NCBI GenBank assembly: GCA_021286645.1
Contig: JAJTBZ010000105.1
Coordinates: 1 to 55,366, forward strand
Source: Ignavibacteria bacterium
GTDB lineage: Bacteria; Bacteroidota; Ignavibacteria; Ignavibacteriales; Ignavibacteriaceae
Length of the DNA stretch: 55,366 bases
Reading direction: 5' to 3'
In this document: positions 1-55,366 of the stretch, piece after piece
How the letters are laid out: each line of letters opens with the position of its first letter
How positions within the stretch are numbered: the first letter of the stretch is position 1
The notes under the pieces: generated by a model
Told to the model about the DNA's origin: nothing
The model's database searches: none
Seen by the model: only the letters and a program-made list of their open reading frames with translations
Program-made: the position numbers and the translations under genes

Positions 1-153
1 AAACGATGGAACATGTTCGATAAAGTATGCGGAACAGACCAAATTAGAATCCGTTTAATGAAAAACATGAAATTTGATGACATCGAAGAGTATCTGAATA
101 AAGATATTAAACCTTTTAAGGAAGCTTCAGCGAAATATTACTTGTATAAATAA
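1..153 (+). CDS. C-terminal end of a DUF1343 (NamZ-like) protein, partial
   Basis: The window opens inside a gene read in frame 1, giving about 50 residues before a TAA at 151-153. The tail contains GTDQIR followed by a helix and ends in FKEASAKYYLYK. This matches the usual end of DUF1343 proteins, where a GTD motif is followed by a short helical stretch and a K/R-YLLY ending. Family members related to NamZ are exo-beta-N-acetylmuramidases acting on peptidoglycan fragments, usually exported. Only the last tenth or so of the gene is here, so the catalytic part cannot be checked. A terminator hairpin follows six bases after the stop. Confidence 0.6.
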   Translation, partial: KRWNMFDKVCGTDQIRIRLMKNMKFDDIEEYLNKDIKPFKEASAKYYLYK

Positions 154-158
154 AGAAT

Positions 159-187
159 AAGGGCTTGTCTTTTATGAGCAAGCCCTT
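159..187. terminator. Intrinsic terminator hairpin, probably bidirectional
   Basis: AAGGGCTTG at 159-167 pairs perfectly with CAAGCCCTT at 179-187 around an 11-base loop. It lies just after the DUF1343 stop. The minus-strand operon that ends at 249 runs toward it, and U-rich stretches are present on both sides, so it can serve both. Confidence 0.7.
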
Positions 188-248
188 AATTTCTCTCCAC
201 AATATTTTACTCCCAAACCTACCCGGTTTTTTCAGTCTTTACTCCAAG

Positions 249-944
249 TTATAATCCCGGAAAGTATTTCTGCTGTAAAAATATAGGCAGAATGTGAATT
301 ACAATAAAAATAATTACTGAGAGCGTAATGGCAAAAACCCTGGAATTAGTAATTTTTTTATAGCCATGATATAACAACACACCACTCCAAAGCACTAAAA
401 CTAACTCAATAAAACTAAAAAAGAATGCCAACACAGCATTGAGAAAAAATGGTGAGGGATCCGGTGTAAACAGATATCTGCCCCATAAAATATACTGCGG
501 GATGAATAAAAGAATGAATGATGCCAGCAACGGGATTTGAGAGAAAATAATAACTACATAACAATCTTTCAATCGTATTGGATGCTTACCAATTTTCAGA
601 CTTAGCCTGGCAATTAACCCAGCCAGAAAAACAATAAGTATATATCCCGAATAGACCAGTTTTAAATTATATAATTGAAATCCCTCGTGATGAAATAGAT
701 GTACTGCAAGATAATCGGCATTCAACACGAATTTTCCGCCAATTACAAACAACAAAAACATCATAAAATTTTTTCGTTCCGCCTGCACAATTTTCATCAT
801 GGTTTCAGAAGGAAAAACAATCAAATTCCAAAATGTTTCCCAAAAATCAATATTCGGCACCCGGTTGCGTAAAGTATTACCGCACTGTTTACAGACAGAA
901 CTGTAAACTGGATTTTTTGAATTGCACGAAGGACAATTTTCCAT
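249..944 (-). CDS. Zinc-ribbon plus Yip1-like multi-pass membrane protein
   Basis: 231 residues. The N-terminus carries two CxxC pairs (C4/C7 and C18/C21), a typical small zinc ribbon. The rest is a multi-pass membrane domain with about five hydrophobic segments (around residues 60-80, 95-115, 130-150, 165-195 and 203-225) and resembles the Yip1/YIP1-like family. The molecular role of bacterial Yip1-like proteins is not settled. It is the last gene of the run that starts with the MBL-fold gene at 3818 and passes through parA-parB-DUF5683, with only four bases between it and the DUF5683 stop-start region. The family call rests on overall pattern, not on a diagnostic motif. Confidence 0.6.
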   Translation of the reverse strand: MENCPSCNSKNPVYSSVCKQCGNTLRNRVPNIDFWETFWNLIVFPSETMMKIVQAERKNFMMFLLFVIGGKFVLNADYLAVHLFHHEGFQLYNLKLVYSGYILIVFLAGLIARLSLKIGKHPIRLKDCYVVIIFSQIPLLASFILLFIPQYILWGRYLFTPDPSPFFLNAVLAFFFSFIELVLVLWSGVLLYHGYKKITNSRVFAITLSVIIFIVIHILPIFLQQKYFPGL

Positions 945-948
945 ACTA

Positions 949-1437
949 TCAGAATGCTAAATGAAAATGTAGTTGAGAGGTACGTCCCAACGGGGTTTCC
1001 TCCACAGTAAAATCGAACATATGGGCATCAACGTAAGCATCAACAAGAGTTAATACGTATGTAATACCCAAATAAACACCAAATTCATCACGCTGATCAC
1101 GATAAAAGTCACGCAATTTTTTATAACGGTCATTAAAACCGGATTGAATATATTTATCGTTGTTTTCTTTGTATGAGTTTTGATTTTTAACAAAATTGTA
1201 GACAAACCAGCCGGTAACACCCCATACGACGGGAGCCTTCCAATAGGATTCATTATAAATTTGTCCGGCACCAGGTGCCACCGCGCTTAAACCTAATGCA
1301 ATCCAGGGATTCTTATGCATTTTAAAAGCACTATCAGGCGGAGCTGCAAGAGTTTTTGTTGAATCGGATTGAGCAAAAACAATTCCGGTAAGAAAAAGAA
1401 ACAGGATTGTAATTTTAGTAATTCTGGTTAATACCAT
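949..1437 (-). CDS. DUF5683 family exported protein
   Basis: 162 residues with a signal peptide (about residues 1-22, ending VFAQ). After a Pro/Ser-rich linker comes NPWIALGLSAVAPGAGQIYN and a following Trp/Val-rich hydrophobic stretch, the hallmark of DUF5683. A second hydrophobic stretch (GVYLGITYVLTLVDAYVDA) follows a charged region. In Bacteroidota this family is commonly encoded directly behind parB, as here, where its start overlaps the end of parB by 23 bases. The function is unknown. The coupling suggests co-expression with the chromosome segregation genes, not necessarily a shared role. Confidence 0.75.
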   Translation of the reverse strand: MVLTRITKITILFLFLTGIVFAQSDSTKTLAAPPDSAFKMHKNPWIALGLSAVAPGAGQIYNESYWKAPVVWGVTGWFVYNFVKNQNSYKENNDKYIQSGFNDRYKKLRDFYRDQRDEFGVYLGITYVLTLVDAYVDAHMFDFTVEETPLGRTSQLHFHLAF

Positions 1438-2365
1438 ATAACAACTCTACTACCCTCTCAAACTCTGCTGAGGAGTAAAATTCAATTACTATTTCGCCTT
1501 TTCCATCTTTGTTTTGTTTACATAAGACTTTTGTGCCTAACAGACGGCGCAGATCATCTTCAAACCCTGCCAAGGTTGTATCCGCGGCAGAACTGCCCGA
1601 AGATTTAACTGTTTTAGCATGGGGTGATCCCTTCTCGAGCAGAATCTTTTTTACCATCTGCTCAACTTTGCGAACAGACAGATTTTCAGCCAATATTTTT
1701 TGCAGGACATATATCTGCGCGGCAGTGCCGGGTAGATTAATTAATGGACGCGCATGCCCCATCGAGATGTCTCCCTTCACAAGGCTATCCTGAATTTCTT
1801 TCGGGAGTTTCAGCAAACGGATCGAATTAGCCACTGTGGTTCTGTCTTTACCTACCCTCTCAGCAATTTCTTCCTGAGTAAGACTACATTCATCCATTAA
1901 TCGCTTATACGCTAAACCTACTTCAATCGGGTTTAATTCTTCACGCTGAATGTTCTCAATTAATGCCATTGCAAGCATGGCTTCATCGGAAACATTTTCC
2001 AGAACATACGCTGGTATTTCTGCATATCCTATCTGGCTGCAGGCCCTGAAGCGTCGCTCTCCGGATACTAACTGATACCGATTATCGGCTATTTTTCTAA
2101 CCGTTACCGGTTGAATTAAACCATTTGCGATAATCGATTTTTTTAATTCTTCCAGGGCTTCCGGGGCAAATACCCGCCTGGGCTGATAGGGATTCGGTTC
2201 AATATTCTGAACGAGTATTTTACCCATTGCCGGTGCATCGGGACTCTTCATTTCCTGTCGTGCGACTGGTTCGTTTGAGAAATTCTGTGTAGGTACCGCT
2301 TCACGCTCCGGTCTAATGAGGGCATCAAGGCCACGACCCAGCACTAATTTATTTTTATTATTCAC
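1415..2365 (-). CDS. parB: Chromosome partitioning protein ParB
   Basis: 316 residues, starting at a GTG whose bases overlap the parA stop (GTGA at 2362-2365), so the two are translationally coupled. The N-terminal LGRGLDALI motif is the usual chromosomal ParB start and is thought to contact ParA. The ParB/Srx nucleotide-binding domain has the GERRFRA arginine patch at about 102-108 and ENIQRE at 137-142. A helix-turn-helix (about 162-183) binds parS, and the C-terminal segment should dimerise. Length and motifs are normal. ParB loads and slides on parS as a CTP-dependent clamp and works with ParA in origin segregation. I did not find a clear parS palindrome by eye in this window. Confidence 0.95.
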
Positions 2366-3120
2366 GAGTTTCTCTCAATCAGTTCTGAAGCTAATCCAAT
2401 ATAATTTTTTGCACCTGTTGAAAGGGCATCATATAAAATAATCGGTTTCCCATAACTCGGTGCCTCAGATATCCGCACGTTTCGATGAATAATCGTCTTA
2501 AAGACTTTATCACCGAAATACCTTTGAACTTCTTCCGCCACCTGCGTTGAAAGCCTTAGCCGTGAATCATACATAGTAAGGAGCACACCCTCAATGGTCA
2601 GTTTAGCATTAAAGTGCTGTTTTACCAGATTAATACTATTTAGCAGCTGTCCTAAACCCTCAAGAGCAAAATATTCACATTGTACCGGTATGATTACAGA
2701 ATCAGCCGCTGATAGCGAATTCAGTGTAAGAAAGCCAAGAGACGGAGGGCAATCAATAAGTATATAATCATACCTATCCCTGATAATTGAAAAATAATTC
2801 AGGAGCAGTTTTTCCCTGTTAGGAAGACTTACTAATTCCACCTCAGCTCCCACAAGGTTAATGTTTGCCGGAATAATATCAAGATGAGGCATCTGGGTAG
2901 ATGTGATAGCTGCTGCTATTTCAATTTGGCCTACGAGTACTTCATAGATGGAACAATTGCCCGATTCAGCACCAATACCTGATGTTGAATTACCCTGTGG
3001 ATCGATATCTATAAGAAGGGTTTTCTTTTCAGCAGCAGCAAGCGAGGCTGAAAGGTTGATTGCAGTGGTAGTCTTTCCTACCCCACCCTTCTGGTTAGCA
3101 ATAGCGATAATTTTTGCCAT
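2362..3120 (-). CDS. parA: Chromosome partitioning ATPase ParA (Soj)
   Basis: 252 residues. The deviant Walker A motif KGGVGKTT lies at about 11-18 with both signature lysines. It is followed by the DIDPQGN motif near residue 40 and the Walker B-like [10 protein letters not shown]. There is no N-terminal DNA-binding extension, so this is the chromosomal Soj type, not a plasmid type Ia protein. It is a membrane-free, nucleoid-bound ATPase that dimerises with ATP and is stimulated by ParB. The ATG has no obvious Shine-Dalgarno. The upstream MBL-fold gene ends 20 bases before it, and the downstream parB overlaps by four bases. Confidence 0.95.
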
Positions 3121-3140
3121 GTATGTTTATTTTTTCCTGA

Positions 3141-3818
3141 TTAAATTTCTATTATTTCGCCAATTTCTAAAATTTTACACTCCCTGTTATTTTTTTGCAG
3201 TTTGTCCACAAATTCCTGCGGATCGGCAGCAATAACCGGGAAAGTGTTGTAATGCATCGGAATTGTAATATTCGGATTTAAGAATTCCGAAGCTTTCACC
3301 GCATCATCAATCCCCATCGTAAAATTATCTCCAATAGGCAATAAAGCGGCATAAATTGCATTCATTTCTCCGATAAGTTTCATATCCAAAAAAAGTCCTG
3401 TATCCCCTGCATGATAAATAGTTTTACCCTCTATGGTTAACAAAATACCCGCGGGCTGACCTGCATGAATACCATCTTCGGTTTTTGATCCGTGGTGAGC
3501 AATTGTAAATTTCACTTTACCAAACGGGAAAATATGGCTTCCGCCAATATGCATAGCGTGAGTTTCAATACCTTCATTTTTAAGGATATTTGCCAATTCA
3601 TAAACACATATTGTCAGAGCTCCGCATCTCCTGGCTATTTTCACGGTATCTCCAAGATGGTCTCCATGTGCATGGGAAACAAGTATATAATCTGCCTGAA
3701 TATCAGAGGACTTTACAGGCGATTTCGGGTTATTATCAAGAAACGGATCAATAAGAATTCGCATACCATCATTGGTAGTAACTAAAAATGCCGAATGCGA
3801 TAGATATTGCAGTTTCAC
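3141..3818 (-). CDS. UPF0173-type metal-dependent hydrolase (MBL fold)
   Basis: 225 residues from a GTG start supported by a GAGG six bases upstream. The metallo-beta-lactamase-fold motif HAHGDH sits at 49-54. The protein also has an early DPF motif, a GSKTEDG region, GDTGLF as the later metal-ligand Asp, and MHYNTFP near the C-terminus, all as in the UPF0173 (YtkL-like) family. Such enzymes bind two metal ions and are predicted cytosolic hydrolases, but the substrate is unknown. It heads the run into parA-parB, 20 bases upstream of parA. The tail IGEIIEI is typical of the family. Confidence 0.85.
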   Translation of the reverse strand: MKLQYLSHSAFLVTTNDGMRILIDPFLDNNPKSPVKSSDIQADYILVSHAHGDHLGDTVKIARRCGALTICVYELANILKNEGIETHAMHIGGSHIFPFGKVKFTIAHHGSKTEDGIHAGQPAGILLTIEGKTIYHAGDTGLFLDMKLIGEMNAIYAALLPIGDNFTMGIDDAVKASEFLNPNITIPMHYNTFPVIAADPQEFVDKLQKNNRECKILEIGEIIEI

Positions 3819-4030
3819 ACATTACCTCATCGAAAAAAAATATTATATAACCTATAAATATATAAGAGATTAAGTAATTATGCCAATGCAATTTGCATTC
3901 CATATCGTCAAGTGTATCTGAGAGGCTTAATCTTCTGGACTGAACAAGTATTTTACAGATTTTTATTAATTCAGTACATTGGTCTGTATTATTTGAAAAC
4001 TATACTTTCACCTAATTTGAAAATAGGCGT

Positions 4031-4873
4031 ATGCATTTAGTCAGGCAGCCACTTAAAATATTAATTTTGGCATTTTTTTGTTCCTTGTCGTTACCAATCC
4101 CCATATTACACGGACAAGAAGCACATTCAGAAAATGAATTCTACTTCTCGATTGCCTTTTCTTATAGCACCGGGCTCTTACCCGGTGCCCTGTACAATCA
4201 ATCCTCTGAAGGTGCACCAGCTGCTCTTCCTAATTCCCAGTCAAATCGGGAATTATTTTCAGTCGGTCATGGCCCGGGAATTAACTTAGTTTCAGGATAC
4301 CATATCTGGAGAAATCTTTCAGGGGAAATAGGGATTAATTATGTTAAAGGAGTACAGATTTCCTGGGATGAAGGAAATCCGTCCCCTAATCCAATTGTGT
4401 CCTATTTTTTCCACTCTTCGGTACTTACTATACGTCCCTCTATTAGATTAGAATTACCGGATTATCTGCATAACCTAAAACCATATATACGTGGCAGTCT
4501 TATTATTGCCATACCAACAATTGATTACGATAGAAATACCTGGGATAGAACCATGGCAGTAAATAGTTACGAAGAATGTTTTTCAATCAAAAGCAATCGT
4601 TCACTGGGGATAGGATTTGACATAGGTAGTAACTATTTTATTTCTCCACAACTTGCAGTCTTTACTGAGTTAGGATTTACATATCTTAGTTATAAACCCA
4701 CAACCAGAACACAAACAAAATACACTCTTTATGGAACAGATATAATGCAGACTTTACCATATAGGGATATGCAGTATACCCAGAATGTTACTTACACATC
4801 CGGAGAAATTCCACAGGAATATTTTTCCCTGAGTTCTGCTGCAATTCGGATTGGTTTTCAATATTCATTTTAA
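4031..4873 (+). CDS. Outer-membrane beta-barrel protein, paralog family member 1
   Basis: 280 residues with a signal peptide of about 28 residues (ending near HGQ). The rest is alternating aromatic/polar strands, including a lipocalin-like pattern of Gly-rich turns. It ends in IRIGFQYSF, a C-terminal strand with terminal Phe as recognised by the BAM machinery. A segment near the end (YKPTTRTQTKYTLYGTD) and an internal PYIRGSLIIAIPT strand recur in the four other barrel genes at 4888, 12047, 12988 and 13971. About ten to twelve strands would fit the size. The start has no strong ribosome site. Substrate and function are not recognisable. Barrel topology is inferred from pattern only. Confidence 0.6.
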   Translation: MHLVRQPLKILILAFFCSLSLPIPILHGQEAHSENEFYFSIAFSYSTGLLPGALYNQSSEGAPAALPNSQSNRELFSVGHGPGINLVSGYHIWRNLSGEIGINYVKGVQISWDEGNPSPNPIVSYFFHSSVLTIRPSIRLELPDYLHNLKPYIRGSLIIAIPTIDYDRNTWDRTMAVNSYEECFSIKSNRSLGIGFDIGSNYFISPQLAVFTELGFTYLSYKPTTRTQTKYTLYGTDIMQTLPYRDMQYTQNVTYTSGEIPQEYFSLSSAAIRIGFQYSF

Positions 4874-4887
4874 AAAGTTTAAGTTTT

Positions 4888-5784
4888 ATGAAATTTTATC
4901 AAAATAGTCTATCTGGTGTTTCTCAAATCTTGTTTATTATGCTTTTCTGCGTTGCCGAATTGTTTGGGGCTATACCTACTGATAGCAGTGAATCCAAACT
5001 TTCGAAACAGATTCGTATACCTTCTGCGAAAAATCCATATTTTGTAGTAGCCGGTGCCGGTTATGGAGTTGGACTCAATAAAGATGTGTATACTTCATTT
5101 CTGATTAATACATCCGGATCAATCCTAAACAGAACATTGGACTATTATTCACTCGGAGAAGGTACCTATGGCAGCCTAGGGTTTGGGTATTTTGTAAATG
5201 ATAATCTATCATTCAGAGTTGGATTCCAATACCAAAAAAGCACGATAATTAATTGGAATATTACAAACTCCAACGGGAAAAATTGCGGTAACGGCGCAAT
5301 TTCAGGAACATGCATATCCATAATACCAGCGGTATATATTACAATACCCGGAATTAGTGAAGATATCATACCCTATCTTGGAGTAGGTGCACTTATATCC
5401 GTTCCTACAGTAAAAGTTAGTGCTGTTCGCGTACAACATGATAGTCCATTATTTCCAAATGAAGCATTTGTAATTGAGAAAACTGACTGGAATTACCCGT
5501 CTGAACTAATGTTTGGGACACAATTCACACTAGGAACTGAACTTGTGTTGAATAAAAAAGCAGTAATTGCCCCTGAAATTTTATTTCAATGGGCGGCCTA
5601 CATTCCGAATTCGAAAACACTGACCGGATATTGGGTAAATGGAGTTGATGAGATAACAACCGTCTCTTCTAAAAATATTACTTTAACCGAACATATAGCT
5701 TCAAATAATACAAATGAAGCGCCCAAAGAAAGTTATTCTTACTGTAGTTTAATTCTGCGATTGAATTTAATAATTACCCTATAA
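4888..5784 (+). CDS. Outer-membrane beta-barrel protein, paralog family member 2
   Basis: 298 residues, starting 14 bases after the preceding barrel gene, so the pair is likely co-transcribed. It has a hydrophobic N-terminal export signal (about 1-28), then strands such as GSLGFGYFVNDNLSFRVGF, typical of outer-membrane barrels. PYLGVGALISVPT and YIPNSKTLTGYWVNGVDE match the shared family segments of its neighbour and of the three genes at 12047-14978. The last strand ends in LRLNLIITL rather than with an aromatic residue, unlike the other four. A terminator hairpin follows at 5788. No function can be named. Confidence 0.6.
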   Translation: MKFYQNSLSGVSQILFIMLFCVAELFGAIPTDSSESKLSKQIRIPSAKNPYFVVAGAGYGVGLNKDVYTSFLINTSGSILNRTLDYYSLGEGTYGSLGFGYFVNDNLSFRVGFQYQKSTIINWNITNSNGKNCGNGAISGTCISIIPAVYITIPGISEDIIPYLGVGALISVPTVKVSAVRVQHDSPLFPNEAFVIEKTDWNYPSELMFGTQFTLGTELVLNKKAVIAPEILFQWAAYIPNSKTLTGYWVNGVDEITTVSSKNITLTEHIASNNTNEAPKESYSYCSLILRLNLIITL

Positions 5785-5787
5785 AAT

Positions 5788-5814
5788 TCAGGGGCTGCAG
5801 TTTCCAGCCCCTGA
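5788..5814. terminator. Bidirectional terminator between convergent genes
   Basis: TCAGGGGCTG at 5788-5797 pairs with CAGCCCCTGA at 5805-5814 around a seven-base loop. It separates the plus-strand barrel pair from the minus-strand collar genes that end at 5827. A-rich sequence on the right and T/A-rich sequence on the left make it usable from the minus side in particular. Confidence 0.65.
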
Positions 5815-5826
5815 TGAAAAAACCAG

Positions 5827-6381
5827 TTATGGCTTAACTGGGTAAATACCCGATCCAATTAACATCATAAAAGACATACACAGGAACGGTGGTGTAGTAT
5901 CGATTATTGGTTTGTTTGCAGGTATAGCTGAGCATTGTGAGAGCGTTATACTGACCAATGATTCTCCCATAACACTATCGGTAGTATCGGCATAACCGTC
6001 ACCGCCTTGCGAGAGAGCCAAATACATCCCTGAGGGAACATTAATAATTCCATCCTGATCACTCACAGGAACCGAAACAGTAATTCCTCCCTGATGTGTA
6101 TGTGCACCTAACCCGGTATGTGCTAAAGTAAGAGTGGTGGTACTGCTTCCACCATGGGTATTTAACACTTGCTGCCCATCCCATCCCTTTGGCATGAATC
6201 CCTGGAAATTAGGCAGATTAAAACTCGAGGTATTACCTCCATAGGTATTCATAATAATTGAATATAATGCCTGGTATTGTGAAACCGGCAAAGATTGGCC
6301 GTAGCATAGTGCATAATACTCCGGAGTCCATTGCCCTGGCCACATATTTATAGAACCTATATAATCCATGTCTGAAAACAT
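5827..6381 (-). CDS. Phage tail collar domain protein (MdpB-like), copy 3
   Basis: 184 residues. The N-terminal IGSINMWPGQWTPEYYALCY followed by GQSLPVSQYQALYSI and then FNLPNFQGFMPKGW is the tail-collar domain as found in the 'microcystin-dependent protein' family. The C-terminal half is Gly/Thr-rich and ends in a PPFLCMSFMMLIGSGIYP strand that matches the endings of the two neighbouring copies. An AAGGAG lies ten bases before this ATG, and another ATG four codons later is a possible start. It is the last of three head-to-tail copies. In phages the domain belongs to short tail fibres, but free-standing bacterial copies have no proven function. No other phage genes are near. Confidence 0.8.
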   Translation of the reverse strand: MFSDMDYIGSINMWPGQWTPEYYALCYGQSLPVSQYQALYSIIMNTYGGNTSSFNLPNFQGFMPKGWDGQQVLNTHGGSSTTTLTLAHTGLGAHTHQGGITVSVPVSDQDGIINVPSGMYLALSQGGDGYADTTDSVMGESLVSITLSQCSAIPANKPIIDTTPPFLCMSFMMLIGSGIYPVKP

Positions 6382-6398
6382 ATTCTAATTGCTCCTTA

Positions 6399-6959
6399 TT
6401 ATTGACGGGGTGGAAAATAACCCGTTAGTGTAAAAATAAAGTTAACTACCAGATAAGGGGGCATAATCGGAAAGGGCATCGGGCTAGCAAATGATGCTGC
6501 TGAAATTGTAACAGTCACAGGTCCCGAGGGCATAGTAGCATTCGGGTTACCAGCGAAGCCGCTTCCAGCCGGGGAATTTGCAGGATAAAAGTTAGTAGGA
6601 TCACTGGAATTACCATCGCCGTTAAATGATTTAATTTTTACCGAGCCCGTTGCAGAATGTGTATGCGCCGGCAAGTTAACATTATCCATGGTTAATGTCA
6701 AAGTGGGAGCTCCCCCCTTTTCGCCTACTTGATAATTATGGTTATTATAAACTCCGGTACAACGTGGAATTCGTCCCTGTAAATCCGGAAGCTGAAAATT
6801 TGTACGGCCGTCGCCCCCATAAATAACACCAATAATGGAGTAGACAGCTGCGTACTGGGTAATTGGTAATGATTGCCCATTACATAGAGCAAAACCTCGC
6901 GGGGCCCAATTTAATGCCCACAAATCAACAGAACAAATATAACTTTCTGTAGAAGCCAT
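6399..6959 (-). CDS. Phage tail collar domain protein (MdpB-like), copy 2
   Basis: 186 residues with the same layout as its neighbours: CSVDLWALNWAPRGFALCNG, then GQSLPITQYAAVYSIIG, GGDGRTNFQLPDLQGRIP, a His-containing LPAHTHSATG segment, and a final PPYLVVNFIFTLTGYFP. AAGGAG is seven bases before the ATG, a strong start. It lies 58 bases behind copy 1 and 17 bases ahead of copy 3, so the three are surely one transcript. The LPAHTH motif is shared by trimeric phage fibre tips that bind metal through HxH. Whether that applies here is inference. No signal peptide is visible. Confidence 0.85.
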   Translation of the reverse strand: MASTESYICSVDLWALNWAPRGFALCNGQSLPITQYAAVYSIIGVIYGGDGRTNFQLPDLQGRIPRCTGVYNNHNYQVGEKGGAPTLTLTMDNVNLPAHTHSATGSVKIKSFNGDGNSSDPTNFYPANSPAGSGFAGNPNATMPSGPVTVTISAASFASPMPFPIMPPYLVVNFIFTLTGYFPPRQ

Positions 6960-7017
6960 GTAGAATCTCCTTAAATTTAATGTTTATATCCATGTATCTC
7001 ACGTATAGATTTATTAT

Positions 7018-7584
7018 CTACGGATGCACAGGATAATCCCCTCGTGTTGCAATTATATAGTTCGTCACCGCGTAAGGTGGTAATGTCGGAACAACTGATG
7101 TCGGAGCAGAAAACGCAGGATTTACCGTAACAGTTGCCTGAGGCGGCTTCAGGGTTTTTCCGCTTACTGCTGTATCCGTAAACGAATCACCTCCCGGACT
7201 AATAGCGGGATACATATTTACCGGACTATTTGTGGTACCAGTACCGGAATTACAACGCAATTGAACCTGAGAGCCGGCAACAGCATGCGTGTGATTAGGA
7301 ATAGGAATATTTGACGAAGTAAGAGTTACAGCGCTATTCCCGCCTACAGAGCCGAGATTGTACGTTTTACCGAACGCAATTCCCATCCCCACAGGAAATC
7401 TGCCTTTGAGATTAGGTAACGCGAAATTCACTGCATCTCCCCCGTAAAGGTTACCGATGAGAGAATACAGAGCCTGATATGAGTTAACTGGTAGTAATTG
7501 CCCGTTACATAGAGCATATAATTCAGGTGCCCAAGTAACCGGCCACATATCAATGGAACCTATCAATGGTTCTGATGAAGCCAT
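7018..7584 (-). CDS. Phage tail collar domain protein (MdpB-like), copy 1
   Basis: 188 residues and the first gene of the three-copy set. It contains IGSIDMWPVTWAPELYALCN, GQLLPVNSYQALYSLIG, FALPNLKGRFPVGMG, an IPNHTHAVAG HxH motif, and a closing PPYAVTNYIIATRGDYP. AGGAG lies six bases before the ATG. The three copies are similar throughout but clearly diverged, so the duplication is old. Related genes occur in many free-living bacteria outside prophages. A role in an extracellular or tail-like fibre is possible but unproven. There is no export signal. Confidence 0.85.
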   Translation of the reverse strand: MASSEPLIGSIDMWPVTWAPELYALCNGQLLPVNSYQALYSLIGNLYGGDAVNFALPNLKGRFPVGMGIAFGKTYNLGSVGGNSAVTLTSSNIPIPNHTHAVAGSQVQLRCNSGTGTTNSPVNMYPAISPGGDSFTDTAVSGKTLKPPQATVTVNPAFSAPTSVVPTLPPYAVTNYIIATRGDYPVHP

Positions 7585-7979
7585 AATTATCTCCTATTTT
7601 GTTGTTATAATGGAAGGTATCCCCTGATTATTTATTATGGGATTCTCCCCTAAATCAAATTCTATATCGATTGCAAAGCAATCATGCCAAAAGCATAAAT
7701 AGCTAAACAGCAACTAATTATCTTTGGTATACTACGTGAATTGAAAACGAATCTACACACACAAGTTATTTAATATGCAGAAACAGCTTGGCTGCATATC
7801 AATATCGAATATTAAAGCTCCTCACTTCAATAATGTCAATGTTATGACAAAAATAATTCCTAAACAAATGAATATTTTTTACCCTATTTTTGCTCATTAC
7901 CCACTGTAATCATTACAGGTATGCGACTATCGCATAGGCATTTAATTATAAAATTACACCGTGTCGATCTCAACTTTTT
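7585..7979. other. 395-base intergenic region upstream of the collar genes
   Basis: AT-rich, with no convincing gene. It holds the ribosome site and presumably the promoter for the collar operon. A perfect inverted repeat TATGCGA-CTA-TCGCATA lies at 7920-7936, just after the patatin gene. The three-base loop and lack of a U-run make it a poor terminator, so an operator-type site is equally possible. Confidence 0.4.
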
Positions 7980-8909
7980 CTAATTGAAAGGGTTTTCTTT
8001 CATTTTTTTCTGACCTTCCTGATAGCCTATATCATACAGTTTTCTTAAATCGGTTTGGTTGAATGTTTGAATATTCAGATTGATTGGGGCTTGAGGTCGA
8101 ATCAGAGCCGTTTGAATTGTTTTATATTTTGTTTGCAGATTACTGCCTTCGCCGGAATTATCTTCAATAATTTTGTTTATTCTTCCGATATTTTTCAGGT
8201 CATTATAAACTATTTCGCCCACCATTATATCAATAACTCTTTCAACAAGCTGCACAATATCTCCCGGTTTAAAATCAACAGCTCCTTCATCTTCAGGCTG
8301 GCAGGCGATAACCAGAATCTTATCAGCGCCCGAGTCTATGGCTGAATTCAACGGGGCGACATCTTTTATTCCACCATCCACATAGGATTGCGACCCAATT
8401 TTCAGCATTGGCATTACGATAGGAATTGCGGCGCTTGCAAGCACGTACTGTAAAATATCCGGATAGCCCTTTTGCGCGAATACAATCTTACCATCAAAAA
8501 TATTTACAGCACCAACCTTCAGGGCAACAGGAGATTGATTTATATACTCTTCATTAAGTAGTTTTGCAACTAACTTTTTTAGTGGATCTGTGCTTACCAA
8601 ACCGTCGAAGTTACCCCATAAAAATTTCCATCCTAACTGTAGAAAATTTTTCTTTTCAACAAGCATATCCGGCGAAGTAATAATCTCTGTCCAGATGTTT
8701 TTGAGGCTTGCAGATACATCGGCCCATACAACCTTTTTATTTAAGCTCATCTGCTTCCCAGCCTCATTGCATATAAATGCTGAATTCAAAGCCCCTACAG
8801 AAATACCGCATACTAAATCCGGATAAAAGCCAGCTTCAACGGCAGCCTGAAAAGCGCCCGCTTCAAAAGCACCTTTAATCGATCCACCACTTAATACCAG
8901 TGCGTTCAT
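7980..8909 (-). CDS. Patatin-like phospholipase
   Basis: 309 residues. The N-terminal LSGGSIKGAFEAGA is the oxyanion-hole loop of patatins (usually GGGxRG, here GGSIKG). The nucleophile elbow GISVG places Ser37, and the catalytic Asp is D178 in the DGG motif, so the Ser-Asp dyad is intact. There is no signal peptide, so it should be a cytosolic or membrane-associated acyl hydrolase acting on phospholipids or other lipid esters. AGGAGG precedes the ATG closely. It stands alone between the collar genes and a 519-base gap. The substrate cannot be told from the sequence. Confidence 0.9.
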   Translation of the reverse strand: MNALVLSGGSIKGAFEAGAFQAAVEAGFYPDLVCGISVGALNSAFICNEAGKQMSLNKKVVWADVSASLKNIWTEIITSPDMLVEKKNFLQLGWKFLWGNFDGLVSTDPLKKLVAKLLNEEYINQSPVALKVGAVNIFDGKIVFAQKGYPDILQYVLASAAIPIVMPMLKIGSQSYVDGGIKDVAPLNSAIDSGADKILVIACQPEDEGAVDFKPGDIVQLVERVIDIMVGEIVYNDLKNIGRINKIIEDNSGEGSNLQTKYKTIQTALIRPQAPINLNIQTFNQTDLRKLYDIGYQEGQKKMKENPFN

Positions 8910-9428
8910 TTTACCTCCTGATTGTTTATTTTAAATGCCTGAACTATTCATGCATTTTTTCATTAATACTAAACCGTATTGTTTTCACATCGGTTACTAT
9001 TTTAGAACGGTATTATTCCTCAGAAACGTTTGGGGATTCTTTTTTGTTCTACAGTAAAACATTTAAACACCACACAGATATGTTTTCAGAATGTTCCCCA
9101 ACTTTTTTAGAATCAGTCACCCCTAACATAAATCCTCCCTTATTTAATAATTCAAAAACACAACAAGTACGCATACAAACCCAGTGTCAACGGTATTAAA
9201 AGCGTTCATAAAAATCTGCACAGCAGCTGCACAAAAGGAAGTTCCCCAAAGGATTGCAGGGATATGTGAGTATAATAAAGTAAGCTTAGTTCAATTCAAA
9301 TCTATAATAATCAGATATTTGCTTACCAGTTTTGTTGCGTTATTGGCCATCTTTATATAAACAAGACGGCCAATAAGCAACATTTGATATCTTTAAGAAC
9401 TCATATAAAGATGAATTCTGAAATAAAA
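8910..9428. other. 519-base intergenic region
   Basis: No coding region I can support. A plus-strand open frame starting at 8900 overlaps the patatin start and has a composition unlike protein. The left part must carry the patatin promoter and its strong ribosome site. The right part carries a long hairpin (9334-9381), listed separately, which lies downstream of the T9SS gene that ends at 9429. Confidence 0.4.
9334..9381. repeat. Long imperfect hairpin behind the T9SS cargo gene
   Basis: GTTGC (9334-9338), TTATTGGCC (9340-9348) and TCTT (9350-9353) pair with AAGA (9363-9366), GGCCAATAA (9368-9376) and GCAAC (9377-9381). This gives 18 base pairs with one bulged G and one mismatch around a nine-base loop. 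There is no U-run on either side, so it is not a standard terminator. It could stabilise the 3' end of the minus-strand mRNA or be a remnant of a small repeat element. Confidence 0.55.
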
Positions 9429-10700
9429 TTATTTGATATACAGCATTTTTTTAATTTCAGAAAAATTACCGGCAGTGATTTTATAATAATACATGCCGCT
9501 TGCCAGTTCAGGACGAAAATCAACGTAATGCGTTCCGGCCTGTTGATATGTATTGACAAGAGTCGCGACTTCTTTTCCAAGTACATTATATATCTTCAAT
9601 ACTACCAGATCATCATGAGAAATATAGTACGAAATTTTTGTTGACGGGTTAAACGGATTAGGAAAGTTTTGATCTAATCTACTAGCGCCCGGTTTAAAAG
9701 TAACCTGAGCGACCCGTAAATAATTTTCTCTTCCATCATTATCGATTTGATGAAGCCTGTATTGAAAAGTACCAACCCCGGGATTAACATCAGAATAGCT
9801 ATAGTCATGTTTCTCGTTTGTATAACCATAGCCTTTTACGAACCCCAGTTGTTCCCATTCTTTCACTACAGGGCCCTCATTTGCATCAGTCAGGCGTTTT
9901 CTTTCGATGTAGAATCCGGCGTTATTTACTTCCGAGGCAGTTACCCAATTTACGAGAGCAGAACCATTTTTTGCCGTCACAGAAAAGGAACTAAGTTCAA
10001 CTGGCATTGGAGAAGCCGGAAAACTAGGATAAACTCCGGATCCAAGGGTCGACTCGTATGTCCAATATGCCGAGTTCATGATATTTGTACGAAGCGTGTT
10101 TAAATTCCCGCTCAGGGGACCTGTATATGCGCTATTAAACATCCGTACTTTCCATTCCATTGCATTTACGCCAAGGGTTAAAGTACTCGGAAGGTAGCTT
10201 GTAGTTGAATTTAATGTTCCTGAGGTAATAAAACCGGTAGTTCCCCAGTTAAATGCATATATAAAAGTCGGACTGGATTCTGTTCCCTGATATATAATGA
10301 GTTGATCAGCGAGGTTACTTAGATTTTGCCCGGTTGCCCCCGGCGTTGTCCATCCCGACGAATTCGAAGAATTACCAATACCATACCAATACAATACAGT
10401 TCCTGCCAATAAATTTTGAGGTGCGGTAAAAACGTAGTTCAATTCGCTTGTAGCCGTGAAATTGTAAAATGAACTTCCCGGTGTATACCACCCCCGATCG
10501 GTAACGGTAAAAGCTGTGCCAGCAGTGATCGATTTCAATAGCACGATTGCGAAGGCGTTATCTTTAGCATTTGTTCCTGTTTTATCGGACCAGGCACCTA
10601 CCACTGCAATATCGCCTGCCGCAAGAGTTGTTTGAGCGAATACATCTAGCCCCATTAAAAGCATGAGCCAGAAAAACGTAACGAATGTAATTCGTTTCAT
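9429..10700 (-). CDS. Secreted protein with type IX secretion sorting domain
   Basis: 423 residues with an N-terminal signal peptide (about 1-22, ending VFAQ). The N-terminal half (about 25-225) is a Gly/Ser/Thr-rich beta domain beginning AAGDIAVVGAWSD. Similar domains are found in Bacteroidota surface proteins of unknown role. It is followed by a PVELSSFSV... fibronectin-like stretch (about 228-335), and then by the C-terminal sorting domain with NFPNPFNPSTKISY, a VLGKEVATLV strand and a final KKMLYIK. That domain directs passage through the type IX secretion system and cleavage or anchoring at the surface. The T9SS machinery itself is not in the window. No enzymatic motif was recognised. 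Confidence 0.85.
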   Translation of the reverse strand: MKRITFVTFFWLMLLMGLDVFAQTTLAAGDIAVVGAWSDKTGTNAKDNAFAIVLLKSITAGTAFTVTDRGWYTPGSSFYNFTATSELNYVFTAPQNLLAGTVLYWYGIGNSSNSSGWTTPGATGQNLSNLADQLIIYQGTESSPTFIYAFNWGTTGFITSGTLNSTTSYLPSTLTLGVNAMEWKVRMFNSAYTGPLSGNLNTLRTNIMNSAYWTYESTLGSGVYPSFPASPMPVELSSFSVTAKNGSALVNWVTASEVNNAGFYIERKRLTDANEGPVVKEWEQLGFVKGYGYTNEKHDYSYSDVNPGVGTFQYRLHQIDNDGRENYLRVAQVTFKPGASRLDQNFPNPFNPSTKISYYISHDDLVVLKIYNVLGKEVATLVNTYQQAGTHYVDFRPELASGMYYYKITAGNFSEIKKMLYIK

Positions 10701-10828
10701 TCTATCTCCTATATCATTTACTGAATAAAAATTTTATCCGCAAAAGGAACCATTCAGATTATTGATGAATACTGAAATAATTCCATTTGCAAATCAGCGC
10801 CTGCATCAACTTTTAGTTGAAACATTAT

Positions 10829-11689
10829 TTAAAAAACGTCAAAACTCCCCGTGGCTACCACGTTCTTTTCGTTAATTACGCTTATAGCAGGCTTATACAT
10901 ACGTATATACTCCCCAGTCTTTTCAAATCCCCTGGCTTCAATCAAATTTATATAGTCTGTGTTAGAAGCCGGAATAGCAATATTTACCATCATCCCTTGA
11001 GGTATATGCCAGAGCAATGCATCGAGTACTTTTTCAGCTGCTTCAATTGAAAGTGAAATCATTTCGCTTATCTCATAACTATTCTTGCACGGTCGATAAA
11101 TACCCATTGCAGTATAATGCCCATCCTCCAGATTTGCCAATAACATACTTCCCGTCTGATTCAGCCATACATATAAAAAGTGTTTCCTGTTAAAATTATA
11201 AACTGTACGATCCAGATTATAGACCAACTCTACCGGATGTAAAAACGGGGAAACAACTGAATCAGGCATGCCCAGTATAGATTGCGCTTTACCGGAATAA
11301 ACGAAGATTGAATGTGAAGGTTTGAAGTCATTGGCCTGGTAAAACGAAAGTTGGCTTTCATAGCAGTTCAATGCAACGGTACAATTTTGAAGCCTGTTCA
11401 TAGCTACTTCAAGTAAGCTTTGGGCCAATTGCGAACCTTGTAATTCGGGATGAATTAGATGCGAGCCTATGAATCCATACTCATCATTGTATTTGATTGC
11501 TGAAACCGTCCCTACCAAATTGTTTTCATCCAAAGCAATAAAAAAACCATTTGGGTCTAGTTGATGATAGACGCTCGGATCCGTTAAGCCGAAATTTTTA
11601 CCGGCCAGATCTGCCATCTGAAAGAAAATACCCATTTCTTCAAGTGCGCAGGGACGCACAACCACATTTATTTGTTTTTTTAACTCCAC
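10829..11689 (-). CDS. GNAT-family N-acetyltransferase with C-terminal YitH-like domain
   Basis: 286 residues. The first half (about 8-150) is a GNAT fold: VVVRPCALEEMGIFFQMA at the start, GTVSAIKYNDEYGFIGSHLI as the central strands, and HPELQGSQLAQSLL as the acetyl-CoA loop (the QGSQLA at about 84-89 replaces the usual Q/RxxGxG/A). The second half (about 155-280) resembles the Acetyltransf_18 domain seen at the C-terminus of YitH/HolE-type proteins. The acceptor substrate is unknown. It is monocistronic and divergent from the barrel gene at 12047. The second-domain call is less sure than the first. Confidence 0.8.
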   Translation of the reverse strand: MELKKQINVVVRPCALEEMGIFFQMADLAGKNFGLTDPSVYHQLDPNGFFIALDENNLVGTVSAIKYNDEYGFIGSHLIHPELQGSQLAQSLLEVAMNRLQNCTVALNCYESQLSFYQANDFKPSHSIFVYSGKAQSILGMPDSVVSPFLHPVELVYNLDRTVYNFNRKHFLYVWLNQTGSMLLANLEDGHYTAMGIYRPCKNSYEISEMISLSIEAAEKVLDALLWHIPQGMMVNIAIPASNTDYINLIEARGFEKTGEYIRMYKPAISVINEKNVVATGSFDVF

Positions 11690-12046
11690 TGATTTCCTCC
11701 AATAATAATTCTAATCTCAATGCATATAAACAAACTATACATCGAGTTAGCAGGTAATAAAAGTTGATACTGGAATTTTCGAACACACATTTGAGGACTA
11801 CTTATTTATTACAGACCGTCCTCAGGCCTCGTTTAGATCTGTAATAACGGTAACCGTCTACCCTTACTGTTACCGAAAAAAAAGAGTACAGCATAATCTT
11901 TTTTTTAGAACTGCCGTTAAAATAATAAACTATTTTATAATTGTCAATAGTTCCATTAAATTTTTAATTTTTATCAATTTTGTCAAATATTTTGTATTTT
12001 TATATATCGAATTGGCCCGCACCTATATATAAAATTTGGAGGAAAT
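11690..12046. other. 357-base divergent intergenic region with nested inverted repeats
   Basis: It lies between the GNAT gene (minus) and a barrel gene (plus) and so must hold both promoters. Two inverted repeats are visible: TTACAGA (11809-11815) with TCTGTAA (11838-11844), and CGGTAAC (11848-11854) with GTTACCG (11869-11875). They are followed by a run of nine A. They could be operator sites or a structured leader. The right part is extremely AT-rich. No gene is seen. Confidence 0.45.
11980..12008 (+). promoter_or_regulatory. Candidate promoter for the three-gene barrel run
   Basis: TTGTCA at 11980-11985 and TATATC at 12003-12008 are 17 bases apart, about 40 bases before the TTG start of the barrel gene. 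The surroundings are very AT-rich, so chance matches are likely. Confidence 0.25.
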
Positions 12047-12976
12047 TTGAAATTTCAACTTATGTTGATTATTTATCTGTCTTTATCTGTATTCTGTTTT
12101 GCCCAAAAAATCTCCGGTGACATTGTATATTTACGGAATGGCCAAACTGTTCAGGGAGTAATTCTGGATCGTAATGTTGATAATGGCGTACTGATTCAAT
12201 TGAAGGATGGTTCAACAATTCGTCTCGCTTGGAATATCATACTTGATATCAAACATATTAATTACTTACCTAATGATCAAATTTCCACATCGTATAAAGT
12301 AACAACGGTTAATGAGCTCACTTATGATTCATACCCGATTAATTTATCATATTTTCTTAGCCTCTCTACAGTGTTCGGGCAGGATATTATTAATGAGCAG
12401 CGCTTTTTATCTGCTAATTCATTTGGAAAAGGAACAAGCTTTCTTGCTGGTGGAGGGTTTAAGGTTTTCGATTACATCTTATGCGAATTACAAGCAGGAT
12501 ATAGCTTTGGAAATAATTTTGACGGATTCTCGGGAAGTTTAGTGTCTCTAATTCCCAAAGTTGGAATACTTGTTTTACCCGATAACCCACATTGGTCACC
12601 CTTTTTTAAATTTGGCGTACCGATAGCGTATCCTTTTGTTAAATATAGTGGTGGTGTAACTATCAATGGGAAACCAGGGTATATGGATGCTGACTTTTCA
12701 GGCGGATTAGCTGGCGGAATATTATTAGAAACAGGTTTCAATGTACAAATCACTAAAAAGTATGATCTTGTATTTGGTTTATCATATCAAAGCTTAAAAT
12801 ATAATCCATCAACAGCAACAATTTCTACTTATAAAGTAAATAATTTAGATCATCGCAATGATCTTATTGGTAAGACTTCTGAATTCACCCGTCAATTTAT
12901 CGATAGTAAATTCGAAGATAATGCGTTTAATTTCAGCGTTTTCTCTTTTTTTACCGGCTTGAAATATAATTTTTAA
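12047..12976 (+). CDS. Outer-membrane barrel with N-terminal NG-DGS domain, paralog 3
   Basis: 309 residues. The start is a TTG: GGAGG at 12038-12042 sits four bases before it. The next in-frame ATG at 12062 is too far from that site and would lose the basic N-terminus of the signal peptide (MKFQLMLIIYLS). After export, residues about 22-68 form a small all-beta domain: GDIVYLRNGQTVQGVILDR, then GVLIQLKDGSTIRLAW and ILDIKH. This is the pattern widely seen after signal peptides in Bacteroidota. The remainder is a barrel with the family segments PFFKFGVPIAYPF and YNPSTATISTYKVNN and a final TGLKYNF strand. The function is unknown. Confidence 0.65.
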   Translation: MKFQLMLIIYLSLSVFCFAQKISGDIVYLRNGQTVQGVILDRNVDNGVLIQLKDGSTIRLAWNIILDIKHINYLPNDQISTSYKVTTVNELTYDSYPINLSYFLSLSTVFGQDIINEQRFLSANSFGKGTSFLAGGGFKVFDYILCELQAGYSFGNNFDGFSGSLVSLIPKVGILVLPDNPHWSPFFKFGVPIAYPFVKYSGGVTINGKPGYMDADFSGGLAGGILLETGFNVQITKKYDLVFGLSYQSLKYNPSTATISTYKVNNLDHRNDLIGKTSEFTRQFIDSKFEDNAFNFSVFSFFTGLKYNF

Positions 12977-12987
12977 GGAGTACAATA

Positions 12988-13833
12988 ATGCCCAATTCCC
13001 AATTCAAACTTTCAGCATTTATCGTGTTATGTTTAGCTGGTAGCTTATTCCCACAAGCATCCGGTTATTTATATAAAGCTCTTTCAAATGATCAAAATTG
13101 CTTAAATACTTTTTCAATTTCGAGATTACAAGAGGTAACAGCAGTTAGCAGAATGACAGAACAGCTATCCCCCTCTACAATGCAGTTGCCTGAAAAAATA
13201 GTCATAGATAAATCGCCCTCATCTTATTATCTTATCGCGCAAATTGGGATTGGTGAAAGACATGGGGAAGACTGGAAAGAGAAACTCTCACACTCTTACG
13301 GGATGGGAATGAATTGCAAGTTAGTGGGAGGATATGTTATAAATAAAAAATACACTACAGCTCTGGAAATAGGATATCTGGAAAGCACAGAATACGCAAA
13401 CATCTCAGGTTCAGTGCCTTACTGGGAGCCAAAGATTGGCCTGAATTTTAGTGAGTTCAATTCTTCGTTCATGTTTTTTGTAAATATTGGTATGCCTATA
13501 GCTTACCCCAAAATGTATCTGGATTATTATGCGGAGAAAATCTACTCAATTGAATTTTCCAGAAATGCAGAAATTGGGTTTGAAGCTGAGTTAGGATGCA
13601 ATATTTATATTACGAAACCAGTCTCTGTAATTATTAGCACGTCAATACTTACACTTAATCAAAGACCCCAAACGATGAAATATACGAAGTACCAGGTTAA
13701 TGGGAAATCTATTCTGGATACAATGCCAAATGGTGAGATACCCGCTGGCGACTACCTTGATAAAATATTTGAAAATGGGAAAATAAAATTCGATAACATT
13801 TCACTAAAAGTTGGGGCGCAGTATAGCTTTTAG
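12988..13833 (+). CDS. Outer-membrane beta-barrel protein, paralog family member 4
   Basis: 281 residues, 11 bases after the preceding gene, with AAGGAG upstream of the ATG. It has a signal peptide of about 23 residues. It lacks the NG-DGS domain of its two neighbours and has a short unstructured segment instead. Family features include FFVNIGMPIAYPK, then QRPQTMKYTKYQVNGKSILD, and a final SLKVGAQYSF strand with terminal Phe. It is probably co-transcribed with the gene at 12047. A terminator hairpin follows at 13865, before the third barrel gene. No specific role can be named. Confidence 0.6.
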   Translation: MPNSQFKLSAFIVLCLAGSLFPQASGYLYKALSNDQNCLNTFSISRLQEVTAVSRMTEQLSPSTMQLPEKIVIDKSPSSYYLIAQIGIGERHGEDWKEKLSHSYGMGMNCKLVGGYVINKKYTTALEIGYLESTEYANISGSVPYWEPKIGLNFSEFNSSFMFFVNIGMPIAYPKMYLDYYAEKIYSIEFSRNAEIGFEAELGCNIYITKPVSVIISTSILTLNQRPQTMKYTKYQVNGKSILDTMPNGEIPAGDYLDKIFENGKIKFDNISLKVGAQYSF

Positions 13834-13864
13834 TATTTTCATTTTAAAGGTTATATAAATTTGT

Positions 13865-13902
13865 AAGTCCCGACTATATGGCTTGGTATATAATCGGGAC
13901 TT
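13865..13902 (+). terminator. Intrinsic terminator after the barrel pair
   Basis: AAGTCCCGA at 13865-13873 pairs with TCGGGACTT at 13894-13902. The stem can be extended by TATA/TATA after one mismatch, and it is followed by a T-rich stretch on the plus strand. Confidence 0.75.
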
Positions 13903-13970
13903 TTCAGTTTTTTCCCTATTTTTCAGTTCCAAAACATTAGCTTTGTCATATATGGTCGGAGGTTATCAAA

Positions 13971-14978
13971 ATGCGGACACTTATTCTGGTAATAGCAGTC
14001 ATTATACTAATTACATCATCATTAAAGGCTCAATCTGACCAAAATGATCAAATCTATCTACGTAATGGGAAAATCATTACAGGAACAATATTAGAAAGAT
14101 CCAAAGATACCGGGGTTCTGATTCAACTGAGCGATGGATCGACGTATTTAATAAAATGGCCCGATATTCTTGATATTAAGCATGTACAAACTTCCGCCAT
14201 CGCTAGTCAGGGTAGCCCAAAAGTTGTTTCTGAAAACGCATATCAGTTTCAGGAAAGTGCTGACAGTATAAAATACTATGTAAGCGCCCATTTTGGCTAT
14301 GGGGTCAAATCGCTCTCGAGTGATGTTTCGTTAAACACTACTGAAAATACGTTCTGGAAACCTGGATATGCCCCTCCAACTGATTCCTTACAAGGGAGTG
14401 AATCACAATCTTTTGGAGCAGGACCAGTCGCTGATATCTGTGCCGGATTAACATTTTCGAAATATTTCCTTGCAGAATTTGGAACAGGTTATTTATTTGG
14501 TAACTCTGTCAAAAATTTTAAAGGTTCGGCATTTTTTATCCGGCAATCAATTGGTGCACGTATTCAACTTTCGAGGGCAAATTTAACACCGTACGTAAAG
14601 ATAGGTTTTATTGAAGCTTTCCCAAACGTAACAGCCACCACAAAATATACAACGAAAAACTACGGCGGTGGTATGGGTGAAGCTACCTATACATTTTCTA
14701 AAAACCTTGCGATGGGTTTTGTGCTCGAATTCGGATGTGAGCTAAAATCTAAGAACAAACTGACTTACACTTTTGACTTATCGTATCTTTTCCTAAGGCA
14801 CAAACCTAATACAGCTGAAATGACCAGCTATAAAGTCAACGGAGTCGAGCAGATATCCCAGGAAACCCCTACTCAAATAGATTACAATTCGGGAAATAGC
14901 TACGGAGCGTATCAACCAACCTTTTCCTTTAATAATTTGGCATTACGGGTTGGCTTTATCTACCCGGTAAATTGGTAG
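13971..14978 (+). CDS. Outer-membrane barrel with N-terminal NG-DGS domain, paralog 5
   Basis: 335 residues. GGAGG lies eight bases before the ATG. A signal peptide (about 1-20) is followed by the same small beta domain as in the gene at 12047: DQIYLRNGKIITGTILER, GVLIQLSDGSTYLIKW, ILDIKHV. The two copies are closely alike there and differ more in the barrel. The barrel has PYVKIGFIEAFPNV and HKPNTAEMTSYKVNGVEQ, and ends in LRVGFIYPVNW. A terminator separates it from the preceding pair, so it probably has its own promoter. It converges on the kinase gene, with nine bases between the stops. Function unknown. Confidence 0.65.
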   Translation: MRTLILVIAVIILITSSLKAQSDQNDQIYLRNGKIITGTILERSKDTGVLIQLSDGSTYLIKWPDILDIKHVQTSAIASQGSPKVVSENAYQFQESADSIKYYVSAHFGYGVKSLSSDVSLNTTENTFWKPGYAPPTDSLQGSESQSFGAGPVADICAGLTFSKYFLAEFGTGYLFGNSVKNFKGSAFFIRQSIGARIQLSRANLTPYVKIGFIEAFPNVTATTKYTTKNYGGGMGEATYTFSKNLAMGFVLEFGCELKSKNKLTYTFDLSYLFLRHKPNTAEMTSYKVNGVEQISQETPTQIDYNSGNSYGAYQPTFSFNNLALRVGFIYPVNW

Positions 14979-14987
14979 AGAAAAAAT

Positions 14988-17516
14988 TTACTCAGCTGCC
15001 GGAATACTAAAAGTGAATTTGGTTCCCCTGCCAGGTTCACTTTTTACCCAAATTTTTCCGTTCATCTTTTCAACCATTTCTTTACAAAGAAGTAACCCGA
15101 GACCCGTGCCCCTCTCATCCTGAGTCCCCTTTGTGCTAACTACTTTATCAATTTTAAATAGCTTGGCTATATTTTCAGGGCTAATACCAATACCGCTATC
15201 TGAAACATTTATCTCTATCATAGTTCCCGTATTTAGCGCGCTGATGATAATGTACCCGCCATCCATTGTAAATTTGATGGCATTTGAAACAAGATTTCTG
15301 ATAACTGTTGCAACCATTTTTTGATCACCCGTCATAGTCAACGAATGGGTTATGGCATAATGAAGAGTAATATTTTTCTTTAATGCAACAGGTTTTAATA
15401 ATGTAACAACTCCCAGTACCTCGGTAAAAACGCTAAGTTTTTCTATTTGTACTTGTAATTTTCCTGTTTGCAGGCGTGACCACTCGAGGAGGTTTTCCAA
15501 TAATCGAAAAGTATTCTTCGATAAATCATTGATACTTTCAACAAGGAATTCTACTTCTTCAGCTTCCATTGTACGATACTGTGCCGAAAGCAATTCGGTG
15601 CTTCCAAGCAAAGCATGAAATGGACTTTTTAGATCATGTGCAATTATTGAAAAAAATCTATCCTTCGTGCTATTCAGCTCCTGCAACTCGCGAGTATATT
15701 CATGCAATTGAATTTCTGCTTGTTTTTTTTCTGTTACATCCTCAAACATCCAAATTGACCCTGCCTGCGGATTATCCGGGTAAAGAGCTTTTCCCATAAA
15801 ACGACACCAAAATAGCGACCCATCGTGTTTTTTTAATTGTAGCAAACTATCATAACGGTCACCGCGAGCTAAAATGGGGTAAGCACCGAAATTTAGATCA
15901 TCGTAGATTTCATTAGAAGGGTATATAACTCGTGTAGAGGCCCCTTGAATCTCATCTCGAGGCATCAAAAACAATTCTGCCACTCGTTGATTAACCCACT
16001 CAAATCGCCTGTCTTTAATGAAGGCAATACCCAAACTACTATTTTCCAGAATCAGGTTATGTAAGGAACTTATATACTTGAATTGTGCTTCAGCACGACG
16101 CGATTCAGTGATATCCTGAACAAATCCCTCGTAATATGAAGCATTATCATCTTCTGCATTAACTTTTCTTGCTGATAACTGTACAATGACCTCATCACCA
16201 GTTTTCTTTTTCCAAAATAACTCCTCAAAATGCACCCACCCTTCAGCACCTTGTATACGTGATAATACATCATCACGAGTTTTCTTATCCAGATAAACTT
16301 GTTTTTCAATATCAACAATATCTTTAATCATTTCTTCAGGGGTACAATATCCCAAAATCCGGGCTAATTCAATATTTACCGTTAAAAATCTACCGCCTGA
16401 AATAGAGTGAAACACGCCTACAGGGGCGTTTTCGAAGAAGCTTCTATGACGCTCCTCACTCTCTTTAATCATATCTTCTGCAAGCTTCTTTTCAGTAACA
16501 TCTTCAAGCATCCAAATTGAACCGGCATGCGGATTCCGGGGATCGATTGTTTTACCGATAAAGCGGCACCAGAATTTATTTCCATTGCTTTTTGAGATTT
16601 GAATTATCTGATCGGAATTAGATTGAGAAGTATTATTATAGACGCAATTTTCCATTTCTGCATATATCTGATCGGAAGGATAAAGAATTCGCGTCGAAGC
16701 ACCATTGAGTTCATGCAATGGCAATAGTAACAGCTCAGCCATACGTTTATTCACCCATTCGAATTTTCGCTCACGCACAAGACCTATTCCCAGAGTGCTA
16801 TTATCAAGCAGCAACTCATGAATCCGACTAATTTCAATAATAATATTCGCAGCTAATTTCAACTCAGTTATATCTTGAATAACACCAAAAACAATGTTCC
16901 TTTCACTATTATATTCAGCACGCGAATGAATATCTTTAACGATACCTGAGTTCATCGTTCGAATTTTAAATTCCACATCGTAGGGTATGCCTTCATAAAT
17001 TAAATCTTTCAGTGCTTTATCTAGAATCGGGCGATATTCTGGTAATGGAATTTGCTGAATCATTAAATAGTCTGATTCAGTTTCTGAAAGACCATAGACA
17101 ACCAGGGCACCTTCAGAAGCTTTAATGAGGCGAGTATTAATATGTAACTCCCAGTTGCCTGTTTTAGATGCTAATTCAGCTCGACGCAAACGTTCTCTGC
17201 TTTCCTGCGTATCTATACCTATTTTGCGTTCTTCGTTGAGGGCTTTGATGAAGGGAGTAAATAAATTCATTGTTGAATTAATAAGCTCTAATTCAATTGG
17301 GATATCTGACTGCAAAGATTTCTGCGCGTTTTGACAGATATGAAGAAGTTGATTGATTTTATCGGAAATTTCCCTAACTTCATCGGGAACAGTGAAAGAA
17401 AAATCTATAGAATGAAGTTGAGTAGAATCACCTCGTAAAAGCTTTTCCAGTAGTGATGAGCAATTTTTGAGAACTTCTTTTGTATTCTGATCCATAATTG
17501 TTTTTCCACTCTGCAT
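14988..17516 (-). CDS. Multi-PAS sensor histidine kinase, soluble
   Basis: 842 residues with no membrane segment, so a cytosolic sensor. In order: a helical N-terminus (1-105), PAS (about 109-220), PAS (230-350), PAS (352-478), PAS (482-602), HisKA with IIAHDLKSPF (phosphoacceptor H627), and HATPase with NLVSNAIKF and GTGLGLLLCKEM. The second and fourth PAS units are strikingly similar (for example FEWVNKRMAELLLLP versus FEWVNQRVAELFLMP, and AGSIWMLEDVTEKK versus AGSIWMFEDVTEKK), a clear internal duplication. A second ATG seven codons in (17495) has a better upstream purine stretch. No receiver domain or cognate regulator lies beside it. The ligand is unknown. Confidence 0.9.
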   Translation of the reverse strand: MQSGKTIMDQNTKEVLKNCSSLLEKLLRGDSTQLHSIDFSFTVPDEVREISDKINQLLHICQNAQKSLQSDIPIELELINSTMNLFTPFIKALNEERKIGIDTQESRERLRRAELASKTGNWELHINTRLIKASEGALVVYGLSETESDYLMIQQIPLPEYRPILDKALKDLIYEGIPYDVEFKIRTMNSGIVKDIHSRAEYNSERNIVFGVIQDITELKLAANIIIEISRIHELLLDNSTLGIGLVRERKFEWVNKRMAELLLLPLHELNGASTRILYPSDQIYAEMENCVYNNTSQSNSDQIIQISKSNGNKFWCRFIGKTIDPRNPHAGSIWMLEDVTEKKLAEDMIKESEERHRSFFENAPVGVFHSISGGRFLTVNIELARILGYCTPEEMIKDIVDIEKQVYLDKKTRDDVLSRIQGAEGWVHFEELFWKKKTGDEVIVQLSARKVNAEDDNASYYEGFVQDITESRRAEAQFKYISSLHNLILENSSLGIAFIKDRRFEWVNQRVAELFLMPRDEIQGASTRVIYPSNEIYDDLNFGAYPILARGDRYDSLLQLKKHDGSLFWCRFMGKALYPDNPQAGSIWMFEDVTEKKQAEIQLHEYTRELQELNSTKDRFFSIIAHDLKSPFHALLGSTELLSAQYRTMEAEEVEFLVESINDLSKNTFRLLENLLEWSRLQTGKLQVQIEKLSVFTEVLGVVTLLKPVALKKNITLHYAITHSLTMTGDQKMVATVIRNLVSNAIKFTMDGGYIIISALNTGTMIEINVSDSGIGISPENIAKLFKIDKVVSTKGTQDERGTGLGLLLCKEMVEKMNGKIWVKSEPGRGTKFTFSIPAAE

Positions 17517-17635
17517 TTATTGTAATACTCAGACTGGCACGAAATACAACCGGTTTCTCAGCGCTCAAATTACGAACAATAAAATTTACTCTTTTCTAAA
17601 ATATCCTACAACTTACAAATCACAATTTCACAAGT

Positions 17636-18382
17636 TTATTTAACACCTATCAGAATGGGTAAAATCTTTTCTGAATGGAAACTAAGCTCCGGGTGCTCTT
17701 TGATAAATAGTGCGGTGGATGACCCTCCGTCGAGATTTATCAACTGCAAATCGTGGCTGAATATTCCGGAATTTTTACATTTCTCGGCGAATTCTGTTAA
17801 TTTATACCCTCTTCTTGAAATCACGATATAAAGACCGGCCAGATCAGAGGCAATTGCGGTTCTTGCCGTAATACGCGTACCATTAATACAATCCTCAATT
17901 GACTTATAGCAAACAGTATCATGTTGCATAAGTAATGGTCCGGTTTGAACTATGATTGAATTAGTAGGCGATTCCAGGTGTGTAATTGGAAAAATCTTTA
18001 GCAATCTGGTTTGAATATTATAATCAAAACAATACTGTAATTGTCTGTCTATCTTTACCTGCGAATAAAGGCTGTCTTTGATTTTTAAATATCCCGCCGG
18101 CGTGTAAGGCCCGTAGCCATCAAAATAAGATGCATTTACAACAATTTGTAACTTTTCCTTTTCTGCATACTCCTTCAAAGATAGTGTGGGATTAGGTATA
18201 AAAACATATTCGGAAATTTCATGAATTTTAACAATAATCAGATCAGCGTGATGATCCCAATATACGGTGTATGTATCCTCGTTAATAGTTTGAAGAGTAT
18301 CAGAATTTTTTGGGACAAGTGATGCCATAACTAATAAACTCAAAACAAATATTTGGCAAGTAACAATTAGTAATATTTTCAT
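17636..18382 (-). CDS. Phosphodiester glycosidase (NAGPA) domain protein, exported
   Basis: 248 residues with an N-terminal signal or anchor (about 1-20). The family motifs are VNASYFDGYGPYTPAGYLKI, RTAIASD, and the signature NLDGGSSTALFI near the C-terminus, as in phosphodiester glycosidases related to the human uncovering enzyme and to bacterial proteins such as YngK/ExoP-linked members. These hydrolyse sugar-1-phosphodiesters or related bonds in the envelope. The gene starts eight bases after the histidine kinase stop, so it belongs to the regulator-kinase operon, and its envelope substrate may be tied to what the kinase senses. That link is inference. Confidence 0.8.
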   Translation of the reverse strand: MKILLIVTCQIFVLSLLVMASLVPKNSDTLQTINEDTYTVYWDHHADLIIVKIHEISEYVFIPNPTLSLKEYAEKEKLQIVVNASYFDGYGPYTPAGYLKIKDSLYSQVKIDRQLQYCFDYNIQTRLLKIFPITHLESPTNSIIVQTGPLLMQHDTVCYKSIEDCINGTRITARTAIASDLAGLYIVISRRGYKLTEFAEKCKNSGIFSHDLQLINLDGGSSTALFIKEHPELSFHSEKILPILIGVK

Positions 18383-18390
18383 AATCAGTA

Positions 18391-19650
18391 TTAGAATTTT
18401 GGAAAAGTTAACGTGATAGTATGAATATTGCCTTCATTTATGTATTCAACTTCAATATTGTTTGAATCGCATATCTGTTTTACAATAGACAATCCAAGTC
18501 CTGTTGATTGCAGTGAAGGATCACCCTTCATAAAACGATAGAACATTTCCGCTGGTGGTTTATTAAGTGGATGTCCGGAATTTTGAAATATGAGCTTTTG
18601 TTCTGTCGAAAGTATCTTCACATAACCTTTTTGATGATTATGTTTCACACAATTACTCATCAAATTGGAAAAAAGAATTACCAGAAGCTCTTCATTCATT
18701 AGAATCGAGAATTCGGGAGTAGATTCCAAAGTAAGCGTTATTTCTCGTGTTTCTACAATATCGGTAAACTCATCTGTAATTCTTTTTAAAATATCTTTGA
18801 CCCTCAATAGCGACTTCGAGTCGTATTCTTTGCTTTGTAAGCGAGTTAGCAAAGTGAGTGAATTATAAATAACAGCGAGTCGGGATATAGATGCATTTAT
18901 CGAGTTCAAATGTGCTATAATGGATTCGTCCAGATCTGTCCTTTGATACAGAGCCTCAAGCTTAGCCCGGATAATCGCTAAAGGAGTCTGAAGTTCGTGA
19001 GAGGCGTTTTGAGAAAATTCCTGTAGCTTAGAATAATCGGAAAATACTGCTTGTGTTAACTCATTCAGGCAATTATTTAAATCATTAAACTCTACTACTT
19101 CTGAAGGCTGAAATACAACCGGTTTACGGTTTGCGACCGAAAAGGTTTTTAGGCGTCGCAAGCTATCGTAAAAAGGTTCCCAAAGTTTTTTACTTAATCT
19201 ATTAACATACCAACTGGATAGAACAACAGCCAAAAGTAATAAAAAAGCCCCGGTAATAACCACCGGCAATAAGATATTCCCCTTCTGAATTTCATCCAAT
19301 CTCAGTGTAATTAAGTAATATCCCTCTTTGCCATGATAGCATGTAACCAATTGCCGAAACGGATCATATTCCTTTTCATTTACATCAAAAATATTAACAT
19401 CGGTAAGGATATCCCCCCGTATCTCGGGCACTGAATTATTTAGTTTTTTCACTTCGATAAAGGGATAATACTGGGGTATGTTTCCGGTTTGAATACTTTT
19501 AATTACGTTTATTTTCGTTGTAAAGAGTTCTTCATCAATTTCTTGTCCGATGTAATACATTACCGCGAGATATATTATTGCCAGTCCTGCAACAAGAAGG
19601 AAGATAGAAAAAATTGCGTATTTACGGTTGACCTTTTGAATTAATTTCAT
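18391..19650 (-). CDS. Two-transmembrane sensor histidine kinase
   Basis: 419 residues. TM1 is at about 13-35 and TM2 at about 127-149, framing a small periplasmic domain of about 90 residues. A HisKA helix follows with ASHELQTPLAIIRAKLEAL (H218), then a shortened HATPase domain with NLMSNCVKH as the N box and STGLGLSIVKQICD as the G box. Its start overlaps the regulator stop by four bases. The periplasmic part has no recognised fold. The upstream neighbour is a PepSY-like protein, and such proteins often accompany kinases of this type in Bacteroidota, which makes it a candidate periplasmic modulator. Confidence 0.93.
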   Translation of the reverse strand: MKLIQKVNRKYAIFSIFLLVAGLAIIYLAVMYYIGQEIDEELFTTKINVIKSIQTGNIPQYYPFIEVKKLNNSVPEIRGDILTDVNIFDVNEKEYDPFRQLVTCYHGKEGYYLITLRLDEIQKGNILLPVVITGAFLLLLAVVLSSWYVNRLSKKLWEPFYDSLRRLKTFSVANRKPVVFQPSEVVEFNDLNNCLNELTQAVFSDYSKLQEFSQNASHELQTPLAIIRAKLEALYQRTDLDESIIAHLNSINASISRLAVIYNSLTLLTRLQSKEYDSKSLLRVKDILKRITDEFTDIVETREITLTLESTPEFSILMNEELLVILFSNLMSNCVKHNHQKGYVKILSTEQKLIFQNSGHPLNKPPAEMFYRFMKGDPSLQSTGLGLSIVKQICDSNNIEVEYINEGNIHTITLTFPKF

Positions 19651-20324
19651 ACCAATGAAAATTTGTACCCTATTCCGTACACTGCTTTAATGCAATCGGG
19701 CCCCCCGGCTGCGAGAAGCTTTTTTCGCAGGTTTTTAATTTGTGAATATACAAAATCGAGGCTATCGAACGCATCAGCATGATCTCCCCAAATATGCTCG
19801 GCTATCGACTCTTTCGATAGCACTCGTTCCTGATTTGTAATACAGTATAATAGTAAATCATATTCTTTACGAGTTAAAGGTATAAGCACATCATGTAAAT
19901 ATACCTCACGTTTTTCTATAACTATTCTAATTGGTCCGGCAACTATTTTATTATCACCGCTAAATTTCCTTCTCCTTAGAATGGATTGGATGCGAGCATT
20001 TAATTCCGCCAGGTGAAATGGTTTTGTGAGATAGTCATCGGCCCCAAGCTGCAGCCCCTGGATTTTGTCTGATACCGAATTTTTTGCAGTTATAATAATT
20101 ATTCCTGTTTCCGGGGAACGAAGCCGAAGATGTTCAACTAAAGACCAGCCGGTACCACCAGGCAGTGTAATATCGATTATTGCCAGGTCGTATTCATAAA
20201 GGTGAATTTTTTGGTACGCCGCATTATAAGTTGAAGCTGTTTCCACCAGATAATTTTCTGCGCATATGAAATTAACAATTTCTTCGGCAAGCGAAGATTC
20301 GTCTTCAATAAGTAGAAACTTCAT
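19647..20324 (-). CDS. OmpR-family response regulator
   Basis: 225 residues. The receiver domain has the acidic pair in LLIEDES, phosphoacceptor D51 in IIDITLPGGTGW, a Thr in IIITAKN and the Lys in DYLTKPF. The winged-helix DNA-binding domain (about 125-225) has LTRKEYDLLLYCITN and the closing VYGIGYKFSLV. It forms a pair with the kinase at 18391 (four-base overlap). A TAACTTTG at 20336-20343 resembles a Bacteroidota -7 element, but there is no matching upstream element and it lies very close to the start, so it is doubtful. Confidence 0.95.
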   Translation of the reverse strand: MKFLLIEDESSLAEEIVNFICAENYLVETASTYNAAYQKIHLYEYDLAIIDITLPGGTGWSLVEHLRLRSPETGIIIITAKNSVSDKIQGLQLGADDYLTKPFHLAELNARIQSILRRRKFSGDNKIVAGPIRIVIEKREVYLHDVLIPLTRKEYDLLLYCITNQERVLSKESIAEHIWGDHADAFDSLDFVYSQIKNLRKKLLAAGGPDCIKAVYGIGYKFSLV

Positions 20325-20499
20325 GTAAATTATATCAAAGTTAACAAAATTGATATTGAATTAGAATTTAATAAAACTTGTACACAAAAATCTTATAAAT
20401 GATCAAAGCGAGAATAAAGAGCACTATTTGAATAGCTTATGTTGATTTAATATAAAAAATTGTATTTGAAATAGCTATTACCCTAAAAGGTTATTTTGA

Positions 20500-20925
20500 T
20501 TATTTACCGGGATTCCCCAACTCATCGAACAATAACTCTTTTGAATGCCTTTTCTGTGTTATTTGTACTTCAAATAATACCGTTTTATTGGCTCTGGTTA
20601 TTTTAGCTAATTCTGTAATCGTCCAATTTTTATAAAGAGAATGAACATTATTAATAATTATTTGTGGAATTTCATTTAGCGAAATTGATTCTTCAATCTC
20701 GATGCATTTACCTGCACAATTATAAACAACTGCCATTTTTTTTCCGTTTAGAGAAAAATTGGCTTCAAAATTCGATTCCTCTTTATCCCATTTAACACCT
20801 TTTACATTTGGGTATGCTTGCATAAATGCCCTACTAACCTCATTGGGTATTTTTTCACTTTGGAGTCTGATAGATGTTGAAAAAATTAAAAATACCGATA
20901 GACCTATGATTAATTTAAAATTCAT
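20500..20925 (-). CDS. PepSY-like periplasmic protein
   Basis: 141 residues with a signal peptide (about 1-22). It has two repeats of the PepSY-like pattern. The first is PNEVSRAFMQAYPNVKGVKW, then a KEESNFEANFSLNGKKMAVVY strand pair. The second begins with IPQIIINNVHSLYKNWTITE. This matches the PepSY-like (formerly DUF2874) family of small Bacteroidota periplasmic proteins. AAGGAG sits five bases before the ATG. The regulator-kinase pair lies 175 bases downstream on the same strand. The function is unknown. The family resembles BLIP-type folds and is often found next to two-component genes. Confidence 0.8.
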   Translation of the reverse strand: MNFKLIIGLSVFLIFSTSIRLQSEKIPNEVSRAFMQAYPNVKGVKWDKEESNFEANFSLNGKKMAVVYNCAGKCIEIEESISLNEIPQIIINNVHSLYKNWTITELAKITRANKTVLFEVQITQKRHSKELLFDELGNPGK

Positions 20926-21109
20926 TTGAGCTCCTTAATTTTATTCACCGAAAATTAGGAAGCAAATCTGGAGGGAAATAGGACTACTCTTGAAGTAAGC
21001 GAAAAACGAAATTGCCACTAATACAAAGTTGGCAAATTTCCAATGTACCATTAATTATAATGCTACTGAAGCAGATTTTTCTAAAGCATTATCTAAATCT
21101 CGGCCCGGA

Positions 21110-21484
21110 TTAGGCCGTTATCTTCATGACAATAGCTGAACAGACCGCATAGTTTTCCGAGTGGCTAAGCGAAATTTGTACGGCAAACCCTTTAAACCCC
21201 GGATCGGGGTGTAATATAGCAATTTCAGGGTTTCCGTTAATACCAGTAACCACTTCAATGTCAGTCCAGGTAAGCTTTGGTAAAAGCGCATTCGAAAATG
21301 CCTTGTATACGGCTTCTTTCGCTGCAAAACGAACTGCATAATGTTGTGAGGCAAGTGGTTTGGATTTGCAATACTCTATTTCGGTTTTAGTAAAAATTTT
21401 GTTAATAAAATGATCACCAAAACGCTCAATACTTTTTTGTATTCTGATTATTTCAATAATATCAATACCGATTCCAATAATCAT
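21110..21484 (-). CDS. acpS: Holo-[acyl-carrier-protein] synthase
   Basis: 124 residues from the ATG at 21484, one base after the stop of the gamma-glutamyltransferase gene. The frame stays open further upstream, but the conserved N-terminus IIGIGIDIIEI begins right after this ATG and the length then fits the family (about 120-126). Other motifs are FTKTEIEYC and RFAAKEAVYKAF with the magnesium-binding Glu and catalytic Lys. It transfers the 4'-phosphopantetheine of CoA to the serine of ACP in fatty-acid synthesis. A short GC-rich hairpin (CGGCC/GGCCG, 21101-21117) overlaps the stop and could end the transcript. Confidence 0.93.
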   Translation of the reverse strand: MIIGIGIDIIEIIRIQKSIERFGDHFINKIFTKTEIEYCKSKPLASQHYAVRFAAKEAVYKAFSNALLPKLTWTDIEVVTGINGNPEIAILHPDPGFKGFAVQISLSHSENYAVCSAIVMKITA

Positions 21485-21485
21485 A

Positions 21486-23198
21486 TTAATAACCTTCTGC
21501 AGCTCCTGAACCCCGAGGATCACTGCAACCACTAATCTGGCCGGTTAATGGATCTATGTAAATTGCTTCCACCAATCCAAGTACGCGTTTTTCCCCAATA
21601 ATTTGACCTTTGTTCTTCAGAGCGGTACGAACATCCAGGGCCAAACCGTTTAGCTCATAATCTATTCGATCCGGAAGCCACTGATGATGTATGCGGGGCG
21701 CAGCAACAGCATCTGCAACATTCATTTTAAAATCAATAACATTAAGCAGAACTTGTAACGTAGCGGTAATAATTGTGGATCCACCGGGTGAACCCAGAAT
21801 TAGTACTGGTTTGCCATTTTTTAAAACGATTGTTGGAGTCATTGAACTAAGCATTCTTTTTCTGGGAGCAATAGAGTTCGCATCACCCCCAACAAGACCG
21901 AATTGGTTGGGAACACCCGGTTTAGCAGCGAAGTCGTCCATTTCATTATTCAGGAAAAACCCTGCGCCTTCAACAACTACCTTTGCACCATACTCAGAGT
22001 TTATGGTAGTAGTTACACTTACCGCGTTCCCCTCTTTATCGGTAACGGAATAGTGGGTAGTTTGCGGGCTTTCGTATTTTTCGGGCGAACCGGCTAAAAT
22101 TTTACCCGAAGGGCGAGCCTTCCCGTTAATTTGCCTGGCAATATCCGATGCGTAATTCTTTGACAGGAGCATGGTTACCGGAACTTTCCAAAAAGCCGGA
22201 TCACCGAGATGAACGGCGCGATCAGCATAAGCGTGCTTCATAGCTTCTGTTAGAATATGATAGTACTTTGCACTACCATATTCATCTTGGGTAAACTGAA
22301 ATTGCTCTAAAATATTAAGAATTTCAATAAGTATTACACCACCTGAACTTGAAGGAGGCATAGAAACTATGTCATAGCCGTGATATGTCCCGCGAACTAC
22401 ATCGCGTTCTACGGGAGCGTAACCGGCTAAATCTGATAAACTTATATACCCGTTACCCTTTATTATTTGCTTACATAACAGATCTGCTGTTTCACCTTTA
22501 TAAAAGCCATCAGACCCGAAATCAATTATTCGCTGCAAAGTTTTGGCGAGATCTGGCTGTTTAAGAATTTCTCCTTCTCTATACAAAGAATCATTTTTAA
22601 AGAAGATTTTTTTTGTTGAAGGGAACCGGCTCAATTCTTTTGAGTTTCGGGCTAATGAGGAAGCAAAGGAAGTTGATACCTGAAAACCTGAAATAGCAGC
22701 ATTTAATGCCGGTTGAACGATATCTTTACGCTTCAATGTACCATATTTATCAAGCGCGTATAGCATACCGGCAACAGATCCTGGAACTGCCGCAGCAGTC
22801 TCTCCCAACTGAATTTTCTCAGTTTCAACTTTCCCCTCTTTGTTAAGATACATATTTTTCGTAGCAGATGCAGGACCAATCTCTCGATAGTCTATGGCAA
22901 TATCTCTTCCATCCTTTAGATGAATAACCATATAACCGCCACCACCAAGATTACCTGCAGTAGGATACGTAACGGCTAAAGCAAAACCAACGGCAACAGC
23001 AGCATCAATGGCATTGCCACCCTTTTTTAAGACCTGTAAGCCAATCTTCGCCGCTAATGGTTCGGCACAAACAACCATTCCCTTTTCTGCCGTAACAGGA
23101 TGATGCCGTTGCGCCTGCAGGTTAAGGGTTGAAAAAATTACAATCCAAAGAATCAGATTAGAATATTTTAAGTTTCGCGCGAACATTAACACCTTCAT
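21486..23198 (-). CDS. ggt: Gamma-glutamyltransferase
   Basis: 570 residues, exported (hydrophobic segment about 13-28, ending LQAQ). The large-subunit region has GLQVLKKGGNAIDAAVAVG. The autocleavage site and new N-terminal nucleophile is the first Thr of TTHYSV (about T380), followed by NEMDDFAAKPG and the glycine-rich GSPGGSTI. All are intact, so the precursor should mature into two subunits. The enzyme hydrolyses or transfers the gamma-glutamyl group of glutathione and similar peptides in the periplasm. The start overlaps the mlaD-type gene by 41 bases; an ATG four codons later is an alternative. acpS follows after one base. Confidence 0.95.
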   Translation of the reverse strand: MKVLMFARNLKYSNLILWIVIFSTLNLQAQRHHPVTAEKGMVVCAEPLAAKIGLQVLKKGGNAIDAAVAVGFALAVTYPTAGNLGGGGYMVIHLKDGRDIAIDYREIGPASATKNMYLNKEGKVETEKIQLGETAAAVPGSVAGMLYALDKYGTLKRKDIVQPALNAAISGFQVSTSFASSLARNSKELSRFPSTKKIFFKNDSLYREGEILKQPDLAKTLQRIIDFGSDGFYKGETADLLCKQIIKGNGYISLSDLAGYAPVERDVVRGTYHGYDIVSMPPSSSGGVILIEILNILEQFQFTQDEYGSAKYYHILTEAMKHAYADRAVHLGDPAFWKVPVTMLLSKNYASDIARQINGKARPSGKILAGSPEKYESPQTTHYSVTDKEGNAVSVTTTINSEYGAKVVVEGAGFFLNNEMDDFAAKPGVPNQFGLVGGDANSIAPRKRMLSSMTPTIVLKNGKPVLILGSPGGSTIITATLQVLLNVIDFKMNVADAVAAPRIHHQWLPDRIDYELNGLALDVRTALKNKGQIIGEKRVLGLVEAIYIDPLTGQISGCSDPRGSGAAEGY

Positions 23199-24072
23199 TA
23201 TTCAATTGGGTATTCAGGGTTTTAATTGTCTCATTCAATTGTTTTAAGAGTTCTTTAGTATCAGTTGCCAAAGAGTCATCATACATCATTTTCCCCAAAT
23301 TATTCTTTTTCTCCCTGGTTTCTGTTACCATATTATCGAAACGACTTAATAATTGATCGGCATTCGCAGTAATTTTCTGGATATTCTGTAAAGTTTTTTC
23401 TAATTCAGCTGAATTCTTTTGTAGGAATTGCTTTGACTCGCCGACAACATCATTGGTATTTGAGATAATACTTGACATTTTACCGGAGTTTTTATCGATG
23501 AATTGATTGAGCGCGATTGATGCATCTTTCAACTGACCTAAAGTTGCTTTCAAATTCGCTTTCATTTCTTCATCACCAATGAATTTATTCAACTGACTCA
23601 ATGTTGACTTCAGGTCACTCATCATCTGAGGTAAATCCTTACTCATTTCTCCTACTGTCCGCATTACACTGGGGATATCGAATGAGAATTCGCCTTGAGC
23701 TATTTGTGAATAATCAAGCTGCTCTTGCGAGTCGCCGGGAAGAATTTCAATTTTTTTACCTCCCATCAAATCAAGCATTTCGACATGGAACGAAGCTGTT
23801 TTGGAGATATGTACATCTTTATCTAAAGACACGGTAACAAGAACAGTGTTTTTATCACTGAGAATCTTGTCGACATATCCTTTACGGACACCATTAATGG
23901 TAACCTGATCACCGACTTCAAGGCCAGAAACTGTTTGGAAACGAACAGTACACAACTTCCTGTCGGAATTTACCGACCAGTTTTTAGCCCAGCCAATAAC
24001 CCACAGAAGGCCCAACAAGGCCAACACGATGGTTACACCAACTTTAATTTCCGTCTTTCGTTCCTGTTTCAT
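23158..24072 (-). CDS. MlaD/MCE domain protein
   Basis: 304 residues. It has a single N-terminal TM (about 13-29), then an MCE domain (about 38-115) with VSGLEVGDQVTINGVRKGYV, and a long C-terminal helical, coiled-coil region rich in Gln, Asn and Lys. In MlaFEDB-type systems such proteins form periplasmic rings that carry phospholipids between membranes. The permease and ATPase partners (MlaE, MlaF) are not in the window. It starts inside the end of the small coiled-coil gene (29-base overlap), and its own end overlaps ggt by 41 bases, so the three are tightly coupled. Confidence 0.88.
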   Translation of the reverse strand: MKQERKTEIKVGVTIVLALLGLLWVIGWAKNWSVNSDRKLCTVRFQTVSGLEVGDQVTINGVRKGYVDKILSDKNTVLVTVSLDKDVHISKTASFHVEMLDLMGGKKIEILPGDSQEQLDYSQIAQGEFSFDIPSVMRTVGEMSKDLPQMMSDLKSTLSQLNKFIGDEEMKANLKATLGQLKDASIALNQFIDKNSGKMSSIISNTNDVVGESKQFLQKNSAELEKTLQNIQKITANADQLLSRFDNMVTETREKKNNLGKMMYDDSLATDTKELLKQLNETIKTLNTQLNNEGVNVRAKLKIF

Positions 24073-24427
24073 TCTCTATTGCCTCTTGTAAATATTCTTT
24101 AATCTCAATAAGTTTTTCAGTAGATAATTGATGATCCTGAACTATAATATTAAGCGAATCAACAACCTCAACCAGTTTATTGGTTTCGATCTTTTTGCTT
24201 AGTAAAACTGCCTGCTTGTAGGAGTGCAAAGTATTAATTAGTTCTGTTTTTTCAGTAGAACTTTTCAGGCTGTCGATCGAATCATCAAGTTTTGATAAAT
24301 AGTACTCCACAATTCTTTTCTTGCCATAATTTTCTATTTCAGACCAATAATTGCTAATTACGTATAACGTAGCTGCAACCAATATAGTAACAATTACCAG
24401 TCCTTTAATAAAGCATCCGGCTTTCAT
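24044..24427 (-). CDS. Small single-TM coiled-coil protein, unknown function
   Basis: 127 residues: one N-terminal TM (about 7-25) and then an almost wholly helical, charged region with heptad-like spacing. No domain was recognised. Its ATG overlaps the stop of the CorC-type gene (ATGA at 24424-24427) and its end overlaps the MlaD-type gene by 29 bases. This position suggests a membrane-anchored partner of the MlaD protein, which also has a TM and a coiled coil, but nothing in the sequence proves it. Confidence 0.7.
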   Translation of the reverse strand: MKAGCFIKGLVIVTILVAATLYVISNYWSEIENYGKKRIVEYYLSKLDDSIDSLKSSTEKTELINTLHSYKQAVLLSKKIETNKLVEVVDSLNIIVQDHQLSTEKLIEIKEYLQEAIENETGTKDGN

Positions 24428-25695
24428 GATTTTTTCTCCACTAGAATTCGCCTGATCCGATTGTTAACCGAATCAACAACGATAATTTTTAATTCCTGGT
24501 AATGAAAAGTATAACCTTTTTTGGGAATAACTCCTGTGATATTAAATACCCAGCCGGCAACAGTATCGTAAGTAATTTCATCAATCGGAAGTTCCAAATG
24601 AAAGAACTCAAAATACTCCTCAACGGGCATTGTCCCATCCACCAGATAAGTATTGTCGGCAACTTTCTTCATGTATTGTTCGGTTTCTGTTAACTCATCC
24701 CGTAAGTCGCCAACGACTTCCTGAATAATGTCTTCGAGAGTAACAATACCACTGGTACCACCATGCTCATCCACCACAATAGCGAGGTGCATCTTTTTTT
24801 CCTGAAATTCACGCATCATATCATTAATAAGCTTTGTTTCAGGTACAATCAATGGTTGTTTGATAATCTTGTGCAAATCAAATTTTATTTTACCCTGTTT
24901 TTGAAGAAATGGCAGTAAGTCTTTAACATACAGCACGCCAGCTATTTCATCGAGACTCTCTTTGTACACGGGAATTCTGTTATGTGACCGATTTCTAACC
25001 ACCTCTAATACATCTTCCTGAGTACTATCAATCGCTAGGGCGGTAACATCAGTACGGTGGATCATAATTTCACGCACAACCGTGGTTTTTGATTCAACCA
25101 CGCTTCGAATTAAGTCATGTTCGTCTTCATCCAACGTGCCTTTTTCCTTCCCTACTTCTGCCAGATGTTGTAATTCATCTGTTGTTAAAGCACCGCCGAT
25201 TTGCTTAATCCGAAATTTATCGGAGAGGGGTTTTACAATTTCCAATAGTAACTCAGTGACAGGGTATAAGCAGGCGCTGATCCAGTAGAGTGGTATAGTA
25301 ACAATTTTGGCTACAAATACTGGTTTACGTGAAGAAAGAACTTTTGGACTCACTTCCCCGAAAACAAGCAATGTAAGAGTTAAAGTCACAATTTGAATTG
25401 AAAGAGCTATTTCTTCACTAAAGTGATGGTCATGTGCTATTGATACAGCAAACATTGCACTAACTATTGCCGCCAGTGTATTCACAACTGTATTACCAAT
25501 CAGAATGGTGATCAATAACCTTCGGGGGTGTTCGAGCAGCTGGGTAAGATATCGTTGAAAGAGTCTATTTCTGAACTGCTGATTAATAGCATTTTTATCC
25601 AATGAAAATAGAGCAACTTCCGCGCCCGAAAAGAACGCGGAAAGTGCAAATAACGGTATTATTTCAATAAGTAAAAATTGTTCCGCAATAGTCAA
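24424..25695 (-). CDS. CNNM/CorC-type membrane protein (DUF21, CBS pair, CorC_HlyC)
   Basis: 423 residues. The DUF21 membrane domain (about 1-185) has four hydrophobic segments and SAFFSGAEVALFSL, typical of the family. It is followed by a CBS pair (about 205-330, with MIHRTDVTALAID and VDEHGGTSGIVTLEDIIQEVVGDL). The C-terminal CorC_HlyC domain (about 340-420) has VDGTMPVEEYFEFF. Homologs are linked to magnesium or sodium export and were first named hemolysin-like. The function here is most likely divalent-cation homeostasis. ssb ends 19 bases before its start, and the next gene overlaps its stop by four bases. Confidence 0.9.
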   Translation of the reverse strand: MTIAEQFLLIEIIPLFALSAFFSGAEVALFSLDKNAINQQFRNRLFQRYLTQLLEHPRRLLITILIGNTVVNTLAAIVSAMFAVSIAHDHHFSEEIALSIQIVTLTLTLLVFGEVSPKVLSSRKPVFVAKIVTIPLYWISACLYPVTELLLEIVKPLSDKFRIKQIGGALTTDELQHLAEVGKEKGTLDEDEHDLIRSVVESKTTVVREIMIHRTDVTALAIDSTQEDVLEVVRNRSHNRIPVYKESLDEIAGVLYVKDLLPFLQKQGKIKFDLHKIIKQPLIVPETKLINDMMREFQEKKMHLAIVVDEHGGTSGIVTLEDIIQEVVGDLRDELTETEQYMKKVADNTYLVDGTMPVEEYFEFFHLELPIDEITYDTVAGWVFNITGVIPKKGYTFHYQELKIIVVDSVNNRIRRILVEKKS

Positions 25696-25714
25696 TTAAC
25701 TTTACCCGAGATAT

Positions 25715-26161
25715 TTAAAATGGTAAATCATCTTCCGGCTTATCTGAGCTATTGCTACTGATATCAAGATAGCGTTCTTCCATACCGCCGCCAGAATTTT
25801 CTGTACTATTTGAGGAAGAATTGCTGCCACGAGGATCAAGTAGAATAATATTTTCTGCTACGATTTCAAAAGATGTACGTTTGTTTCCATCTTTATCGTT
25901 GTATTGACGCATCGAGATACGCCCTTCAATATACACCTTTTTACCTTTTTTCAGGTTTTCTTTTGTATAATCATTAAGATTATAGCAAACAATATTATGC
26001 CATGTAGTTTCATCGGTCCAGTTCCCCTCTTTATTTTTATACGAACGGGTTGTGGCCAAAGAAAAGGTGGTTATCGAAAAAGAATTATCGGTTGAAAAGC
26101 GGTTTTCACAATCTCTCCCCAGATTACCGATAAGCATAACTTTATTTAAAGCAAAAGCCAT
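25715..26161 (-). CDS. ssb: Single-stranded DNA-binding protein
   Basis: 148 residues. The OB-fold (about 1-108) begins NKVMLIGNLGRDCENRF and includes WHNIVCYN and KGKKVYIEGRI. A short Ser/Asn/Gly-rich linker leads to the acidic tip PEDDLPF that recruits partner proteins. Length and layout are normal. The start is an ATG preceded by AAGGAG-like sequence. It lies between the anti-sigma factor gene and the CorC-type gene on the same strand. Confidence 0.95.
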   Translation of the reverse strand: MAFALNKVMLIGNLGRDCENRFSTDNSFSITTFSLATTRSYKNKEGNWTDETTWHNIVCYNLNDYTKENLKKGKKVYIEGRISMRQYNDKDGNKRTSFEIVAENIILLDPRGSNSSSNSTENSGGGMEERYLDISSNSSDKPEDDLPF

Positions 26162-26246
26162 AAATACTCCTTATAAGGTTAATGAAATAAAACTAGCACT
26201 GTATTCTATACCGTTCAACGGGTTAACCGAGCACTTTAGGGTATAG

Positions 26247-26708
26247 TTACTTTTTAACAAATCGCAAATAAACAAGAACTAAAGAAAACAATGCGATTAC
26301 CCCCAATAAAACATAAATTAAGAGCGTCGTACTATTCAACGGCGGCGCTTTAGTTGCCGATTTAATCTTAACTTTTGGCTGTTGTTTTCTGAATACTGTT
26401 TCAACTTTACTGGCTTCGGACAAATCAATCTTCTTCGAGGATTCTACCTTAGCCGGCTCTTTTGAATTGGTTGTCTTACCTTCATCCATTGCCTGAACAT
26501 CTTTCACGATTTCATCAAACAACGATTTAGGCGATGGAATAATTACTGAAATATTTTCAAGCTTATCAAAATAAGCCTTCATACGCGTAAATTCATACTG
26601 GCAGGCATTACATGTGCGCCTATGATTATCAAAATCTGCACGCTGCCTGTCAGAAAGAATATTATCGAAATAATCATGCATCAGAGCTTTAGATTCATCA
26701 CAATTCAT
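26247..26708 (-). CDS. Zinc-binding anti-sigma factor
   Basis: 153 residues. The N-terminal ZAS-type domain has C3 and the H-x3-C-x2-C set at H29, C33 and C36. A Lys/Pro-rich linker (about 75-125) leads to one C-terminal TM (about 128-150). This is the layout of a membrane-anchored anti-sigma factor holding an ECF sigma factor in the cytosol, where zinc-site redox change or proteolysis could release it. The start overlaps the stop of the sigma-factor gene by four bases, which supports the pairing. Confidence 0.88.
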   Translation of the reverse strand: MNCDESKALMHDYFDNILSDRQRADFDNHRRTCNACQYEFTRMKAYFDKLENISVIIPSPKSLFDEIVKDVQAMDEGKTTNSKEPAKVESSKKIDLSEASKVETVFRKQQPKVKIKSATKAPPLNSTTLLIYVLLGVIALFSLVLVYLRFVKK

Positions 26709-27232
26709 TTTCGTAAAGTCTCCGCCATTTTCGCCCTGCCGGAATGTAAATGCAGCTTAATTTCAGATACCGGGAACTCTGGTAGAAATTCATTCACCTC
26801 CGAAGGGGTATATTTTTTTACATCTATTAGAATTAGCATAAAGCGTTCTTTTATATCAAGTGACTGCAAGGCTACATCAAATGAACTTAGACGAAGCTGA
26901 GTCATATGACGATGCTCTATTTTTGCTTCTTTCGTAACAGGCTTACTATCATTCTTCAGGCGTTCCCTGAATGTAGCCAGATAAAAGTGTATAGTGATAC
27001 CATGCATCCATGAAATAAAAGCACTGTTCATCCTGACTTGCTGAATGTTTTTCCATGCAAAAAGAAAAACTTCTTTTGTCAGATCCAATGCAACTGCCTG
27101 ATCATTAGATAAGCGGAATAATAATGTAAATACATTATCTATGTACATAGAAACCAACTGGTAGTATGTACGGACGTTACCTTTCTTCGATCCTTCAATC
27201 AGGTTTTGAATATATTTATTATTTTCGTCCAT
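26705..27232 (-). CDS. ECF-type RNA polymerase sigma factor, somewhat divergent
   Basis: 175 residues. Region 2 is recognisable (DNVFTLLFRLSNDQAVALDLTKEVF...AWKNIQQV), although the usual WL.RIA.N segment reads WMHGITIH. Region 4 is SLDIKERFMLILIDVKKYTPSEVNEFL and then SEIKLHLHSGRAKMAETL. The match is good but weaker than for most ECF factors, and the recognition helix is unusual (PEFPVSEIKL). It pairs with the zinc anti-sigma gene that overlaps it. The GH13-type gene ends only five bases upstream, so all three may share a transcript. Confidence 0.82.
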   Translation of the reverse strand: MDENNKYIQNLIEGSKKGNVRTYYQLVSMYIDNVFTLLFRLSNDQAVALDLTKEVFLFAWKNIQQVRMNSAFISWMHGITIHFYLATFRERLKNDSKPVTKEAKIEHRHMTQLRLSSFDVALQSLDIKERFMLILIDVKKYTPSEVNEFLPEFPVSEIKLHLHSGRAKMAETLRK

Positions 27233-27237
27233 TCGAA

Positions 27238-30200
27238 CTATTCAGACTTCTTATTTTTTTCGTTTTTTTTGATTGATATTTTCTTCTCAGTGCTCTTTAT
27301 ATTCTTCAATTTTTTTGAAGTTGAAACTTCCCCTTTTTTAACCATTTTTTGTTTTTCAGGATTACCAGTTGCAGGTTTCTTTGAAACCAACCGCTTTTTC
27401 ATTTCCTTTTTTTCCGAAACCGAATTGGCACTACTGTTTTTGCTTTCCAGAACAATTGACTTGAGGTAATCTTGTAATCTATATCCCGATCGTCCCGAAA
27501 GGGTTTCAAACATATTAGTTGAAGTAATTAAATTGGCAACATTACTTGCAAATATACGAGATTTTAGAACTTTCTTACGAGTTTCTATTGATGCAGCTTC
27601 ATGCGAGACTGCGGAAAGTGCCTGAAAACTCCAGTCAAAGAATGTAAGGAAGAAATTCCATCGTAACAATACATCGTACCTCTCCCTACTGAAATACTCT
27701 ATGCCATCGTATACATTATAGCCAATAAAGTAACGTATTTCAGGTATTTCAAGCAACTTAACCGAATAATCCACGTACAAATTCATTTTCTGATCACTCG
27801 TCAATTGTTGATCATCCGGAATTGGAATTTGGTACGTCTTTTCAGGAAGAATTACTTCGGCAATTAATACCAATAATAAATCAAATTCATCTTTTATTGT
27901 TTGGTAATTGTTATTTAACCGAATCAGGGCCTGCCATAATTGTTTAGGTAAAACGAATTTATTTATCAGATCAGAATAATTTTCCCCATTCGGCAAACGA
28001 ACAGCTGATAGAATCCGGCGCATAACGAGGAAAATGATTAACATGTCGTTATATACGGGTGCGTCGTCATGGTAAAAGAAAGCTGTGAATTTATCAAAGT
28101 CAGTTTTTAAAGGATTGGCCTTTGTTATACCCTGCTGCATATGCTCGCGACAAAAACGTAGAACGGTCAGGTCGAATTGAATTAATTGAACAATTTTCTG
28201 CATTAATTCACAATCATAACCAAGCGATTTCATTTGATCTACTACTGCAGATAATCTGCTAATCAGCGAAGGCGAAAATTCATGACTACCAATACCATCA
28301 GAATAACCGCTGAATGTTAAAAATTCATTTATATTGGTTCTGTTGAAAAGTTCGTTAAGATGAGCATGCAACTGATACGATCGAACTTCATTAAGGGCTT
28401 CTTGTATCGAGGGGACCCCTTTACCCTGTAAAACTTGATACAATTTCTCATAATCCCCATTCGTATCGATAATTTCCTTAAAATTGATAAAGACTTTATA
28501 CTCATATCCATTAAGATTTGTTTCGAAACCATGAGTTGCGATCTGCGAGCCCGAGAATAAGTATTCATTCCTGCTTCTGGTTTCGTAGCAGCTATAATAT
28601 ACCGAAGGTGAATTATTCAGATGTAGCGCATCAGCTAAATTTGTTGTGTAAAAATCGGGGCTTTCCTGACTTTGAGCATCACCCTTTACCCTTCTACAGG
28701 AAGTCATTACCCTGCCAAAAGTTTGTTCGTACGAGTTATTGTATAACACCAATCCACATTCCTGGTGCGACTGGTTAGTAAATGCAATAACATTATGATT
28801 GACATCGTACCCCGATATCATGAAATCATACAACCAGAAATTATGAACTTCAGAAAAAAGCCAACGACGTTGAACTAATGGAACAAGTTCTCTTTCATGT
28901 CGATCGATAAGGTAATAATCGGGTAGTTCATTGTAATATGCACGCTGATATTCCATACCATACTTTTCAGTAAACCCTTCAACCTGACCGTGTGCAAACA
29001 TTGGCAGGCCCGGTAATGTAATCATCATTACACTTACGCCAAAGTACTTATCGCCTTTGCCGAATTGATTAACGGCAGTTTCTTCATCCGGATTACTCAT
29101 GAAATTCACATACCGTTTAAGAATTTCAGGGTTAAATTCTAAAGTATTACGAATTAGCTCTTTGTATTTATAATTCTCTTCACGCATAAACATATGCATA
29201 AACGCGCTATTATAAACACGATGCATGCCCAAAGTACGCACAAAGTACCCCTCCATTAGCCAAAACGCTTCTGCCAGCAGCAGAGTATCGGGCATTTCAC
29301 TATTCATACGATCTACTACTTCACGCCAGAACTCAATGGGCATATGTGAATCGAATGTTTCGAAAGTCATACTATAGTCAGATCGGGAAGGTATAGCACC
29401 ACCTAAACCAGGTTGAGGGAACCATAAACGCTGGAAGTGTTTCTTCGTTAACGTCATTGCAGCGTCGAATCGGATAATTGGGAATAACGAAGCGACATGT
29501 TGAATTTGCTTAATTAGAGCTTCGCGCACTTCAGGTAATAACAAATTCAACTGGGCAGTATCATTCCACGGCATGTTCGTTCCATCGTTGCCGTGATAGA
29601 TATATCTGACTCTGCCGGTATTTTTTTCATATAACTCAAAAACAACAGCAGCATCCTGTTTGGTATAATATCTATCTTCAATTCGGATCTGATAAGCAGG
29701 ATCATCTGAAAGATCCGGACCGGTAAAAGAGTAACTCGGATAAGGAGGATTGTCTGCTTGTATAAAGTAATTCGGGTTATCGAGCAACCATTTTGAGAAA
29801 ATTCCCGTATGATTAGGAACCATGTCACTCGCAAGGCGTATGCCACGCTGCCAACAACGCTCTTTCAAGTTTTTCAGCGCTTCATAGCCACCGAGTTTCT
29901 CAGCCACGTTATAATCGAATAATGAATATGCGGAAGCTACTGCATCATGATTACCACAAAACTGTTTAACTTTTTTAGAAGCACTGCTCCGTTCCCAAAC
30001 GCCAATAAGCCACAGGGCATTAAAGTGCCAGGACCGCAACTGATCCAGTTCACTATCGGGAATTTGGTCCAACGTTGTAATTGATCGGCCATGTTTTTTT
30101 GATAATTGATCCAACCAAACAAAAATATTCTTCGCGAGCATTACTACCTTTGGCATCCAGGCTGTATCAGGAGTAAATTGTTCTTCTTCAAGATAAAATG

Positions 30201-31113
30201 CTAAGTCAGGGTTTTCTGAACCAGAAATAACAATTCCCTGTTCTTTAAGCGATTTTAGCCGGCGAATTTCTTCAATAGACAATAATTTATACTCAGGGAT
30301 TGGGCCGCCATCCCCTTTTCCACCATGTTGTTGGAAAAGCTTCGAATCTTCATAAATTAAATCGGCTCCGCCCAATAATTTAAGCTTCAAACCATCATAT
30401 ATTGATATTCCCCATCGCTCCAACATATATTTAAGCTGTAAATCAGCATTATCGGGGTGCGCATCAATCGGCATTTGTAAAAAGCGTAAAAGAGAGAACC
30501 CGGTAATGCCAATTGGCTTTTCATCTTCAAAAAAACGATTGCTGTGATTTATAAACTGCTCATATACTGGCATTTTCTTGAGCATTGTATCATCAAACAA
30601 ATCCTTTAACGGCGTTATCGCTGGGTTGATATTCTCCAGATATAATAGTAAAAGCTCTTCATAAATAATTACCGTGTTACTCTTCGTACCCGTATAACCC
30701 GAAAGATATTCCTTCGCAGTCATTCTACCGGTTATTACCGGTTTTGGGGGAAAGAGAGTAACAAATTGCAGTAGCAACTCATGAGAAGCAAAACCTGCTC
30801 CGGCAGTAAAATTCTCGAGGGCACGTTGTAGTACGCCGGGATTGATTTCCTGTTCATATTTGCTTATAACATAGTGCAAAACTTCATGAAAAAGAGCCGC
30901 TGCATTAATTAGCCCGGGAGTCACAAATGTGTCGCTCCCCTCTTTGCGCCTCTCGGCATTAATAATCTCTGATAATTGTCGGGCAGCATGAAAGTCTGCT
31001 ACAATTATATTGCCTGTGATCGAGAAAAAATTAAGCGGGATATTGTATTTAACCCTTGAATCAGCGGAAACATGTAAAAAGTAGGTTATCGAACCATTTT
31101 TATTCAGTTGCAT
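27238..31113 (-). CDS. Very large GH13-type alpha-amylase family protein, cytosolic
   Basis: 1291 residues without a signal peptide. The N-terminal part (1-290) is unassigned and contains HEVLH (76-80), an HExxH pattern. The central part is a GH13 barrel: region I SDMVPNHTG, region II IIRFDAAMTL (nucleophile D550), region III LLLAEAFWLM (acid/base E615), and region IV MSNPDEETA (D676). The usual His of region IV (NHD) is replaced by Pro. The catalytic Asp-Glu-Asp triad is kept. After about residue 820 comes a long region of unknown fold, and the last 60 residues are a Lys/Ser-rich basic tail. It probably acts on alpha-glucans inside the cell. Exact specificity is unknown. It sits five bases ahead of the sigma-factor gene. 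Confidence 0.8.
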   Translation of the reverse strand: MQLNKNGSITYFLHVSADSRVKYNIPLNFFSITGNIIVADFHAARQLSEIINAERRKEGSDTFVTPGLINAAALFHEVLHYVISKYEQEINPGVLQRALENFTAGAGFASHELLLQFVTLFPPKPVITGRMTAKEYLSGYTGTKSNTVIIYEELLLLYLENINPAITPLKDLFDDTMLKKMPVYEQFINHSNRFFEDEKPIGITGFSLLRFLQMPIDAHPDNADLQLKYMLERWGISIYDGLKLKLLGGADLIYEDSKLFQQHGGKGDGGPIPEYKLLSIEEIRRLKSLKEQGIVISGSENPDLAFYLEEEQFTPDTAWMPKVVMLAKNIFVWLDQLSKKHGRSITTLDQIPDSELDQLRSWHFNALWLIGVWERSSASKKVKQFCGNHDAVASAYSLFDYNVAEKLGGYEALKNLKERCWQRGIRLASDMVPNHTGIFSKWLLDNPNYFIQADNPPYPSYSFTGPDLSDDPAYQIRIEDRYYTKQDAAVVFELYEKNTGRVRYIYHGNDGTNMPWNDTAQLNLLLPEVREALIKQIQHVASLFPIIRFDAAMTLTKKHFQRLWFPQPGLGGAIPSRSDYSMTFETFDSHMPIEFWREVVDRMNSEMPDTLLLAEAFWLMEGYFVRTLGMHRVYNSAFMHMFMREENYKYKELIRNTLEFNPEILKRYVNFMSNPDEETAVNQFGKGDKYFGVSVMMITLPGLPMFAHGQVEGFTEKYGMEYQRAYYNELPDYYLIDRHERELVPLVQRRWLFSEVHNFWLYDFMISGYDVNHNVIAFTNQSHQECGLVLYNNSYEQTFGRVMTSCRRVKGDAQSQESPDFYTTNLADALHLNNSPSVYYSCYETRSRNEYLFSGSQIATHGFETNLNGYEYKVFINFKEIIDTNGDYEKLYQVLQGKGVPSIQEALNEVRSYQLHAHLNELFNRTNINEFLTFSGYSDGIGSHEFSPSLISRLSAVVDQMKSLGYDCELMQKIVQLIQFDLTVLRFCREHMQQGITKANPLKTDFDKFTAFFYHDDAPVYNDMLIIFLVMRRILSAVRLPNGENYSDLINKFVLPKQLWQALIRLNNNYQTIKDEFDLLLVLIAEVILPEKTYQIPIPDDQQLTSDQKMNLYVDYSVKLLEIPEIRYFIGYNVYDGIEYFSRERYDVLLRWNFFLTFFDWSFQALSAVSHEAASIETRKKVLKSRIFASNVANLITSTNMFETLSGRSGYRLQDYLKSIVLESKNSSANSVSEKKEMKKRLVSKKPATGNPEKQKMVKKGEVSTSKKLKNIKSTEKKISIKKNEKNKKSE

Positions 31114-31223
31114 ACTGCTATAAGCTTAAAAATTAAATAAAAGCAAATTTAACAACTGAAAAATATGAAATGAAATAATAAAACCAACTATATATAGTTT
31201 AAAAGTATTAAACAGCCCATATT

Positions 31224-31346
31224 TTACAAGAATTGAGGTTCAGAATAAAGCTCAGGATCGATAGCAGGCTGGTCTTTTTTGGCGAAAAATAGCCAATTAA
31301 AAGCTCTGCCTGTAGCTGTTTGCAGACATGAGCTAAAACCGCCCAT
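31224..31346 (-). CDS. Candidate 40-residue protein, unknown
   Basis: An ATG at 31346 opens a 40-codon frame ending in TAA. A GGGAG lies about ten bases upstream. The product begins MGGFSSCLQTATG and ends PELYSEPQFL, with one Trp-Phe-rich patch in between. No family is recognised. It lies alone between a terminator and the GH13 promoter. Its composition looks protein-like, but at this length chance cannot be excluded. Confidence 0.25.
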   Translation of the reverse strand: MGGFSSCLQTATGRAFNWLFFAKKDQPAIDPELYSEPQFL

Positions 31347-31470
31347 TACTTTCAATCTCCCTTAGTTTATGTACATATTCGGGACTAGAACTAAAATTGG
31401 CCTGAACAGCCCTATGTGAATGGGTAAAAGTAAAAGATCTGGAATTAATTAAGATAAGGGAAAAAAAAAG

Positions 31471-31499
31471 TGCCTCCGGATCAGGATAACCCGGAGGCA
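31471..31499 (-). terminator. Strong intrinsic terminator of the yicC-to-nfnB run
   Basis: TGCCTCCGG at 31471-31479 pairs with CCGGAGGCA at 31491-31499. Read on the minus strand, the stem is followed by a run of nine T, the classic rho-independent form. It lies 23 bases after the stop of the large Nfn-type subunit. Confidence 0.92.
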
Positions 31500-31522
31500 A
31501 AAAATATTATTATGATTTAATA

Positions 31523-33819
<2,297 letters not shown>

Positions 33820-33831
33820 AAGCTACTAAAC

Positions 33832-34968
33832 TTATCTTTCTTTTTTATTAATTGGAATTATAACATAAAATACTGTTCCATGAGCCTGATTCGTATAGAA
33901 ACCGACTCTGCCACGGAGATACGTTTCTCCAAAGAGTTTCATACTATACGTACCAAGGCCCCGATCATTTCCTTTAGTTGAAAATGACCGGTTGAATATT
34001 TGTAACTGATTCGTACGGGGAATAAATCCCGGGTTATGTACAGAAAACACTGCATACCCAAATCGAATGCCTGTATAAAGTGTTATTGTGCCTTCATCAT
34101 TAAGTGCTTCAATAGCATTTTTCGTCATATTTCCAATGATCCTTCTCATGAGCGCACCATCGGAGATAAATGAAAAATCAACTGACCGTTTATCAACCTC
34201 TACGGTAAACGATTTTAAAGTAGGTAAGGTTCTATACAAATTCACCACGTCCTCGAGCATAGGTAACGCGTTCAATATTTCTTTTCGAACCACCATTGTA
34301 CCACGCTCGGCCATCAAAATATCGCGCTGCCCGAGTATTTCCTCAATCAATCTGTCTGAAAGCTGGGAAAGGATTTGTAATGCTCGGGGATCAGGCGGTT
34401 CATTTTCCACGAGTAAGTCAGCAAATCCTTTTATACCAGTAGCTGTATTCAGGATATCATGAAAAAACACCTTCTCCAGAACCCTTCTGCGTTTCTCATC
34501 CTGAATATCTACTACCATAATGATTGTAAAGGTTTCACCCCCGATAGCTAAAGGAGTTGAATGAACCCGAAGATCCAGTGCCTGATTATTATGGGTGTTA
34601 ATTCTGCATTCCTGAACGTCTTCTTTCCCGGCAAGGGCACTAAGAATGGAGTTTACAGCACCACATTGCGAACAGAATTCCGTTGTACCACATCCACCGG
34701 CAGATTCATGTGAATGAATACAGCCAAGCATCTCTCCCGGTCGCAGACCCATGATCTCTGAAAGTGAATTGATATGTAAGAAATCTTTTAATGCGGAATT
34801 TACATAGACAATCTGCCTATGTTGATTCACAACCATTAGTATTGCCGGTAAAGCCTGCAAAACCGGGTTCTTAAAAACTTGAGTCCCTACTGCATCTGCT
34901 TGCCTTTTAACCATTGTAAGGGGTATACGCTCAGCAGGAGCATATTTCGTACGCATAGCTCGATTCAT
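33832..34968 (-). CDS. Soluble histidine kinase with cysteine-rich PAS domain
   Basis: 378 residues, no membrane segment. The PAS domain (about 35-155) contains four closely placed cysteines, C83, C93, C99 and C102, in the arrangement GCIHSHESAGGC...FCSQC, a candidate metal or redox-cluster site. It is followed by a short HisKA with FFHDILNTATGIKGF (H170) and an HATPase with MTKNAIEALNDEG and a shortened G-box region (NDRGLGTYSMKLF). The gene overlaps the SDR stop by one base (TAATG) and precedes the NfnA-type gene by 12 bases. No response regulator is encoded beside it. Similar PAS-HK proteins with these cysteines occur in other anaerobes. Confidence 0.85.
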   Translation of the reverse strand: MNRAMRTKYAPAERIPLTMVKRQADAVGTQVFKNPVLQALPAILMVVNQHRQIVYVNSALKDFLHINSLSEIMGLRPGEMLGCIHSHESAGGCGTTEFCSQCGAVNSILSALAGKEDVQECRINTHNNQALDLRVHSTPLAIGGETFTIIMVVDIQDEKRRRVLEKVFFHDILNTATGIKGFADLLVENEPPDPRALQILSQLSDRLIEEILGQRDILMAERGTMVVRKEILNALPMLEDVVNLYRTLPTLKSFTVEVDKRSVDFSFISDGALMRRIIGNMTKNAIEALNDEGTITLYTGIRFGYAVFSVHNPGFIPRTNQLQIFNRSFSTKGNDRGLGTYSMKLFGETYLRGRVGFYTNQAHGTVFYVIIPINKKER

Positions 34969-35753
34969 TATATTACCACCTTTGAATAACCACCATCAAC
35001 TGTCAATACCTGTCCTGTAATGTACGAAGCCTGTCCGGAGCAAAAGAATGAAACGGCAGCTGCAATTTCTTCAGGAAGCCCAAATCTACGAGCAGGTATT
35101 TGGTTGAGTAACCCTGCTTCAATCTCAGCAACTGTTTTTCCGGCAACCGCGGCCCGTTTTTTTGATAACGCCTGAACCCTTTCGGTAAGTGTGTACCCGG
35201 GGGCAACAGTATTAATGGTTATGCCGTATTCAGCCACCTGATGTGCAAGAACATTTGCAAAAGCAGTTAGAGCAGCCCGGTAAGTTGTAGAGATTACCAG
35301 ATTATCGATGTAATTCTGTACAGCAATAGAAGTGATATTTACAATCCTTCCGAAATTTTTCGATTTCATACCGGGTAAAAATGCTTTAGACAAAATTTGA
35401 GCACTTCGTAAAATTTCAGTATGCCCATTATACCAATCCTCAGCAGTGAAATCATCAAAATAACCGGCAGAAGGGCCGCCACAGTTATTTATCAGTATAT
35501 CTACCGAACCATAAATATCGAGTACTCTTGAAGCAAACGACTCGATGTGCTCTTCATTGTGCAAATCACAAACGATATAAGGTACTTTCGTTTGGAATTT
35601 GGCAGAAAGATTTGCCGCGGCTGAACGTATATTATTTTCATTAGAGGAAGAAATAAGAACCGTACAACCATCCGCTATCAACCGATCCGCAACAGCAAGG
35701 CCTATACCCTTACTTGAAGCAGTAATTACTGCAATTTTATTTTGCTCTGACAT
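34968..35753 (-). CDS. SDR family protein with non-standard active site
   Basis: 261 residues. The Rossmann fold is clear: TASSKGIGLAVADRL for the cofactor loop, NNCGGPSAGYF after strand 4, ITSIAV holding the catalytic Ser, and ARRFGLPEEIAAAVSFFCS and YITGQVLTVDGG at the end. The usual YxxxK pair is broken: the Tyr is followed by RAAL (TTYRAALTAF), so the Lys is missing. The same replacement is seen in a known subgroup of SDRs whose reaction is not established. It may be an oxidoreductase of altered mechanism or a binding protein. It overlaps the PAS kinase gene by one base. Confidence 0.85.
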   Translation of the reverse strand: MSEQNKIAVITASSKGIGLAVADRLIADGCTVLISSSNENNIRSAAANLSAKFQTKVPYIVCDLHNEEHIESFASRVLDIYGSVDILINNCGGPSAGYFDDFTAEDWYNGHTEILRSAQILSKAFLPGMKSKNFGRIVNITSIAVQNYIDNLVISTTYRAALTAFANVLAHQVAEYGITINTVAPGYTLTERVQALSKKRAAVAGKTVAEIEAGLLNQIPARRFGLPEEIAAAVSFFCSGQASYITGQVLTVDGGYSKVVI

Positions 35754-35809
35754 ATGCTATTCAAAGTTTGTTTTGCTCAAAATATGGCAAATATTATCTC
35801 TAAACAATA

Positions 35810-36649
35810 CTACTTTAAACGGAGTACAATTATACCCGTATGTTTTTTGTTCTTCTTCAAATAGTCTGCCAAAGTGGTTTCGGTGATCTGGACTTTGCTA
35901 CCTGTAATGGGGGCATGCATAAAATGCACTTTGCCTTGCTGGTCGCGTACTGCGAGTCCAACGTGTGCAATATCGATTCCGGGAACATTGGTGGTGATGG
36001 CAATTAAATCGCCTTCAAGGATATTTTTCTCTACTTCACCCACTTTATCTTTTGGGATATAAAAATACGTTCTCTTGCTAATTGCTGCTTCATAACGCTT
36101 CATAGAATCGATGAATGCAGCTGTTTCCTTTAATTGGCGATAACTTTCGGGATGCGTAGTCATAAAATCAAGTGGAAACACAATAGGCTCACCACCGATA
36201 GAACGGGTAATATCTTCAGCTATACCCTTTTTACAGTTATCAAAAATCCAATCTGAAAAATAGTGTAAACGCGATGGATACGAATTAATTACTCCCCCCC
36301 GATACCGGATTTTCTGGAGATTAGATTTATAGGATTCGAGACTTTTATCTTTCGATTTTACCGTAAGTGTGTATGCCACGCAGGTTTCTAAAAAGGTAGT
36401 ACAATCCAACTCGGTAAAATTAAGAACAAGATGTTCGGGTCCTTCCTGCTCAAGAGTATGGGCTACATAGGGTGTACCAAGAAAGGTCCTTCCAACAAAA
36501 CCATTTATTTCACCAGAAGTTTTAAATTCCTGTTTTGATTCAATTATTGCTTTCAAATGTACATTAAAAGCTGACTCATGAATATCAGGTTTTTGAGCAT
36601 TAAGCGTAATAATAAGAATAGTAAAAATGAGCACAAATAATTTTTTCAT
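35810..36649 (-). CDS. DUF1460 (NlpC/P60-like) exported protein
   Basis: 279 residues with a signal peptide (about 1-19, ending LNAQ). Family marks are PYVAHTLEQEGPEHLVLN followed by FTELDCTTFLE (catalytic-type Cys83), the IRYRGG and YPSRLHYFSDW motifs, and IDIAHVGLAV with the His and a GDLIAITT strand. DUF1460 proteins adopt an NlpC/P60-like cysteine-hydrolase fold and are thought to cut peptidoglycan peptides or amide bonds in the periplasm. It overlaps dnaB by four bases (ATGA), an unusual partner that likely reflects co-transcription only. Confidence 0.85.
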   Translation of the reverse strand: MKKLFVLIFTILIITLNAQKPDIHESAFNVHLKAIIESKQEFKTSGEINGFVGRTFLGTPYVAHTLEQEGPEHLVLNFTELDCTTFLETCVAYTLTVKSKDKSLESYKSNLQKIRYRGGVINSYPSRLHYFSDWIFDNCKKGIAEDITRSIGGEPIVFPLDFMTTHPESYRQLKETAAFIDSMKRYEAAISKRTYFYIPKDKVGEVEKNILEGDLIAITTNVPGIDIAHVGLAVRDQQGKVHFMHAPITGSKVQITETTLADYLKKNKKHTGIIVLRLK

Positions 36650-38073
36650 ATAGGGAAGTCCTCTTCAGGTGGCATATTAGTAGATTGCGGCAATTCATCA
36701 TATCTACGTTGTAATTCAGCACTTTCAAAGCGACCAAAATCTTTGCGAAATGTCAATTTCACATCCCCGGTAGGACCGTTACGATGCTTAGCAACGATTA
36801 TTTCGGCAACGTTTTCGAGGCTTGTTCCGTCTTTATCTACCTTCATACCATAGTACTCCGGTCTATGAATAAACATAACAACATCTGCATCCTGCTCAAT
36901 CGAACCGGATTCCCGCAAATCTGATAATTGTGGTTTTTTGTCTTGCCTTGATTCAACTGCACGATTCAGCTGAGCAAGGGCAAGAATAGGTAAATTTAAT
37001 TCTTTAGCCAAGGCTTTCAGTGAACGCGAGATATGAGAGATTTCTCTTTCACGGCTATCCATCCGCTCATGGCTCTGCATCAACTGCAAATAATCAATTA
37101 CAATGAAGCCAATTTTCTGTTCATTCTTTAAACGGCGTGCCTTTGCTGTTATTTCTAACACGGAAAGCGCGGGAGTATCATCGATATACATAGGTATCTC
37201 GACTAATTTCGCGGCTCCTCTAGCCAATTTTTGTGATTTATTGGGAGGAAGTTTTCCTGTTCTTACGCCTTGTGATTCTACCTGGGCCTCTGCGCTTAGC
37301 AAGCGAAGTACCAATTGCTGTGTATTCATTTCAAGGCTAAAAAGAGCAACTGGCACATGATCGGCAGCGTTTCGTGCCAAATTTAAAGCGAATGCTGTTT
37401 TACCCATAGAGGGACGAGCGGCAAGAATAATCATATCCGAATTCTGAAAGCCACCCAGGAGATTATCCATATCGTAATAACCCGTAGGAACTGCAAACTC
37501 TTTGAGGAAATCTTTGGAATGAATTGAATCGATGTATTCCATGGCATCGTTCACAGCTTTACGCAGATCGACATAAGATTTTTTGATATGGCGTTCGGTA
37601 ATTTCAAAAATACATCGTTCTGCCCTATCGAGTATAGTTAAGGCATCATCTTTAGCGTTATGGGCATCAGAAGAGATTTTATTACTGGTAGAGATTAATT
37701 CGCGGAGAATAGAACGCTCAAGAACTACACGCGCGTAATACTCGAAATTAGCAGCCGTATCAAGATTCTGCGTCAGCTCAATCAAATAAGCAGCACCACC
37801 GGCTTCTTCAGCTTTATCAATTCTTTTAAGCTCGTTAAAAACAGTAAGATGATCTATAGCTTCGTTTTCTGAAAAGAGTTTACGAATAGTCTGAAATATC
37901 AATTTATGTTTTTTAGCGTAAAAGACTTCATCATTCAAAATATTCATGCCTTTGTAGACAGCCTCACGGTCAATCATCATTGCACCGAGTACAGCCATTT
38001 CCATTTCAATTGCATGGGGCGGAAGATTTCCGCTATTACCTCTTGTTTCGCTAAAAATTGAAAGATCGCTCAT
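36646..38073 (-). CDS. dnaB: Replicative DNA helicase DnaB
   Basis: 475 residues. The N-terminal helical domain (about 15-120) begins PPHAIEMEMAVLGAMMID. The RecA-like C-terminal domain has Walker A ARPSMGKTAFALN, VALFSLEM, the DYLQLM Walker B, LNLPILALAQLNRAVESR and FIHRPEYYG, all as in bacterial DnaB. No intein is present. It unwinds DNA ahead of the replication fork as a hexamer. It lies 13 bases after the uracil-DNA glycosylase gene and overlaps the DUF1460 gene by four bases, within the long minus-strand run. Confidence 0.97.
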   Translation of the reverse strand: MSDLSIFSETRGNSGNLPPHAIEMEMAVLGAMMIDREAVYKGMNILNDEVFYAKKHKLIFQTIRKLFSENEAIDHLTVFNELKRIDKAEEAGGAAYLIELTQNLDTAANFEYYARVVLERSILRELISTSNKISSDAHNAKDDALTILDRAERCIFEITERHIKKSYVDLRKAVNDAMEYIDSIHSKDFLKEFAVPTGYYDMDNLLGGFQNSDMIILAARPSMGKTAFALNLARNAADHVPVALFSLEMNTQQLVLRLLSAEAQVESQGVRTGKLPPNKSQKLARGAAKLVEIPMYIDDTPALSVLEITAKARRLKNEQKIGFIVIDYLQLMQSHERMDSREREISHISRSLKALAKELNLPILALAQLNRAVESRQDKKPQLSDLRESGSIEQDADVVMFIHRPEYYGMKVDKDGTSLENVAEIIVAKHRNGPTGDVKLTFRKDFGRFESAELQRRYDELPQSTNMPPEEDFPI

Positions 38074-38086
38074 AAAGTGTATAGTA

Positions 38087-38905
38087 TTATGAAATTAATT
38101 TATCATATAAGGCACGAAATGCCTTAACATCTTCCCAACAATCGCGTTTCCACCCGGGGTTGCGAAGTAATGCAGCCGGATGGTATGTAACCATTACAGG
38201 AATCTTGGAATATTCGAAAACTTTCTGTCTCATATGCCCTAATGTATCACGTTTTTTTAACAATCCCGTTGCTGCTGTAGAACCAAGACACAGAATGATC
38301 GTGGGTTTAATAAGTTCTATTTGTTTGGCCAAATATGGAAAACAAGCATCGATTTCCTCTTGAACGGGAGTTCTGTTTCCCGGCGGACGGCACTTTACGA
38401 TATTCGCAATATATACTTCTTGCCGGCTAAAATTAATGGCTTTTAAAATATCGGTCAGTAATTGCCCTGCCCGGCCTACAAAAGGCTCACCTTGTATATC
38501 CTCTTCGGCCCCTGGCCCCTCGCCAATTAGCATCACTTTCGCATCGGGATTACCCACCCCGAAAACAAATTTCTTTCGCGTCGAACCGAGTACACAATGT
38601 TGACAATTGCAAATAATATCGTTCAGTTCGTCAAGATTTGTAGCACGAGAATAGGATGGTACTGCGTAATTCTCGGTTATATTGTCCGGTTCATGTGCCA
38701 TTTCCGGCTCAACCTGATTTACCGGTTGAACATGTTGCTCCCCGGTATTTTTATCTATATGAACAGATTTTATAGCCGTGGTAACTGCCTGATGAGGCGA
38801 AGGTTGCACTTTTAGAATTTCGGGTAATGGCATAAAAAGGTCATCGCCGAAAATCTGTTTTTGCAATTCAAGCAAACTGATAACGGGATTTTTACTTTTC
38901 TGCAT
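38087..38905 (-). CDS. Uracil-DNA glycosylase, family 4
   Basis: 272 residues. The family-4 core (about 95-270) has GEGPGAEEDIQGEPFVGRAG, YIANIVKCRPPGNRTP and VMVTYHPAALLRNP. Four cysteines fit the [4Fe-4S] cluster of this family: the CNCQHC stretch, then KC in the PPGNR motif and a further Cys in EIDACFPY. It removes uracil from DNA. An N-terminal extension of about 90 residues is low in recognisable structure. Its start overlaps the coaBC end by 14 bases. Confidence 0.93.
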   Translation of the reverse strand: MQKSKNPVISLLELQKQIFGDDLFMPLPEILKVQPSPHQAVTTAIKSVHIDKNTGEQHVQPVNQVEPEMAHEPDNITENYAVPSYSRATNLDELNDIICNCQHCVLGSTRKKFVFGVGNPDAKVMLIGEGPGAEEDIQGEPFVGRAGQLLTDILKAINFSRQEVYIANIVKCRPPGNRTPVQEEIDACFPYLAKQIELIKPTIILCLGSTAATGLLKKRDTLGHMRQKVFEYSKIPVMVTYHPAALLRNPGWKRDCWEDVKAFRALYDKLIS

Positions 38906-40094
38906 TGGGTCGGTGTTCTTTTACAGCATCTAATATTCGATGGGCAATGAGAAATTTAGACATCAAGGGAATTTTTTGTACTGAACCATTACGTGAAAAT
39001 ATTGCTACTTCGTTAGTATCCACCTCAAAGCCGGCTTCAGCCGAACGGAGAGAATTCAGTACAATAATATCCAAACCTTTGTTTCGCAGCTTTGCCATAG
39101 CGTTTTCTTCTTCATTCTCAGTTTCCAGGGCAAAGCCAACTTTGAACATTTTAGCCTCTGAAAGCCCTTTCAATAAATCAGGGTTTTCAATTAAGTTAAG
39201 CTGGAATGAGCTCTTGTGCTTTTTTATTTTATTAATAGCCACTTCAGCGGGGCGATAATCTGCAACAGCTGCTGCCATGACCAGTATATCATGTTTATCA
39301 GCCTCCTGTTGTAAAGTGTTGTACATATCAAGAGCAGATCTGGTTTTTAGAACACGTATTTCAGGATAAGCTTTTAAGGCAACGGGTCCACAAACCAAAG
39401 TAACTTCGGCACCACGAAGGAATGCAGCGCGTGCTAAAGCAAACCCCATTTTCCCCGAAGAGCGATTGCCTAAAAACCTAACAGGATCGATATCTTCATA
39501 GGTTGGTCCCGCTGTAATTAGAACCCTGGTACCGGACAAATCGCGTGTATATCCACAAAGAGCAGTTTCAGCAGCATGGGTAATTTTATCCAAACCAGGA
39601 AGTCGTCCTATGCCATGCAAACCGCTGGCAAGTTCGCCGCTTTCACCGGGTAAAATATTAAACCCCATTTTTTCGAGCGAGTGTAAATTCCGGGTATTTA
39701 TTGGATTGCTGTACATATCAGTATCCGCGGCGGGACAAATAAGCACGGGAGTGCGTCTGGCACAAAGCAATGTAGTAAGCGCGTTATCGGCGTATCCGTT
39801 CACAATTTTGGCTATTGTATTAACTGTTGCGGGAGCAACAACTATCAGATCCGCCCACTCAGCGTAAGAAATATGCCATGTACCACCCACATTTGTTTGA
39901 AATGTATCTGATAAAACCGGATATTGAGATACAACAGAGAGAGAAAGTTCAGAAACAAACCGAAGCGCGTTTTGAGTAGCAACAACGCGCACCTCTGCTC
40001 CCTGTTTAATAAAATCGCGTATTAATTGTGGACATTTATACGCGGCAATACCACCAGTAATACCCAGAACAATTCGTTTACCTTGAAGCGACAT
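38892..40094 (-). CDS. coaBC: CoaBC: phosphopantothenoylcysteine decarboxylase / phosphopantothenate-cysteine ligase
   Basis: 400 residues, a bifunctional CoA-pathway enzyme. The CoaC flavoprotein domain (1-185) has GKRIVLGITGGIAAYK and the conserved CPAADTDMYSNP and GELASGLHGIGRL. These two motifs carry Asp and Ser where the E. coli protein has Asn125 and Cys158; I recall this variant from Bacteroidota homologs. The CoaB ligase domain (about 188-400) has VLITAGPTYEDIDPVRFLGN and SSGKMGFALARAA, AAVADYRP and the terminal ILDAVKE. It lies in the yicC-gmk-rpoZ-coaBC order. Confidence 0.95.
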   Translation of the reverse strand: MSLQGKRIVLGITGGIAAYKCPQLIRDFIKQGAEVRVVATQNALRFVSELSLSVVSQYPVLSDTFQTNVGGTWHISYAEWADLIVVAPATVNTIAKIVNGYADNALTTLLCARRTPVLICPAADTDMYSNPINTRNLHSLEKMGFNILPGESGELASGLHGIGRLPGLDKITHAAETALCGYTRDLSGTRVLITAGPTYEDIDPVRFLGNRSSGKMGFALARAAFLRGAEVTLVCGPVALKAYPEIRVLKTRSALDMYNTLQQEADKHDILVMAAAVADYRPAEVAINKIKKHKSSFQLNLIENPDLLKGLSEAKMFKVGFALETENEEENAMAKLRNKGLDIIVLNSLRSAEAGFEVDTNEVAIFSRNGSVQKIPLMSKFLIAHRILDAVKEHRPNAEK

Positions 40095-40113
40095 GGTACT
40101 AACAGTATATTAA

Positions 40114-40431
40114 CTAGTCAGCAAAAGGTGTTTTATCGCTCTTGGTTTTATAACCAAATTTCAATTTGCCATCAAGAAGTTGTTTCAATGACTGTAAATG
40201 TGGTTTTGGACGTTTTTCAAATTCCAATGAAATTTTCATTTGATCAGGGTTATGAAAATCCTCTGAATCGTCATCAATTGCTGTTTGAGCAACATTGGCG
40301 ATAAGCTGATTAAATTCGATCTTCTGTTCGTCATTTATCTGGCGAGCTCTTTTAGCCGAAACGATAATGGCTTCATATACGTTTGCGGCGTGTTTATCGA
40401 TATCACGAAGGTTTACTGCTTCAATTGCCAT
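40114..40431 (-). CDS. rpoZ: RNA polymerase omega subunit
   Basis: 105 residues, matching the RpoZ/Rpb6 family of Bacteroidota: VNLRDIDKHAANVYEAIIVSAKRARQIN with the conserved helix that clamps beta'. It is longer at the C-terminus than E. coli omega, with a charged tail of unknown role. Only two bases separate it from the gmk stop, and coaBC follows after 19 bases, the classic order. Confidence 0.88.
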   Translation of the reverse strand: MAIEAVNLRDIDKHAANVYEAIIVSAKRARQINDEQKIEFNQLIANVAQTAIDDDSEDFHNPDQMKISLEFEKRPKPHLQSLKQLLDGKLKFGYKTKSDKTPFAD

Positions 40432-40433
40432 AG

Positions 40434-41006
40434 TTATTCTCCTTGTACTTTACTATATATATATTTTGTTAACGCGTCAATAGCTTTCGTAAGGTCCTGA
40501 TTTACAATACTAAAATCAAATTTTGATTTTTCGCCAAGCTCCATCAAAGCCCTATCCAAGCGTTTTTTCAGGTCCTCGGCGCTTTCAGTATTTCTGTATC
40601 TGAGTCGTTTTTCAAGATCTTCAAATGCCGGAGGTTCAATAAAGATAAGGTAGGCTTCAGGATATTTTCTTTTAATAGAAAGAGCACCTTTTACATCTAC
40701 CTCAATAACGATATGCTTACCGGCTGAAATTGTTTTTTCTACAAAACTCCGAAGCGTACCGTAATAATAATCATAAACTTGTTCCCATTCAAGGAACTCA
40801 TTATTTTCCAGTTTTTTCTGAAATTCATCAATCGAAATAAAGAAATAATCTACACCATGTTCTTCACCATCGCGACGAATACGGGTGGTAGCAGAAACTG
40901 AATATACAAAATCCTGATTTTGCTGCAAAAATGGGCGAATAATACTGGTTTTACCGGCACCGCTGGGTGCAGATATTACAAAAATATGACCTTGTTTAAT
41001 ATTCAT
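40434..41006 (-). CDS. gmk: Guanylate kinase
   Basis: 190 residues. The P-loop is SAPSGAGKTSI near residue 12-22. GMP-binding residues lie in SVSATTRIRRDGEEHGVDYFF, the lid includes LRYRNTESAEDLKKRL, and the adenine-side stretch is FDFSIVNQD. Normal length. It phosphorylates GMP to GDP. It lies five bases downstream of yicC and two bases upstream of rpoZ. Confidence 0.96.
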   Translation of the reverse strand: MNIKQGHIFVISAPSGAGKTSIIRPFLQQNQDFVYSVSATTRIRRDGEEHGVDYFFISIDEFQKKLENNEFLEWEQVYDYYYGTLRSFVEKTISAGKHIVIEVDVKGALSIKRKYPEAYLIFIEPPAFEDLEKRLRYRNTESAEDLKKRLDRALMELGEKSKFDFSIVNQDLTKAIDALTKYIYSKVQGE

Positions 41007-41011
41007 CCCTT

Positions 41012-41884
41012 TTACTCAACATTTTGCACTTGTTCGCGAATCCGTTCCACTTCTTCCTTGATTTGCAATGAAACGTGCGAAATTTCGCTGGTAATTGCTT
41101 TAGAACCTATTGTATTCGCTTCACGGTTAAGCTCCTGACACAAAAAATTCAGTTTGCGTCCTGCATCTTCCTGCCCAAGTGTTTCTCTAAAAAATTTCAA
41201 GTGCGAATGCAAACGAACGCATTCTTCGGTAATATCACTTCGTTCGGTTAAAAGTGCAATTTCCAATTCCATGCGATCGTTGTATTGAGTCACATTTTCA
41301 ACGAGTTCTTTAACCCTTTGACGGTAACGATCCATATAATCAGTAAGATTTTTCTGATATTCCTGTTCTATTTTCGTCAGGTTTTCAAAAATAAAATCAA
41401 TTCTCTTCAATAAATCTTTCTGAAGAGTATCACCTTCAGACCGTTTCATTTCCTGAAGATTATCCAATGCCTGCTCCATAGCAGCGCGTATATGTTCAAA
41501 ATCATCCGATGCAAGTGTATCAGAATCAGAAGCAAATAAATCGCGAATTCCTAAAAGATGACTTAACTGTAAATCATCCTTAATTTTAAATTCTTTCTTA
41601 ACTGCTTTAAGAGTTTGAACAACCCAGGCGATTTTCTCTTTATTGTAAACGAAGCTCGTGGCATTCTGGCCGTTTTCAGTCATAGAAACTGTAACATAGA
41701 GCTTGCCACGTTTAACTTTCTTGCGGATTAACTCCCGAAATTCATATTCATTTGCCTGAAGTGCAGAAGGAATTTTCAGCGATATCTCTAAGAATCGGCT
41801 ATTGAGGCTTCTGACTTCGATTTCAAACGTTGTATCTTTAATAGTAGTTACGGCTTTACCGTAACCGGTCATGCTATGTATCAT
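41012..41884 (-). CDS. yicC: YicC/YloC family endoribonuclease
   Basis: 290 residues from the ATG at 41884. The frame stays open to an ATG at 41917, but the family start MIHSMTGYGKAV begins at 41884. Motifs are SLNSRFLEISLKIP near 35 and the C-terminal LNFLCQELNREANTIGSKA. The protein forms hexamers and is an RNA-cleaving factor in E. coli and B. subtilis (YicC/YloC). It heads the gmk-rpoZ-coaBC run and diverges from the inositol-monophosphatase gene at 42018. Confidence 0.93.
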   Translation of the reverse strand: MIHSMTGYGKAVTTIKDTTFEIEVRSLNSRFLEISLKIPSALQANEYEFRELIRKKVKRGKLYVTVSMTENGQNATSFVYNKEKIAWVVQTLKAVKKEFKIKDDLQLSHLLGIRDLFASDSDTLASDDFEHIRAAMEQALDNLQEMKRSEGDTLQKDLLKRIDFIFENLTKIEQEYQKNLTDYMDRYRQRVKELVENVTQYNDRMELEIALLTERSDITEECVRLHSHLKFFRETLGQEDAGRKLNFLCQELNREANTIGSKAITSEISHVSLQIKEEVERIREQVQNVE

Positions 41885-42017
41885 AATTATTTTTATAAAT
41901 TTTGTAAATTTAGCCATTTTTTTAGAGAAGTTAAAGCCATTTATCTCACCATTTTAGTATTTTATGACTAAGAATTTGATTTTCCCCTAAAAAACAGACT
42001 AAATTTAAAGCAATTTT

Positions 42018-42797
42018 ATGATTGATCACGTAATAAAAATAGGTTATGAGGCCGGATCGGTAATCCGGGAAGGATTTGGAACCGACTTTAAAATAGAATT
42101 TAAGGGTAGTGTTTCCAATTTAGTTACCGAAATTGATAAAAAATCCGAAAAAGTAATAACAGATTACATCAAAAAAACCTTCCCCACGCATGGAATTCTT
42201 GCCGAAGAAAGTGGTTCAAGCAATTTGGATGCTGAATATGTATGGGTAATTGACCCAATAGACGGCACTACAAATTTTGCTCATGGGCTTCCGATTGTTG
42301 GGGTTTCAATCGGGTTACAGAAAAACGGCAAAACAATCGCGGGCGTTGTCTATCATGTAATGAACGATGTAATGTATGCCGCTGAACTTGGAAGTGGGAC
42401 AACGAAAAATGGAAAAAAAATACGTGTATCCGAGAATTCAGATATAGCAAAAAGCCTGCTCGTAACCGGTTTCCCTTATGATATTGCCCAGAACCCTTAT
42501 AATGCATTGGAAATTTTTGTTGAAATGGTGAAAATTAGCAGGGGTATGCGGCGATTAGGTTCGGCTTCTATTGATTTCTGCTATCTGGCTGAAGGTGTTT
42601 TCGATGGATTTTGGGAAGTAAATTTACAACCTTGGGACATTTGTGCCGGCATATTGCTGGTTGAAGAGGCCGGTGGCCTTGTAACAGATTTTGCCGGGAG
42701 CCCGTCTTCAATCTTTGCAAAACAGGTTGTGTGCTCCAACCATCATATCCATAATTCAATGATGGAAGTTATTCATCGGCATTTTAAGGCTGAATAG
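42018..42797 (+). CDS. Inositol monophosphatase family protein
   Basis: 259 residues. The metal-binding motifs are AEESG (about 62-66), IDPIDGTTNFAHG (about 78-90, D79 and D82), and PWDICAGILLVEEAGG (D207). These three together define the lithium-sensitive IMPase/SuhB family, which dephosphorylates myo-inositol phosphates or related sugar phosphates. No strong ribosome site precedes the ATG. The exported alpha-amylase gene starts 29 bases after its stop, so it may share the carbohydrate transcript. Confidence 0.92.
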   Translation: MIDHVIKIGYEAGSVIREGFGTDFKIEFKGSVSNLVTEIDKKSEKVITDYIKKTFPTHGILAEESGSSNLDAEYVWVIDPIDGTTNFAHGLPIVGVSIGLQKNGKTIAGVVYHVMNDVMYAAELGSGTTKNGKKIRVSENSDIAKSLLVTGFPYDIAQNPYNALEIFVEMVKISRGMRRLGSASIDFCYLAEGVFDGFWEVNLQPWDICAGILLVEEAGGLVTDFAGSPSSIFAKQVVCSNHHIHNSMMEVIHRHFKAE

Positions 42798-42826
42798 TTT
42801 TCGATAGAAGGTTTGGAGGCTATAGT

Positions 42827-44941
42827 ATGAACGGGTTTTTTGCAGGAGATTTCTTCATGAACAGATTACTGACGAAGCAATCGTTATTTTTTCCATTCTT
42901 ATTGTTTTTCTTACTGCTTCTTACTTCTCAATCCATATATTCACAGAACTTACTACCCAAACCGGATACATCCAGTACCCGTTTTTTTTACAGAGACACC
43001 ACCGGGAAAGTAACTTCCGTTTCGATTGGCGGAAGTTTTAACGAATGGGACAAAACCCGTAACAGAATGACATATGATCCGAGAACGGGCGTATGGTCGG
43101 GTACCGTACCAACCATAGCTGGTGTTGAATATAGTTATAAACTTGTTCTTAATGACTCGCTCTGGATAACTGATCCAAATGCCCCGGATATGACAGAGGA
43201 TGAATGGCGAAATGGAATAATTGTTCCCCAGGAATACGGAAAACCTTATATTCGCTCATCCTTTCCTGCATTAAATAAACGAGTAATAAAGATAGATTCC
43301 GTGTATTTACAATTGGAATCTGATAAAGCCCCTGTCGATACTTCTTCAATAAAAATTGTTTTTAATGGTATCCCGATGCCTCATTTTCGTACAAGCCTTA
43401 ACGGGAATGTTGCGCTAAGGGTAAAAGAATTTCTCAATGAAGGTGAAAATAAACTTGTTGTAACCTTTGCCGATTTGAAAGGCAATTGTAAGGCAAATCA
43501 GGTTATCAAATTCTTTTATGATATCGGATTAGATTCAATCTCAACGCCATGTTATTTTAATTCGTCCAGGATGTACGAGGTGTATCTGCGCTCTTTTGGT
43601 GATTCAGTAAATCTGGGTGGGTTTAAGGCCATTACTAAGAAATTAGAATATTTGAAGGACACATTAGGAGTTAACATACTGTGGTTAATGCCCTTCCAGG
43701 AATCGAATACCGAGCACGGCTATAATGTGACAGACTACTACAAAGTAGAAAAAGATTATGGTACCAGAGAAGATTATCTCAATTTCATCCGTAAGTGCAA
43801 AGAAAAAAATATAAAAGTCCTTATGGATTTTGTTATCAATCATACTGACAGTACTCATGAGTATTTTCTGGACGCGTACCACAACCCGGGCAGTAAATAT
43901 TCAAGTTGGTATCAGTTTACGAACATGGAAAACACTGATTGGTATCATTTCGGGGTTGAGAGAAAAATGCCAAAACTGAATTTTGATAACCGGGATGTAC
44001 AGGATTATTTTATAAAAATCGCCTTGTATTGGATGGATCCGTTAGGTGATGGCAGTTGCACTGATGGAATTGATGGTTTCCGATGTGATGCTGCCAAAGA
44101 GATACCTCATTCATTCTGGAATAGATTTAGAAGTGTTATTAAATCAAAAAACAGAAATGCAGAGATTCTTGGCGAAGTATGGGATAACGCTAATTTTTTA
44201 ATACCCTTCTATAAAAATGAATTTGATGCTCTTTTTAACTATCCATTGTTATATGCGCTCGACGAGTATATTAACAGGAATGATATATCTGCGTTAACGA
44301 AGCGTTTTCATGATTTCTCATCGTTATATCCTGCAGGCTACCAAATGGTAACCTTTTTAGCAAATCATGATAATAGCCGTGCCGCTTCCCGATATTCGTC
44401 ACCGGACAAGTATAAGTTGGCGATGTGTATGTTATTCACATTACCGGGAACGCCTATGATATATTACGGTGATGAAATTGGAATGGCTGGTAAGGCGCAA
44501 CCACCAGAAAATGTACGGTTACCAATTAACTGGAGCGAAGTACACCGGCAGATTAAGGATTCTCTTTCAATCCTGACATTTCATAGAAAGCTTATTTCTC
44601 TCCGAAATACAGTGCCTGCTCTTTCGGTACCATTTGATCGAAATAACAATTCCTTAGAATTTTTATCTACCGATGCCCCGGGCGTATTGGCATATCTTCG
44701 GCGTGATTCCTCCGACACATATATTGCAATAGTAAATAATACGGGAAGAGTTATTCGCGACATAAATGTTGAACTACCCTCAAGATTGCAAAAATCTTCT
44801 TCTGCTACAGAGATATTTTCGTACAATGCATTTACTACGAATGTTGAATCCCCCACTTTGGATATTCAAGGGAAATTCCTCAATTTGCATAATAAAATTT
44901 TACAATCCTGTAGTTTTCTCTTAATTAAAATTACTCACTAA
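42827..44941 (+). CDS. Exported alpha-amylase family (GH13) enzyme with E-set/CBM48 domain
   Basis: 704 residues. Two starts are credible: ATG 42827 (GGAGG seven bases before) and ATG 42857 (AGGAG eight bases before). The second gives a tighter signal peptide (MNRLLTKQSLFF..., cut near YSQ at about 39). An N-terminal glycogen-binding/E-set domain (about 50-135, with VSIGGSFNEWD) precedes a GH13 barrel: region I DFVINHT (334-340), region II GFRCDAAKE (D421), region III EILGEVWD (E450), region IV FLANHDNS (D515). It should cut alpha-1,4-glucans outside the cytosol to feed the transporter genes that follow at 44963. Confidence 0.93.
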   Translation: MNGFFAGDFFMNRLLTKQSLFFPFLLFFLLLLTSQSIYSQNLLPKPDTSSTRFFYRDTTGKVTSVSIGGSFNEWDKTRNRMTYDPRTGVWSGTVPTIAGVEYSYKLVLNDSLWITDPNAPDMTEDEWRNGIIVPQEYGKPYIRSSFPALNKRVIKIDSVYLQLESDKAPVDTSSIKIVFNGIPMPHFRTSLNGNVALRVKEFLNEGENKLVVTFADLKGNCKANQVIKFFYDIGLDSISTPCYFNSSRMYEVYLRSFGDSVNLGGFKAITKKLEYLKDTLGVNILWLMPFQESNTEHGYNVTDYYKVEKDYGTREDYLNFIRKCKEKNIKVLMDFVINHTDSTHEYFLDAYHNPGSKYSSWYQFTNMENTDWYHFGVERKMPKLNFDNRDVQDYFIKIALYWMDPLGDGSCTDGIDGFRCDAAKEIPHSFWNRFRSVIKSKNRNAEILGEVWDNANFLIPFYKNEFDALFNYPLLYALDEYINRNDISALTKRFHDFSSLYPAGYQMVTFLANHDNSRAASRYSSPDKYKLAMCMLFTLPGTPMIYYGDEIGMAGKAQPPENVRLPINWSEVHRQIKDSLSILTFHRKLISLRNTVPALSVPFDRNNNSLEFLSTDAPGVLAYLRRDSSDTYIAIVNNTGRVIRDINVELPSRLQKSSSATEIFSYNAFTTNVESPTLDIQGKFLNLHNKILQSCSFLLIKITH

Positions 44942-44962
44942 CCAGAGCACAAGAGAAATTTT

Positions 44963-47173
44963 ATGAAAAAAATACCAATTTTACTGGCACTGTTATTCAC
45001 TGCTTTTTTCTTTTTCGGATGCGGCAAAAAGGATAAAGCTGATGAAATAGTGATCTGGCATAATATGCGTCCTGAAGAAACTGCGCGGCTTCAGAAGCAA
45101 TTGGATGCATTTATGAAAATAAATCCCGGAATAAAAGTACTTCAATTATTTAAGGAAACGGAAGAAATGAGATCCGGGTTTATCGTGGCTGCAATAGCAG
45201 GCCAGGGACCCGATCTGGTTTACGGGCCTTCAGATCAGGTTGGACCGTTTGTAGAAATTGGGATTGTGAAAAAACTTGATGAAATTTTTCCACCGGATTA
45301 TTTGAAACATTTCAATAAGCAGGCCCTGATATATACAAATGGACACCTGTGGCAGATTGCCGATAAATTGGGGAATCATCTTACATTAGTCTATAATAAA
45401 AAGCTTGTCCCTGTTCCGCCATCAACCGATGAAGAACTAATTGAAATTGGTAAAAAACTTACAATTGATAAAGATGGTGACGGGAAAATTGATCAGTATG
45501 GAATTGTATGGAATTATACTGAACCATACTTTTTCGTTCCGTTTCTTACCGGGCATAACGGCTGGGTAATTGATAGTAATCGCCACCCAACGCTTAACAC
45601 ACCGGAAATGATAGCCGGCTTAAAATTTATGCGCGATCTTCGTGATAAGTATAAAATTATTCCGCGTGAAGCCGATTACAACCTTGCGGACGCGCTTTTT
45701 AAGGAAGGCCGTGCAGGAATGATGATTAACGGAGACTGGTCATGGAGTAGTTATGGTGCTGCAGGAATTGATTACGCGATTGCTCCCCTGCCGAAGATAA
45801 CTTCAACCGGTAAATTTTGTGCCCCGATGATCTCGCCCAAGGGATATTCCATTAATAACAAGGTTCAGGGTGAAAAGTTGGCGAATGTAAAAAAGCTGAT
45901 TGAATACCTCAATACACCTGAACAGCAATTGGAAACTGCCCTGCTGACAAAAACATTCCCTACAAGGGAAGAAGCATATAATGACCCCAAATTAATCGCC
46001 GATCCAATCTTACGTAATTCAAAAGCACAAATTGAATTAGGTATTCCACTGCCTATTGTTACGGAAATGCGTGCTATTTGGGATGCAATGCGCCCTCCGT
46101 ACCAGGCTGTACTGGGCGGCAGTATGACTGCGGAAAATGCAGCCAAACAAATGCAGGCTGAAGCCGAAAAGAAAATAGCTGAACTTCGGGAAGATATTTC
46201 GAACCCCATTGAAGGTATTATTATTCAGGTTGTGCTTCTCGCGGTAGTATTGGTTTCAATATTCATGGTACGCAAAAGTATAGTGCAGTTTATAAGGAAT
46301 CTGAGAAAAGATTCATTTGCATATATTTTTGCAATGCCGGCACTTCTCATAATGTTTGCTGTCATTATATATCCGTTTTGTTATAATATAATCCTGTCAT
46401 TTTCCAATATGAGCCTTTCTCATATTAACAACTGGACAGTGATTGGTTTTGCGCAGTATATTCAGGTATTTAAAGAACCCTTGTTCTATCAAATATTCTT
46501 AAAAACAATTATCTGGACTGTAGTAAATTTGTTCTTCCATGTTACACTGGGAGTATTCTTAGCCCTCTTACTTAATAAAAATTTACCCGGAACCCCGATA
46601 TTCAGAACCTTATTAATTTTACCATGGGCTGTGCCACAGTATATTGTTGCCCTAACCTGGCGCGGAATGTTTAACTATGAATATGGCGCAATTAACCTTG
46701 TACTGAATTATCTGCATTTACCGGCAGTAGCCTGGTTAAAATCACCCACTGAAGCTTTTATTTCTGTAATAATAACCAATATATGGCTTGGTTTTCCTTT
46801 CATGATGATTATCGCGTTAGGTGCTTTACAAAGTATACCGGCAGAATTATATGAAGCAGCAGATATTGACGGGGCAAAATGGTACCATAAACTAACCCAA
46901 ATTACGATACCATTAATAAAACCTGTAATGGTACCCGCTATAACACTCGGTGTTATCTGGACATTTAACAATCTTAATATTGTATGGTTGGTTAGTAATG
47001 CCGGAGAGCCTTCTGATCAAACACATATTCTTGTATCATTCGTATATAAAGCAGCTTTCAATCTTTACCGATATGGGTATGCTGCCGCCTTTAGTGTTGT
47101 GCTATTCCTGATATTATTATTATTTGGCACTACATTTCTTCGCAAAACTAAAGCTACCGAATCAGTTTATTGA
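44963..47173 (+). CDS. MalE-MalF fusion: sugar-binding protein plus ABC permease
   Basis: 736 residues. Residues 1-20 are an export signal ending in a lipobox-like FFFGC (C20; the -3 residue is Phe, so lipidation is uncertain). About 25-410 is a family-1 solute-binding protein resembling MalE, with GRAGMMINGDWSWSS and AIWDAMRPPYQAVLGGSMTA. An extra TM (about 413-435) brings the chain into the cytosol. About 445-730 is a MalF-type permease with six TMs and the EAA loop (YEAADIDGAKWYHKL, about 629-643). Fused order is the periplasmic receptor first, then the channel half, so the binding protein is tethered. It sits 21 bases after the amylase and overlaps nothing. The malG gene follows. No ATPase is encoded here. 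Confidence 0.93.
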   Translation: MKKIPILLALLFTAFFFFGCGKKDKADEIVIWHNMRPEETARLQKQLDAFMKINPGIKVLQLFKETEEMRSGFIVAAIAGQGPDLVYGPSDQVGPFVEIGIVKKLDEIFPPDYLKHFNKQALIYTNGHLWQIADKLGNHLTLVYNKKLVPVPPSTDEELIEIGKKLTIDKDGDGKIDQYGIVWNYTEPYFFVPFLTGHNGWVIDSNRHPTLNTPEMIAGLKFMRDLRDKYKIIPREADYNLADALFKEGRAGMMINGDWSWSSYGAAGIDYAIAPLPKITSTGKFCAPMISPKGYSINNKVQGEKLANVKKLIEYLNTPEQQLETALLTKTFPTREEAYNDPKLIADPILRNSKAQIELGIPLPIVTEMRAIWDAMRPPYQAVLGGSMTAENAAKQMQAEAEKKIAELREDISNPIEGIIIQVVLLAVVLVSIFMVRKSIVQFIRNLRKDSFAYIFAMPALLIMFAVIIYPFCYNIILSFSNMSLSHINNWTVIGFAQYIQVFKEPLFYQIFLKTIIWTVVNLFFHVTLGVFLALLLNKNLPGTPIFRTLLILPWAVPQYIVALTWRGMFNYEYGAINLVLNYLHLPAVAWLKSPTEAFISVIITNIWLGFPFMMIIALGALQSIPAELYEAADIDGAKWYHKLTQITIPLIKPVMVPAITLGVIWTFNNLNIVWLVSNAGEPSDQTHILVSFVYKAAFNLYRYGYAAAFSVVLFLILLLFGTTFLRKTKATESVY

Positions 47174-47193
47174 TAAGAGATGGAAATTTACAT

Positions 47194-48027
47194 ATGAACA
47201 CCAAGAAATATTTTATTAACGCGTTAACATATCTGGTATTAATTCTTTTTACACTTATAGCGTTATACCCGATAATCAACGTATTCACGATATCAATTCG
47301 ACCTGGTGATAAATTGCTTTCAACTTCATTGGCAATTATACCCGATAATTGGACATTGCGGCAATACGCTGAACTTTTTGTAAAAAGGCCTTTCATGTTA
47401 TGGATAATGAATTCGGCCATTATTTCAGCAACGGTTACCCTTACCGGAGTTGCCTTAGCATCAACAGCAGGATATGCCCTTTCTCGCTTTCAATTTGTTG
47501 GAAAACAAAGCAGCATGTTGGCCCTTTTAACAACACAAATGTTTCCTGCCACAATGCTTCTTCTCCCGATGTATATAATGTTGATAAAGCTCCATTTAAT
47601 AAACAGTTATCTGGGAATTATTATTATTTATTCTGCTACTGCCCTTCCATTTTGTGTTTGGCAAATGAAAGGTTACTACGACACAATACCGTATAGTCTG
47701 GAGGAAAGCGCACGAATTGATGGATGCAACAAATGGCAGGCATTCTACAAAATTATCCTGCCGTTGGCTACGCCCGCACTGGTAATTACTGCACTGTTTT
47801 CATTCATGACAGCCTGGAGCGAGTATATTGTTGCTGCCCAAATTCTACAGGATACCAGTTTATACACATTGCCAATCGGATTAAAATCATTCGAATCGAA
47901 TTTATCAACCGAATGGGGCTTATATGCTGCTGCATCCCTTATTGTAAGTGTTCCTGTAGTTGTTTTATTTGTGGTGTTAAGTAAGTGGCTGGTTTCCGGT
48001 TTAACCTTAGGAAGCGTGAAAGGATAA
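47194..48027 (+). CDS. MalG-type sugar ABC transporter permease
   Basis: 277 residues from the ATG at 47194. The frame opens earlier (TTG at 47170), but the MalG-type start with a charged N-terminus before TM1 (NTKKYFINALTYLVLILF) supports 47194. Six TMs and the EAA loop ESARIDGCNKWQAFYKIILP identify the inner-membrane subunit of the maltose-type importer. It should pair with the permease half of the preceding fusion. Its stop lies two bases before the MFS start. Confidence 0.93.
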   Translation: MNTKKYFINALTYLVLILFTLIALYPIINVFTISIRPGDKLLSTSLAIIPDNWTLRQYAELFVKRPFMLWIMNSAIISATVTLTGVALASTAGYALSRFQFVGKQSSMLALLTTQMFPATMLLLPMYIMLIKLHLINSYLGIIIIYSATALPFCVWQMKGYYDTIPYSLEESARIDGCNKWQAFYKIILPLATPALVITALFSFMTAWSEYIVAAQILQDTSLYTLPIGLKSFESNLSTEWGLYAAASLIVSVPVVVLFVVLSKWLVSGLTLGSVKG

Positions 48028-48029
48028 TA

Positions 48030-49265
48030 ATGCGGGAGATTCAAAAAAAATTATCGAACAGTTTTTTTGTTTTGCTTAGCCTGCCATCAACGGCAATGGG
48101 CTTTGCATTATCCATACAAATATCAGCTCTAAGCTGGATACTTTCAACACAATATCATTTGGATATTGAAAAGGTTGGCTATGTGTGGGCTGCCGGTCCC
48201 TTAGCAGGAATTTTCGGTCAGGTAATTGTAGGATTGATCAGCGATAAAGTTTGGTTTTGGGGTGGAAGACGCAGGCCCTTTATACTCATTGGCGGACCAC
48301 TTGCAGCTCTTATGCTTTTAGCCCTGCCTAATATTCATATAATCAGCGGATTTTTAGGTATATCCAATTTAGTGATTGTAGCAACAATTGTTGCTCTTAC
48401 ACTCGATTTGGCAATTAATATCAGCTTTAACCCCACGCGCTCAATTATAGCAGATGTAACCCCCGAAGGCGATATACGGACTAAGGGATACACATGGATG
48501 CAATCGATATCCGGTTTATTCGGTGTACTTGCATACTTTATAGGAGCGGCGTTTTCAAATTACCATTTGATTTATTTTGGAATTTTTCTGGTATTGGGTT
48601 TTTCTGTAATTCCGCTTTTTTACATTACTGAACCAAGAGAACTTCAAACGACATCTGAAGCTGCTACAAAAACCGGAAAGAAGAATGTTCAGTGGGGCCA
48701 ATTAATGCAACTCTTTTTCGCTCATGGTTTTTCCTGGATAGGTGTACAAACAATGTTTGTGTTCATTTTTGCATTTATACAGCAAAAACTCAATCCTGCA
48801 AATTCAGATGGTATAGGAAAAATTATCTCGATTTCCTTTCTCGTTCTTAATACAGTTGGGTTTATTTTACCGGCCCTGTTTTTAGAAGAGTTTGCAAAAA
48901 AAATTGGTCGGGTAAGAACTCATATGATAGCAGTGGCAATAATGGCCGCCGGATATCTGGGTATAGCCCTATTCGTGGTCAATCCATATATGCTATATCT
49001 AATGATGGCTGTTGTTGGTATAGGTTGGGCTGCAATTGTTAGTCTGCCTTTTGCTATACTCTCTGAAAAAGTAGACAAAACACGAATGGGATTCTTTATG
49101 GGGATTTTTAACCTCTCGGTAGTTATCCCTCAGCTTTTTGTGAGTCTGGTACTTGGAAAAGTAATTAAAGATATTCCTGATAAAAATATAATTTTTTTCA
49201 TAAGTGCTGCCTCATTGGCAATTTCTGCAGTTTTATGGACCACAGTGAAAGAACGAAAGAGCTGA
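48030..49265 (+). CDS. SLC45-like sugar MFS transporter
   Basis: 411 residues from the ATG at 48030 (AGGA five bases upstream); an earlier in-frame start at 47985 would overlap malG and add residues unlike the family. It has 12 predicted TMs. The SLC45/sucrose-transporter motif WGGRRRPFILIGGPLAAL follows TM2, and FNPTRSIIADVTPEGD follows TM4. Such proteins are proton-coupled carriers of sucrose, maltose or other disaccharides. It is the fourth gene of the maltodextrin set, giving two import routes side by side. A UUCG-loop terminator follows. Confidence 0.9.
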   Translation: MREIQKKLSNSFFVLLSLPSTAMGFALSIQISALSWILSTQYHLDIEKVGYVWAAGPLAGIFGQVIVGLISDKVWFWGGRRRPFILIGGPLAALMLLALPNIHIISGFLGISNLVIVATIVALTLDLAINISFNPTRSIIADVTPEGDIRTKGYTWMQSISGLFGVLAYFIGAAFSNYHLIYFGIFLVLGFSVIPLFYITEPRELQTTSEAATKTGKKNVQWGQLMQLFFAHGFSWIGVQTMFVFIFAFIQQKLNPANSDGIGKIISISFLVLNTVGFILPALFLEEFAKKIGRVRTHMIAVAIMAAGYLGIALFVVNPYMLYLMMAVVGIGWAAIVSLPFAILSEKVDKTRMGFFMGIFNLSVVIPQLFVSLVLGKVIKDIPDKNIIFFISAASLAISAVLWTTVKERKS

Positions 49266-49303
49266 TTGTCTTTAGGAGTTTTCGTCATAATATCTATTGA
49301 ACT

Positions 49304-49337
49304 AAAGGCTCATGATAATTCGTTATCGTGAGCCTTT
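49304..49337 (+). terminator. Intrinsic terminator after the maltodextrin set
   Basis: AAAGGCTCATGATAA (from 49304) pairs with TTATCGTGAGCCTTT (to 49337), one T-G wobble, around a TTCG tetraloop, with T-rich sequence after it on the plus strand. Confidence 0.85.
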
Positions 49338-49732
49338 TGCCTAGTAATAATTCATTCTACTATTCTTTAAATCCCGCAATAAGTATCTTTTAAACCTTAA
49401 TAATTTTTCCATTATATGTATTCCTTTCTACGGGTTATCTCCGGATAATAAGACCGCTATCCAAAAATTTATATATATATGGCAATCTATTTTAGAAGTT
49501 CCGCTTAGAAATTTGTGCATGACGGTAATTTTTACAAAAAAACTTCTTTTTCTTTTGTCTGTGCATTTTTATATATTAATATCTACGTCCGGCCCTTGTT
49601 TTACGAGATATGGTTTCGTATCAGTAAGTTATAGTATTCTGTTAATAATATAGAATTTCAACCCGTTTAGTGCACGGGTTTATTGATATTGTTCTAATTT
49701 CTCTATCACTAATCACAACATGAGGAGCTCTT
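49338..49732. other. 395-base leader region of the BNR/T9SS gene
   Basis: No gene is seen. It is very AT-rich. A -35/-10-like pair, TTGTCT (49555-49560) and TAATAT (49577-49582) with 16 bases between, could be the promoter. If so the mRNA has a leader of about 145 bases. GAGGAG lies five bases before the ATG of the next gene. Confidence 0.35.
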
Positions 49733-52700
49733 ATGAGGAGACATGGTTTACTCTTCAATCTGTTACTCGTTACTCTCTTTTCCAGTTTTGGCTATGCTCA
49801 AATGTACCAGGATTGGAAATGGGTACAACCAAGACCCCAGGGTAACCAGTTACGATATATTAAAAGATTTGATGCGAACACGTGGTACGCAGTTGGTTTC
49901 GCTGGAACTTTTATGAAGACAACAGACGGCGCGAATTCGGGAACCGTTCAACATAATGTTGGCAAAAAGAACGCTGCCGGTCAGTATTCGAATTTATATG
50001 ATGCGCATTTCTTTGACAAGCAGAATGGAATTGTATGCGGTACGTTAGGTACTATCGCTAAAACTACGAATGGCGGTTCCACATTCGATACCATTCCCAA
50101 TCTTGGCACAACCATTACCTACTATCAACTATTCTTCCCTTCAAATACCGTAGGCTTTGCCGTTGGTTCGAGTGGCACAATTATGAAAACTACTGATGCA
50201 GGAGCCACCTGGAACTCAGTTTCCTCGGGTGTAACCACTGCATTTTATGATATCTGGACCTCAAGTGATGCTCAGTTAATTGTTATTGCAACAACTTCGG
50301 GCAATGTTCGCCGTTCAACCGATGGCGGCGCGACATGGGCATCGGTAGCAACAGGTACAAGTGTTACGTTGAATAAAGTTCATTTTATAGATAATTTAAC
50401 AGGTTTCGTTGTTGGTACTGGTCAGTGCCGTGTAACCACTGATGGTGGAGCCACATGGGCAGCTGCAACAACTGGTCTTTCAACTTCATCCACCTATTGG
50501 GATATAGATAATATTGGAAGTAAAGTGTACTTAACTGGTTCCAGTACTGCTATATACCGTTCTACCAATAACGGTACCTCATGGGATACTGTCGGCTTCC
50601 TCGCACCATATCAGCAGCAGCCATGGACCAGTACATATTATGCTTCTGATTTTGGGTCAACCGATGATACCGTTGTAACAGTTGGAAGTTTTGGTTTATT
50701 GAACCAAAGAACCAGTATTAACGATCATTTTATTTATACTCAATTATTCCGCCCTGGCCAGATCAATGAATTATGGACCAATTCCACGGGCAGCAAGATA
50801 ATTGGTGTTGGTGCACCATCCATTACCGGTTCCTCATTCGATCAATTTTTCCTCTCAACCGATTATGGCCAGAGCTGGCAATATCCTCAAGTAGCAAAAA
50901 ATGGTATTTTGAGGAATACCCCGGTTGAAGTTGAGGAAAAAGTTGAATCAGATGACAGCAGAATTGCTAACCCCAAAAGTGTAACATCTACTGCAACAAT
51001 CAACCATTTACAAATGATTGATGAAAATCTTGGCTTTGCAGTTGGTACGAACAGTGCAGTTTACAAGACAACTAACGGTGGTCTTCGTTGGGATTCTATA
51101 GCAACAACCATCACCGCTGCACAATCCTTAAGTAAAGTATGTTTTGTTAATGCAAACACCGGCTGGGTTTTCTCGAAAACCACAACTGCTACCGGAACAA
51201 TTTGGAAAACTACCGATGGCGGCGCTACCTGGGCACAGCAAATATTAACCGGTCAGACCGGCAGTAATGTTCAAATATGGTCAGCTCATATGTTGAATGA
51301 AAATTATGGATGGGTGTGTAACTATTTCCCACAACCATTTAAAACTACGGACGGTGGTGCCACGTGGACTGCCCAATCTACGGTAGACGGCTACAATGCA
51401 GGATATTTATATGATATCCAAATGTTTGACACAACAAAAGGTTACATTGTTGGCGGTACAGGTCGTATCTATAAAACCACTAATGGTGGTGCTAATTGGG
51501 ATACCGTTTCAGTTCCAACAAGAAGTTATATATTCTATAACCTCCATTTTCTTAATCCAAACGTAGGCGTTGTTGCAGGAAGCGGTGGATTAATGTTATT
51601 GACAAAAGATGGCGGCGCGACATGGGAAGCACAAAATAATGCGGGAGCAAGTAACTATGCTCTTACAGCTTCTGCTGTAAACAATGGTAGCGTAACGTTC
51701 TATACTGGCGGTTCCAACGGATATACTTTTAAGAGAGATGTAACTTTATCTCAACCGGCAACATTGGCAATTACTTCACCGGTTGGTTCGGAAGTATGGG
51801 GTGTTGGTTCGCAACACGCAATTACATGGACATCTACAAGTGTAACAAATGTTGGAATACAGTATACGACGGATAATGGAACAAACTGGACTTCGGTTGT
51901 AGCCTCTACACCGGCTGCTTCCGGTTCCTACGCATGGACAGTTCCCAACACACCTTCGGTCAATTGCAAGGTAAAAGTATTTGATGCATCAAATACTTCT
52001 TTAGCATCTGTTAGTGCTGCTGTTTTCACTATCCAGTCATGCCCCTCATACAGTTATACTGCTGGCTGGAGTATGGTCTCAGTTCCTGTAGCTGCAAGTA
52101 ACATGGCAGCTGCTTCGTTATTCCCGGGTGCTTCATCTCAGGTATTCGCGTTCAATAATGGATACTCTGCACAAACAACTCTCGAGAATGGCAAAGGTTA
52201 CTTTGTTCGTTACGATAACCCGGCAAATCTTAGCTTCTGTGGTTCACCAATACAACTTTCAACACCAATTAATGTCAATGCCGGCTGGAATATGATTGGC
52301 CCATACGGAAATGATGTACCTGTAACCGGAATTACAACCGTGCCGGCAGGAATAGTCAATTCAAATTACTTCGGTTTCACTTATGCCAGTGGTTACAGTT
52401 CTGAATCAACCTTAAAGAGTGGCAAGGGATACTGGGTACGCGTTAGCCAGGCTGGTAGTATAAAACTTGCTATACCTACAGAAAAATCAGCAGTTCAAAA
52501 CTTAGCAACTAATACCAGTAATATATCTATCACTTTAACGGATAATAGTGGACAGAGTTCGGTGTTATATTCTGCGCTTAATAACAGTGACCTGAATAGA
52601 AATGATCTGCCCCCTGTTCCTCCAAACGGCATCTTTGACGCACGTTTTGCTTCGCAGAGAAATGCTGAAATGTTGCAGGGTGCTTCTCAAACAATCCAAT

Positions 52701-53137
52701 TAAGTAATGCTTCTTATCCTGTAACAATCGCTTCTAAAAATGCGACCTTTACAGTTAAGGATGCAGCAACAAATGGTAGATTGGTAAATATGGTTGTCTC
52801 TGACAGTCGTACAGGTTCAATCACCAATTCTGCTGTTCAAGCATTAGTTGTTTCAATGGTATCTAAAACACCAAAGAGTTTTGAATTGAATCAAAACTAT
52901 CCTAACCCGTTTAACCCAACAACAACAATTAATTTTGCTGTACCGGTTAAATCTCAGGTTACCCTCTCAATCTATAATCAATTGGGCCAAAAAGTAGCTA
53001 CATTGGTTAATGGCGAGATGGAAGCTGGTTTCAGAAGTGTTACATGGAATGCTTCAAATATGGCTTCCGGTGTTTATTTCTATGAATTACGTGCAGGTAA
53101 CTTCACTTCTGTGAAGAAACTTGTTCTGATGAAATAG
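49733..53137 (+). CDS. BNR/YCF48-repeat surface protein with T9SS sorting domain
   Basis: 1134 residues, strong ribosome site. A signal peptide (about 1-22) is followed by about twelve beta-propeller repeats with the KTTDGGATW type motif (to about residue 650). Such repeats are found in photosystem-assembly factor YCF48 and BNR proteins; here they make one or two seven-bladed propellers. Next comes an Ig-like domain (about 675-765; GVGIQYTTDNGTNW type), two copies of a GWSMVSVPV / GWNMIGPYG domain (about 780-905), and the C-terminal sorting domain with NYPNPFNPTTTINFAVP and KKLVLMK. It is exported by the type IX system; substrate and binding partner are unknown. Confidence 0.9.
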   Translation: MRRHGLLFNLLLVTLFSSFGYAQMYQDWKWVQPRPQGNQLRYIKRFDANTWYAVGFAGTFMKTTDGANSGTVQHNVGKKNAAGQYSNLYDAHFFDKQNGIVCGTLGTIAKTTNGGSTFDTIPNLGTTITYYQLFFPSNTVGFAVGSSGTIMKTTDAGATWNSVSSGVTTAFYDIWTSSDAQLIVIATTSGNVRRSTDGGATWASVATGTSVTLNKVHFIDNLTGFVVGTGQCRVTTDGGATWAAATTGLSTSSTYWDIDNIGSKVYLTGSSTAIYRSTNNGTSWDTVGFLAPYQQQPWTSTYYASDFGSTDDTVVTVGSFGLLNQRTSINDHFIYTQLFRPGQINELWTNSTGSKIIGVGAPSITGSSFDQFFLSTDYGQSWQYPQVAKNGILRNTPVEVEEKVESDDSRIANPKSVTSTATINHLQMIDENLGFAVGTNSAVYKTTNGGLRWDSIATTITAAQSLSKVCFVNANTGWVFSKTTTATGTIWKTTDGGATWAQQILTGQTGSNVQIWSAHMLNENYGWVCNYFPQPFKTTDGGATWTAQSTVDGYNAGYLYDIQMFDTTKGYIVGGTGRIYKTTNGGANWDTVSVPTRSYIFYNLHFLNPNVGVVAGSGGLMLLTKDGGATWEAQNNAGASNYALTASAVNNGSVTFYTGGSNGYTFKRDVTLSQPATLAITSPVGSEVWGVGSQHAITWTSTSVTNVGIQYTTDNGTNWTSVVASTPAASGSYAWTVPNTPSVNCKVKVFDASNTSLASVSAAVFTIQSCPSYSYTAGWSMVSVPVAASNMAAASLFPGASSQVFAFNNGYSAQTTLENGKGYFVRYDNPANLSFCGSPIQLSTPINVNAGWNMIGPYGNDVPVTGITTVPAGIVNSNYFGFTYASGYSSESTLKSGKGYWVRVSQAGSIKLAIPTEKSAVQNLATNTSNISITLTDNSGQSSVLYSALNNSDLNRNDLPPVPPNGIFDARFASQRNAEMLQGASQTIQLSNASYPVTIASKNATFTVKDAATNGRLVNMVVSDSRTGSITNSAVQALVVSMVSKTPKSFELNQNYPNPFNPTTTINFAVPVKSQVTLSIYNQLGQKVATLVNGEMEAGFRSVTWNASNMASGVYFYELRAGNFTSVKKLVLMK

Positions 53138-53153
53138 TCTGCATTTGTTATTT

Positions 53154-53179
53154 GGGAGGCTATCGAATGATAGCCTCCC
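53154..53179 (+). terminator. Intrinsic terminator of the BNR/T9SS gene
   Basis: GGGAGGCTATC (from 53154) pairs perfectly with GATAGCCTCCC (to 53179) around a four-base loop, followed by a run of seven T on the plus strand. The convergent minus gene ends at 53186, within the T-run. Confidence 0.92.
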
Positions 53180-53185
53180 ATTTTT

Positions 53186-54700
53186 TTATTTTCTATCTTT
53201 CCATGAATTAACCTGAATGGTTTTTACCATATCACCGGTAATTGAAAGGATCGTATTCCCCGGAATTTTCCCTTCTTCATCAAGTGCCTCACTACTCCAA
53301 CTACCACGGGTTATTTTAAACGAAATAGTTTTGCCCTTTCGGAATTTGAATTTTTTTTCAAAGCCTTGCGAAACGGAATCTAAAACTATCCCATCGGGTT
53401 TCCATCGACTTAGTTCGGGTTGTTCACCGGTAATATAAATCTTTTCGCCGGGATTCAAATTCTTGGTTTCTACCCTGATTGTCAAATCACATGCCGGGCC
53501 GGAAGGGATGCAAGTTTTCTTGAAATAAGTAGACCATTTTCGATATAATTTTTCTTTGGTTGTATTATAAACCGGCTTTATTGCATCGGTAAAAAAGATA
53601 TATTTTGATGCTGATTTGAATTTCGATAGTCCATAGGTATCTATGAGAAATCGGGTAAAATAGGCTGCACTTCCATAGGCTTCTGATGTAAAATCAAAAT
53701 CCCCTTTATATAGATATCTCTCAAAATCGGGGTCTTCCGGTTTGTCGAATAAATTTCTAATCCGCGTCCATTCTTTGGTATCTGTTTTTGTGTAAAAATA
53801 TCCCATTAACCCTTCCGCGAGGAAGGTTGACATTTCACCAGCCAATAAATGGATTGACTCGTGCTGCACAGAACTGAAGCCAACATTATGACTTTCCATT
53901 GCCTTTTCGAAAGGATTTCCGCTTCCCGGCGTTGCAGAAAGAAAATATTTTTGTGCAAAATCCTTATATACGTAGCATTTAATTCGGGTTTGACTTATTG
54001 GTACCTGACATATCTTTACAATATCAAGATATTTTTTATCTTCCGAACTCCTGAGGCTATCAACATTAACCTCCCCCGTTAACAATGCCGGATCGATATA
54101 GAATTCATAGTAACGTGAGTTATATTGCTTTAACTGTTTAGATTGCAAAGCTCTGCAATCGTAGAAGTGATTACTGTCCAATGAATTATCGTTGTTCAAA
54201 AAACCATGGTATGCAATTCGATAATTACGCATGATATTGAACTGACTAATGGTAATGAAAGTAGAAAATTGAGATTTAATTGCCGATATGGAATTACCTA
54301 AAGTGAAACAGAAATTTCCATCAGAAGTAAAAAGATGTAAAGCATCAAGTGAATCTGAGAATTTTTCACCTTTGAAGAGGAAACCATCTTTCGTAGATAA
54401 AAATGTTGAAGGCAGCCATTTATTTAGGGTGGTGTATGAGTCGAAAGTACCGAAGAACAAATAATGAAAATTCGTATCTACGGTAGTAAATTCATTTTCT
54501 GGCACACACACATAATGCCATTGAAGCAACATTTCATTCAATTCCGGATACAGTAATTTCAATCTGGATCCCACGACCGCTTTCACATGTTTTGAATAAA
54601 AAATATTCTGGTGATGAAACATCATGCTATCGATTGACTGGGCAGGAAGAATTTGAAGAATTAGAAAAATAATAATGAGGACTTTGCGAAAGAGTACCAT
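53186..54700 (-). CDS. Exported metallopeptidase-like protein with starch-binding-like domain
   Basis: 504 residues with a signal peptide (about 1-20). The middle has HESIH at 280-284 and a downstream FLAEGL with E296, the pattern of peptidase MA (gluzincin) proteins, so zinc ligands could be H280, H284 and E296. The C-terminal 95 residues (about 408-502) resemble a CBM20/CBM48-type fold: GEKIYITGEQPELSRWKPDG, then ISFKITRGSWSSEALDEEG, the region that contacts glucans in related domains. It stands alone, converging on the BNR gene. No close functional parallel is known to me. Confidence 0.7.
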   Translation of the reverse strand: MVLFRKVLIIIFLILQILPAQSIDSMMFHHQNIFYSKHVKAVVGSRLKLLYPELNEMLLQWHYVCVPENEFTTVDTNFHYLFFGTFDSYTTLNKWLPSTFLSTKDGFLFKGEKFSDSLDALHLFTSDGNFCFTLGNSISAIKSQFSTFITISQFNIMRNYRIAYHGFLNNDNSLDSNHFYDCRALQSKQLKQYNSRYYEFYIDPALLTGEVNVDSLRSSEDKKYLDIVKICQVPISQTRIKCYVYKDFAQKYFLSATPGSGNPFEKAMESHNVGFSSVQHESIHLLAGEMSTFLAEGLMGYFYTKTDTKEWTRIRNLFDKPEDPDFERYLYKGDFDFTSEAYGSAAYFTRFLIDTYGLSKFKSASKYIFFTDAIKPVYNTTKEKLYRKWSTYFKKTCIPSGPACDLTIRVETKNLNPGEKIYITGEQPELSRWKPDGIVLDSVSQGFEKKFKFRKGKTISFKITRGSWSSEALDEEGKIPGNTILSITGDMVKTIQVNSWKDRK

Positions 54701-54803
54701 ACCACACCCTTAAATAATTATACACAAAAATAAACGAACGTGAAATAACCAAGAGTGTAAAAGTGGATACATGCAGAAAAATTGGGCATACACTGGATTC
54801 TTT

Positions 54804-54846
54804 AAAACGAAAGAGGCCGTCACCTGGAAGGAACCTTGACGACCTC
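54804..54846 (-). terminator. Terminator-like hairpin downstream of tRNA-Leu
   Basis: Read on the minus strand, GAGGTCGTC (54846-54838) pairs with GACGGCCTC (54821-54813) with one wobble, followed by TTTCGTTTT. A second hairpin, GAAGCTG (54885-54879) with CAGCTTC (54859-54853), lies between it and the tRNA. Both share the loop sequence CCTTCCAGG. Confidence 0.6.
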
Positions 54847-54889
54847 TGTAGTGAAGCTGCTCCTGGAAGGGAGTGAAACAGCTTCTTTG

Positions 54890-54971
54890 TGCGGAAGACG
54901 GGACTTGAACCCGTACGAGTCTCCTCACACGCCCCTCAAACGTGCGCGTCTACCAGTTCCGCCACTTCCGC
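54890..54971 (-). tRNA. tRNA-Leu, anticodon GAG
   Basis: Read on the minus strand, the acceptor arm GCGGAAG pairs with CTTCCGC. The D arm GCG...CGC, the anticodon loop TTGAGGG (anticodon at 54935-54937), a long class II variable arm (GAG/CTC), and a T arm ACGGG-TTCAAGT-CCCGT all fit. The class II arm and anticodon GAG identify leucine. The discriminator A is at 54890. CCA is not encoded, so it must be added after transcription. Confidence 0.96.
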
Positions 54972-54986
54972 GAAAAACTGAGAAAA

Positions 54987-55017
54987 CAAAATTACTATTT
55001 TTTCTGTTTTTTTCAAA
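54987..55017 (-). promoter_or_regulatory. Bacteroidota-type promoter of tRNA-Leu
   Basis: On the minus strand TTTG at 55017-55014 is followed by 19 bases and then TAATTTTG at 54994-54987, matching the TTTG-N19-TAnnTTTG consensus. Only 15 bases separate it from the first tRNA base. Confidence 0.6.
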
Positions 55018-55040
55018 CAACAAAATTCAATTTTGCTAAA

Positions 55041-55069
55041 AAAAGATACCGTATTTATCGGTATCTTTT
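55041..55069 (-). terminator. Intrinsic terminator of transketolase gene
   Basis: AAAAGATACCG (55041-55051) pairs with CGGTATCTTTT (55059-55069) around a seven-base loop. On the minus strand it is followed by a run of seven T. It lies 16 bases after the transketolase stop. Confidence 0.9.
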
Positions 55070-55085
55070 CCTCTCTAATCCTTAT

Positions 55086-55366
55086 TTACAGCGCCTTTTT
55101 AGCCGCTGCTACAATGTTCTCTACAGTAAAACCAAATTCTTTGTAGAGCACATTATCTGGTGCTGAAGCGCCAAAATGATCAAGACTAATAATTGCACCT
55201 TTACAACCAACGTATTCGGCCCATCCCATCTTGACACCGGTTTCAACAGCTACACGTGCTGTAACTGAAACAGGCAATACGCTTTCTTTATATTCTTTAG
55301 TTTGCTTCTCAAAAATTTCCCAGCTTGGGAAACTTACCACCTGCACACCAACTCCCTCTGATTCAA
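55086..55366 (-). CDS. tkt: Transketolase, C-terminal end, partial
   Basis: About 93 residues up to the window edge. The frame is open beyond the edge (EGVGVQVVSFPSWEIFEKQ), so the apparent internal start at 55346 is not real. The remaining part matches the transketolase C-terminal domain: VSFPSWEIFEKQ, VSVTARVAVETG, MGWAEYVGCKGAIISLDHFG, and the ending DNVLYKEFGFTVENIVAAAKKAL. The catalytic thiamine-binding domains lie outside the window. Transketolase moves two-carbon units in the pentose-phosphate pathway. Confidence 0.93.
   Translation of the reverse strand, partial: ESEGVGVQVVSFPSWEIFEKQTKEYKESVLPVSVTARVAVETGVKMGWAEYVGCKGAIISLDHFGASAPDNVLYKEFGFTVENIVAAAKKAL

Follow-up and report, generated by a model that had tools for sequence, protein, structure and literature searches.

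We report a single open reading frame, here called malEF, in which a MalE-like sugar receptor, an added transmembrane helix and a MalF-like permease follow one another in one chain. The window (the whole stretch of DNA analyzed, 55,366 nucleotides from an Ignavibacteria bacterium) also carries the gene of a MalG-like partner (Table 1). The chain very probably supplies the receptor and one channel half of a type I maltodextrin ABC importer, with an exported receptor, a helix that returns the chain to the cytosol, a MalEF-MalG-MalK2 complex, and an origin from adjacent genes separate from that of the Bdellovibrio fusion. The sequence directly shows the receptor, the added helix, a permease core that includes the EAA loop, the adjoining MalG-like half and, at another place in the genome, an ATPase of the MalK type. 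The first-pass annotation had taken the fusion to be unusual as a kind, which does not hold: a MalE-MalF fusion of Bdellovibrio is already characterized, and what is added here is a comparison of fused and split orthologs. Bdellovibrio MalE was reportedly found fused to MalF by Licht et al. in 2019 (Res Microbiol 170:1-12). The available text of PMC7756565 describes MalE fused to MalF as transport-competent. For Ignavibacteria in the open-access literature, the available text of the Melioribacter roseus paper (PMC3534657) contains no mention of a fused sugar transporter.

Table 1. Features of the malEF locus (positions within the window; residues are those of malEF)
Feature	Position	Strand	Evidence
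GH13 alpha-amylase/cyclomaltodextrinase-like enzyme, probably exported (signal by eye)	42827..44941	+	Pfam, NCBIfam
malEF, single-chain receptor-permease fusion, 736 aa	44963..47173	+	Open frame, Pfam, NCBIfam, relatives
Signal sequence with lipobox-like F-F-G-C (Cys20)	44963..45022	+	Sequence
MalE-like maltodextrin-binding domain, residues 28-410	45044..46192	+	Pfam, NCBIfam, 6FFL fit
Linker, residues 411-450, with extra transmembrane helix and basic amphipathic stretch	46193..46312	+	Hydropathy, model, relatives
MalF/UgpA-type permease core, residues 451-731	46313..47155	+	Pfam, NCBIfam, alignment, fold matches
EAA loop, residues 628-651	46844..46915	+	Invariant residues in alignment
malG partner permease	47194..48027	+	Pfam; NCBIfam MalG model (5.1e-52)
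MFS/GPH-type sugar symporter, after malG	47985..49265	+	Pfam, NCBIfam

The malEF frame runs from ATG to stop through 736 codons with no interruptions. Three Pfam domains score above their cut-offs (SBP_bac_1, residues 39 to 322; SBP_bac_8, 47 to 350; BPD_transp_1, 527 to 721). The NCBIfam models for MalE (NF007011; residues 11 to 400, 1.5e-40, 139 bits against a cut-off of 291) and MalF (NF008232; residues 493 to 731, starting at profile position 264, 1.6e-49, 169 bits against a cut-off of 392) also match; malEF is homologous to both and is not one of these equivalogs. The continuous frame spanning a binding protein and a permease, as first proposed from the sequence, is thus borne out. The order of receptor, added helix and MalF-like permease is that of the Bdellovibrio-type loci L059 and L060, and the receptor ends near residue 410, the position of the stop codon in split relatives. 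The EAA motif is the coupling site for the ATPase, and its presence in the permease, also claimed earlier, is confirmed by E631, A632, A633, T648 and P650, which are invariant in the permease alignment. With an SBP_bac_1/8 receptor and two BPD_transp_1 permeases bearing EAA loops, the system is of the CUT1 (maltose-like) type. As for the complete six-helix permease of the first-pass annotation, five of the six helices exceed the hydropathy threshold, and the sixth (about residues 544 to 563, broken in the model) is drawn from the model and homology.

Between the two domains, a hydropathy peak covers residues 418 to 436 (mean, 2.97), and the added helix spans about residues 415 to 437; AlphaFold places a single helix over residues 415 to 449 (pLDDT, about 65 to 77), in agreement with the one extra transmembrane segment claimed there. 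The 40-residue linker that contains it (residues 411 to 450) is missing in split relatives. Hydropathy peaks of at least 1.66 were present in the linkers (40 to 51 residues) of all 15 fused named loci, and peaks of 2.33 to 3.17 in 10/10 fused chains of the window's family; because three genes were counted in both sets (L002, L003 and L005 duplicate L123, L132 and L112), the total comes to 22 distinct fused genes, every one of them with the helix. A linker-type helix was sought by hydropathy at the N terminus of 56 split permeases and found in none: 42 have no room for another helix, as 4 to 19 residues precede the core, and the 14 with at least 20 residues there show no peak. Such a helix is demanded by topology, because the exported receptor has its end outside whereas the permease has to start from the inner side, and its occurrence in every fused chain measured and in no split permease examined is in line with the view that the extra segment makes the fusion topologically consistent. 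Model confidence is moderate in the membrane part (mean pLDDT of 75.7 for residues 406 to 736, with residues 672 to 702 below 50), the fold of which matches SugABC chain A (Z, 21.8) and MalFGK2 chain H (MalF; Z, 20.5). The added helix was considered as a possible counterpart of MalF helix 2, and no such correspondence is claimed: alignments of MalF to the model (residues 406 to 736) begin at model residues 31 to 46 (MalF 45 to 54), which leaves the greater part of the added helix outside the superposition.

The receptor model superposes on 6FFL, the maltotriose-bound MalE domain of Bdellovibrio bacteriovorus, with a Z of 50.9 (rmsd, 1.9; 381 residues). This entry, which we take to belong to the work of Licht et al. 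2019, is the nearest solved structure (45% identical to the malEF receptor) and the best match by sequence and by fold. Eighteen sugar-site positions of MBP were compared; nine are identical in malEF (N12, D65, E153, P154, Y155, F156, W230, W340 and R344) and nine differ (D14, K15, E44, W62, A63, R66, E111, M330 and Y341). 6FFL also differs from MBP at eight of the latter nine, and it mostly agrees with malEF at the checked positions. From homology and gene neighbors, we infer that the substrate is maltodextrin. It is unlikely that another alpha-glucan or sugar, such as trehalose or cyclodextrin, is carried in place of linear maltodextrins; trehalose/maltose- and cyclodextrin-binding proteins also fit the receptor model, the permease is closest in fold to a chain of mycobacterial LpqY-SugABC, which was solved with trehalose too, and half of the checked MBP sites differ, but the top receptor match is maltotriose bound and a GH13 enzyme adjoins malEF.

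The N terminus of malEF is probably exported and lipidated at Cys20, to judge from its sequence. Lipobox residues -3/-2 (F-F) are atypical, with L-x-G-C in the orthologs L003, L006, L007 and L008, and a Cys occupies the place of Cys20 in the nine family chains that have an N terminus. By a simple pattern, a lipobox-like Cys occurs in 66 of the 72 split receptors with a readable N terminus, the other six having a hydrophobic start without the Cys; among the fused chains it is present in 15/22 (L091 by eye, N-S-G-C) and absent in 7/22, counts that omit one fused and five split rows without a readable N terminus. No link between lipobox loss and fusion is drawn from these numbers (7/22 fused against 6/72 split without one), because the cases sit in few clades. 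Since most split relatives carry a lipobox, their receptors are probably already membrane bound, and tethering by lipid probably preceded fusion. The predicted removal of free receptor by the fusion therefore stands in part: malEF is the only SBP_bac_8 receptor found in its genome, but the contrast with the largely lipobox-bearing split relatives is weaker, and the step would be smaller here than in E. coli. In five split loci (L102, L104, L099, L119 and L081), the receptor lacks a lipobox and has a hydrophobic start that looks uncleaved, and the permease opens with a short amphipathic, basic stretch resembling the end of the fused linkers.

The GH13 gene ends 21 bases upstream of malEF on the same strand; such a gene lies immediately upstream of the fusion in L087, L091, L123 and L132 also, and a symporter gene follows malG in L112 and L114 also. 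The malG frame opens at 47170 (TTG), overlapping malEF, and the symporter frame opens at 47985 (GTG), overlapping malG; by eye, ATG codons at 47194 and about 48030, respectively, are likelier starts. The one OB_MalK ATPase detected in the genome (G000:C31), which also has ABC_tran and TOBE_2, is encoded on a contig other than that of malEF; we infer its pairing with malEF from its being the only MalK-type ATPase found, the gene being unlinked. The genome has six BPD_transp_1 matches, two of them at the malEF locus. A profile search with PF13416 (SBP_bac_8) gave one match, malEF itself (assembly given as 99% complete), and a protein search gave no second match, which is consistent with the earlier claim of one receptor per transporter. 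Free receptors are not absent throughout the lineage, because distant sugar receptors (23 to 25% identity) are present as separate proteins in fused-chain relatives (e.g., G001, G007, G016, G018 and G032). Within malEF, counts of internal promoters or terminators that might give the receptor alone equaled those of shuffles (27 against 28.8, and 7 against 6.9).

The same chain was found in 10 of the 37 searched genomes of the window's family (own genome included), the nine others being 68 to 79% identical; in G008 it lies in a single-contig assembly, and two are contig-end pieces (L002, without the C-terminal end; L010, without the N-terminal part, as the G033 gene is spread over two contigs). 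No split ortholog was detected in the other 27 family genomes (best among the matches listed: E, 1.8e-56; 28% identity), and the best among the matches listed for 22 genomes of other families in the order had an E of 1.8e-46 and 34% identity. A phylum sample of 296 genomes gave 30 loci, namely the window, two family members and 27 other orthologous loci; outside the window's family, the orthologs are split in 26/26 loci with both ORFs, and L052 is cut by a contig end. In split loci, the receptor ends at residue 410 or close to it (typically KIKEMNE), and the permease ORF aligns from about residue 442 to 459; the gap between the two runs from -4 to 156 bases (14 loci). That an assembly or sequencing error joined two such genes is extremely improbable. 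Split relatives do have both genes side by side, but no support for an error was found, residues 411 to 450 are conserved in ten genomes, single-contig G008 among them, and the gap is shorter than the 120-base linker in 12/14 split loci; together, linker conservation and gap lengths rule out an artifact or frameshift at residues 410 to 440. Nor are homologs always two genes, as they are two in most loci examined and one in others.

Scanning 84,980 species genomes yielded 247 loci, the best 80 of which were examined: 15 are single chains, L061 is a further single chain truncated near a contig end, 63 are split (56 with a separate permease ORF and seven receptors ending at about residue 410 without a recognized permease ORF), and L134 is cut, its class undecided. 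Fractions of these named loci are not population frequencies, because the first row of the query was a Bdellovibrio receptor and the sample leans towards it. Single chains were found in Bdellovibrionota, Planctomycetota, Gemmatimonadota, Fidelibacterota, Ignavibacteriota and records labeled simply Bacteroidetes or bacterium (taxa from record titles). In none of the 15 genomes with a fused named locus did a further match exceed 34% identity; coexistence of a fused gene with a split ortholog was thus not observed. L062, L064, L111 and L121 have a receptor stop near residue 410 and no permease ORF recognized in the 1.5 to 4 kb downstream, and L086 and L095 have long N-terminal extensions (904 and 862 aa in total) with starts that are probably misplaced or, in L095, upstream repeats.

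A tree of 103 loci was built from receptor and permease columns with the linker excluded (eight duplicates and nine loci without a permease ORF omitted); all trees were "quick" or fasttree, without bootstraps. The 23 fused rows form three groups, namely clade A (L086, L114, L118 and L135; linkers of 49 to 51 residues), clade B (Bdellovibrio-type L059 to L061, L136, L083 and L095; 40 to 41 where measured) and clade C (the window and 12 relatives; 40 where measured). This tree requires a minimum of three fused/split changes, and starred branches force two or more of these. The receptor-only tree also needs three and the permease-only tree five (both fasttree, without L061 and the outgroup), and a concatenated tree without 11 rows (eight long and three outgroup) needs three. 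Holding all fused rows as one clade, a group set by the trait, costs 110 log-likelihood units (AU p, 4e-5), and holding the window and Bdellovibrio clades (B and C) together costs 92 (AU p, 2e-4, an optimistic value because the group was named after tree inspection). Clades A and B held together are 1.3 log units better (AU p, 0.52); three separate fusions are not claimed, as A and B can be joined at no cost. With one clade and B plus C rejected, and A and B joinable, at least two fusion origins are likely, that of the window clade separate from that of the Bdellovibrio clade, and a third is unneeded.

Descent of all fused clades, that of Bdellovibrio included, from one ancient single chain, with the split forms arising by fission, is unlikely. 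Near-equal linkers in the window clade (40) and the Bdellovibrio-Planctomycetes clade (40 to 41), a basic, amphipathic end shared by several linkers, and the possible unity of A and B, which lowers the number of fusions, would fit it, and change counts are root independent and alone cannot separate gain from loss. Both AU rejections speak against it, as does the nesting of the window clade among split clades on starred branches, because of which fission alone needs many separate events. A short amphipathic stretch also opens several split permeases (e.g., L102 and L104), and the linker end held in common may therefore be the old permease N terminus. Separate fusions remain our preferred reading, and the relatives of the window clade bear on a further route, horizontal acquisition of the single-chain gene from another fused lineage. 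Transfer would fit the scatter of fused forms among Bdellovibrionota, Planctomycetota, Gemmatimonadota, Fidelibacterota and Ignavibacteriota, but is very improbable given that the sister clade of the window clade consists of split genes with 64 to 75% permease identity to the window, against 50 to 68% for the fused loci of clades A and B; in a variant, the linker alone may have been transferred.

More distant single chains of the same order were found among 40 weaker loci (L011 to L030 and L139 to L158, the latter picked partly for long frames): L014, L139, L140, L142 and L143 (receptor-half E, 1e-10 to 3e-18), each with a hydrophobic peak ahead of the first permease helix, and a sixth, L147, by Pfam. 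These CUT1-type chains, which come from related genomes, are about 26 to 32% identical to malEF in aligned parts. On balance, we think it fairly likely that in one orthologous maltodextrin-importer family, the receptor and MalF half were joined at least twice, at the same boundary and with one helix each, probably from lipid-tethered receptors, that the first five distant chains are built alike, and that the whole forms a natural fused/split series.

Among known systems, Bdellovibrio-type L059 and L060 resemble malEF in having receptor, extra helix and permease in one chain with malG separate. They differ in that malK directly follows malG, whereas malK is unlinked in the malEF genome; L059 to L061 lack the lipobox Cys, unlike malEF, and the Bdellovibrio-type chains belong to the other clade. 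The E. coli MalFGK2-E system shares homologous parts, the EAA loop, and MalG and MalK partners with that of malEF, but its MalE is a free periplasmic protein, whereas the malEF receptor is fused. E. coli MalF has a large periplasmic insert (P2), which the malEF permease lacks; fusion as compensation for the missing insert was rejected, because the aligned split permeases lack it too and no special link between fusion and insert exists. GlnPQ and OpuA also carry the receptor on the transporter chain, with permease families, domain orders and receptor numbers other than those of malEF. Mycobacterium LpqY-SugABC is like malEF in permease fold (chain A), and its receptor is a lipid-anchored, separate protein. 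In the available text of PMC9045158, receptors "fused to the permease" are one of three arrangements. The receptor is normally in large excess in ABC importers; for maltose in E. coli, the same paper gives a 30- to 50-fold excess. Cooperativity is cited for a transporter with fused substrate-binding domains of the GlnPQ/OpuA kind in the available text of PMC8276074.

In the proposed working of the single chain, the N terminus would be exported and probably lipidated, the receptor would fold outside the inner membrane, and the added helix would return the chain to the cytosol, the side from which the permease has to start. One tethered receptor would serve each MalEF-MalG-MalK2 complex. The receptor would bind maltodextrins, which the neighboring GH13 enzyme may release, and would hand the sugar to its own channel without a diffusing receptor pool. 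The most likely origin of the single chain is the joining of two neighboring genes in an Ignavibacteriales ancestor, an event distinct from the fusion in Bdellovibrio. A maltodextrin receptor fixed one-to-one to its transporter, together with split sister genes, would make up matched pairs for measuring directly how tethering affects an ABC importer. Elsewhere in the window, positions 49733 to 53137 encode a protein of 1,134 aa that, by eye, looks secreted and has repeated BNR/Ycf48-like motifs and a C-terminal sorting-type end.
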